In this document: positions 1-32,215 of the stretch, piece after piece
How the letters are laid out: each line of letters opens with the position of its first letter
How positions within the stretch are numbered: position 1 is the stretch's first letter
Assembly (NCBI GenBank): GCA_023487445.1
Contig: JAMDBQ010000007.1
Span: 1 to 32,215 of the forward strand
Direction of reading: 5' to 3'
DNA length: 32,215 bases
From: Candidatus Martarchaeota archaeon
Lineage (GTDB): Archaea > Thermoproteota > Thermoprotei_A > Marsarchaeales > Marsarchaeaceae
Translations under genes and position numbers: made by a program
The notes under the pieces: model-generated
What the model was told of the DNA's origin: nothing
What the model saw: the letters and a program-made list of their open reading frames with translations, nothing else
Databases searched by the model: none

Positions 1-220
1 TCTGGGTTTTCCCCGAGAGAAACTCCAAAACGTCTATGGGAGTTTTGGGTGACAACGCTATCTCCACCAGCGTTTTATCCTTGTCTTTACCCTTCACGGT
101 TGTAGCGAGTTTCCTTATCTGCTCAGCGTTCATAGACTCTATATCCAAAGCGGACACCTGCAACGGTTTATCGAACACTCCGTTAAGTCTTTGTATTATA
201 CCAACCAAGACTTTCCGCAT
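1..220 (-). CDS. Unknown protein, N-terminal part (runs off left edge)
   Basis: An open reading frame begins at ATG 218-220 and stays open leftward to the window edge, giving about 73 residues. It starts MRKVLVGIIQRLNG and contains a basic KGKDKDK stretch. I do not recognise the family. A GTG at 254-256 is in frame and would add 12 residues. AT-rich boxes on the minus strand near 293-302 and 272-279 could be its promoter. Codon use and the absence of stops favour a real gene, and the overlapping plus-strand frame has no recognisable content. The rest of the gene lies outside the window, so no function is offered. Confidence 0.5.
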   Translation of the reverse strand, partial: MRKVLVGIIQRLNGVFDKPLQVSALDIESMNAEQIRKLATTVKGKDKDKTLVEIALSPKTPIDVLEFLSGKTQ

Positions 221-446
221 GCGTGGAGCGCATGGTTTCTGTGAATCGTCGGCCACCCACACAATACGCCCGATTTATGTCATCCGACCAAAGGATAAAT
301 TTGCATACACTTATCCCTAAAGATGAATAACCTAGCACCAAACGTTAAACTCCGTTCGACGAGTCAAGTGGCTGCTCACCCGTAATGTATCTCGGCTCGA
401 GCGACCTTGAAGTGGTTTTAACGCAGATTCACCCCGTGAGTACAGG

Positions 447-521
447 CGGGCCCGGAGGGATTTGAACCCTCGACCTACGGCTCCGGAGGCCGCCGCCCTA
501 TCCATGCTAGGCCACGGGCCC
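447..521 (-). tRNA. tRNA-Arg (anticodon CCG)
   Basis: A full cloverleaf can be folded by eye. The acceptor stem pairs GGGCCCG with CGGGCCC; the D stem is GCCT/GGGC with a 10-nt loop; the anticodon stem GCGGC/GCCGT encloses loop CTCCGGA (anticodon CCG); the T arm is GAGGG-TTCAAAT-CCCTC; the discriminator is G. It is 75 nt long. CCA is not encoded: the bases after the discriminator are CCT. It should read CGG codons. The 5' end is one base after the leuS stop codon, so it probably shares the leuS transcript. It is identical to the tRNA at 25792-25866 except at anticodon position 34. Confidence 0.96.
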
Positions 522-522
522 T

Positions 523-3477
523 TCAAGAGATGGTTATGGTGGGTTTTAAGGGCGCCGAGTTAGCTGAGCGCCTCATATCAGCGGATTCTTCCTCGGCGCA
601 CACGCTGATTCGAAGGCCAGTTGTCTTTTCAAGGTACGGTGCGGCCTTGATCAATGTGTCTGCTTCCTCGTCGATGAGTTGGCTAACCAGCTTTGGAGGC
701 TGTGTTCTCCATTCGCTGAGCGACTTCACGATTCTTTGGGCGAGCTGCGCCGCCTTGGCTTTGTCACCTATCTCTTGAGAAACGAGTTTGATTACGTCGG
801 GGGTAACCTTGACTGGCACTGAGCCGTTGGTTACAAGGGCTTTGGCGACGCGCCTTTTGAGCTCGGATGAATAGGCTACCTCGGCTGATCCCTTGTTCTG
901 CACGAGTCTAATCAGGTTGAGGAGGTCTTCGGCGACCACGTCAACGTATTCCTCTTGAACAAGAAGAAGCTGCTCCTCTTCGGATAGTGTGGTGTCGGGG
1001 AAGCCCTGGTGCTCTATTAGACCAGTGCCGCCAAGCACCCCGTAGCCCCACTGAGCTATGTGGGGGGCAAATGGATGGATGAGTTTGAGCCATTCGATGA
1101 GGTATGTCTTCTCAACTCTCCGTGAGGTGTCTCCGGCGCGCTTCCAGTAGCGCCTCAAATCGTCCCAGGGACCGTACAGCGCCTCGTTAAGAGCCGACCT
1201 CGTCCTCATCACTTCAAGGTTTGACGAAACCTCCGATGCCCTGCGCTTCAGTCTCGCGTACACCCATTCACCCAGCCTTTGCTCCGCGAATATGTAGTCG
1301 CCTTCCTTCGATGCTCTCTCAACCAGCTCCACGAATGCGTAAAGGTTCTCGGTGACAGACCGCACAACCGTGGTGTTCCAGTCGGGGTCGTCAAGGTTCT
1401 CAGAGCCGCCAAGGAGCGCACACCTAGTGACGTCTGCACCATAGTCTTCGAGGGCCTTGGAGAGCGGCACAAAGTTGCCGAGGCGTTTGTGCATGACTCC
1501 GCCGTTTACGGTGACCATGCCGTTAACCGAGACCGCCTTAGGCCAGTGGCGTTCGTCGAAGAGGGCGCAGTGGTGGAAGAGGAAGAAGGTCAGGTGGTTG
1601 GGTATAAGCTCCTTTGCGGAGTTTCGGAGGTCAACAGGGTACCAGTACAGGAACTCGGAGCGTATCTCCTCGAGTAAGAGGGGGTCGACGCCCGTTTTCT
1701 TAGAAACCTCTGAGGGGTCTCCCACACCATAGAATACGTGGTCAAAGAACTCTTTCTTCATCTGATTGGCTGAGATCCTGCCTGAGGCCACGTAGGGCGC
1801 GATGGTATAGTAGGCCATGTACACCGTTGAATCGCTCAGCGTCTCAACGATCCATTCCCTATCCCATGGGAGAGGAGTCCCCATTCCCGAGCGTCTGACG
1901 CACGCCTTGTCCTGCAGCCACGCCACGGTGTCCTCGTACATCTTCCTGGAATCTTGAGGGTAAACGTCCATCTGTGCAAGCTCTCTCAGGACCCGGTTCT
2001 TCCAGTTGGTGTCACTGTATTTGAGGAACCACTGGTTTTCAAGGATCTTGACCACGCATCTTGTGCCGCACCTGCACACCACGGGCTGCGGAAGCTCGAG
2101 GTAAATGTCAGCCAACTTCATCTCTCGGAGCTTCTCGTACACAGCCTGCTTGGCGAGAGAGACCTTCATCCCTTCGAAGCCCGTGCAGTTGGTTTTCAGC
2201 TCACCTTTGTTGTACTCGAGTTTGTACACGTTTGAGGTCGCCTTTTCGGCGGCAGATTCGGAGACACCGTGGATACCAAGGCGCTGCACCTCCTCTATAG
2301 CGGGGTAGTCCCCGTGTCCTTCAACTTCTATGATTGAGACCGGCTTGATCCCTTTGACTACCACTGGGTCCAAACCAATTTTCCTAAGCTCCGCTTCTGC
2401 TTTAGTTTGTAGCTCAACCAGACCCAGGTAGTCGTAGGGTGCATGAGCCGGGACACTGTATACCACGCCTGTGCCGAAAGTGGGGTCCACGAACGAGGCT
2501 GGTAGAACGGGTAAAGGCGTCTTCGCAAAAGGCTGACTCGCCGTGAGCCCTACGAGTGTTAACCCAGGCATCTTTTTGAGAACACGGACGCTGCGGCGCT
2601 GCTCTGCAAGCACGTTCGCACAGTACTCGCTCACGATCCATCTTTCCGAGTCCACTTCAGCCAAAACGTACTGCTTATCGGCGTTAACCCAGAGGTTTGT
2701 CGCGCCAAAGATTGTCTCCGGCCTGTACGTCGCCGCCACGAGGAAGACGCCTGAGAGGTCAGCGTCCCGCTTTCCCTCTTTAGATGGATCGAGGACGAAT
2801 TTGACGAGGTACATCTGATCCGGGGAAACGCCTTCTCCTTGGGATCTGTCGTGGTCGCCTGTGGGGCTTTTGTCCCGGGGGCACCATACAACCGGATGGG
2901 TCCCCTGCACCACGTACCCTTTCTCACGTAGTGAGAAGTACTGCCACTCGATGAATGCAGAGTATGCTGGGTTGTGTGCGGTTGCAAACTCCCTGCTCCA
3001 GTCAACTGATGCCCCCAACCTCTTCAAGGCGGCTCTGCCCGTAGATGTGAAATATGATGCTATGTAGTATGGGTCCTTGAAGTTGTGGAGCTCCGACGGA
3101 GGAACGCCGTCGAGCTCCGTAAGAGTCTTTATAAGCGAAGGATCGCCCTCCGTCACCCTCTTAGAGATTCCTACTATTGGCTCACCGGTCCAATGCCACG
3201 CGAAGGGGAAGAGTACATTGAAGCCCTTCTGTCTGGAGTATCTTGCGTATGCGTCAACCCGGGACGCGGTAAACGCGTGTCCCACATGCAGTGAGGCGTT
3301 CATGTAGGGGTAGGGCATGGTGACGAATCTCTTGGGCTGGCCTGGACGGGGTTTGGCGAAATAGGGTTTCTCAGCATCCCAGACGCGTCTTGTGTACTCT
3401 TCCACTTCTTTTAGCTTCAAGGAATACTTGCTCACTCCGTCACCGACATTTCGAGAATTCGTGGTTTCAGTCACCAT
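523..3477 (-). CDS. leuS: Leucyl-tRNA synthetase, archaeal type, with altered KMSKS loop
   Basis: Class I synthetase charging tRNA-Leu in the cytoplasm; 984 aa, usual length for the archaeal/eukaryotic LeuRS type. Numbering here counts the TTG one codon upstream. Visible: HIGH motif as HVGH (65-68); CP1 editing domain with TYRPETIFG (251-259) and GTGVV...PAHAPYDY (337-351); tRNA-synthetase core GMGTPLPWDREW (532-543); VDLRNSAKELIPNH (616-629). The KMSKS region, normally KMSKSKGN, reads VMHKRLGN (662-669), keeping only M, the second K and GN. The C-terminal domain appears complete. AGGAGGTG lies just before the start; ATG at 3475-3477 is preferred over the overlapping TTG at 3478-3480. The start overlaps the end of alaS by 11 nt, so the two are co-translated. 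It could be a paralogue rather than the main LeuRS. Confidence 0.95.
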   Translation of the reverse strand: MVTETTNSRNVGDGVSKYSLKLKEVEEYTRRVWDAEKPYFAKPRPGQPKRFVTMPYPYMNASLHVGHAFTASRVDAYARYSRQKGFNVLFPFAWHWTGEPIVGISKRVTEGDPSLIKTLTELDGVPPSELHNFKDPYYIASYFTSTGRAALKRLGASVDWSREFATAHNPAYSAFIEWQYFSLREKGYVVQGTHPVVWCPRDKSPTGDHDRSQGEGVSPDQMYLVKFVLDPSKEGKRDADLSGVFLVAATYRPETIFGATNLWVNADKQYVLAEVDSERWIVSEYCANVLAEQRRSVRVLKKMPGLTLVGLTASQPFAKTPLPVLPASFVDPTFGTGVVYSVPAHAPYDYLGLVELQTKAEAELRKIGLDPVVVKGIKPVSIIEVEGHGDYPAIEEVQRLGIHGVSESAAEKATSNVYKLEYNKGELKTNCTGFEGMKVSLAKQAVYEKLREMKLADIYLELPQPVVCRCGTRCVVKILENQWFLKYSDTNWKNRVLRELAQMDVYPQDSRKMYEDTVAWLQDKACVRRSGMGTPLPWDREWIVETLSDSTVYMAYYTIAPYVASGRISANQMKKEFFDHVFYGVGDPSEVSKKTGVDPLLLEEIRSEFLYWYPVDLRNSAKELIPNHLTFFLFHHCALFDERHWPKAVSVNGMVTVNGGVMHKRLGNFVPLSKALEDYGADVTRCALLGGSENLDDPDWNTTVVRSVTENLYAFVELVERASKEGDYIFAEQRLGEWVYARLKRRASEVSSNLEVMRTRSALNEALYGPWDDLRRYWKRAGDTSRRVEKTYLIEWLKLIHPFAPHIAQWGYGVLGGTGLIEHQGFPDTTLSEEEQLLLVQEEYVDVVAEDLLNLIRLVQNKGSAEVAYSSELKRRVAKALVTNGSVPVKVTPDVIKLVSQEIGDKAKAAQLAQRIVKSLSEWRTQPPKLVSQLIDEEADTLIKAAPYLEKTTGLRISVCAEEESADMRRSANSAPLKPTITIS

Positions 3478-6187
3478 CAAACACCTCCTTGAGGAGTTTT
3501 ACAGAGTCGTCGAAGCTTTGGCGGAATTCAGCTGGCAACACAACCTCTCCGAACACTTTTCCTCCGCCACCCCGTCCGCCCAGCCTCTGTTTCAGCTTGG
3601 TTATGAAGCCGCTTATATCCGGTCCGTGCTTAGGGGAAGCGAGGGCTATCCTGTTGTTCGAGAACGCTATGACTATCCCGTCTACCGAGTCGGCGCATCT
3701 TGCAACAACAGTAGAGGGGTTAAGGTAGGGGTAGTCTCCGAGGTCAAGAATCCTGATCGACCCCCGACTGGAGCGTACAACCTCGGCTTTCTCAAGCAAG
3801 AGAGTGGTCAAGTCCGATTGGAGGCGTTCCAGCACTTGTTCCCGCCGCTTTTCCCGTTCAACTAGTTCCTGAAGCCTAGTCACAACGCCTTCGCGGTCGG
3901 AGTTAAGCGTCTTTGAGATACCTGATAGAATCGCCTCGTCGCTTCTGGCATGGTCGAGGGCGGCTTTCCCTGCGGCGAACACGAAACGCGTCACGCCGTC
4001 CTGTATTTGGTCGACTTTGAGTATCTTTATGATGCCTACGCTCCCGGTTAGCTCGGAATGGGTTCCACCGCATGCCTCCACGTCGAATCCCTCGATTGTG
4101 ACCAGTCTCAGCGTGGCTCCGGGTACGGCGCCACCCTGGTATATTGTGTCCCCGAACTTTGTCTCCGCTTGTGTCCGCGGAACGTATGATACACTTATCT
4201 TCCTGTTCTCCTGAACCACCCTGTTTGCGAGGTCTTCTATCGCAACGAACTCTTCCTGACTCAGCTTTTTGAAGTGTGTCACATCCAGCCTTGAATGGCT
4301 GAACCCCTTCTGAGCCCCTGCCTGCCAGATGTGAGGGCCGAGAATGGTTCTAATGGATGCCAAAAGTATATGTGTTGCATCGTGGTGTTGTGTGTGTCTC
4401 AGCCTGCGTTCCGGGTCCACGTAGCCTGTGACTGCGACGCCGGGTTTGACGAGGTCGTCGACGGGTCTGTCGAGGAAGTGAACCACTACCCCCCGAAGTA
4501 GCTGCGCGTCCACCACGCTGAATGATTTGTCTCCCATTTTGAGCGTGCCCTGGTCGGCTGGCTGGCCTCCTCCTTCGGGGTAGAAGCATGTCTCGTCCAG
4601 CACAACTTTGTCTCCGCTTGCGGCAAGCACTTTAGCATTGAATTCTAGGCGACCAGGTTCCTCGTAGTAGAGCTTCTTCGTGGGGGGCTGCTCGAGTAAA
4701 ACTTGATCAAGGGATTTCCCTTTAGGTTCAGGCTTCCTTGCATACGCGTGTCTTTCTGATACAAGTGTAAAGAAGTTGTCTGGTATGCGTATGTTAAAGC
4801 CTCTGGTTTCAGCGAATTCGGCCACGGTGTACGGGTCAATCCCCTTAGAGTCGTAAAGCTCTATGAGGTCTTCGGTTGAAGGTGGTTTGGAACCTGACCA
4901 TTTGGTGAGCATGGATCCAAGTACAGAACGAGCCTTGACTTGACTTTCCTCAAACCGTTGCTCTTCGAGCACCACCTCCTCTAGTACTGTGCCCACCATT
5001 CTTCCCAGTCTGGGAAAGTCTTTCCCCCACAGCTTCAGCTGCTCTGACACGAGCTCCTCCAGTGGCACCGGGTTTGGAAGCCTCTTTTTGAGTCTGAGCG
5101 CTCTTCTCAGAACAAGCCTTGCAAGATAGCCTTCCCCAGAGTTTGAAGGGACTATTCCATCGGAAAGCATGAACGAAAGCGTCTTGGTATGATCAAGTAT
5201 ACCGAAGACCGCTTCCGCGGGAGACAGAATCTTGGTTAGCTGCGCGGCGGGTATTCCCACTGAGCTCGAAACCTTTTCGCGGAGATTGGCGATGCTTTGG
5301 TCACCCTCCAAATTCATAATGGCTGAATATTTGGCGACGTCGTGAAGTACGTCTGCTGAAGGAATTTCTACTCCAAGCTTGTCGGCGAAGGACTTGACCA
5401 AGTCGCCGTAGATCGCGTGGAACGCAGTAGGTGTGCGTGCAGCAAGCCAGGTCATGCGTTCCATTCCGTAGCCAGTATCCACTATCTTGAGTGGAAGCGG
5501 ATGCCATGTTCCAGAAGCGTCAACCGAGTACTCCATGAATACTAGGGTGGCTATTTCTAGGCCGCCCACTGCAACTTCGAAGCAGGGGCCAGCGTTTCCA
5601 CCACCGATCCAGACAGACTCCTTGAGGGTGATGTCCTCTGGCTTTATACCGAGTTCCGAACCGTAGAAGTCGAGGCAGTATCTTACTGTCTCATCTTTCC
5701 AGTAAATGGTTTTTCCAGGGTTGTTGAACGCATGGTGACCACCCATTTCAAAGATCGTAGTGTGTCTTCCAGCGGTGAGGCCAACGTTGTCTATGTCTGA
5801 GAGTCTTATGCACGGCTGGCTAACCACGAGTGGGTTAGCCGGCGGGGGTGTTTCCCCGCTTGTCACGTATGGTTGAAACAGAACTATGCTTGCTATTGTT
5901 AGGTACAGGTCATCACGCCATCTTGCCGCCACGCTTCTCGGCTCAATCGGCGTGTGGCCCCTTTTAGCGAAGTAGTCTATGAATAACTTCCTAGACTGGG
6001 TTAGCGTAAGGGAACTCTTGGTGTAGGATTTATCCAAGAAGGTGTAGGGGACGCATGGCGCCTCACCACATGTGGTTCTGGAGTGGTCAAGCGTCCAAAA
6101 CCACTCTCCACCAACCACACACCTTTTGCGCTCAAATCCCTCCTCTTTAAAGTGCTTTACCGAGTACCAGGAGGGATCTGGTTCCAT
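3467..6187 (-). CDS. alaS: Alanyl-tRNA synthetase
   Basis: Class II synthetase for tRNA-Ala with a post-transfer editing domain; 906 aa, typical archaeal length. Order: N-terminal archaeal extension with a zinc-like patch; class II core with FEMGGHHAFNNPGK (146-159) and GGGNAGPCFEV (195-205); RLVLRRALRLKKR; beta-barrel linker with EGGGQPADQGTL (538-549); editing site HHDATH (601-606) and EACGGTH (704-710); C-terminal DHHA1-type domain ending with a glycine-rich GGRGGGGKVFGE. The N-terminal zinc patch usually has two CxxC-like pairs; here C23, C40 and C45 are present but the second position is Gly (CVVGG, 23-27). ATG start; a TATA-like box (minus-strand TTTTTAAC, 6214-6221) sits about 30 nt upstream, so the leader is a few bases at most. 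P1 lies 53 nt upstream. Confidence 0.97.
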   Translation of the reverse strand: MEPDPSWYSVKHFKEEGFERKRCVVGGEWFWTLDHSRTTCGEAPCVPYTFLDKSYTKSSLTLTQSRKLFIDYFAKRGHTPIEPRSVAARWRDDLYLTIASIVLFQPYVTSGETPPPANPLVVSQPCIRLSDIDNVGLTAGRHTTIFEMGGHHAFNNPGKTIYWKDETVRYCLDFYGSELGIKPEDITLKESVWIGGGNAGPCFEVAVGGLEIATLVFMEYSVDASGTWHPLPLKIVDTGYGMERMTWLAARTPTAFHAIYGDLVKSFADKLGVEIPSADVLHDVAKYSAIMNLEGDQSIANLREKVSSSVGIPAAQLTKILSPAEAVFGILDHTKTLSFMLSDGIVPSNSGEGYLARLVLRRALRLKKRLPNPVPLEELVSEQLKLWGKDFPRLGRMVGTVLEEVVLEEQRFEESQVKARSVLGSMLTKWSGSKPPSTEDLIELYDSKGIDPYTVAEFAETRGFNIRIPDNFFTLVSERHAYARKPEPKGKSLDQVLLEQPPTKKLYYEEPGRLEFNAKVLAASGDKVVLDETCFYPEGGGQPADQGTLKMGDKSFSVVDAQLLRGVVVHFLDRPVDDLVKPGVAVTGYVDPERRLRHTQHHDATHILLASIRTILGPHIWQAGAQKGFSHSRLDVTHFKKLSQEEFVAIEDLANRVVQENRKISVSYVPRTQAETKFGDTIYQGGAVPGATLRLVTIEGFDVEACGGTHSELTGSVGIIKILKVDQIQDGVTRFVFAAGKAALDHARSDEAILSGISKTLNSDREGVVTRLQELVEREKRREQVLERLQSDLTTLLLEKAEVVRSSRGSIRILDLGDYPYLNPSTVVARCADSVDGIVIAFSNNRIALASPKHGPDISGFITKLKQRLGGRGGGGKVFGEVVLPAEFRQSFDDSVKLLKEVFDGD

Positions 6188-6213
6188 TTACAGTTTAACC
6201 ATGCGTGGAACCC

Positions 6214-6221
6214 GTTAAAAA
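6214..6221 (-). promoter_or_regulatory. TATA-like box for alaS
   Basis: The minus strand reads TTTTTAAC, centred about 30 nt before the alaS ATG. This spacing fits archaeal box A with transcription starting within a few bases of the start codon. Inferred from position and composition only. Confidence 0.45.
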
Positions 6222-6240
6222 CTGTGTTGAATTGGTGGGG

Positions 6241-6543
6241 TCAACCGAACAAGGCCCCAAGCCCTTCGGCAGACACCTCTTCCTCAGCTTCTTCCTTCTT
6301 CTCTTCCTTCGGTTTCTGTTGAGGGGCTGCTTCCGGCGCCGCCGCTGGCGCGGCAGGGGCTGAAACTGCGACTCCCTTCTTTATCGCTTCGTCTATATTT
6401 ACATCCTTTAGAGCTGCAACTATTGCCTTGATCTGCGCCAAGTCTACGTCTGATCCTGTTGCTTCGACTACCTTCTTCAGATTCTCTTCATTTATCTCCT
6501 TACCTGAAGAGTGGAGCAGTAGGCTGGCATATACATACTTCAA
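6241..6543 (-). CDS. rpl12: Ribosomal stalk protein P1 (L12P)
   Basis: Acidic stalk protein that dimerises on uL10 and recruits translational GTPases. The chosen TTG (6541-6543) gives 100 aa beginning [22 protein letters not shown], the family's standard N-terminus; a TTG at 6576 would add an atypical 11-residue basic extension. The helical dimerisation domain is followed by an Ala/Pro-rich hinge ([14 protein letters not shown]), a charged [11 protein letters not shown] run and the factor-binding tail [13 protein letters not shown]-like box (CTTATATG, 6581-6588) and GGGG-rich leader precede the start. It is the first gene of a P1-alaS-leuS-tRNA series and lies about 12 kb from rpl10, its usual neighbour. 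Confidence 0.95.
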
Positions 6544-6580
6544 ATGTGCTAACCCCTTAGTGGATTTTCTGCCCAAGTGA

Positions 6581-6588
6581 CATATAAG
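6581..6588 (-). promoter_or_regulatory. TATA-like box for the P1-alaS-leuS series
   Basis: The minus strand reads CTTATATG, about 41 nt before the TTG start of P1. It implies a leader of roughly 15 nt containing AAGGGGTTAG as a weak ribosome-binding site. Inferred from sequence pattern only. Confidence 0.5.
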
Positions 6589-6813
6589 AGTATTTCATTT
6601 GGTGGTTTCCATGGATGCTCCTGCGTCTCGGATGAGCCGCAGTGCGTCCGCATCCGTTCCCCATGTCAACCTGGCCACACACCGCTAATTCGGCCGTTAC
6701 CCATCAAACCATCCCGTCGCCGGTTAACGGTTCTACACACGTTTTTGATCGGTTCAATAAGTTCTGAGCGACGAACCACAGGGAATGTTGGCAGAGGTCC
6801 ACTGCTGCGCTTT

Positions 6814-9006
6814 TCAACACACGCCCAGCTGCTGATAGTAGTATCTTACGATGAAGTTAAGCGGTGCAACCTTTACATACGAAGATTGGACTCCCTGGTA
6901 ACAACTCGAAACATAGCTTCTCTGGCTGGCTGCTTCAATATGGAGGCCAACCTGAAAGAATGGCTGGTCGTATATGCGTGCGCTGCCATCGTAGAAGAAG
7001 TACGCCTTATACCCGCTGAGGTAAAATTCAACAACAAAAGACGTATTCGCGGGTAGACTCTGATTTGGAGCCATGGGAACGAGCCTGTAGAGGCTCCAGT
7101 TGTTTGCGGTTCTCAGTACTGATGCATTCCAGAGCAGGCCATTCGCGTAAAATATGTTTTGCCCATCAAATATTCTGACCTCTGGGCGTGATGTTTGATC
7201 AACCCCGTGGCTGATGTTTACTACTATCGTGGTGATGATGTCGGGGCCGCCCACAACCTTCGTCAGACTGGTCACCCCATCTACATAAACCGGGTTTGTG
7301 CTGGCGTGAACCGCAGGGGCCGCCCCAACCAGCCCTATGATCACAAGGCACACCACAATCCAAGTCAAACTGTGCTTGGAAGGCTGTGCCATATGGTGAC
7401 TAGGCTTAGAGCCTGACGCAGGTGTCTCGGGGAACAGTCGTGAAGAACCTGGCGAGGAGGTTGTTGGATGGCTCCCCACGTAACGGGACACCTCGGGAAG
7501 CGTGAGTAAGCTCAGAATGGGCCAGTAGGCAGCATAGTTAAACAGAAACCTGTAGTTGAAGAAAAGCGCTAGAAGTGGGAGGATAAAGAGCGAGTATCTA
7601 AGATTAGAATGCTTGAAGACGTATGTTGCAATAAGTAATGCCGAAACAGCGGCCGCGGCGCCCGCAAAGTAAATCCTCGGCAAGGTATACAGCCCCGTGA
7701 AGCTTATCATTGAAGCCCCCTGGCCTATACCCACGAGGCGTGAGGTAACTGGACCCGTTAACGAGGATAACCACTGAGTCGGCGAGAGCACAATATAGGG
7801 TAAATTAACTGCAAGAAAAGTTATGGCTGATATTAGCGTGAATCCTGCGGCACCTAGTATCCCCCTCTCCTTGTAGATGTAGTAGACATAGAACGGCGCC
7901 GCAGTGAACGCAAGTTGTTTAAATGAGAGGGATAGGCCGAAGAGCACAGCGGATACGGTTTTCCTTGTTTTTAGCACATATGAGGCAGCGAGCAATGCGA
8001 CCCATATTGAATCCGTCACGGAGGCAGCTGGAAACTCCAGTATCAAAGAATCCAAAGTCACAACAATCAGGGCTATGGGTGCGAACTCGTCAAACGAATT
8101 TCTGTGATAGTGGTACACTAGAATAAGCATAACCGCACTGCTGAATGCGACTATGGTTAGCCTGGGGTCAACGTGCAGGAGCAGTGACGGCAAAAAGACT
8201 TCAAAGGATAGGGCGGGGTACATCAGAGAGGAGACAAACCCGCCTCCTACAACAGGCGTCAGGCTGGACAGGGGGACGGGGAAGACGTGGAAGACGCCGG
8301 TGAAGTAGGCGAAGGAGTAGGGGTTCCTACCCGCTAGGACAAGTTTTGCCGCGTACATTTCGATGGCGAGCTCGTCTGTCCCATAGCGGGGAAGGTTGGC
8401 TAAGGCGCCCACGCTAAAAGCACTCAGCGACGCAAAGAGTGATAAAGTGATCCAAATATTCGTTTTTTCCCTGTTGGGGATCAGTAGACAGAGCGCAAGC
8501 GAGGCACCTATCACCGCGAGCGCCAAAACGGGTTCTGTAAGTAGGAATGCCATTAGCAGCAGCCCGAGGATGGCCGCAATAGAACCCGTCCTGGAATAGA
8601 GTTTGATCTTTGTTAAATTCATAAACCGGGGTGTTGAGCCTGAGCTATTCAAGGCAACAAGGATGGAAAAGGCCACGAGGTATATGATGACCGCTTGTCC
8701 GCCCGCCCTAACGAAGCCGTATGTCAAATAGGCGTAGGCCGCAACAGAAGAAGCTGCCGCGCTGAGGATAAGGCCGGTTCGGCCTTCAAATAAGCGGTTC
8801 ACGGTAACTGGCTCACAAACCAGTGAACGGATGATCACGTATATTCCACCCAGAAGCATTACCCAGCTCAGAACAATGTAGAAAAGATTCAGGTATCCGC
8901 TTGCAAGCCAAGAATAGTAGCTAGCGGTGATCATGGAGGTTCCCACGGCGAACGAGCCTATTCTTCCAAGCGTGTCCCGCCGTACACTTTGGTTGATCTC
9001 CTGCAC
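6814..9006 (-). CDS. Polytopic membrane protein, GT-C glycosyltransferase-like, with C-terminal extracellular domain
   Basis: About 730 aa. The first 500 residues contain many hydrophobic segments, roughly 12 or more membrane helices. An extramembrane motif GTDELAIEMYAAKLVLAGRNPY after the sixth or so helix resembles the acidic loop and 'G-NPY' signature of GT-C polyprenyl-phosphate-sugar glycosyltransferases (GT39/GT87-like). After a Ser/Pro-rich linker (about residues 510-540) comes one more hydrophobic segment ending in VHA, then about 160 residues rich in beta strands, Asn, Tyr and Ser, probably an external sandwich domain. Likely role (inferred): sugar transfer in surface glycosylation. 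GTG at 9004-9006 is chosen because GGAGGAGAT lies 5 nt upstream; GTG at 9019-9021 is the alternative. TATA-like TTTATACG is at 9053-9060 on this strand. The family assignment is tentative. Confidence 0.65.
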   Translation of the reverse strand: MQEINQSVRRDTLGRIGSFAVGTSMITASYYSWLASGYLNLFYIVLSWVMLLGGIYVIIRSLVCEPVTVNRLFEGRTGLILSAAASSVAAYAYLTYGFVRAGGQAVIIYLVAFSILVALNSSGSTPRFMNLTKIKLYSRTGSIAAILGLLLMAFLLTEPVLALAVIGASLALCLLIPNREKTNIWITLSLFASLSAFSVGALANLPRYGTDELAIEMYAAKLVLAGRNPYSFAYFTGVFHVFPVPLSSLTPVVGGGFVSSLMYPALSFEVFLPSLLLHVDPRLTIVAFSSAVMLILVYHYHRNSFDEFAPIALIVVTLDSLILEFPAASVTDSIWVALLAASYVLKTRKTVSAVLFGLSLSFKQLAFTAAPFYVYYIYKERGILGAAGFTLISAITFLAVNLPYIVLSPTQWLSSLTGPVTSRLVGIGQGASMISFTGLYTLPRIYFAGAAAAVSALLIATYVFKHSNLRYSLFILPLLALFFNYRFLFNYAAYWPILSLLTLPEVSRYVGSHPTTSSPGSSRLFPETPASGSKPSHHMAQPSKHSLTWIVVCLVIIGLVGAAPAVHASTNPVYVDGVTSLTKVVGGPDIITTIVVNISHGVDQTSRPEVRIFDGQNIFYANGLLWNASVLRTANNWSLYRLVPMAPNQSLPANTSFVVEFYLSGYKAYFFYDGSARIYDQPFFQVGLHIEAASQRSYVSSCYQGVQSSYVKVAPLNFIVRYYYQQLGVC

Positions 9007-9111
9007 GTGTATCTCCTCCACCTCGGGGCGCCTTCACCGAATGTGTAGAGCGTATAAATTTTTTGATTGGGTCTTCACGCGCAAAGCTGGGTCGACTCGG
9101 GAATAGCACCG

Positions 9112-9119
9112 TTTAATAT
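9112..9119 (+). promoter_or_regulatory. TATA-like box for the methyltransferase gene
   Basis: TTTAATAT is centred about 25 nt upstream of the GTG at 9140, the spacing expected for a leaderless archaeal transcript. It supports that start choice. Confidence 0.5.
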
Positions 9120-9139
9120 TTGGTGGGCGTTCCCAAGTC

Positions 9140-9730
9140 GTGTCCCACGGAAACCATGTTCATGATTCCACCGAGTTCTACAAGATGCTGCTTTCAGAGG
9201 AAAGAAGGCAGTGGCAGGACCCTGAGCACATACTCGGGCTGCTCGAACTTAAGCCGAGGGAAGCCGTGGCTGACCTGGCGTGTGGACCGGGATTCTTTTC
9301 TGTTCCGGCGGCTCTGAAGGTGGGTGGAGGCGGCTTCCTATACTGTGTGGACCGTGACTCTGAGGCGCTTAAGATATGCGCTGAGCGCTTGCGGCTAGCG
9401 GGTGTATCCAACTATAGGGTTATCAACACCAGGCTGGAAGAGCTTAGTCTTCCGCCGTCTACCCTCGACGTTGCACTCCTAGCTAATTCACTCCATGACT
9501 TGGAAGACCCAGTGTTGTCCCTTCGGAGAATACGCCACTCGCTTAAGCCGGCTGGCAGGCTGGGTGTCGTCGACTGGGTAAAGAAGCAGACGCCAGTGGG
9601 ACCACCCTTAGACATACGTTTCTCGTTGGAAAAGTCAGCTGAACTTCTAGAGGCGGCCGGATTCAAAGTGTCGTGGAAGCGGAGGGTGGGACCATACCAC
9701 TACATGGTGCAGGCTTTGAACCATGGTTAG
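9140..9730 (+). CDS. Class I SAM-dependent methyltransferase
   Basis: 196 aa, soluble. The Rossmann-type SAM site is visible as VADLACGPGFFSVPAA (motif I, about residues 42-57), followed by an acidic end of strand 2 (YCVDRDSEALK) and LDVALLANSLHDLEDP (motif IV region), then RIRHSLKPAGRLGVVDW, the usual Methyltransf_11/UbiE-like layout. The C-terminus GPYHYMVQALN matches the last two strands of the fold. The substrate cannot be told from the sequence; small-molecule or quinone-like substrates are common in this family. GTG start, with the TATA-like box at 9112-9119 placed for a leaderless message. Transcribed divergently from the membrane protein. Confidence 0.85.
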   Translation: MSHGNHVHDSTEFYKMLLSEERRQWQDPEHILGLLELKPREAVADLACGPGFFSVPAALKVGGGGFLYCVDRDSEALKICAERLRLAGVSNYRVINTRLEELSLPPSTLDVALLANSLHDLEDPVLSLRRIRHSLKPAGRLGVVDWVKKQTPVGPPLDIRFSLEKSAELLEAAGFKVSWKRRVGPYHYMVQALNHG

Positions 9731-10114
9731 TGGCGGCTGCCTAGCGCACCCGCTTGCTATTTAGGGATGTACGCTGGACCCTGTTCGCTTATCCAATCAG
9801 ATGTTCGCCTTGCAACGGGGGTCGACTAAGGTTACCCGACCGCCAACCCATCAGGCGTTGAACCCCATACAACAAAGGGACCACGGATTCTTTGGCGTCT
9901 GCTCGTTCCGCGTTCGTTGATTACCCTATAGAACTGATTGACGCGTGTACTCTGTCTTCGAGCACCGTTTGTGTGGCTCCCTCTGATCCAGGGGTTCCGG
10001 TGTTCGGGGAAACATGCCCGGTCTGTCGTAGGCTTTTTATTAGGTCAATCGGGCGTGTGCTTGACATAGGAGTAGCCCACTTAGCGTAGAGCCTCCAGTC
10101 ATTAGGTAATCCAA
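9731..10114. other. Intergenic region upstream of the TauE gene
   Basis: 384 bp with no convincing gene. Open frames of 65-70 codons exist on both strands (9892-10089 and 9921-10133) but show no recognisable domain and overlap each other. A T-rich box CTTTTTATTAGG near 10031-10042 could be the promoter of the downstream exporter gene, leaving a leader of roughly 50 nt. I could not fold a known structural RNA here by eye. Confidence 0.4.
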
Positions 10115-10969
10115 TTGGCTCCGATCCACTCAATAATCATATTCCTCGCAGCCCTGTTGGCGGGGTTGCTTGGTTCGTTAACAGGGCTTGGAGGAGGGGT
10201 TGTCCTTACGCCCCTCTTGGTCCTGTTTTTGGGGGTAAACATCAAATACGCGCTGGGGACGTCTTTGATATCAACAATCGCGACTTCGAGCGGCGCCGCC
10301 TCAGCCTATGTCAGGGACGAACTTTCCAATATGCGAGTGGGAATATCTCTTGAAATAGGTACAACCAGTGGCGCCATAACGGGGTCTCTTACCCTCCTCT
10401 TAATTGAGGAGTTACATTTACTCGGAATTATCGCCGTTATATTTGGTGGGGTGCTTATCTTCTCAACTTTTCCCAACTTCATCAAAATGAAGCAAGAGAC
10501 GCCCAAAGACGTCAAACAGGATTCGATTTCACGTAAACTTGGTCTCCACGGCACATATTACGATGAAGCGCTTGGCAAGGAAGTCCCTTACAAGGGGCGA
10601 CGATACCCCTTGGGGGTCCTGGGGATGTTTATAGCGGGTTTTATGTCTGGTTTACTGGGAATAGGGTCTGGGGCGTTCAAGGTTCTGGCTATGGACATGT
10701 TCATGGAGCTACCCTTCAAAATAAGCACAGCCACAAGCAACTTTATGATTGGCGTGACAGCTGCTACGAGTAGCGGTGTCTACTGGAGCGCCGGGTTCAT
10801 CGACCCCTACCTTGTCGCTGCAACCATCCCAGGCGTGCTTATAGGCGCACTTGTAGGTGCGAAGTTCCTTAACAAGATCGTGAGTAGAAGACTAAGGCAG
10901 CTGTTCACTGTGGTGCTGATTTTACTCGGAATCCAGCTCATATTGCATGGCATAGGTGCCCTTGCATGA
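10115..10969 (+). CDS. TauE/SafE family anion permease
   Basis: 284 aa, about eight membrane helices in two homologous halves. Each half opens with the family's glycine-rich signature: AGLLGSLTGLGGGVVLTPLLV near residues 15-35, and AGFMSGLLGIGSGAFKVLAMD near 173-193. Family members export sulfite, sulfoacetate or related small organic anions across the cytoplasmic membrane. A basic cytosolic loop of about 50 residues (KMKQETPKDVKQ...YKGRRYP) joins the halves. The start is TTG 10115-10117, preceded by TAGGTAAT as a weak ribosome-binding site. The stop overlaps the next start (ATGA), so the two genes are translationally coupled. The transported substrate is not visible. Confidence 0.9.
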   Translation: MAPIHSIIIFLAALLAGLLGSLTGLGGGVVLTPLLVLFLGVNIKYALGTSLISTIATSSGAASAYVRDELSNMRVGISLEIGTTSGAITGSLTLLLIEELHLLGIIAVIFGGVLIFSTFPNFIKMKQETPKDVKQDSISRKLGLHGTYYDEALGKEVPYKGRRYPLGVLGMFIAGFMSGLLGIGSGAFKVLAMDMFMELPFKISTATSNFMIGVTAATSSGVYWSAGFIDPYLVAATIPGVLIGALVGAKFLNKIVSRRLRQLFTVVLILLGIQLILHGIGALA

Positions 10970-11307
10970 GTCTAGAGAAAATAATTGGAACTACACTGAG
11001 GGTGGGGGTTGTTCTGTCGGCCACCCTGGTGGTTTTGGGACTGACACTACTTTACGCTGACAGGAGCCCGTCACACATCAATTCATCAAGCTACGGCATC
11101 CACCAAGTCTTGGTGGGTCTGATCTCAGACAACCCCGCAAGCATAGTTTTCTTAGGTGTGATCGTACTCGTAGCCACCCCCACGATACGCGTGCTCGAAC
11201 TCGTACTTAACTATGCATGGGAAAAGGACAGGCTTTACGTTGTGTTGTCTGCTATGGTGCTGACATTGATGCTCTTTGGGATATTGGTTCTGCCCATAAT
11301 TAAATGA
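10966..11307 (+). CDS. DUF1634 family membrane protein
   Basis: 113 aa with three hydrophobic helices (about residues 9-30, 58-78 and 88-110) joined by short loops. Composition and the segment LVATPTIRVLELVLNYAWEKDRLYVVLSAMVL match DUF1634 proteins, small membrane proteins commonly encoded next to TauE/SafE permeases in prokaryotes. The 4-nt ATGA overlap with the permease implies co-expression and probably a joint complex, though the biochemical role of the family is unknown to me. Confidence 0.8.
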   Translation: MSLEKIIGTTLRVGVVLSATLVVLGLTLLYADRSPSHINSSSYGIHQVLVGLISDNPASIVFLGVIVLVATPTIRVLELVLNYAWEKDRLYVVLSAMVLTLMLFGILVLPIIK

Positions 11308-11313
11308 GCTGGA

Positions 11314-12033
11314 TTAGCTGGGTTCCGCTACCTCTGAGCGCCTGTGAACGAGCTGGTCAGCTGTGAGGAAGACTTCGTCAAGCATCTCCGCTGTTAGTAG
11401 CCGCGTCTGAGTGTTTCTTCGGCTCGGATGATACGAGGCTATAACCATGTATTTTCCGCATTCGGTGATCGCTAGATGAGAGAATTTTTTGCGTCCGCAC
11501 CCCGTTAGCTTAGTGATCTGGTAGAATGCGACTGCACCAAGACACACTATGACCCGAATGTTCCTTAAAGCATCGAGTTCACGCTGAAGGTATCTCGAGC
11601 AGTTTTCAAGTTCGGAGGGAAGGGGTTTGTTCGCGGGAGGCGCACACCTGACTACCGCAGTTATGTACACGTCCTTTAAAGTCAGGCCGTCGTGGGCGCT
11701 GAGCGAGGTGGGCTGGGATGCGTGACCCACCCTGTAAAGAGAGGATGCCAAAAACTCTCCTGAGGAGTCGCCCGTAAACATTCTGCCAGTCCTGTTCCCG
11801 CCGTGTGCAGCCGGCGCAAGTCCCACCACAAGTATCCTCGCTGAAGGGTCGCCGAAGCCTGTGAGAGGTTTTCCCCAGTATGCTTCGTCTCTGAATCGTC
11901 TGGTTTTGATCCGTGCGACACTGTTCCTGTACTCGTTAAGCCTCGGGCAAAGCGTACAGTCAACTATTTCCCGGTTAATGGCGTCAAGTAAAACGTTGGA
12001 GACGTGAACCCGAGAGTTTCCGTCCTCCGTCAT
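11314..12033 (-). CDS. Uracil-DNA glycosylase, type 5 (UDGb)
   Basis: Removes uracil (and, in the family, other deaminated bases) from DNA, relevant at high temperature. Motif 1 is GLAPAAHGGNRTGRMFTGD, the type 5 form in which the usual catalytic polar residue is replaced by Ala. Motif 2 is HPSRRNT. Cysteines placed as in the 4Fe-4S cluster of types 4 and 5 are CTLC near the N-terminus, RCAPP and LENC. The ATG at 12031-12033 (MTEDGNSRV; 239 aa) is preferred. A longer frame begins at 12081, but its first 16 codons contain the promoter box TTTATAAA (12058-12065), placed for a leaderless start at 12033. Transcribed divergently from the 68-aa gene. Confidence 0.92.
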   Translation of the reverse strand: MTEDGNSRVHVSNVLLDAINREIVDCTLCPRLNEYRNSVARIKTRRFRDEAYWGKPLTGFGDPSARILVVGLAPAAHGGNRTGRMFTGDSSGEFLASSLYRVGHASQPTSLSAHDGLTLKDVYITAVVRCAPPANKPLPSELENCSRYLQRELDALRNIRVIVCLGAVAFYQITKLTGCGRKKFSHLAITECGKYMVIASYHPSRRNTQTRLLTAEMLDEVFLTADQLVHRRSEVAEPS

Positions 12034-12057
12034 GTGATACGGGAAGGGCACATCGGC

Positions 12058-12065
12058 TTTATAAA
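12058..12065. promoter_or_regulatory. Palindromic TATA box shared by two divergent genes
   Basis: TTTATAAA is its own reverse complement. Its centre is about 25 nt from ATG 12087 on the plus strand and about 28 nt from ATG 12033 on the minus strand, the right distance for leaderless transcription both ways. Flanking bases favour the minus direction: AACGAA upstream resembles a purine-rich BRE, while the plus side has ATCGGC. Bidirectional use is an inference. Confidence 0.6.
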
Positions 12066-12086
12066 TTCGTTTGCGGAGCATCGGCC

Positions 12087-12293
12087 ATGATCACAAGATA
12101 CAACGGCAAGCTTTCCTCCGACGACATTAACGCGCTCCTCGCACTCGTCAAGGACAAGAAGATAGTCGGAGCCAAATACGATTTTCAGGATGGATTCAGC
12201 TACGTGGAATTCAGGTTGGAGGACGACACAAAGCTCACGGTGTATTATCCGTTAGAAGAAGGTGGTGTCACCGTCACCGAGGGTTTTCCCTGA
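12087..12293 (+). CDS. Small conserved-looking protein, function unknown
   Basis: 68 aa, soluble, with mixed charge. It reads like a compact alpha/beta protein: an N-terminal helix (SSDDINALLALVKDKK) followed by alternating strands (IVGAKYDF, SYVEFRLEDD, TKLTVYYPLE, GVTVTEGF). I do not recognise the family. A correctly spaced TATA box at 12058-12065, an ATG start and good coding character make it more likely real than not. Its 3' end overlaps the asparaginase gene tail to tail by 20 nt. It shares a promoter region with the uracil-DNA glycosylase, so a repair link is possible but unproven. Confidence 0.7.
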   Translation: MITRYNGKLSSDDINALLALVKDKKIVGAKYDFQDGFSYVEFRLEDDTKLTVYYPLEEGGVTVTEGFP

Positions 12294-13218
12294 AGACGTG
12301 CAGGAACGGCGTGGACGCCGCCTGACTCATGCTAGCCACACCCATCCCTTCAGTGTTGTAGTCGAAGCCGACGCCGCCTTTTGAATCTAAAGCTATCAGC
12401 CCCATGTTACCTGTTCCAAATCTCTCAGTTACCAGTTTAACGCCGAGTTCACAGGCTTCCTGTGCAGAGGCTCCCTGGGCCATGGCGTCCACAACTGTCT
12501 TTGAGAGGCATGTCCTGATTGCGAGTTCACCTGTACCGGTTGCCACGCATCCGCCAAATCTGCTGTCAGCGTAAAACCCTGCCCCAGCAAGCGGGGAGTC
12601 TCCGACTCGTCCGCTGAGCTTTAGCCAGTACCCTCCGGTGGAAACACCTGCGCTGATTCCTCCGCGGGTGTCAATCGCAAGAGCACCCACTGTGTCGTGT
12701 CCGAGGCTGCGCATCAAGTTGGCGTTCTTGAGTAGTCTGCCTCCACTTTCGCGGCTGCGCTCCTTTATGGCCGCCAAGCGCGCTAGTTTGTCTTGGGTAA
12801 CGAGGCTTGGATCCTGCTTAACTCCGAGTTTGCCGAGAAGATCCATAGCCCCTTCGCCTACTAGGAGCACGTGGTCTGTGAGATCCATTATCATCCTAGC
12901 CGCTAGAACAGGGTGTCGAATACTTGTGAGTGATGCAACAGCGCCAACGCTCAGGTCGTCCCCATTCATGACGCCTGCGTCGACCTCGGCGCGTCCATCG
13001 TATGTGAGGCAGCATCCCGCACCCGCGTTGAATGCGCCACATTCCTCCATATAACTCACCGCAGCCACAACTGCATCCAGAGAGCTTGCACCTCGGCTCA
13101 GTGCGTCGAATCCCTTGGTCGCGGCTTGCTTCAACCCTTCGGAGTACGCCACCAGGTTTTCGTTACCTCTGAGTAACCCAGCTCCCCCATGAACTATGAT
13201 CACGGGCTCCAAAGCCAT
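12274..13218 (-). CDS. Isoaspartyl peptidase / plant-type L-asparaginase (Ntn hydrolase)
   Basis: 314 aa. The family is made as a precursor and cleaves itself before a catalytic Thr; here that is T176 in SLGHDTVGALAID. Also visible are the N-terminal IIVHGGAG, the GAFNAGAGCCLTYDGRAEVDAGVM strand region and the SGRVGDSPLAGAGFYAD substrate loop (about 192-208). Family members hydrolyse L-asparagine or beta-aspartyl dipeptides arising from protein damage. ATG start, three bases after the upstream inositol-phosphate synthase stop, so the two form an operon. The 3' end overlaps the 68-aa gene. Confidence 0.93.
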   Translation of the reverse strand: MALEPVIIVHGGAGLLRGNENLVAYSEGLKQAATKGFDALSRGASSLDAVVAAVSYMEECGAFNAGAGCCLTYDGRAEVDAGVMNGDDLSVGAVASLTSIRHPVLAARMIMDLTDHVLLVGEGAMDLLGKLGVKQDPSLVTQDKLARLAAIKERSRESGGRLLKNANLMRSLGHDTVGALAIDTRGGISAGVSTGGYWLKLSGRVGDSPLAGAGFYADSRFGGCVATGTGELAIRTCLSKTVVDAMAQGASAQEACELGVKLVTERFGTGNMGLIALDSKGGVGFDYNTEGMGVASMSQAASTPFLHVFRENPR

Positions 13219-13221
13219 TCA

Positions 13222-14304
13222 CTACTTCTGACCTGTTCTACCCGATATGAACTCGATGAACTTCTTCTCTGCGGTAAAGGGGTCAATGTTCGACCTTATC
13301 AGCTTGAATAGGTAGGGATTAACATCCTCTATAGCGCCGCCCAGCCCCCTGTCAAGCGCTATCTTCGCAGCCCTTACAGCATCGAGTAGCGGTCCTGCTG
13401 CGTTTGAACCATCAACAGATTTCAGTGTTACCTCAAGCTCAAGCGGCGCACCCAGGGTTGATTCCCCCACCATTTCAAAATGGGTTTCCCTTTCATTACC
13501 CATGAAGTCAACGTACTCAGTTGTGCCGCTTACAACGTTCACTGGGTAGGGAACGACGCTACCCACGGTCATTGTCTTTATGGCTCTCTTACGAGCTCTA
13601 AGCTCGTCACGGCTAAGCGTAATACGGTTCTCAATCCCTCCTCCTACATCTATCTGATAGGTCTGTCTCACCTTTACCCCCCTCGAATTCAGGAACCACA
13701 GCATGTACGAGTGCAGAACCGTGCCGCCTACCTGGCTCAGCAGATCGTCTCCGAGGATGGGTAGGCCGCTCTTAGCGAAAGTGTGTTCTAGCTCGACGCT
13801 TGTAGCCACAGGGTCCGGTGTGGCGTTTACATATGCAGCTCCTGCTGCCACGGCTGCTTCAGCGTAGAACTTGGCGGCCAGAGGCTGACCGCCGTTTATG
13901 GTGTTTAGTACTACGTCGCATCCACTGCCTACGATGGATTTCTTCACGGATTCAGGGTTGGATGCTTCGATCTTAAGCTCGGGGTCCTCAAATTCCCCGT
14001 AGAAGACTCCGGGCTCGACTTTCACCTCCGATCTGACACTGTGGTGTATCCGCAGGCTATGAGGCCGAGCGTGAATGGCGTCGGACAGCGTTTTACCCAC
14101 TTTCAGGCTGTCTACGTCGTATGCAGCCACCACCTCAATGTCGCTGGGCGAATAAGTGGACATAACAGGGTGAAGTATACCCAAGCCTATTCCCTGTCTG
14201 TAGGCAGATGCCGCCTGCAACATTCCGCTTGCGGCCGAACCCACTCCAATGACCGCTACTCGTATCTCATGGTCTCCCCCCGATTTGCTAGGGCTTTGCA
14301 ACAT
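13222..14304 (-). CDS. Inositol-3-phosphate synthase
   Basis: Converts glucose 6-phosphate to myo-inositol 3-phosphate with NAD, feeding archaeal inositol phospholipids and, in thermophiles, di-myo-inositol phosphate. Visible: NAD-binding VAVIGVGSAASGMLQ near the N-terminus; GLGILHPVMSTYSPSDIEVVAAYDVD; VLNTINGGQPLAAKFYAEAA; GDDLLSQVGGTVLHSYML; and LELEVTLKSVDGSNAAGPLLDAVRAAKIA, where the family has its catalytic lysines. ATG at 14304 gives 360 aa, standard length; GTG 14310 is an alternative about 28 nt from an AT-rich box (14335-14344), and the frame extends to 14388 without likely function. Operon with the asparaginase gene; divergent from CDC48. Confidence 0.93.
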   Translation of the reverse strand: MLQSPSKSGGDHEIRVAVIGVGSAASGMLQAASAYRQGIGLGILHPVMSTYSPSDIEVVAAYDVDSLKVGKTLSDAIHARPHSLRIHHSVRSEVKVEPGVFYGEFEDPELKIEASNPESVKKSIVGSGCDVVLNTINGGQPLAAKFYAEAAVAAGAAYVNATPDPVATSVELEHTFAKSGLPILGDDLLSQVGGTVLHSYMLWFLNSRGVKVRQTYQIDVGGGIENRITLSRDELRARKRAIKTMTVGSVVPYPVNVVSGTTEYVDFMGNERETHFEMVGESTLGAPLELEVTLKSVDGSNAAGPLLDAVRAAKIALDRGLGGAIEDVNPYLFKLIRSNIDPFTAEKKFIEFISGRTGQK

Positions 14305-14386
14305 GATCACTGAGCCACCACAGTCCATCTGCCCGATTAAGTTTACTGGTGGATGCGGCGATGCGCGATAGGGTATTACAAAACTC

Positions 14387-14394
14387 ATTTAACT
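14387..14394 (+). promoter_or_regulatory. TATA-like box for the CDC48 gene
   Basis: ATTTAACT is centred about 22-23 nt upstream of ATG 14413. It supports a leaderless CDC48 message and argues against the 20-residue N-terminal extension that an upstream ATG (14353) would give. Confidence 0.45.
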
Positions 14395-14412
14395 TGGTGC
14401 GTGGTAATCCCC

Positions 14413-16581
14413 ATGGTCGACGTGGCAACCCAGAGCCTGATTAAGGTTGAGCCTTTAGAAAGAAAGCTCTGGGGAAAAGGTTTGGCTCAGATAGATCCAA
14501 GAATAATGGAGGAGCTCGGTATCCATCAGGGTGAGTGCGTAGTCGCGGTAGGGTACAAGCGGGTTGCTCTCATAGCCCAGCAGGGAGAGAGGCATGACTT
14601 CGGAAGAAGGGTTGTGCGTGTAGACGAGGAAACTATTGGCAACATGGAGGTCTCCTTCGGAGACAAGATCCTGGTTAAGAGGTATGATCCCAAGCCTGCT
14701 GAGAAGTTGGTGCTGGGGTTCTCGGACGACTTGAAGGCTGAGCCCGACGTAAGGGAGGTTATGTTGTCTCTTCGTGGTCGCCCGATGTGCAGGGGTTCGC
14801 TTGTGTCGGTGCGGGTTGGCGGCAAAAACGTGAATGCAGTCGTGGAGGGGTTTACACCCGCGGAAGAGGCTGTGTTAGTGACTCCTCTGTCCAGAATTGA
14901 GCTCGTGAGGGAGCCTGCGAAGGTTCAGCCCAAAGGTATCCCGCTCGTGACTTTCGACGACGTTGGTGGCCTAGGCAAGCAGGTTCAAAGGTTAAAGGAA
15001 CTCATTGAGCTCCCACTTCTAAGACCCGAGATTTTCAGGGCGTTCTCAATCAGGCCTCCGAAGGGTATTCTGTTGTATGGGCCTCCGGGAACGGGTAAAA
15101 CCCTCATAGCGAGAGCTGTAGCCAACACTATCAGGGCGAATTTCTATCTGATCAGCGGCCCGGAGATAGGAAGCAAGTACTACGGGGAAAGCGAGAAGAG
15201 GCTGAGAGATATATTCAAAGAGGCGGAGAAGACGTCGCCGTCCGTAATATTTGTCGACGAAATAGATTCGCTTGCCCCCAGCAGGGACAACACGTCAACA
15301 GAGGTTGAAAGGAGGATCGTTTCTCAGCTACTAACGCTAATGGACGGCCTCTCCCCCAGCGATAAAGTGGTTGTGCTTGCAGCAACTAACAGACCCAATG
15401 CGGTAGACCCCGCGCTGAGAAGGCCTGGGAGATTCGACAGGGAAATCGAGATTCCCGCACCCGACGCCGGTGCAAGAATGGAGATTCTTCAAGTTCACAC
15501 GAGGAGGGTTCCGCTTGCGCCTGACGTTGACTTTAACGAGCTTGCTGAAAGCACAAGCGGATATGTTGGCGCCGATATAGCCGCGCTTGTTAGGGAGGCA
15601 ACCATAAGCGCAATGCGTAGAGAGGCGAAGGATCTGCTTCAGGGCGTGGACGTTTCTGACCTAGGGGTTTCAGTGACTAGGCAGGACTTTATCGATGCGA
15701 TGGGGGAGATAGAACCCTCGGCGCTCCGTGAATTTAGAATCGAGATACCACAGACAAGATGGAGTGAAATAATCGGGCTTGAAGACGTTAAGAACGAGCT
15801 AATGGAGGCTGTGGAATGGCCTCTCAAGTATCCCCAGATATACTCGAAAATGAATGCGGATTTGCCAAAGGGGGTGCTCCTCTACGGTCCCCCAGGCACG
15901 GGTAAAACCATGCTTGCTAGAGCAGCTGCATCGGAGAGTAGAGCGAACTTCATCTCGGTTTCAAGCTCAGATCTTCTTTCGAAGTGGGTAGGTGAGAGCG
16001 AGAAGGCTTTAAGGGAGCTTTTCAGACGTGCTAAGCAGGCCTCCCCTTGCATCATATTCTTCGATGAAATCGATGCGCTTGCCCCCGTCCGTAATAGAGA
16101 CGACGCCCAAGTTACGGAGAGGCTGGTTAGCCAGCTCCTAACCGAGTTGGACGGTCTAGTAAAGTTGAACGGGGTTGTTGTTATGGCCGCGACAAACCGT
16201 CCCGACATGATTGAGCCCGCACTCCTCAGGCCAGGTCGATTCGACAAGTTGCTGTATGTTCCGCTGCCGGACAGGAAGGCCAGGGAGGAGATGCTCAGGA
16301 TGTACGTTACGAGGCATCCGTCGACTGAAATCGACGTCGCAAAGCTCGCCGACCTCACTGAAAACTATAGTGGAGCCGACCTCAAGGGCCTGGTGGACAG
16401 AGCAGTCCTACTGGCTATAAGGCAGCATATCGATACCTCTAAAGGTCTAGACGGAGCCGACGTCAAGATCACCAATGATGACCTGATGGCCGCCTTCAAA
16501 GCGATCAAGCCAACACAGAATAAGCAGATAGAACTTATGCGCTCTATACAGGGGACTCAGCAGAGGTTCGGTGTCACATAG
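14413..16581 (+). CDS. CDC48/VCP-type AAA+ ATPase
   Basis: 722 aa, usual archaeal CDC48 length. Double-psi barrel plus N-domain (residues 1 to about 170), then two AAA modules. D1: Walker A GPPGTGKT (223-230), Walker B VIFVDEID (278-285), sensor [21 protein letters not shown]2: Walker A GPPGTGKT (492-499), Walker B IIFFDEID (547-554), sensor [20 protein letters not shown]. Arginine-finger positions look intact. The hexamer unfolds proteins and can feed the proteasome; the C-terminus TQQRFGVT lacks an obvious HbYX proteasome-docking motif. ATG 14413-14415 begins [16 protein letters not shown], the normal family N-terminus, and fits the TATA box at 14387-14394. The following gene's start is 61 nt past the stop. 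Confidence 0.97.
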
Positions 16582-16642
16582 GGGGGCAGGGTTTACAGAA
16601 CGGTTAAGTTTGACGGTGCATGTACCGAGCCTCAGGATACGA

Positions 16643-17116
16643 ATGGCTTCGAGCTCTGAAATCATCGGCTTAATGGGCAGAATACTGGATTACCTGATAA
16701 CATTCCTCGGTGTCGTGATGCTGGTTGCGTTGGTTATCGGTATCTACAAGGTTCTGCTCGACCTCGGCCCGATTCTCAACGCTGGGACATTCGACAGCGG
16801 AGCCAAAGACTTCGTGATAGACACTCTCACGATATTCGTGGTGCTTGAACTCCTCCTCGGGTTCATGCAGTACCACGGTGTCAACAGAATATCCCCGGTT
16901 TACATACTGGACGCCGGCCTATTCTTCACGACTAGGGAGCTAATGATTGAGCTGTACTCTGCGAACATATCTTACGCTAGCCTACTGGCTTTCGGCGCGG
17001 TGATAGCTGTACTTGGGTATACCCGGGTCATCGTCAACAGGTCTTTTAACCAGGAGAAGACTAAGGCGGAGAACCAAGAGAACCAAGAGAACCAAGAGAA
17101 CCAAGAGAACCAGTAA
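16643..17116 (+). CDS. PsiE-like small membrane protein with ENQ-repeat tail
   Basis: 157 aa with four predicted membrane helices (about residues 10-35, 52-75, 85-105 and 115-135). The pattern ILDYLITFLGVVMLVALVIGIYKVL ... HGVNRISPVYILDAGLFFTTRELMIEL resembles the phosphate-starvation-inducible PsiE family; its function is poorly known. The last 16 residues are ENQ repeats encoded by five tandem copies of a 9-bp unit ending at the stop. Start chosen at ATG 16643 (MASSSEIIG), with AGGAT just upstream; a longer frame from 16571 overlaps the CDC48 end and looks less likely. The stop is one base before the RFAP synthase ATG, so translation is coupled. Confidence 0.75.
   Translation: MASSSEIIGLMGRILDYLITFLGVVMLVALVIGIYKVLLDLGPILNAGTFDSGAKDFVIDTLTIFVVLELLLGFMQYHGVNRISPVYILDAGLFFTTRELMIELYSANISYASLLAFGAVIAVLGYTRVIVNRSFNQEKTKAENQENQENQENQENQ
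17069..17113 (+). repeat. Tandem 9-bp repeat, 5 copies, at the end of the PsiE-like gene
   Basis: GAGAACCAA is repeated in frame five times, the last copy ending CAG instead of CAA, and encodes (ENQ)5 directly before the stop codon. The repeat is a multiple of three, so copy-number changes would alter tail length without a frameshift. Its end is 4 bp from the next ATG. Confidence 0.97.
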
Positions 17117-17117
17117 A

Positions 17118-18077
17118 ATGGCTTCACAATACGTAGCAACCGGACACGCTAGGCTGCATGTAGCGCTCATCGATATGAACGGCTCGCTGGGGAGAGTAGA
17201 TGGCTCGGTGGGTGTTGTGCTCGATGAACCCGTGGTAAAAGTAACCGCGTCACCCGCTGAGAGGCTGTCATCCGACAAGAGGTTATCCCGTTTTGCCTCC
17301 AAGTTCATGGAGACCTACGGAAGGGTGTACGCAGACCTAAGATTACCGGATACCTACCCTGCACATGTGGGTATGGGGTGGACAACGCAGGCCTCCCTTG
17401 CTGTAGCAACCGTGCTCGCACAGGTAAAGGGCGTCAGAGCGGACGTGTTTCAACTTGCGGAAGCCATGGGGAGAGGGGGGGCGTCAGGCATCGGTGTTTA
17501 CGCGTTCGCCGGAGCAGGCTCGTTTATAGTTGACGCTGGGCACAAGCTGGGTTCCCAAAAGCGGGGGTTTCTGCCAAGTGACAGGTCAGATGCGCCCGTG
17601 CCTCCTCTTGTCTTCGCGGCAAATCTACCACCTCAGTGGAGGTTCCTAGTGTGCATTCCCAAGCACTCAAGGAAAGTGTATGGTGCGCAAGAGGCAAGGT
17701 TTTTCAAGTCCAATTGCCCTGTTCCCGCCTCTGACGTAGAAAGGCTGAGCAGGGTGGTGTTGTTCAAGCTCATACCCTCAGTCATCGAGAGGGACTGCGA
17801 CTCGTTCGGTGATGCTGTACAAATGATTCAGGGTCTTGGCTTCAAAAAGAAGGAAGTAGAATACCAAGGGAAGACGGTTTTCGAGCTGATGGCGGCGGGC
17901 ACTCGCGCAGGCGCTTCTGGTGCGGGGATGAGTTCCTTCGGACCCACGGTATATTTTGTGGCTAAAAGCGAGCGTAAAGTCAAAAGGGTGTGTGACGAGG
18001 TTTCGGATATGTGTTTGACAACGCATATCTCAAAGCCCTACCTCGGAGGAAAAGGTTTAGGTAATAGGCTCAGCTAG
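17118..18077 (+). CDS. Beta-ribofuranosylaminobenzene 5'-phosphate synthase (RFAP synthase)
   Basis: GHMP-kinase-fold enzyme that joins p-aminobenzoate (or a hydroxybenzoate) to PRPP with loss of CO2 and PPi, the first committed step of tetrahydromethanopterin-type cofactor synthesis. 319 aa, expected length. Visible: ATGHARLHVALIDMNGSLGRVDGSVGVVLDEP at the N-terminus (the family's RLHFGLIDLNG-type signature), then the glycine-rich GMGWTTQASLAVATVLA at about 82-98, GRGGASGIGVYAFAGAGSFIVDAGH, and the C-terminal GAGMSSFGPTVYFV typical of GHMP proteins. ATG 17118 lies one base past the upstream stop. A longer in-frame extension through the repeat (TKR repeats) is rejected. It implies the host makes a pterin C1 carrier. 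Confidence 0.9.
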   Translation: MASQYVATGHARLHVALIDMNGSLGRVDGSVGVVLDEPVVKVTASPAERLSSDKRLSRFASKFMETYGRVYADLRLPDTYPAHVGMGWTTQASLAVATVLAQVKGVRADVFQLAEAMGRGGASGIGVYAFAGAGSFIVDAGHKLGSQKRGFLPSDRSDAPVPPLVFAANLPPQWRFLVCIPKHSRKVYGAQEARFFKSNCPVPASDVERLSRVVLFKLIPSVIERDCDSFGDAVQMIQGLGFKKKEVEYQGKTVFELMAAGTRAGASGAGMSSFGPTVYFVAKSERKVKRVCDEVSDMCLTTHISKPYLGGKGLGNRLS

Positions 18078-18110
18078 CCTGCACCCGCTACCACGTGGTT
18101 GGCGAAGAAG

Positions 18111-18176
18111 ATGAAGGGGGCTTTGAAGGGGGCTTTGAAGGGGGCTTTGAGCGACTCCCTAGGTCAAGCCTCCTAG
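18111..18176 (+). CDS. Possible 21-aa microprotein with KGAL repeats
   Basis: ATG 18111 to TAG 18174-18176 encodes MKGALKGALKGAL plus eight more residues, an amphipathic-looking basic repeat. An in-frame TTG 15 nt earlier could also start it. The same frame is open from the TAG stop of RFAP synthase (18075-18077), so the segment would also form a 32-residue extension if that stop were read through. No clear ribosome-binding site. It may be only a chance frame over a repeat, or a decayed C-terminus; low confidence. Confidence 0.2.
   Translation: MKGALKGALKGALSDSLGQAS
18113..18148 (+). repeat. Tandem 12-bp repeat, 3 perfect copies
   Basis: GAAGGGGGCTTT is repeated three times without mismatch, 36 bp downstream of the RFAP synthase stop. 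It is the second short tandem repeat flanking that gene. Confidence 0.97.
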
Positions 18177-18384
18177 CGAGGGGGTCCGATCCATGTAGCG
18201 TGTCAGTTGCAGCGAAAGCTCAAAATCCATGAAAGACTGATCCGGAACTTGTTGTTGGTGGGCTAGTCACTTGGGACAGAGTTTAGGGATCCGCCCGAAC
18301 TTACATTTCTTAGATTACTCCTCTCAGGTGTTTTGGCATATCTAGCGGCCGGGTTGACCACCTTTATGCTTCGATGGAGGATAT

Positions 18385-19233
18385 TCATAGGTTTGAGAGG
18401 TATTGGGCTATGGCGAACGCCTTCGCAAGAACCGGTTGGGCTGTTTCTCCGGTAACATACCCTGCCTCTACGGAAAGCGCTAGCGCTTCTTGGTATGCTT
18501 TAGTTATTAGCATGGGAGCAGTTTCAGGCGTGGGTATCGCAGCGTTGTACGCAAGCGAAAGCGCGTCGGCCGCCGCGTGTGCTGCTTGGAGCCTGTAAGC
18601 CGAGAGGTCCTGTTCCAAGAGGGTGCCCGGTATAAGCAACCCGTCGTCGTAGCCGAGCTTTAGTCTGAATCCGCTTTCGACGGGTGTCACGGAGAGGGCT
18701 CGAAGCAGGGTGCAGAGCCTGGAGTTTACTTTTTCACCCGCCTTAGCCACGAGTGTGTCCTTCGTTATATAAACCAGGTTTTTCTTTATTTCAAAGGGGA
18801 CTCCGAACGCAGTAAGCGACTCGGAAAGAGGTCCAGGCTGAATCGTAGTTACGCCGGCGGGTATAGTTACGTCTGTGGGGGTGACTCTCCCCGGCTTTAG
18901 ATAGGCCTTAGTGCGCTCAGCGTTCAGAACCGACGCTATTTGGAAAAGGTTTTCCTCCGTGAAGACTATCCCGTTGGGTCCGCTTAGCATCTGTTTGAGG
19001 TTTTCTCTGTACTTTGGAGCAATCGTGGTTCCTTCTATGGCTTTTGAGGCGATGGTGTTTTTGACCACCAAGAGTCGAGCTTTCCCTTTCAGTTTTACGC
19101 GTACCCGCTGAGTCGCAGGCGTCTCAACACCTTCTATGCCAACCACCATGATTTTTTTGGCTTCTCCAAAAACGGTCTTCAACTCCTCTAGGGAACGAGA
19201 TTTTCTTAGCCGCCTCTTCTCATACACAGACAC
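18385..19233 (-). CDS. rpl10: Ribosomal protein uL10 (P0), short form without stalk tail
   Basis: Stalk base protein binding 23S rRNA with uL11 and carrying P1 dimers. 282 aa. The N-terminal rRNA-binding domain (VYEKRRLRKSRSLEELKTVF; VVKNTIASKAIEG), the insertion domain typical of archaea and eukaryotes (GLRVTPTDV-like GRVTPTDVTIPAGVTTIQPGPLSESL, about 130-160) and the helical P1-binding spine (about 215-282) are present. The protein ends FAIAQYLSNL; the acidic linker and -LGALFG tail found on many archaeal P0 proteins are absent and no such tail follows in any frame close downstream. GTG start, one base after the rpl1 stop, with GGAGG inside the rpl1 end. Last gene of the spt5-rpl11-rpl1-rpl10 operon. 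Confidence 0.95.
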   Translation of the reverse strand: MSVYEKRRLRKSRSLEELKTVFGEAKKIMVVGIEGVETPATQRVRVKLKGKARLLVVKNTIASKAIEGTTIAPKYRENLKQMLSGPNGIVFTEENLFQIASVLNAERTKAYLKPGRVTPTDVTIPAGVTTIQPGPLSESLTAFGVPFEIKKNLVYITKDTLVAKAGEKVNSRLCTLLRALSVTPVESGFRLKLGYDDGLLIPGTLLEQDLSAYRLQAAHAAADALSLAYNAAIPTPETAPMLITKAYQEALALSVEAGYVTGETAQPVLAKAFAIAQYLSNL

Positions 19234-19234
19234 T

Positions 19235-19891
19235 TCAGCTCGCCTCCTTTGTACTGACCGGTTTACCCATGGAGAGCTTTACCGTAACCGCCCCAATAGA
19301 AGATGCGCCACCCTTCACCTTTTGAGCAACAGCCTCAGTTAGTCCCAGAATATTCTCAGCTATGGCTTCCGGCTCCATGTCCTCTGAGCCCGCTACGCAT
19401 CTTATCACAGGCTGACCCTTCAGCCTTATACGCACAGAGTTTCTCAGTCTTTCAACAACAGGTTTAGGCTCAGCGGACGGAGGTAGTGGAACAGGTATCT
19501 TGTTACGCGGCCCAAGTATTTGACCCATGCCTCTACCCACAAGCGACATCAACCCAGTTTCAGCGACAAAAAAGTCGTAGCTGCGAGCAAGCTTCTTCAC
19601 AGATTTTTTATCGGAGAGAAGCGACTCCAAGTCGCCTCTGCTAAGAACACGGTCCGCACCCGATGATCTTGCCTTGGTTATGGTGGCGCTATCAGCTATT
19701 ACACACACACTTCGTCTCTTGGAGCCAAGCCCCCGGGGCATGGCGTATACCTCGGAGAAGGATGTGTCTTGTTTACTCGCGTCAATCCCTTTAAGGGTAA
19801 TCTCCACATCAACGGACTGCCGGAACCTTCTAGTGCTCCTTTCTTGCAGTGCCTCTTTTACAGCTTCAAGAATTTGGTTCTTGGTTACCAT
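19235..19891 (-). CDS. rpl1: Ribosomal protein uL1
   Basis: L1 stalk protein of the large subunit and, in several archaea, a translational autoregulator of its own operon. 218 aa, normal length. Recognised from the two-domain pattern: N-terminal VTKNQILEAVKEAL, the insert domain with GLGSKRRSVCVIAD, the hinge AETGLMSLVGRGMGQILGPRNKIPVPLP (about 111-139) and the return strand VKGGASSIGAVTVKLSMGKP. ATG start 15 nt after the rpl11 stop, preceded by GGAGGAAG. I could not identify an L1-binding mRNA site with confidence. Confidence 0.97.
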   Translation of the reverse strand: MVTKNQILEAVKEALQERSTRRFRQSVDVEITLKGIDASKQDTSFSEVYAMPRGLGSKRRSVCVIADSATITKARSSGADRVLSRGDLESLLSDKKSVKKLARSYDFFVAETGLMSLVGRGMGQILGPRNKIPVPLPPSAEPKPVVERLRNSVRIRLKGQPVIRCVAGSEDMEPEAIAENILGLTEAVAQKVKGGASSIGAVTVKLSMGKPVSTKEAS

Positions 19892-19905
19892 TTCATTGCT
19901 TCCTC

Positions 19906-20388
19906 CTAAACTATCTGCGCGTCCAATTCACCCGAAGCTACCTTCGAGATAACAAGCTTCGGATCCTCGTTATCTACGGTTACCCCGATGGTCCTGCAAA
20001 CACTCAGAATGGTTTTAACCGCAGATTTCAGGGAGGGGGTGTTCATAGTTGGCATCCTTTCCTTGGCGATTGCTACCACGTCCGCAATAGATATGTTACC
20101 TATCTTGGTAGTATGTGGTGTTCCAGGACCCTTCTCTGCTCCCACGTTATTCATGATAAGAGAGCTAACAGAAGGCTGGAGGACTTCTACCTCAAAGTCC
20201 TTGGTCTCAACATCTATCTTAACATTTACATTGACGTTCATTCCAGAGTACTTCTTAGTAGCCTCGTTAATTTTCTGCACAACCTGAGGCGTCTTCACTC
20301 CTGTCGGGCCAAGGGCGGGTCCTATAGGTGGGCCGGGGTTCGCCTTTCCCGCGGGCACCATAAACTTTAAAACCTTAACTTTACCCAT
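19906..20388 (-). CDS. rpl11: Ribosomal protein uL11
   Basis: Binds the GTPase-associated region of 23S rRNA at the stalk base. 160 aa. Clear family features are VKVLKFMVPAGKANPGPPIGPALGPTGVK at the N-terminus, GMNVNVNVKIDVETKDFEVEV, the hinge and the RNA-binding C-terminal domain KIGNISIADVVAIAKERM ... LKSAVKTILSVCRTIGVTVD. ATG start overlaps the spt5 stop by 8 nt. The last 20 residues (KLVISKVASGELDAQIV region) form a short C-terminal extension. Confidence 0.98.
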   Translation of the reverse strand: MGKVKVLKFMVPAGKANPGPPIGPALGPTGVKTPQVVQKINEATKKYSGMNVNVNVKIDVETKDFEVEVLQPSVSSLIMNNVGAEKGPGTPHTTKIGNISIADVVAIAKERMPTMNTPSLKSAVKTILSVCRTIGVTVDNEDPKLVISKVASGELDAQIV

Positions 20389-20896
20389 TCTGCGTTCCCA
20401 CCGCTTTCTTCGCCGCCTCTATTATCTTAACGGAATCCATTGCGATAGTCATAGGCATGGATACTGCAACCTCAGCCGGCTGGAATGTGACTTCGTTTTT
20501 AGGTTTATCTATTCTGAGGACCTTGCCTCTGCTTCCCCTCAGCGCACCACTGACAACCTCTATCACGTCTCCGATGTTAAGAACCTCCATCACCGTCTTC
20601 GGCTTTATCATAGGTTCGATCTCCTGCAGTGCAACAGTGCCGAATATTCTTCCGCGGTAGTGTCTTTGGCCGGAGAGTATAACCTCAATTTCACGGGGTT
20701 TCGAGGTTTCAGCAAGGATTATTCCCGGCATGTTCGGCAGCACTAGTAAAGATTTGACTTCGGGGTGGGGGCTGTCCGGCTCGGCTGGCTTCGACCTCTG
20801 CGATTGAACAACCTCATCTATGAAAAGGGCCACATTGACTTCCTGGCCTTCTCTTATCTTGTAGGCAAAAAACCTAGCATCCACTCTAAACCCCAC
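20381..20896 (-). CDS. Transcription elongation factor Spt5 (NusG)
   Basis: Processivity factor that binds the RNA polymerase clamp with Spt4. An NGN domain (ARFFAYKIREGQEVNVALFI ... SLLVLPNMPGIILAET) and a KOW domain (IGDVIEVVSGALRGSRGKVLRIDKPKNEVTFQPAE) are visible. The frame is open to GTG 20920, but the TATA-like box on this strand (20925-20932) is only 5-14 nt from the upstream start codons GTG 20920 and ATG 20914. GTG 20896 is about 32 nt from the box and gives 171 aa; GTG 20884 also fits. First gene of the ribosomal protein operon. The secE gene that often precedes it is not found here. Confidence 0.93.
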   Translation of the reverse strand: MGFRVDARFFAYKIREGQEVNVALFIDEVVQSQRSKPAEPDSPHPEVKSLLVLPNMPGIILAETSKPREIEVILSGQRHYRGRIFGTVALQEIEPMIKPKTVMEVLNIGDVIEVVSGALRGSRGKVLRIDKPKNEVTFQPAEVAVSMPMTIAMDSVKIIEAAKKAVGTQNG

Positions 20897-20924
20897 ACCG
20901 GTGGACAAAACCATCTGCACGGAA

Positions 20925-20932
20925 TATATAAG
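20925..20932 (-). promoter_or_regulatory. TATA box for the spt5-rpl11-rpl1-rpl10 operon
   Basis: The minus strand reads CTTATATA followed by TTCC. It is the strongest TATA-like box upstream of the operon. Its position implies that transcription begins inside the longest Spt5 frame, so the true start codon is downstream of 20914. Confidence 0.6.
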
Positions 20933-20984
20933 ATACTCTGGCGCCTAGACAGGATTCCTAAGAGGTGCGGGTGTATGGTTAGGC

Positions 20985-21779
20985 TCAGATGATTTTCAGA
21001 ATGAATGTCTCCAATGTAAACACAAGGTCACCGAAAAAGTGTGAGGCGAGGACACCTAAGAGCATGAGTGTAACTATTGGAAGGCCGGGGCTGGTCCAGA
21101 TCATTTCGTCTTTGGCTATCCTGCCTTCGTCTACTAGACGCCTTATTTCCTCCTCCCTCGATTCGGCTTGATCTATCCCTGTAAACAGGGGCTTACGGGT
21201 AAGCGAACTACCCTCAATCGAGAACTCCTCGAGTGGAAAGGTTTTGTATGCCTTGTCAAGGTAGTTACTCACTTTGACCCTGTGACCCGCGAGTAAAAGG
21301 ATGAGCTTGTCGCTGAGCTTTGCACCCTTGTATGGCTCAAGATATGCCCCGCCCCTCACGATGAGCAGAACCACGTTGTATACCACCATGGCGGCAGCGT
21401 ACAGCGCAGCCAAAACCACGCCGTTGTCAAAAACTGTGAAACCGTAAAATGGTATCTGGGAGTGAAGCAGAAAAGTCGGCGCAGGCATTGCGGCGGCACA
21501 TGCTACGAGTGCAAGGGCGTCGGCGCCTCCGAACAACTGAAAGTAGACCAGTATAAAACCTATCATAGCCATAATGCCCTCACCAATCAACCATGTCGCG
21601 GGGTCTATGGGGAACGATCCGAAGTAAAGCGCCACTACGTTTAGCATGACCGCCGGGACAGCCATGAGCCAAACCCAGTCGTCTACCTCACGTCGGACAA
21701 AATCCTGCCATCCTCCGACTCCCAGCATCAAGATTATCGTGGCTGTATCGACCAGCTGAACGAGTGTACGTAGATCCAT
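20985..21779 (-). CDS. Archaeal prepilin/preflagellin peptidase (A24 aspartyl protease)
   Basis: Integral membrane protease that trims type IV pilin-like precursors (archaellins, pilins). About six N-terminal helices and one C-terminal helix (LPIVTLMLLGVLASHFFGDLVF). The two catalytic aspartates of the GxGD family appear in WQDFVRREVDDW and FGGAD. A cytosolic domain of about 90 residues (YLEPYKGAKLSDKLILLLAGHRVKV ... EEIRRLVDEGRI) precedes the last helix. Start set at ATG 21777-21779 (MDLRTLVQLV, 264 aa): the minus-strand box TATAAACC (21803-21810) is 27 nt upstream, and the 12 extra codons to ATG 21815 would span it. No pilin genes are nearby. Confidence 0.88.
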   Translation of the reverse strand: MDLRTLVQLVDTATIILMLGVGGWQDFVRREVDDWVWLMAVPAVMLNVVALYFGSFPIDPATWLIGEGIMAMIGFILVYFQLFGGADALALVACAAAMPAPTFLLHSQIPFYGFTVFDNGVVLAALYAAAMVVYNVVLLIVRGGAYLEPYKGAKLSDKLILLLAGHRVKVSNYLDKAYKTFPLEEFSIEGSSLTRKPLFTGIDQAESREEEIRRLVDEGRIAKDEMIWTSPGLPIVTLMLLGVLASHFFGDLVFTLETFILKII

Positions 21780-21802
21780 AAACCACCAACAAAATTCGGA
21801 AT

Positions 21803-21810
21803 GGTTTATA
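21803..21810 (-). promoter_or_regulatory. TATA box for the prepilin peptidase gene
   Basis: The minus strand reads TATAAACC, centred 27 nt before ATG 21779, the leaderless spacing. It decides the start of that gene. Confidence 0.6.
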
Positions 21811-21842
21811 GGCATTATAGATCAGAGAACCGCTGAGCTGTG

Positions 21843-21935
21843 ATGTGGAATTCGGGTGCCGAACTCGTGAAGAAACTAGACCATCTGAGCTCACCTGTCA
21901 AAGTCAACGGAGGCGAGAGCGGTTATCGAATGTAA
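21843..21935 (+). CDS. Possible 30-aa small protein
   Basis: ATG 21843 to TAA 21933-21935 gives 30 residues beginning MWNSGAELVKKL. The box CATTATAG (21813-21820) is centred about 26 nt upstream, the spacing seen for other leaderless genes in this window. No homologue is recognised and there is no other support, so it may be chance. Confidence 0.25.
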   Translation: MWNSGAELVKKLDHLSSPVKVNGGESGYRM

Positions 21936-22128
21936 CCGCCATGTGTACCTGCTGTAAGAGGCTCACGCATAGTTTCCACACGTATCCACCCATGTAACCT
22001 GGTTTCGGCGCCGTGGATTCAGTCCGCCTGACGGAGCTAACACGTCGGCACCGGCCTTAGACTCTGGAGACGAAGAATCTTATTGGGGTTGGATGCCAAA
22101 CGTGACTGTATGAGCAGTTGGCGTCCGC

Positions 22129-22473
22129 ATGACTTTTAAATGGCTTGCTTCGAATGCTAAGAGGGTAGATTTGGCGAAGAAAGTGGTTTTGGTCACTGCG
22201 TCGTGGGATGCCGTCAGAAAGTATGTAGAGCCGATATGTAAAGTGGTATCATCTCAGAGCGGGGTTGAACTGGTTGTCAAGGAAGAGGACTACGCATATC
22301 TTGTTGACCACGGTGAAAGAGATGAGTTCGGGGGCGTAGAGATACCCCAAGTATTTGTTGAAAACGAGGGTTCGATAAAGCACGTCTTCACGAGGATCCC
22401 ACTTACCCAAGACGGTAAGCCCGACATCGCAAACGCGACAGAAATGCTTAAAAAAGCTTTAGCCGAAGCCTAG
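22129..22473 (+). CDS. Thioredoxin-fold protein without the CxxC active site
   Basis: 114 aa. Residues 18-80 follow the thioredoxin pattern: strand KKVVLVTASW (18-26), then DAVRKYVEP where a thioredoxin has CGPCKAIAP, helix, GVELVVKEEDY, and EFGGVEIPQVFVENEG with the cis-proline at P73. Both active-site cysteines are replaced (D27 and R30), so disulfide chemistry is not expected; a binding or scaffold role is more likely. The start is uncertain: ATG 22129 has no ribosome-binding site, whereas TTG 22171 (residue 15) is preceded by GAGGGTAGA. Nine bases separate it from the next gene, probably one operon. Confidence 0.65.
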   Translation: MTFKWLASNAKRVDLAKKVVLVTASWDAVRKYVEPICKVVSSQSGVELVVKEEDYAYLVDHGERDEFGGVEIPQVFVENEGSIKHVFTRIPLTQDGKPDIANATEMLKKALAEA

Positions 22474-22482
22474 ACGTCTCTA

Positions 22483-22944
22483 TTGGGTAGCAACATAGTC
22501 ATTCAGTGCGATGACGGGTCTGTGGTTCTGAGTTCGGTTGAGGAAGGAGACCTCGCTGAATGCGTTAAGAACCAAGTGATCAAGGCGGTTTCGCTTTGGA
22601 AGCCAATGGAATCCGATCTGATGGTTTTCTCCACACAGAATGAGTCGCAGCTGAAGGCTCCCTTGACAAAGGATATGCTCGACAAGGTCAAGCCCTTTTC
22701 ACCTCAGAGGAGGGGTGACATGATCGTTTTCAGCCTACCCGTATTCGTTGTCTCATACCGCATCCAGCAGGAAGAGGCTAACAAGTACAGGGACAGGTCG
22801 GTGATAGTAATTTCTCCGCTCATAAACCAAGAAATTAAGGAGCAGTTGGAAGCCTGGACCAAGGAGCTTACCGCTGAAAGGCTTGAAGCCCAAAGCGGAG
22901 AATCCGAGGAAGAGGAGGAGGAAGGCACAGAAGAGGGAACCTAA
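22483..22944 (+). CDS. Unknown protein with acidic C-terminal tail
   Basis: 153 aa, soluble, family not recognised. The N-terminal half has beta-rich stretches (NIVIQCDDGSVVLSSVEEGD; SDLMVFSTQNES; GDMIVFSLPVFVVSYRIQ); the middle is helical (INQEIKEQLEAWTKELTAERLEA) and ends in an acidic run of Glu residues with Gly/Thr. The start is TTG 22483, nine bases past the thioredoxin-like gene; the Shine-Dalgarno match is poor, so the start is not firm. The last 4 bases overlap the polymerase gene on the other strand. Such tails often mediate contacts with basic proteins or nucleoprotein, but this is speculation. Confidence 0.65.
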   Translation: MGSNIVIQCDDGSVVLSSVEEGDLAECVKNQVIKAVSLWKPMESDLMVFSTQNESQLKAPLTKDMLDKVKPFSPQRRGDMIVFSLPVFVVSYRIQQEEANKYRDRSVIVISPLINQEIKEQLEAWTKELTAERLEAQSGESEEEEEEGTEEGT

Positions 22945-25556
22945 GCCGATCCTCCCATGAAGAAGGACTCCAGTTTCCGTTCACCCATGACTTCATCCAT
23001 TTCAAGCCCTATCGCGTCGAGTACCTGATCAAACGTGGTACGTAGAGCGTCTATGTATTTCGACGTATCCACTTCTGAAGTGCTTACGAGGTCAACGGGT
23101 TGGACACCGTCGTAAGTCTTTACAAACCTAATGATGTCGCCTGAAGAAAGCTTTCTCCCGGTTTTATCCTCGGAGAGTCTCGCCGCCTTTATGTGCTGCG
23201 GGGTATTCTTCTTGTAGTCCGTAGGGTTCTTGTTGAGCATAACGGTTATCGCAAGGTCGTTGACATCAAAATTCCTCGACTTGAGTGTGGACACGGTTTG
23301 CTTAAGGATGTCACGCACTTCAGACTTTGCCTGCTCGAAGTCCGAAGGAGACTTCACTGCGCTAAGCGCCGTGAGCGACTTCTGAAAGGCCTGCTTGATC
23401 AGAGGAGGTGTATTACGCTTTTTACCAAGAAGCCCCTTTATGTCCACGCTGCCATCGTTCTTTATTCCAAAGTAGTTCTTTTTGCGCTCGCTGAAAGCCA
23501 CATACCTAAACTGCTTGTCTATATCCAAGTCAACTTTTAGGTTTGCCCTAGCCCAGTGCACGAGATCATTTATCTTTTCACGTGGAGGATTCAGAACGAA
23601 CAGTGAATCCGTGTCGCCGTACAGAACTTTCATGCCCATTTCCTGAGCCCTCTTTACTGTGGAGGTGATCACGAATCTGGCTATTGCGGCTGTGCTCTCT
23701 GCAACCGGCAGACAGTAGAACGGAAACGTCTCGGCGCCGAAAACACCGTATGACGCGTTCACGTACACCTTCAATGCCCGCTGCGCCACATCATACCACG
23801 AGCGGTACAAGGCGGAAAGCTGACTATCGTTGGCTTTTGGTTTGAACCAGAGCACCCGTAGATCGCGTAGCAGACCTACGAGCTGAGAAGCTATCCCCTT
23901 TAACTTCGTACATCTCCAGTGCTCCGTTTCTGGAACAAGGTTGGTTCTACATTCAGGGTGTGGGCATCTAACGGTCTCGTAGCTCAGGTTGTATTCCTTG
24001 AGGATTGACGGATACAGTGATGCGAAGTCTAAAACCGTTACGCCGAAATAAACTCCGGCGCTGGGGCTGATGACTATGGCCCCTTTGTATTTTTTCCCCT
24101 TAATCATGGCGTGCGTTGATGATATGTTTTTACGCTGGGCTATGTCCTCAGGATTTACTATCAGGTAATTTCTTTCTCTGTGCATAGCATACATGAGGTT
24201 CTTGATCCACGACGAGACGCCAATGCGGGTCAAGTCGTCCATCCCCGTTCTAGAAATCCTCATGAGCATTATGATGAGCTTCATAACGAGGGAATCATTG
24301 AAGTTCGTCAACTCAAAAGTTATTTGCGAGTCTCTGAAACAGTATAGTGCAAGCTCGTACACGCTTAGTTCGTGGGCGAGTTTTCCTCCTAGGTCAATCT
24401 TGTGTTTCCCCAGCAGCGCTGCCGCAATCGCCTCCAAACCGTACTCCTTGTATTTGCCGTCGAATGCGTATATCTGGATGGCTCGGTTCTTAAAGAACTG
24501 ATATAAGTCAAGGTGTATACCGGTTGCCAGCCGAGCCTCTCTTTGACCGAGTGTTATTGGCACGTTGGCGAGTGGAATGCCCAGTCTTTCGGCCCGGTGG
24601 TAGAGGTACTTGAGGTCAAAGTTATCACCGTTGAAAGTTATCACGACTGGGTAGGCGGCGATAAGTTTGAAACACTGCTTTAGTAGAGCAGCCTCGTCGT
24701 CGTAGAACTCTATTTCCAAGTCCTTGGGCATGTCTTCGACGGGTGCGGGCTCTGTTTCGTCACGCATCAGCACCAGCGCCCTCTTCAAGCCGTCGCTCCC
24801 GTAAAATGACACGGCGATTACTCTTTCAGTTGACTTGTCAGCGTTGGGAACCTTTCCGTCGCTGGTCTCAACCTCTATGTCGAGTGCAAGGCGTTTGAAA
24901 TTGGGTGCTGGATCGGATAATACGCGGAACCACGCAAGCACTTGATCCTTGTCAGCCCCGTCTCCCGATATGGTTGAAGCCAGCGTTGCGGCGTCGGCGG
25001 GTGGTTCCCCCACCACCGGAACTAGGTTGTAGTTACTTATCTTATAGGTCGCGCCGGGGATGAGGCCTCGGTCGTACATAAAGCAGTTCGCATACCGTAT
25101 CCTAGCCTCCCAGGCAGCTGGGAGCTTCTGTCTCAGGCTGTCGGGTCGACCCCCTATAGTTAGGGGGTCACGTGCAACAACCTTCGTGAAGTTGACGAGT
25201 TTATCATCTAAGGCATGGTATTTCTTGACGTATTCTATTTTTTCGATGGTGTTGAGTTTGGCGATCTCGGGGAGCTCCCTTAGTTTGTCTGTTGGAATGT
25301 CGGTAAGCAGGTATGGTCTGTGGCCCGTGTTATCGTACCATGCATAGATGCGTTCGGACTTCTTCTCGTACAATAGGGCAACTGCCCTTTCGGCCTTTCC
25401 GTCGTAGAGCACGGTCATGAGGACGGACTCATCAAGATTCGCGGGAGTTTCAAGTTTGGCTGATATAATAGCTTCTTCTTCTGAAGAGGGCTCCTCTCCC
25501 GCTGTCTCCGATTCTTCATGTTCATCGTTAAGATCGAGATCCGGCTCCACGCTCAA
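22941..25556 (-). CDS. Family B DNA polymerase
   Basis: Replicative-type polymerase with proofreading, 871 aa. Exonuclease: Exo I LDIEVE with D226 and E228, Exo II FNGDNFD (308-314), Exo III YCFRD with Y405 and D409, all intact. Polymerase: motif A DFASLYPSI (510-518), motif B KVYVNASYG (596-604), motif C YGDTDS (646-651) with D648 and D650. A Cys-containing insertion after motif A (CPHPEC...WRC, 531-549) may bind a metal. The N-terminus has a 30-residue acidic extension. No intein. Start TTG 25554-25556; a TATA-like TTTTAATT (minus strand, 25583-25590) is about 30 nt upstream. No PCNA-box motif is obvious at the C-terminus (ESFFMGGSA), though the FF pair is worth noting. Confidence 0.96.
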   Translation of the reverse strand: MSVEPDLDLNDEHEESETAGEEPSSEEEAIISAKLETPANLDESVLMTVLYDGKAERAVALLYEKKSERIYAWYDNTGHRPYLLTDIPTDKLRELPEIAKLNTIEKIEYVKKYHALDDKLVNFTKVVARDPLTIGGRPDSLRQKLPAAWEARIRYANCFMYDRGLIPGATYKISNYNLVPVVGEPPADAATLASTISGDGADKDQVLAWFRVLSDPAPNFKRLALDIEVETSDGKVPNADKSTERVIAVSFYGSDGLKRALVLMRDETEPAPVEDMPKDLEIEFYDDEAALLKQCFKLIAAYPVVITFNGDNFDLKYLYHRAERLGIPLANVPITLGQREARLATGIHLDLYQFFKNRAIQIYAFDGKYKEYGLEAIAAALLGKHKIDLGGKLAHELSVYELALYCFRDSQITFELTNFNDSLVMKLIIMLMRISRTGMDDLTRIGVSSWIKNLMYAMHRERNYLIVNPEDIAQRKNISSTHAMIKGKKYKGAIVISPSAGVYFGVTVLDFASLYPSILKEYNLSYETVRCPHPECRTNLVPETEHWRCTKLKGIASQLVGLLRDLRVLWFKPKANDSQLSALYRSWYDVAQRALKVYVNASYGVFGAETFPFYCLPVAESTAAIARFVITSTVKRAQEMGMKVLYGDTDSLFVLNPPREKINDLVHWARANLKVDLDIDKQFRYVAFSERKKNYFGIKNDGSVDIKGLLGKKRNTPPLIKQAFQKSLTALSAVKSPSDFEQAKSEVRDILKQTVSTLKSRNFDVNDLAITVMLNKNPTDYKKNTPQHIKAARLSEDKTGRKLSSGDIIRFVKTYDGVQPVDLVSTSEVDTSKYIDALRTTFDQVLDAIGLEMDEVMGERKLESFFMGGSA

Positions 25557-25582
25557 CTAAACCAAAGATTAGACGCATTGTC

Positions 25583-25590
25583 AATTAAAA
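25583..25590 (-). promoter_or_regulatory. TATA-like box for the DNA polymerase B gene
   Basis: The minus strand reads TTTTAATT about 30 nt before the TTG start, implying a leader of only a few bases. Confidence 0.45.
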
Positions 25591-25791
25591 CCCTTTCCAA
25601 AGCCCGTCGCAAGACATGTAGAGAAATCATGGACCGCCACCCCGATTTAACAGGAATACTTACTTACGCACGAGGCGTATACGTCGCCTAGGCGGGAATG
25701 CAACGTCTATAACGTTCTTTCGTAGAATGCCTTTTCCTACACGGCTTGGAGACCAAAAGCTCAAAAGAACCGAGACCCAATGTCTTCGAAT

Positions 25792-25866
25792 GGGCCCGTG
25801 GCCTAGCATGGATAGGGCGGCGGCCTGCGGAGCCGTAGGTCGAGGGTTCAAATCCCTCCGGGCCCG
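25792..25866 (+). tRNA. tRNA-Arg (anticodon GCG)
   Basis: The same cloverleaf as the tRNA at 447-521: acceptor GGGCCCG/CGGGCCC, T arm GAGGG-TTCAAAT-CCCTC, discriminator G, 75 nt, no encoded CCA. The anticodon loop is CTGCGGA, so the anticodon is GCG, reading CGC and CGU. It stands alone in a gap between the polymerase and queC regions. Only base 34 differs from the CCG tRNA; flanking DNA is unrelated. Confidence 0.96.
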
Positions 25867-26097
25867 CCTAAAACGCAGCTTGAGGCTAAGACGGTTCACC
25901 GTCGATCCCTGCACGCAGCGTCACCAGCAGCTTGTTCCCGAGGCAGCTGAATCCCGCTTGCAACCGCAGTAGACGCTTAACGATAGAGCTGAATCCGCAA
26001 GCTACTATCCTTCAGGTTGACGGCTACGGGCAGAACATGCTTAGGTAGGGGTTGAGTAAGGCATGCGTCTAAGCTAGGGTACTCGACACTACCCTGC

Positions 26098-26748
26098 TTA
26101 AACTCGGTGACTCTTGCTATGTGACGCCAACGGGTCGGTGACGCCTGCTTCTCGAAACGCGTTGCTCCGGGATATGCAGGCTGGACACCTGCCGCAGGGG
26201 AGTCTCCCATCGGTGTAACAGCTCCAAGTGTACTCGAATGGAACCTTTAGTTGGGCTCCAAGACGAATCACCTCCGCCTTACTCATGTGTATAAGTGGAA
26301 GCTCCACGCTTAGCTTCGTTGTAAGCTGAGCCTCGGAGAGGGATTCGTTGAGTCTTTCGAAGAACTTTATGGACGCGTCCGGGAAGGTGAGTGAATCCTC
26401 CCTAAGATGTCCGCCGTAGATTTTAGATGCTCCCAAACGCTCGGCGTAATGGGCAGCTATACCGTAGAATATCAGGTTACGGGCGGGAATATACGCTCCC
26501 GCCCGCCGTTCAATCTTCTGGGCTAACGCGGCTACGTCTGAAGCCTCTTTGAGGAATCCCACATCAACCTTGGTCAGCGGAATACCCATTTCGTGAGCCA
26601 GCTTAGTGGTCGCTTTCTTTTCCTTAATCCTCCTTCCGAAATAGTTGAGTGTTAGCGCGTGGAGAGATTTTCTTTTGTCCAGAAGATAGTGTGCGCATAT
26701 CGCCGAATCCAGTCCCCCTGAAAGCAGTATTACACCGTCTACCTTCAA
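26098..26748 (-). CDS. queC: 7-cyano-7-deazaguanine synthase (QueC)
   Basis: Makes preQ0 from 7-carboxy-7-deazaguanine using ATP and ammonia; in archaea preQ0 is inserted at G15 of tRNA and converted to archaeosine. 216 aa. PP-loop ATPase motif LLSGGLDSA (8-16), GGHLREDSLTFPDAS (112-126), and a zinc site C177, C185, C188, C191 (CYTDGRLPCGRCPAC). ATG start overlaps the upstream unknown gene by 4 nt, so the two are co-translated. No other deazaguanine genes (queD, queE, tgt) are in the window. Confidence 0.95.
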   Translation of the reverse strand: MKVDGVILLSGGLDSAICAHYLLDKRKSLHALTLNYFGRRIKEKKATTKLAHEMGIPLTKVDVGFLKEASDVAALAQKIERRAGAYIPARNLIFYGIAAHYAERLGASKIYGGHLREDSLTFPDASIKFFERLNESLSEAQLTTKLSVELPLIHMSKAEVIRLGAQLKVPFEYTWSCYTDGRLPCGRCPACISRSNAFREAGVTDPLASHSKSHRV

Positions 26749-27353
26749 ACGATGTCACCCTCCGCGGATCCGTGCCCCGCTAGACGTTTGAACCTTAGGA
26801 GCAACCAGTCTCGCCCCACGATTGACTCAGCCCTGAAGTATCCTTTGAAGTTGATCTTTTCCACATAACCCGTCTTTCCTATCTTTCCTAGGGTCACCAA
26901 GTATAATTCGTGCGGCGCCAAACTGGTCAACTCATCGAGAACGTTCTGAATCATGTAGGGCGCCGCAGTCGAACATACAACAATTCTCTTGACGATTTCG
27001 GCACGAATAGGAAGCATGCGAATGCTGCACACGATCGTTTCTGAGTTACCATACTTGCCAGTGTCCCGCCTCCGCTTCTGAGTGGGTGAATAATGAATGA
27101 CCTTGACGGGTGTACCCTCCGTGAGGTGGGCACTCAAAAATCTTTCAATAGTGTTGCATCCGTGGCGTGATAGATCCAGCAGCAGCACCGAGCCGCCGTT
27201 GCATGGAATGAATTCCTCAAGCACTGACGCAGCCTCAGATAAGGCGTCGTAACTTGTGGGTGCGTTGGAGACGTGGCGTTCGGTAACCGTTCTGGGCCGA
27301 TACCATCTTTGAGGCAAGCTGTTGTTCGGTGAGATCCATGGACACCCCGTCAA
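26745..27353 (-). CDS. Unknown protein co-translated with queC
   Basis: 202 aa, soluble, family not recognised. After a non-conserved-looking N-terminus it shows an alternating alpha/beta pattern: GGSVLLLDLSRHGCNTIERFL (53-73), VKVIHYSPTQKRRRDTGKYG, ETIVCSIRMLPIRAEIVKRIVVCSTA, HELYLVTLGKIGKTGYVEKINFKGYF and SIVGRDWLLLRFKR. The start is TTG 27351-27353, with CTATAG (27378-27383) about 27 nt upstream; it could start at the TTG 36 nt further in. A 4-nt overlap with queC suggests a linked role in deazaguanine or tRNA modification, but nothing in the sequence proves it. Confidence 0.65.
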   Translation of the reverse strand: MTGCPWISPNNSLPQRWYRPRTVTERHVSNAPTSYDALSEAASVLEEFIPCNGGSVLLLDLSRHGCNTIERFLSAHLTEGTPVKVIHYSPTQKRRRDTGKYGNSETIVCSIRMLPIRAEIVKRIVVCSTAAPYMIQNVLDELTSLAPHELYLVTLGKIGKTGYVEKINFKGYFRAESIVGRDWLLLRFKRLAGHGSAEGDIV

Positions 27354-27377
27354 TAAGGCTTTAGAACACGCCTCGAC

Positions 27378-27383
27378 CTATAG
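27378..27383. promoter_or_regulatory. Candidate promoter core between the queC pair and the phosphoesterase
   Basis: CTATAG within the palindrome CCTATAGG. Its centre is about 27 nt from TTG 27353 on the minus strand (leaderless spacing) and 45 nt from TTG 27426 on the plus strand (a leader of about 20 nt). It is a weaker match to box A than others here. Confidence 0.3.
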
Positions 27384-27425
27384 GGTTCAGGTGTTTCCTG
27401 GAATTGTTCGGGCGGCGACGGGCGT

Positions 27426-28091
27426 TTGAAGGTTTGTGTAATCTCTGATATTCATTCAAACATCTACGCGTTGAAAGCGGTCTTAAGCAGTGTCTCGTTT
27501 GATGGACTCCTCGTGTGCGGTGACATAGTGGGATACTATCTCTGGCCCAATGAAGTCATTGACGTTCTCAGAGAAATGAGTGCAATTTCGGTAAGGGGTA
27601 ACCATGACGAGGCGGTTCTTAACGGCGACTCGTCGTGGTTTAACGAGGTTGCTAGGGCGGGTCTCGAATACACCGTGAACTCGATTTCTCTTGAATCTAA
27701 GGCGTATCTTGCCGGTCTTCCCACCTCGGTTCAAACGGATCTGTACGGGGCAAAGATAGCCATGTACCACGGGTCTCCGCGCGACAACTTATACGAATAC
27801 GTTTACCCCGACATGGTTGAATCTCTCCAATGGCCTGACGCCGACTTCGTAATGATAGGGCATACGCACCTTCCGTTTAAGCGGACTTTGGGCGGTAGGC
27901 TCATTGTTAACCCGGGGAGCGTGGGTCAACCTAGGGATGGTGACCCGAGGGCTTCCGCATGCATAGTTGATCTTGCAACGCGTACAGCCGATCATTTGAG
28001 AGTTAAATACGATGTGGATTCTGTTGCAAGAGCCGTTGTAGACGCTGGCCTTCCACGGTTTCTGGGTGAAAGGCTATACCACGGACGCTAA
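27426..28091 (+). CDS. Calcineurin-like metallophosphoesterase (YfcE/MJ0936 type)
   Basis: 221 aa. All metal-binding motifs of the family are present: SDIHSN (D8, H10), CGDIVG (D33), RGNHD (N59, H60), YHGSP and GHTH. Length and the N-terminus MKVCVISDIHSNIYALKAVL match small phosphodiesterases of the YfcE/MJ0936 group, which act on generic phosphodiesters and possibly cyclic nucleotides. TTG start; the alternative starts downstream would delete the first metal motif. Divergent from the queC pair. Confidence 0.9.
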   Translation: MKVCVISDIHSNIYALKAVLSSVSFDGLLVCGDIVGYYLWPNEVIDVLREMSAISVRGNHDEAVLNGDSSWFNEVARAGLEYTVNSISLESKAYLAGLPTSVQTDLYGAKIAMYHGSPRDNLYEYVYPDMVESLQWPDADFVMIGHTHLPFKRTLGGRLIVNPGSVGQPRDGDPRASACIVDLATRTADHLRVKYDVDSVARAVVDAGLPRFLGERLYHGR

Positions 28092-28145
28092 CAGCGTCTC
28101 GTCACGCGGGTTCCTAGGTTTGGCCTGGAAAGCGGTTGGATTTCT

Positions 28146-28574
28146 CTACTCGTTCCTGATGTGGGTGAGGCCGGTGGAAGGATCCTTCACCTTTACCACT
28201 TCTGTTCCAGATATTTCCGTCAAATACAGTTCTACTAGGTAACCAACTTTTCCCCGTATCAGGTGGCCTGCATAGCAACGGAATTCGGAGTCGGAAACCA
28301 CCGCGTGTATATGCAAGTTGGGCATCCCCGACTCATCTTTTGACAGTAACCCTGATAATGAAACCAGCTCTACGTGCTTTTTGATTTCGAGTTGCTTGTA
28401 GCTCCTTGTGTCACCATCATAGAATCCCAAGACAGTCTCTTTGAGTGAGCCTATACATGTGATGAGAGCATAGTCGAAATTTGCTTGCCTGGATAAGGTG
28501 ACCGCGCCCTCGATCAAGTCGGAGCCTTCTCTGAGGCCGTAAACAGCCACCCTGCCGAGTGCGCCTATGGGCAT
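28146..28574 (-). CDS. Stand-alone PPC (DUF296) domain protein
   Basis: 142 aa that consist of one PPC/DUF296 domain, the fold also found in plant AT-hook proteins and in small prokaryotic proteins. Visible: EGAVTLSRQANFDYALITCIGSLKETVLGFYD, HVELVSLSGLLSKDESGMPNLHIHAVVSD with the HIH metal-type motif, and YAGHLIRGKVGYLVELYL. The prokaryotic role is unsettled: DNA binding or a small-ligand/metal function. ATG start; TAATATAA (minus strand, 28593-28600) lies about 22 nt upstream, indicating a leaderless message. The gene converges on the metallophosphoesterase with a 54-nt gap. Confidence 0.88.
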   Translation of the reverse strand: MPIGALGRVAVYGLREGSDLIEGAVTLSRQANFDYALITCIGSLKETVLGFYDGDTRSYKQLEIKKHVELVSLSGLLSKDESGMPNLHIHAVVSDSEFRCYAGHLIRGKVGYLVELYLTEISGTEVVKVKDPSTGLTHIRNE

Positions 28575-28592
28575 GCAAGGTCGAGTCCACAG

Positions 28593-28600
28593 TTATATTA
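28593..28600 (-). promoter_or_regulatory. TATA-like box for the PPC-domain gene
   Basis: The minus strand reads TAATATAA, centred about 22-23 nt before ATG 28574. Confidence 0.5.
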
Positions 28601-28786
28601 ATCGGTTTCGTTGACCTCGCCGCGTCCACACGAATCCAGATTCCTCATTCTGCCAGAGTACTGCAACGAATGGTCGCCGAGGAGCCTGCTGTAGCCGTAA
28701 CGCCTTCCGCGGCTGGGACGCAGGACTATTTCCCGGTCGAATGGGATAGTGAATGGCTATGAGGTTTGATCGGCTAATGACCTAAA

Positions 28787-29734
28787 TCAGAGCTCCACCT
28801 TGACCACTTGCCCCGAAGCTGAGCTCCGGAGGGAAAGCTCTGCTATTATGAGAGCCTTCAAACCGTCTTCAGCGCTGGGGTGCGGATCATCGTGCGATCT
28901 AACACATCTTACAAAGTTCTCGAGTTCGAGCACAAGCGGTTCCTTGGGGGCTGTCTGCGGTGTGAAGCTTCCATCGGAGCTGTGGATCGTCACGCCTTGG
29001 GTTATGTAGTTAGCGGTCACGGTTGCCTCTGAGCCCGTTACCACAAGCTGCCTCTCCTTGTAGGGAGTAAGCCAGTTGGACTCGATGAACGCGGAGGAGC
29101 CGTCCGTCTTCATCAGAATGTTAGCGTAATCCTCCTGGCTCGAATTTCTACTTCTTCCTATCACAGCATAAATGGACTCAGGGTCCTTACCCAAAATGAA
29201 CCTCGTTAAATCTATGTCGTGGATGGCGGTGTCCTTAACCACTCCAACATCCCCAATCCTTTCGGGCCAGCTGCTTACCCTTCTACTATAAAAAAGCGAA
29301 ACCATGCCCAGCCTGCCTTCTTCAACCCACTTTTTTACAGTTACAACGGCAGAGTTAAACCGTTCTATGAATCCCACAGTTGCAATAACTTTCTTTTCGT
29401 GTATCAGATTCAGCAGGTCCCTTCCCTCATCTATCGTGGCTGTAAATGGCTTTTCTACAAGAACGTTTACACCCTTCTGCACTAGAAGTGAAGCCACCTT
29501 TGCGTGTGTTGCACTTGGAGTACACACGCTTACGGCGTCAGGATGGCACTCGACCAGTAGCTCCTCGGGTTTAAGGTAGCTACGGCAATGGTATTTCTGC
29601 GCAACCACCGAGGCCAATTCGCGATTCTGATCCACCACGCCAACAAGCTCCGCGGAATCCAAGGAGGAATACACTCTAGCATGGTTTCTGCCCCAGAATC
29701 CCACACCCACTACCGCCACACGCACCTTATCCAT
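28787..29734 (-). CDS. Gfo/Idh/MocA family sugar oxidoreductase
   Basis: 315 aa NAD(P)-dependent oxidoreductase. N-terminal Rossmann domain with VAVVGVGFWGRNHARVY (about 6-22), ELVGVVDQN, then DAVSVCTPSATHAKVA and the family signature VLVEKPFT (about 90-97); C-terminal substrate domain with VGFIERFN and KDTAIHDIDLTRFILG (catalytic His region). The closest family flavour is UDP-N-acetylhexosamine dehydrogenases of surface-sugar pathways (inferred). ATG start; TTTTAAAT on the minus strand near 29763-29770 is about 33 nt upstream. Divergent from the signal peptidase. Confidence 0.9.
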   Translation of the reverse strand: MDKVRVAVVGVGFWGRNHARVYSSLDSAELVGVVDQNRELASVVAQKYHCRSYLKPEELLVECHPDAVSVCTPSATHAKVASLLVQKGVNVLVEKPFTATIDEGRDLLNLIHEKKVIATVGFIERFNSAVVTVKKWVEEGRLGMVSLFYSRRVSSWPERIGDVGVVKDTAIHDIDLTRFILGKDPESIYAVIGRSRNSSQEDYANILMKTDGSSAFIESNWLTPYKERQLVVTGSEATVTANYITQGVTIHSSDGSFTPQTAPKEPLVLELENFVRCVRSHDDPHPSAEDGLKALIIAELSLRSSASGQVVKVEL

Positions 29735-29889
29735 ACAGATGTCACGCAGGGCACGTTGCCTTGAATTTAAAACATATCCCGATGAATCCGCGGCCGCCCA
29801 GCAATTCGGATGTGGTTACTCCACGGAGACGAATGGTCAAACTACTCCTGCATACTCCTGCGTAGGTGACTCCCAGTCTGGGGTTTGGC

Positions 29890-29897
29890 TTTTATCT
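29890..29897 (+). promoter_or_regulatory. TATA-like box for the signal peptidase gene
   Basis: TTTTATCT is centred about 25-26 nt upstream of GTG 29919. It supports that start rather than the 60-codon upstream extension. Confidence 0.5.
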
Positions 29898-29918
29898 GGG
29901 ATTCCGAATGGGGATAAC

Positions 29919-30446
29919 GTGGATGTGCCCGAGCTTAAAAGAACGGTGATCTACTTCACGTTAGTAGTGCTGGTAGTGGGTGGAGGATTCGTCGCGGTTG
30001 CTCAGGGTCTTCATACGAGTCTTCCCCTTGCAGCGGTAACAAGCGGGAGCATGACGCCACAAATAAAGCAGGGAGACCTCATCGTAGTTCAAGGTGTCAA
30101 CACTTCAAGGCTAGGAGTTGGCGACATCATAGTCTATTGTTCAACGGACCCGTATCTTTCTGATTGCAAAATAGTTCACCGAATCGTCGAGGTGGTCCGC
30201 CAGAACGGTGAGGTGGTGGGCTTCATCACTAAAGGAGACAACAACTTGGAGAACGACGCGCTTGCGGGCTTTGAGCCAGTTACAGGAATACCCCCTAGCA
30301 GAGTCATAGGTAAGGTGGTTTTTGTCCTTCCGCTTCTGGGGTGGGTGGTTATCCTAGTGAAGACACCTGAAGGCTTAGCGCTGGTGATATCGCTACTTAT
30401 CTTGTACTTTGTAGTTGATGCCTTGAGAGCGAGCTCGCGTAAGTAA
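29919..30446 (+). CDS. Archaeal signal peptidase I (Sec11-like)
   Basis: Membrane protease that removes Sec signal peptides on the outer face. 175 aa from GTG 29919. One N-terminal helix (TVIYFTLVVLVVGGGFVAVA), then the catalytic boxes: TSGSMTPQIKQGD with S44, IVHRI with H87 (His in place of the bacterial Lys, as in Sec11), and TKGDNN with D107; then one or two C-terminal helices (VVFVLPLLGWVVILVK; GLALVISLLILYFVVDAL). A frame open to TTG/ATG-like starts near 29739 would add 60 Ser/Gly-rich residues without homology and is rejected because the TATA box (29890-29897) fits GTG 29919. Confidence 0.93.
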   Translation: MDVPELKRTVIYFTLVVLVVGGGFVAVAQGLHTSLPLAAVTSGSMTPQIKQGDLIVVQGVNTSRLGVGDIIVYCSTDPYLSDCKIVHRIVEVVRQNGEVVGFITKGDNNLENDALAGFEPVTGIPPSRVIGKVVFVLPLLGWVVILVKTPEGLALVISLLILYFVVDALRASSRK

Positions 30447-30476
30447 GTCGGCCATCCGTAGCACTGAGCAACGAGC

Positions 30477-30496
30477 TTATATAGGTACTATAAATT
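30477..30496 (+). promoter_or_regulatory. Two adjacent TATA boxes upstream of the TBP gene
   Basis: TTATATAG (30477-30484) and TATAAATT (30489-30496). Counting about 27 nt from their centres gives start points near TTG 30505-30507 and TTG 30520 respectively, so two start choices are each supported. TBP would bind its own promoter here, making autoregulation possible (inference). Confidence 0.55.
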
Positions 30497-30504
30497 TATT
30501 CGCT

Positions 30505-31083
30505 TTGTTGGTGTACCACTTGGTCAAGCCAAGCGTAAGGATTGAGAATGTTGTAGCCTCGGTTGCCCTGGGTCAGCCCATAAACCTGTCAAAGACCGCG
30601 GAGTTGATTTCAACCGTTGAATATGAGCCTGAACAGTTCCCCGGACTCGTATATAGACTGTCCAAGCCGAAGACTGCCACGCTGATATTCAGCAGTGGAA
30701 AAATGGTTTGCACAGGGGCAAAAAGCGAGGAAGACGTTAAGAAAACCGTCAAGCAGATTGTAAGTGCGCTTCAAAACAAGGGCATAATCAAGGACGGTAA
30801 ACCAGAATATCAGATTCAAAACGTTGTGGCGTCCGCAAACCTTTACGCCGACATAAACCTTGAAAGCCTAGCACTCCTCTTGGACAACGTACTATACGAA
30901 CCCGAACAGTTCCCGGGTCTGATCTATAGGATGAGTGAGCCTAAGGTGGTGCTTCTGATATTCAGCAGTGGAAAAATGGTTTGCACAGGGGCAAAGAAGG
31001 AAGAGGACGTTAGGTCTGCAGTAGACTCCATTTTCTCGAAACTAGCTGATCTGGGTGTGCTGAAACTCAAGGATGGTAAGTAG
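30505..31083 (+). CDS. tbp: TATA-binding protein (TBP)
   Basis: General transcription factor binding box A and recruiting TFB. Two imperfect direct repeats form the saddle: VRIENVVASVALGQPINL ... PEQFPGLVYRLSKPKTATLIFSSGKMVCTGAK, and YQIQNVVASANLYADINL ... PEQFPGLIYRMSEPKVVLLIFSSGKMVCTGAK. 192 aa from TTG 30505, or 187 aa from TTG 30520; both starts have a TATA box at the right distance. The short C-terminal tail is [10 protein letters not shown]. The end overlaps rpoK tail to tail by 17 nt. The two halves share a 41-bp identical stretch (see findings). Confidence 0.98.
   Translation: MLVYHLVKPSVRIENVVASVALGQPINLSKTAELISTVEYEPEQFPGLVYRLSKPKTATLIFSSGKMVCTGAKSEEDVKKTVKQIVSALQNKGIIKDGKPEYQIQNVVASANLYADINLESLALLLDNVLYEPEQFPGLIYRMSEPKVVLLIFSSGKMVCTGAKKEEDVRSAVDSIFSKLADLGVLKLKDGK
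30682..30722 (+). repeat. 41-bp direct repeat, copy 1, within the TBP gene
   Basis: CTGATATTCAGCAGTGG...GGGGCAAA, identical over 41 bp to 30955-30995. It encodes LIFSSGKMVCTGAK of the first TBP half. Confidence 0.97.
30955..30995 (+). repeat. 41-bp direct repeat, copy 2, within the TBP gene
   Basis: Identical over 41 bp to 30682-30722, 273 bp downstream, encoding the matching LIFSSGKMVCTGAK segment of the second TBP half. Confidence 0.97.
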
Positions 31084-31330
31084 CTTCCAACAGGTCTTTA
31101 ACCGGAATACGGAACTCCTCTCCTCTAGGGGTTCTCCTAACCACTGTCAGAGGCAGAAGACCCTGTTTAAGCTCCTGCTCGGCTATGGTGAGGTTATCAA
31201 CAGCCTTCTTGGAGTCCAGCTGAATGAGGGGTGGCGCCCCCAAAGAAAGCTGTAGCGCCCTTCCCCCTATTATCCTAGCTTTCTCGAACCTCGTCAGCCA
31301 TCTGGGGCCCACGGCCACCGGCTTAGTCAA
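31067..31330 (-). CDS. rpoK: RNA polymerase subunit K (Rpb6/omega homologue)
   Basis: Small core subunit that helps assemble the RNA polymerase clamp. 87 aa from TTG 31328-31330: [36 protein letters not shown], where [22 protein letters not shown] is the family signature, then [26 protein letters not shown]. The TTG overlaps the thermosome stop (TTGACTAA), so translation is coupled. The frame continues upstream through the thermosome Gly-Met repeat as AAWVAWAA, which is not part of the protein. GTG codons five and seven positions in are alternatives. The 3' end overlaps TBP by 17 nt. Confidence 0.95.
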
Positions 31331-32215
31331 GGCCGCCCATGCCACCCATGCCGCCCATGCCACCCATGCCGCCTTCGCCTCCTGCACCCTCTTTACCGGA
31401 TGGCTTGGGAGGCGAGGCCGCTATTACATCGTCAATCTTCAGAATCAGTAGGGCAGCCTCTGTCGCAGACTTGAGCACCTGAAGCTTGACCCTGAGTGGC
31501 TCTGTTATACCCGCCTTGTACATATCCGCGAGCTTGCCCGATAACGCGTCCACCCCGTATTCATACTTACCCTGCTCGTGTTTGGATTTGAGCTCGGCCA
31601 AGGCCTCGATCGTGTCCAAGCCAGCGGTTTCCGCTAGAACAGAAGGCACAACCTGCAAGGCCTCTGCGTATTCCTGCACAGCAAGCTGCTCCTTTCCGCC
31701 GACTGTGTTGGCGTATTCCCGCAGCTTCACACTCAGATATGTTTCGGGTGCCCCTCCGCCCGGAAGAATGCGCGGGTCAAGTACAACGTTCCTCACTACG
31801 TTGAGGCTGTCGTTAAGGCTTCTTTCCACTTCATCAAGCACCATTTCGCTTGAACCACGAACCAAAATTGTGACGGCCCGGGGGTTCTTGCATCCCTCGA
31901 CGAAGAGCATCTTCTCGTTGGCAACACGTCTCTCCTCAACCAGCTGGGCATCTCCCAGATCTGATGCGGTAAGGTCTTCGATGCTGGTTACAATTCTAGC
32001 ACCCGTGGCTCTGCTAAGCTTCTCCATGTCACTTCGCTTAGCACGCCTTGCTGCAAGTATGCCGTTCTTGGCGAGGAAGTGCTGGGCGACATCGTCGATG
32101 CCCTTCTGGCAGATCACCACGTTCGCCCCAACCTTCTGAAGCTTCTCAACCATCTCCTTAAGAATAGAGGACTCCTGGTCAATGAACGCCTTCATCTGCT
32201 CGGGCGAAGTTATTT
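31323..32215 (-). CDS. Thermosome subunit (group II chaperonin), C-terminal part
   Basis: ATP-driven double-ring folding chaperonin. The frame is open to the right edge, so the N-terminal 240 or so residues lie outside. Visible here: apical domain ([53 protein letters not shown]), [24 protein letters not shown], and the equatorial domain with [24 protein letters not shown] (ATP-binding GGG and catalytic region) and [19 protein letters not shown]. It ends in the typical Gly-Met tail [16 protein letters not shown]. The stop overlaps the rpoK start. Confidence 0.97.

Follow-up and report, generated by a model that had tools for sequence, protein, structure and literature searches.

The leuS locus

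The window, which is the whole stretch of 32,215 nucleotides analysed here, contains a leucyl-tRNA synthetase (LeuRS) gene placed between alaS and a tRNA gene. The features considered are the following:

445..521, minus strand: tRNA-Arg (CCG), directly downstream of leuS (ARAGORN)
523..3480, minus strand: leuS, archaeal-type leucyl-tRNA synthetase, 985 aa from TTG 3480 (intact frame, profile matches, nearest structure)
1474..1497, minus strand: variant KMSKS loop VMHKRLGN, aa 662-669 (direct translation, alignment with other archaeal LeuRS)
3277..3288, minus strand: intact HVGH signature, aa 65-68 (translation and alignment)
3467..6187, minus strand: alaS, upstream of leuS and overlapping its start (open reading frame)

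Judging by the start context, the likelier start of leuS is ATG 3477, behind GGAGGTG; residue numbers would then be one lower than those used here, which are counted from TTG 3480. The protein matches the archaeal LeuRS model TIGR00395 (NCBIfam) over its full length with 884.1 bits, above the cut-off of 648.5, and NF008957/PRK12300 with 1038.7 bits (PRK12300 cut-off 677). The nearest solved structure is Pyrococcus horikoshii LeuRS (1wz2, E 2.8e-204). The alignment with this enzyme (PDB 1wz2, 1wkb) is full-length, from 21 to 984, and both proteins have HVGH and the DWSREF segment; P. horikoshii LeuRS, however, has the canonical KMSKSKGN where the window LeuRS has VMHKRLGN.

Outside this loop the enzyme appears well preserved. 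The HxGH signature is present as HVGH, the DLRNSAKEL and DYGADVTR blocks can be read in the translation, and the CP1 editing domain is detected above cut-off (PF13603 at 251-351) with its GTGVVYSVPAHAPYD segment retained. Of 95 near-invariant columns (at least 95% conserved in archaeal LeuRS), 89 are retained, which rules out general decay. The six departures are K29Y, W30T, R162S, T166A, P267A and E810Q; those at W30 and E810 are common to the family mates, and R162S is no sign of damage, because P. horikoshii LeuRS also has DWSREF there. The branch length of 0.55-0.60, against about 0.36-0.56 for family mates, is not unusually long. An earlier note on this DNA had described HVGH, the editing domain and the flanking blocks as intact and had argued that the loop was not part of general decay; both statements hold.

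The variant loop and its distribution

Re-translation of the minus strand gives the loop codons GTC ATG CAC AAA CGC CTC GGC AAC and reproduces the earlier reading of VMHKRLGN at residues 662-669 (bases 1474-1497). The pentapeptide VMHKR departs from canonical KMSKS and retains only Met2 and Lys4. These two are the sole pentapeptide positions conserved at 95% or more in the surveyed archaeal LeuRS; thus, the canonical pentapeptide is neither invariant nor membership-defining for this family. The survey set covers the phylum and other archaeal phyla and includes 139 sequences with full loops, among which KMSKSKGN is the commonest (50), followed by KMSKSLRN and KMSKSLGN. VMHKRLGN occurs in the window gene alone, and the combination VMHKR in no other surveyed LeuRS.

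In the five other genomes of the same family (f1; G001-G005), the only LeuRS carries PMHKSKGN or HMHKSKGN, so the loss of Lys1 and the change of Ser3 to His are common to the whole family; the loop of the sister family f2 reads KMSKSKG[N/L/I]. A sequencing or assembly error behind VMHKRLGN is ruled out by the presence of the MHK core in these five relatives. Loops of the type xMHKSKG[NI] are found in families f1, f15, f19, f20, f28, f38 and f40; like the window LeuRS, they lack Lys1 and have His3, Met2 and Lys4, with one exception to Lys4 retention (Arg in L087 of f15). The xMHKSKG[NI] families keep Ser5 (or Thr; His in L087) and mostly Lys6, whereas the window LeuRS has Arg and Leu. The alternative form, written below as xMHK(S/R), is defined by the absence of Lys1, the presence of His3 and the retention of Met2 and Lys4.

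In the present sampling, Ser5 to Arg and Lys6 to Leu are private to the LeuRS of the window genome (G000), where they were added to a loop that had already changed. On the sequences compared, the odd loop is mostly lineage-normal. The earlier note had named this outcome as one that would overturn its reading, and it applies to Lys1 and Ser3, which are shared with the family, but not to the private change of Ser5. A more extreme loop than VMHKRLGN was also observed: L087 (G041, f15) has QMHRHLGN, in which the second Lys is Arg and Ser5 is His. Its source genome is rated 100% complete and has one strong LeuRS match.

Copy number and gene neighbourhood

The source genome of the window is represented by 603 kb in 22 contigs (71% complete, 0.3% contamination), compared with 1.4-2.6 Mb in family mates, which may reflect a reduced genome or missing accessory regions. 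A search with the LeuRS model found one LeuRS in this 71%-complete genome. The further matches were a 1048-aa frame on contig C3 and a 505-aa frame on contig C12, with the canonical loops KMSKSERN and KMSKSTGN; from the motif context of these loops, they are IleRS and CysRS. No ValRS above cut-off was found in the 71%-complete assembly, probably because it is incomplete. No second LeuRS was found in any of the five family genomes (78-93% complete), each of which has one. The search of the rest of the genome for a second leuS, proposed earlier, thus returned none in the 71%-complete assembly. The order alaS, leuS, tRNA-Arg is kept in all five family genomes, in agreement with the earlier argument that a place behind alaS and before a tRNA gene favours an active housekeeping enzyme.

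Mutual exclusion of His3 and Lys1

His occupies position 3 of the loop in 27 of the 139 archaeal LeuRS, and none of these 27 has Lys1; position 1 is then Gln, Gly, Pro, Glu, His, Ala or Val. Among the 112 LeuRS with Ser or Ala at position 3, Lys1 is kept in 107 and lost in five. Position 3 is always Ser, His or, once, Ala. Fisher's test would give p ~5e-24 for His3 against Lys1 under the assumption, untrue here, of independent sequences. The His3 state was mapped on a LeuRS tree built without the loop columns. Four changes are needed on the best tree; the supported branches alone require at least three changes to His3 in a careful IQ-TREE analysis and four in FastTree, and the His3 LeuRS form one group in none of 200 bootstrap trees. 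There are three to four independent His3/Lys1 pairs within LeuRS; each agrees in direction or is tied, and their number does not by itself reach significance.

His is not strictly required, since five Ser3 loops lost Lys1 without gaining it. Ser3 loops without Lys1 include L091 (G334; PLSKRAGR), L120 (G230; PMSKSKGI) and L133 (G382; PMSKSKGN), and these three may possibly be intermediates toward xMHK. A column scan for a compensating Lys or Arg elsewhere in LeuRS found no position common to all His lineages. The most promising column is Trp777 (window numbering), present in 92% of Lys1-type relatives and replaced by Arg in all f1 LeuRS and in L113. The same replacement is seen in two of four sequences from f19, f20, f28 and f40 and is absent from f15; L008, L010 and L113 are among its carriers. 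It is possible that Trp777 to Arg partially co-changes with the xMHK loop.

The xMHK loop in other class I synthetases

A DNA pattern for MHK[ST]xxG matched 301 of the 398 phylum genomes, and a reversed control pattern gave few matches. The matches examined belonged to ValRS (MMHKSYGN), CysRS (EMHKSLGN), IleRS (EMHKSLGN) and LeuRS; the first three identities were confirmed by NCBIfam with one or two examples each. These Thermoproteota enzymes have the same exchange in housekeeping class I synthetases as the window LeuRS, but they differ in amino-acid specificity and keep Ser5. The Lys-fronted pattern K-MHK[ST]xxGN had a single match in the 398 genomes, a 744-aa frame without LeuRS similarity that does not look like a synthetase. 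Thus, in the sequences examined, His3 and Lys1 are mutually exclusive across four enzyme families.

Outside Thermoproteota, xMHK looks rare: MHKS..GN matched 2 of 26 records from other phyla, a small sample. The MHK loop was absent from the five PDB alignments examined. A literature search lacking most subscription papers found no description of an MHKS or MHKSLGN loop or of the xMHK/KMSK exchange; a prior description is possible, given that gap.

Active enzyme, paralogue, decay or drift

The window gene is very probably the single, active, housekeeping LeuRS of its organism, with the alternative KMSKS form xMHK(S/R). This reading of the sequence comparisons draws on the single copy, the intact core, the conserved neighbourhood and the lineage-wide loop, and it favours the earlier proposal of an active enzyme that tolerates a rewired loop. 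The competing proposal was a paralogue with a different function; a canonical LeuRS would then be encoded elsewhere in the genome. Three of the five KMSKS residues are indeed changed in the loop, a second copy could sit in the missing part of the 71%-complete assembly, and LeuRS-like paralogues without HxGH are known in other families (e.g. in G034 and G027). Those proteins have lost HxGH, however, whereas the window LeuRS retains HVGH as well as its editing domain, scores above the equivalog cut-off of TIGR00395 and keeps its place next to alaS; no other LeuRS was found in its genome, and the only LeuRS of each relative has the MHK loop. A paralogue is consequently very improbable. The suggested parallel with the second LeuRS of Sulfolobales was of no help. 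In Sulfolobaceae, LeuRS-I is a second copy of the same archaeal family with a disrupted editing domain, which makes leucyl-adenylate without aminoacylating tRNA (review PMC9437257); its defect thus lies in editing and aminoacylation, and among the second LeuRS copies recovered from family f9, none has lost HxGH or KMSKS. Two proteins of family f11 are candidate non-catalytic LeuRS paralogues by sequence: L144 (G034:C1:830239-832389; 852 aa), without HxGH or a recognisable KMSKS loop, and L146 (G027:C1:395158-397415; 884 aa), without HxGH. In each of these two genomes a canonical LeuRS is present as well.

If the genome were shrinking, the loop could be in early decay and the enzyme less active. 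The small assembly and the two extra private changes would agree with this reading, yet it is given hardly any weight against the retained conserved columns, a branch length near that of the family mates and the KMSKS loops that IleRS and CysRS of this genome still carry. A stronger contender, though we consider it somewhat unlikely, is an active LeuRS whose loop has drifted neutrally at tolerant positions, with no special role for His3. Positions 1, 3, 5 and 6 are variable among archaeal LeuRS, five Ser3 sequences lost Lys1 without His, and the KMSKS motif has been described as of high sequence variance (PMC5919687). Drift, however, should produce more residue types at position 3 than Ser, His and one Ala in 139 LeuRS, and it should yield some KMHK loops, whereas His3 never occurs with Lys1 and the His3/Lys1 pair recurs in four enzyme families.

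Possible roles of the loop residues

In NgLeuRS with ATP and leucinol, Lys1 (K634) and Lys4 (K637) contact the beta-phosphate, Lys4 also binds the alpha-phosphate, and Ser5 (S638) binds the gamma-phosphate (PMC9424281). In E. coli LeuRS, Lys1 (K619) binds tRNA C75 and Lys4 (K622) the adenylate phosphate (PMC5059758). When both loop lysines of P. horikoshii LeuRS are replaced by alanine, the outcome depends on HVGH (PMC10450160); what each side chain does in this loop is therefore context-dependent.

By analogy, ATP activation by the window LeuRS would proceed normally, with Lys4 on the alpha- and beta-phosphates. The covariation suggests that His3 (His664) may take over the beta-phosphate contact of Lys1, its contact with tRNA C75, or both, and Arg5 (Arg666) could replace the gamma-phosphate contact of Ser5. 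His3, and here Arg5, probably takes over ATP-phosphate or tRNA contacts. Arg at position 5 is also present in the LeuRS L036 (KMSKRYGN) and L091. Active enzymes with Arg5 include human cytoplasmic IleRS (9w01_B, MSKRKKN) and the KLSKR variant (PMC3103580), which resemble the window LeuRS in this respect but keep Ser3.

Implications for class I synthetases

KMSKS is a textbook signature for judging the activity of class I synthetases. The present comparisons point to a large group of apparently essential enzymes without the first Lys of this motif, in which that loss goes together with a His two positions further along. The xMHK/KMSK exchange in general is more interesting than the window loop itself. 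There is about an even chance, in our estimate, that the class I signature has a second, convergent form in xMHK, where His3 functionally replaces the first catalytic Lys, and that this form was gained repeatedly in LeuRS, ValRS, IleRS and CysRS of Thermoproteota; VMHKR would then be a LeuRS form derived one step further, its Arg standing in for the Ser that contacts the gamma-phosphate. The exchange offers a natural, testable swap for the role of Lys1, and it carries a warning that xMHK enzymes should not be called degenerate.
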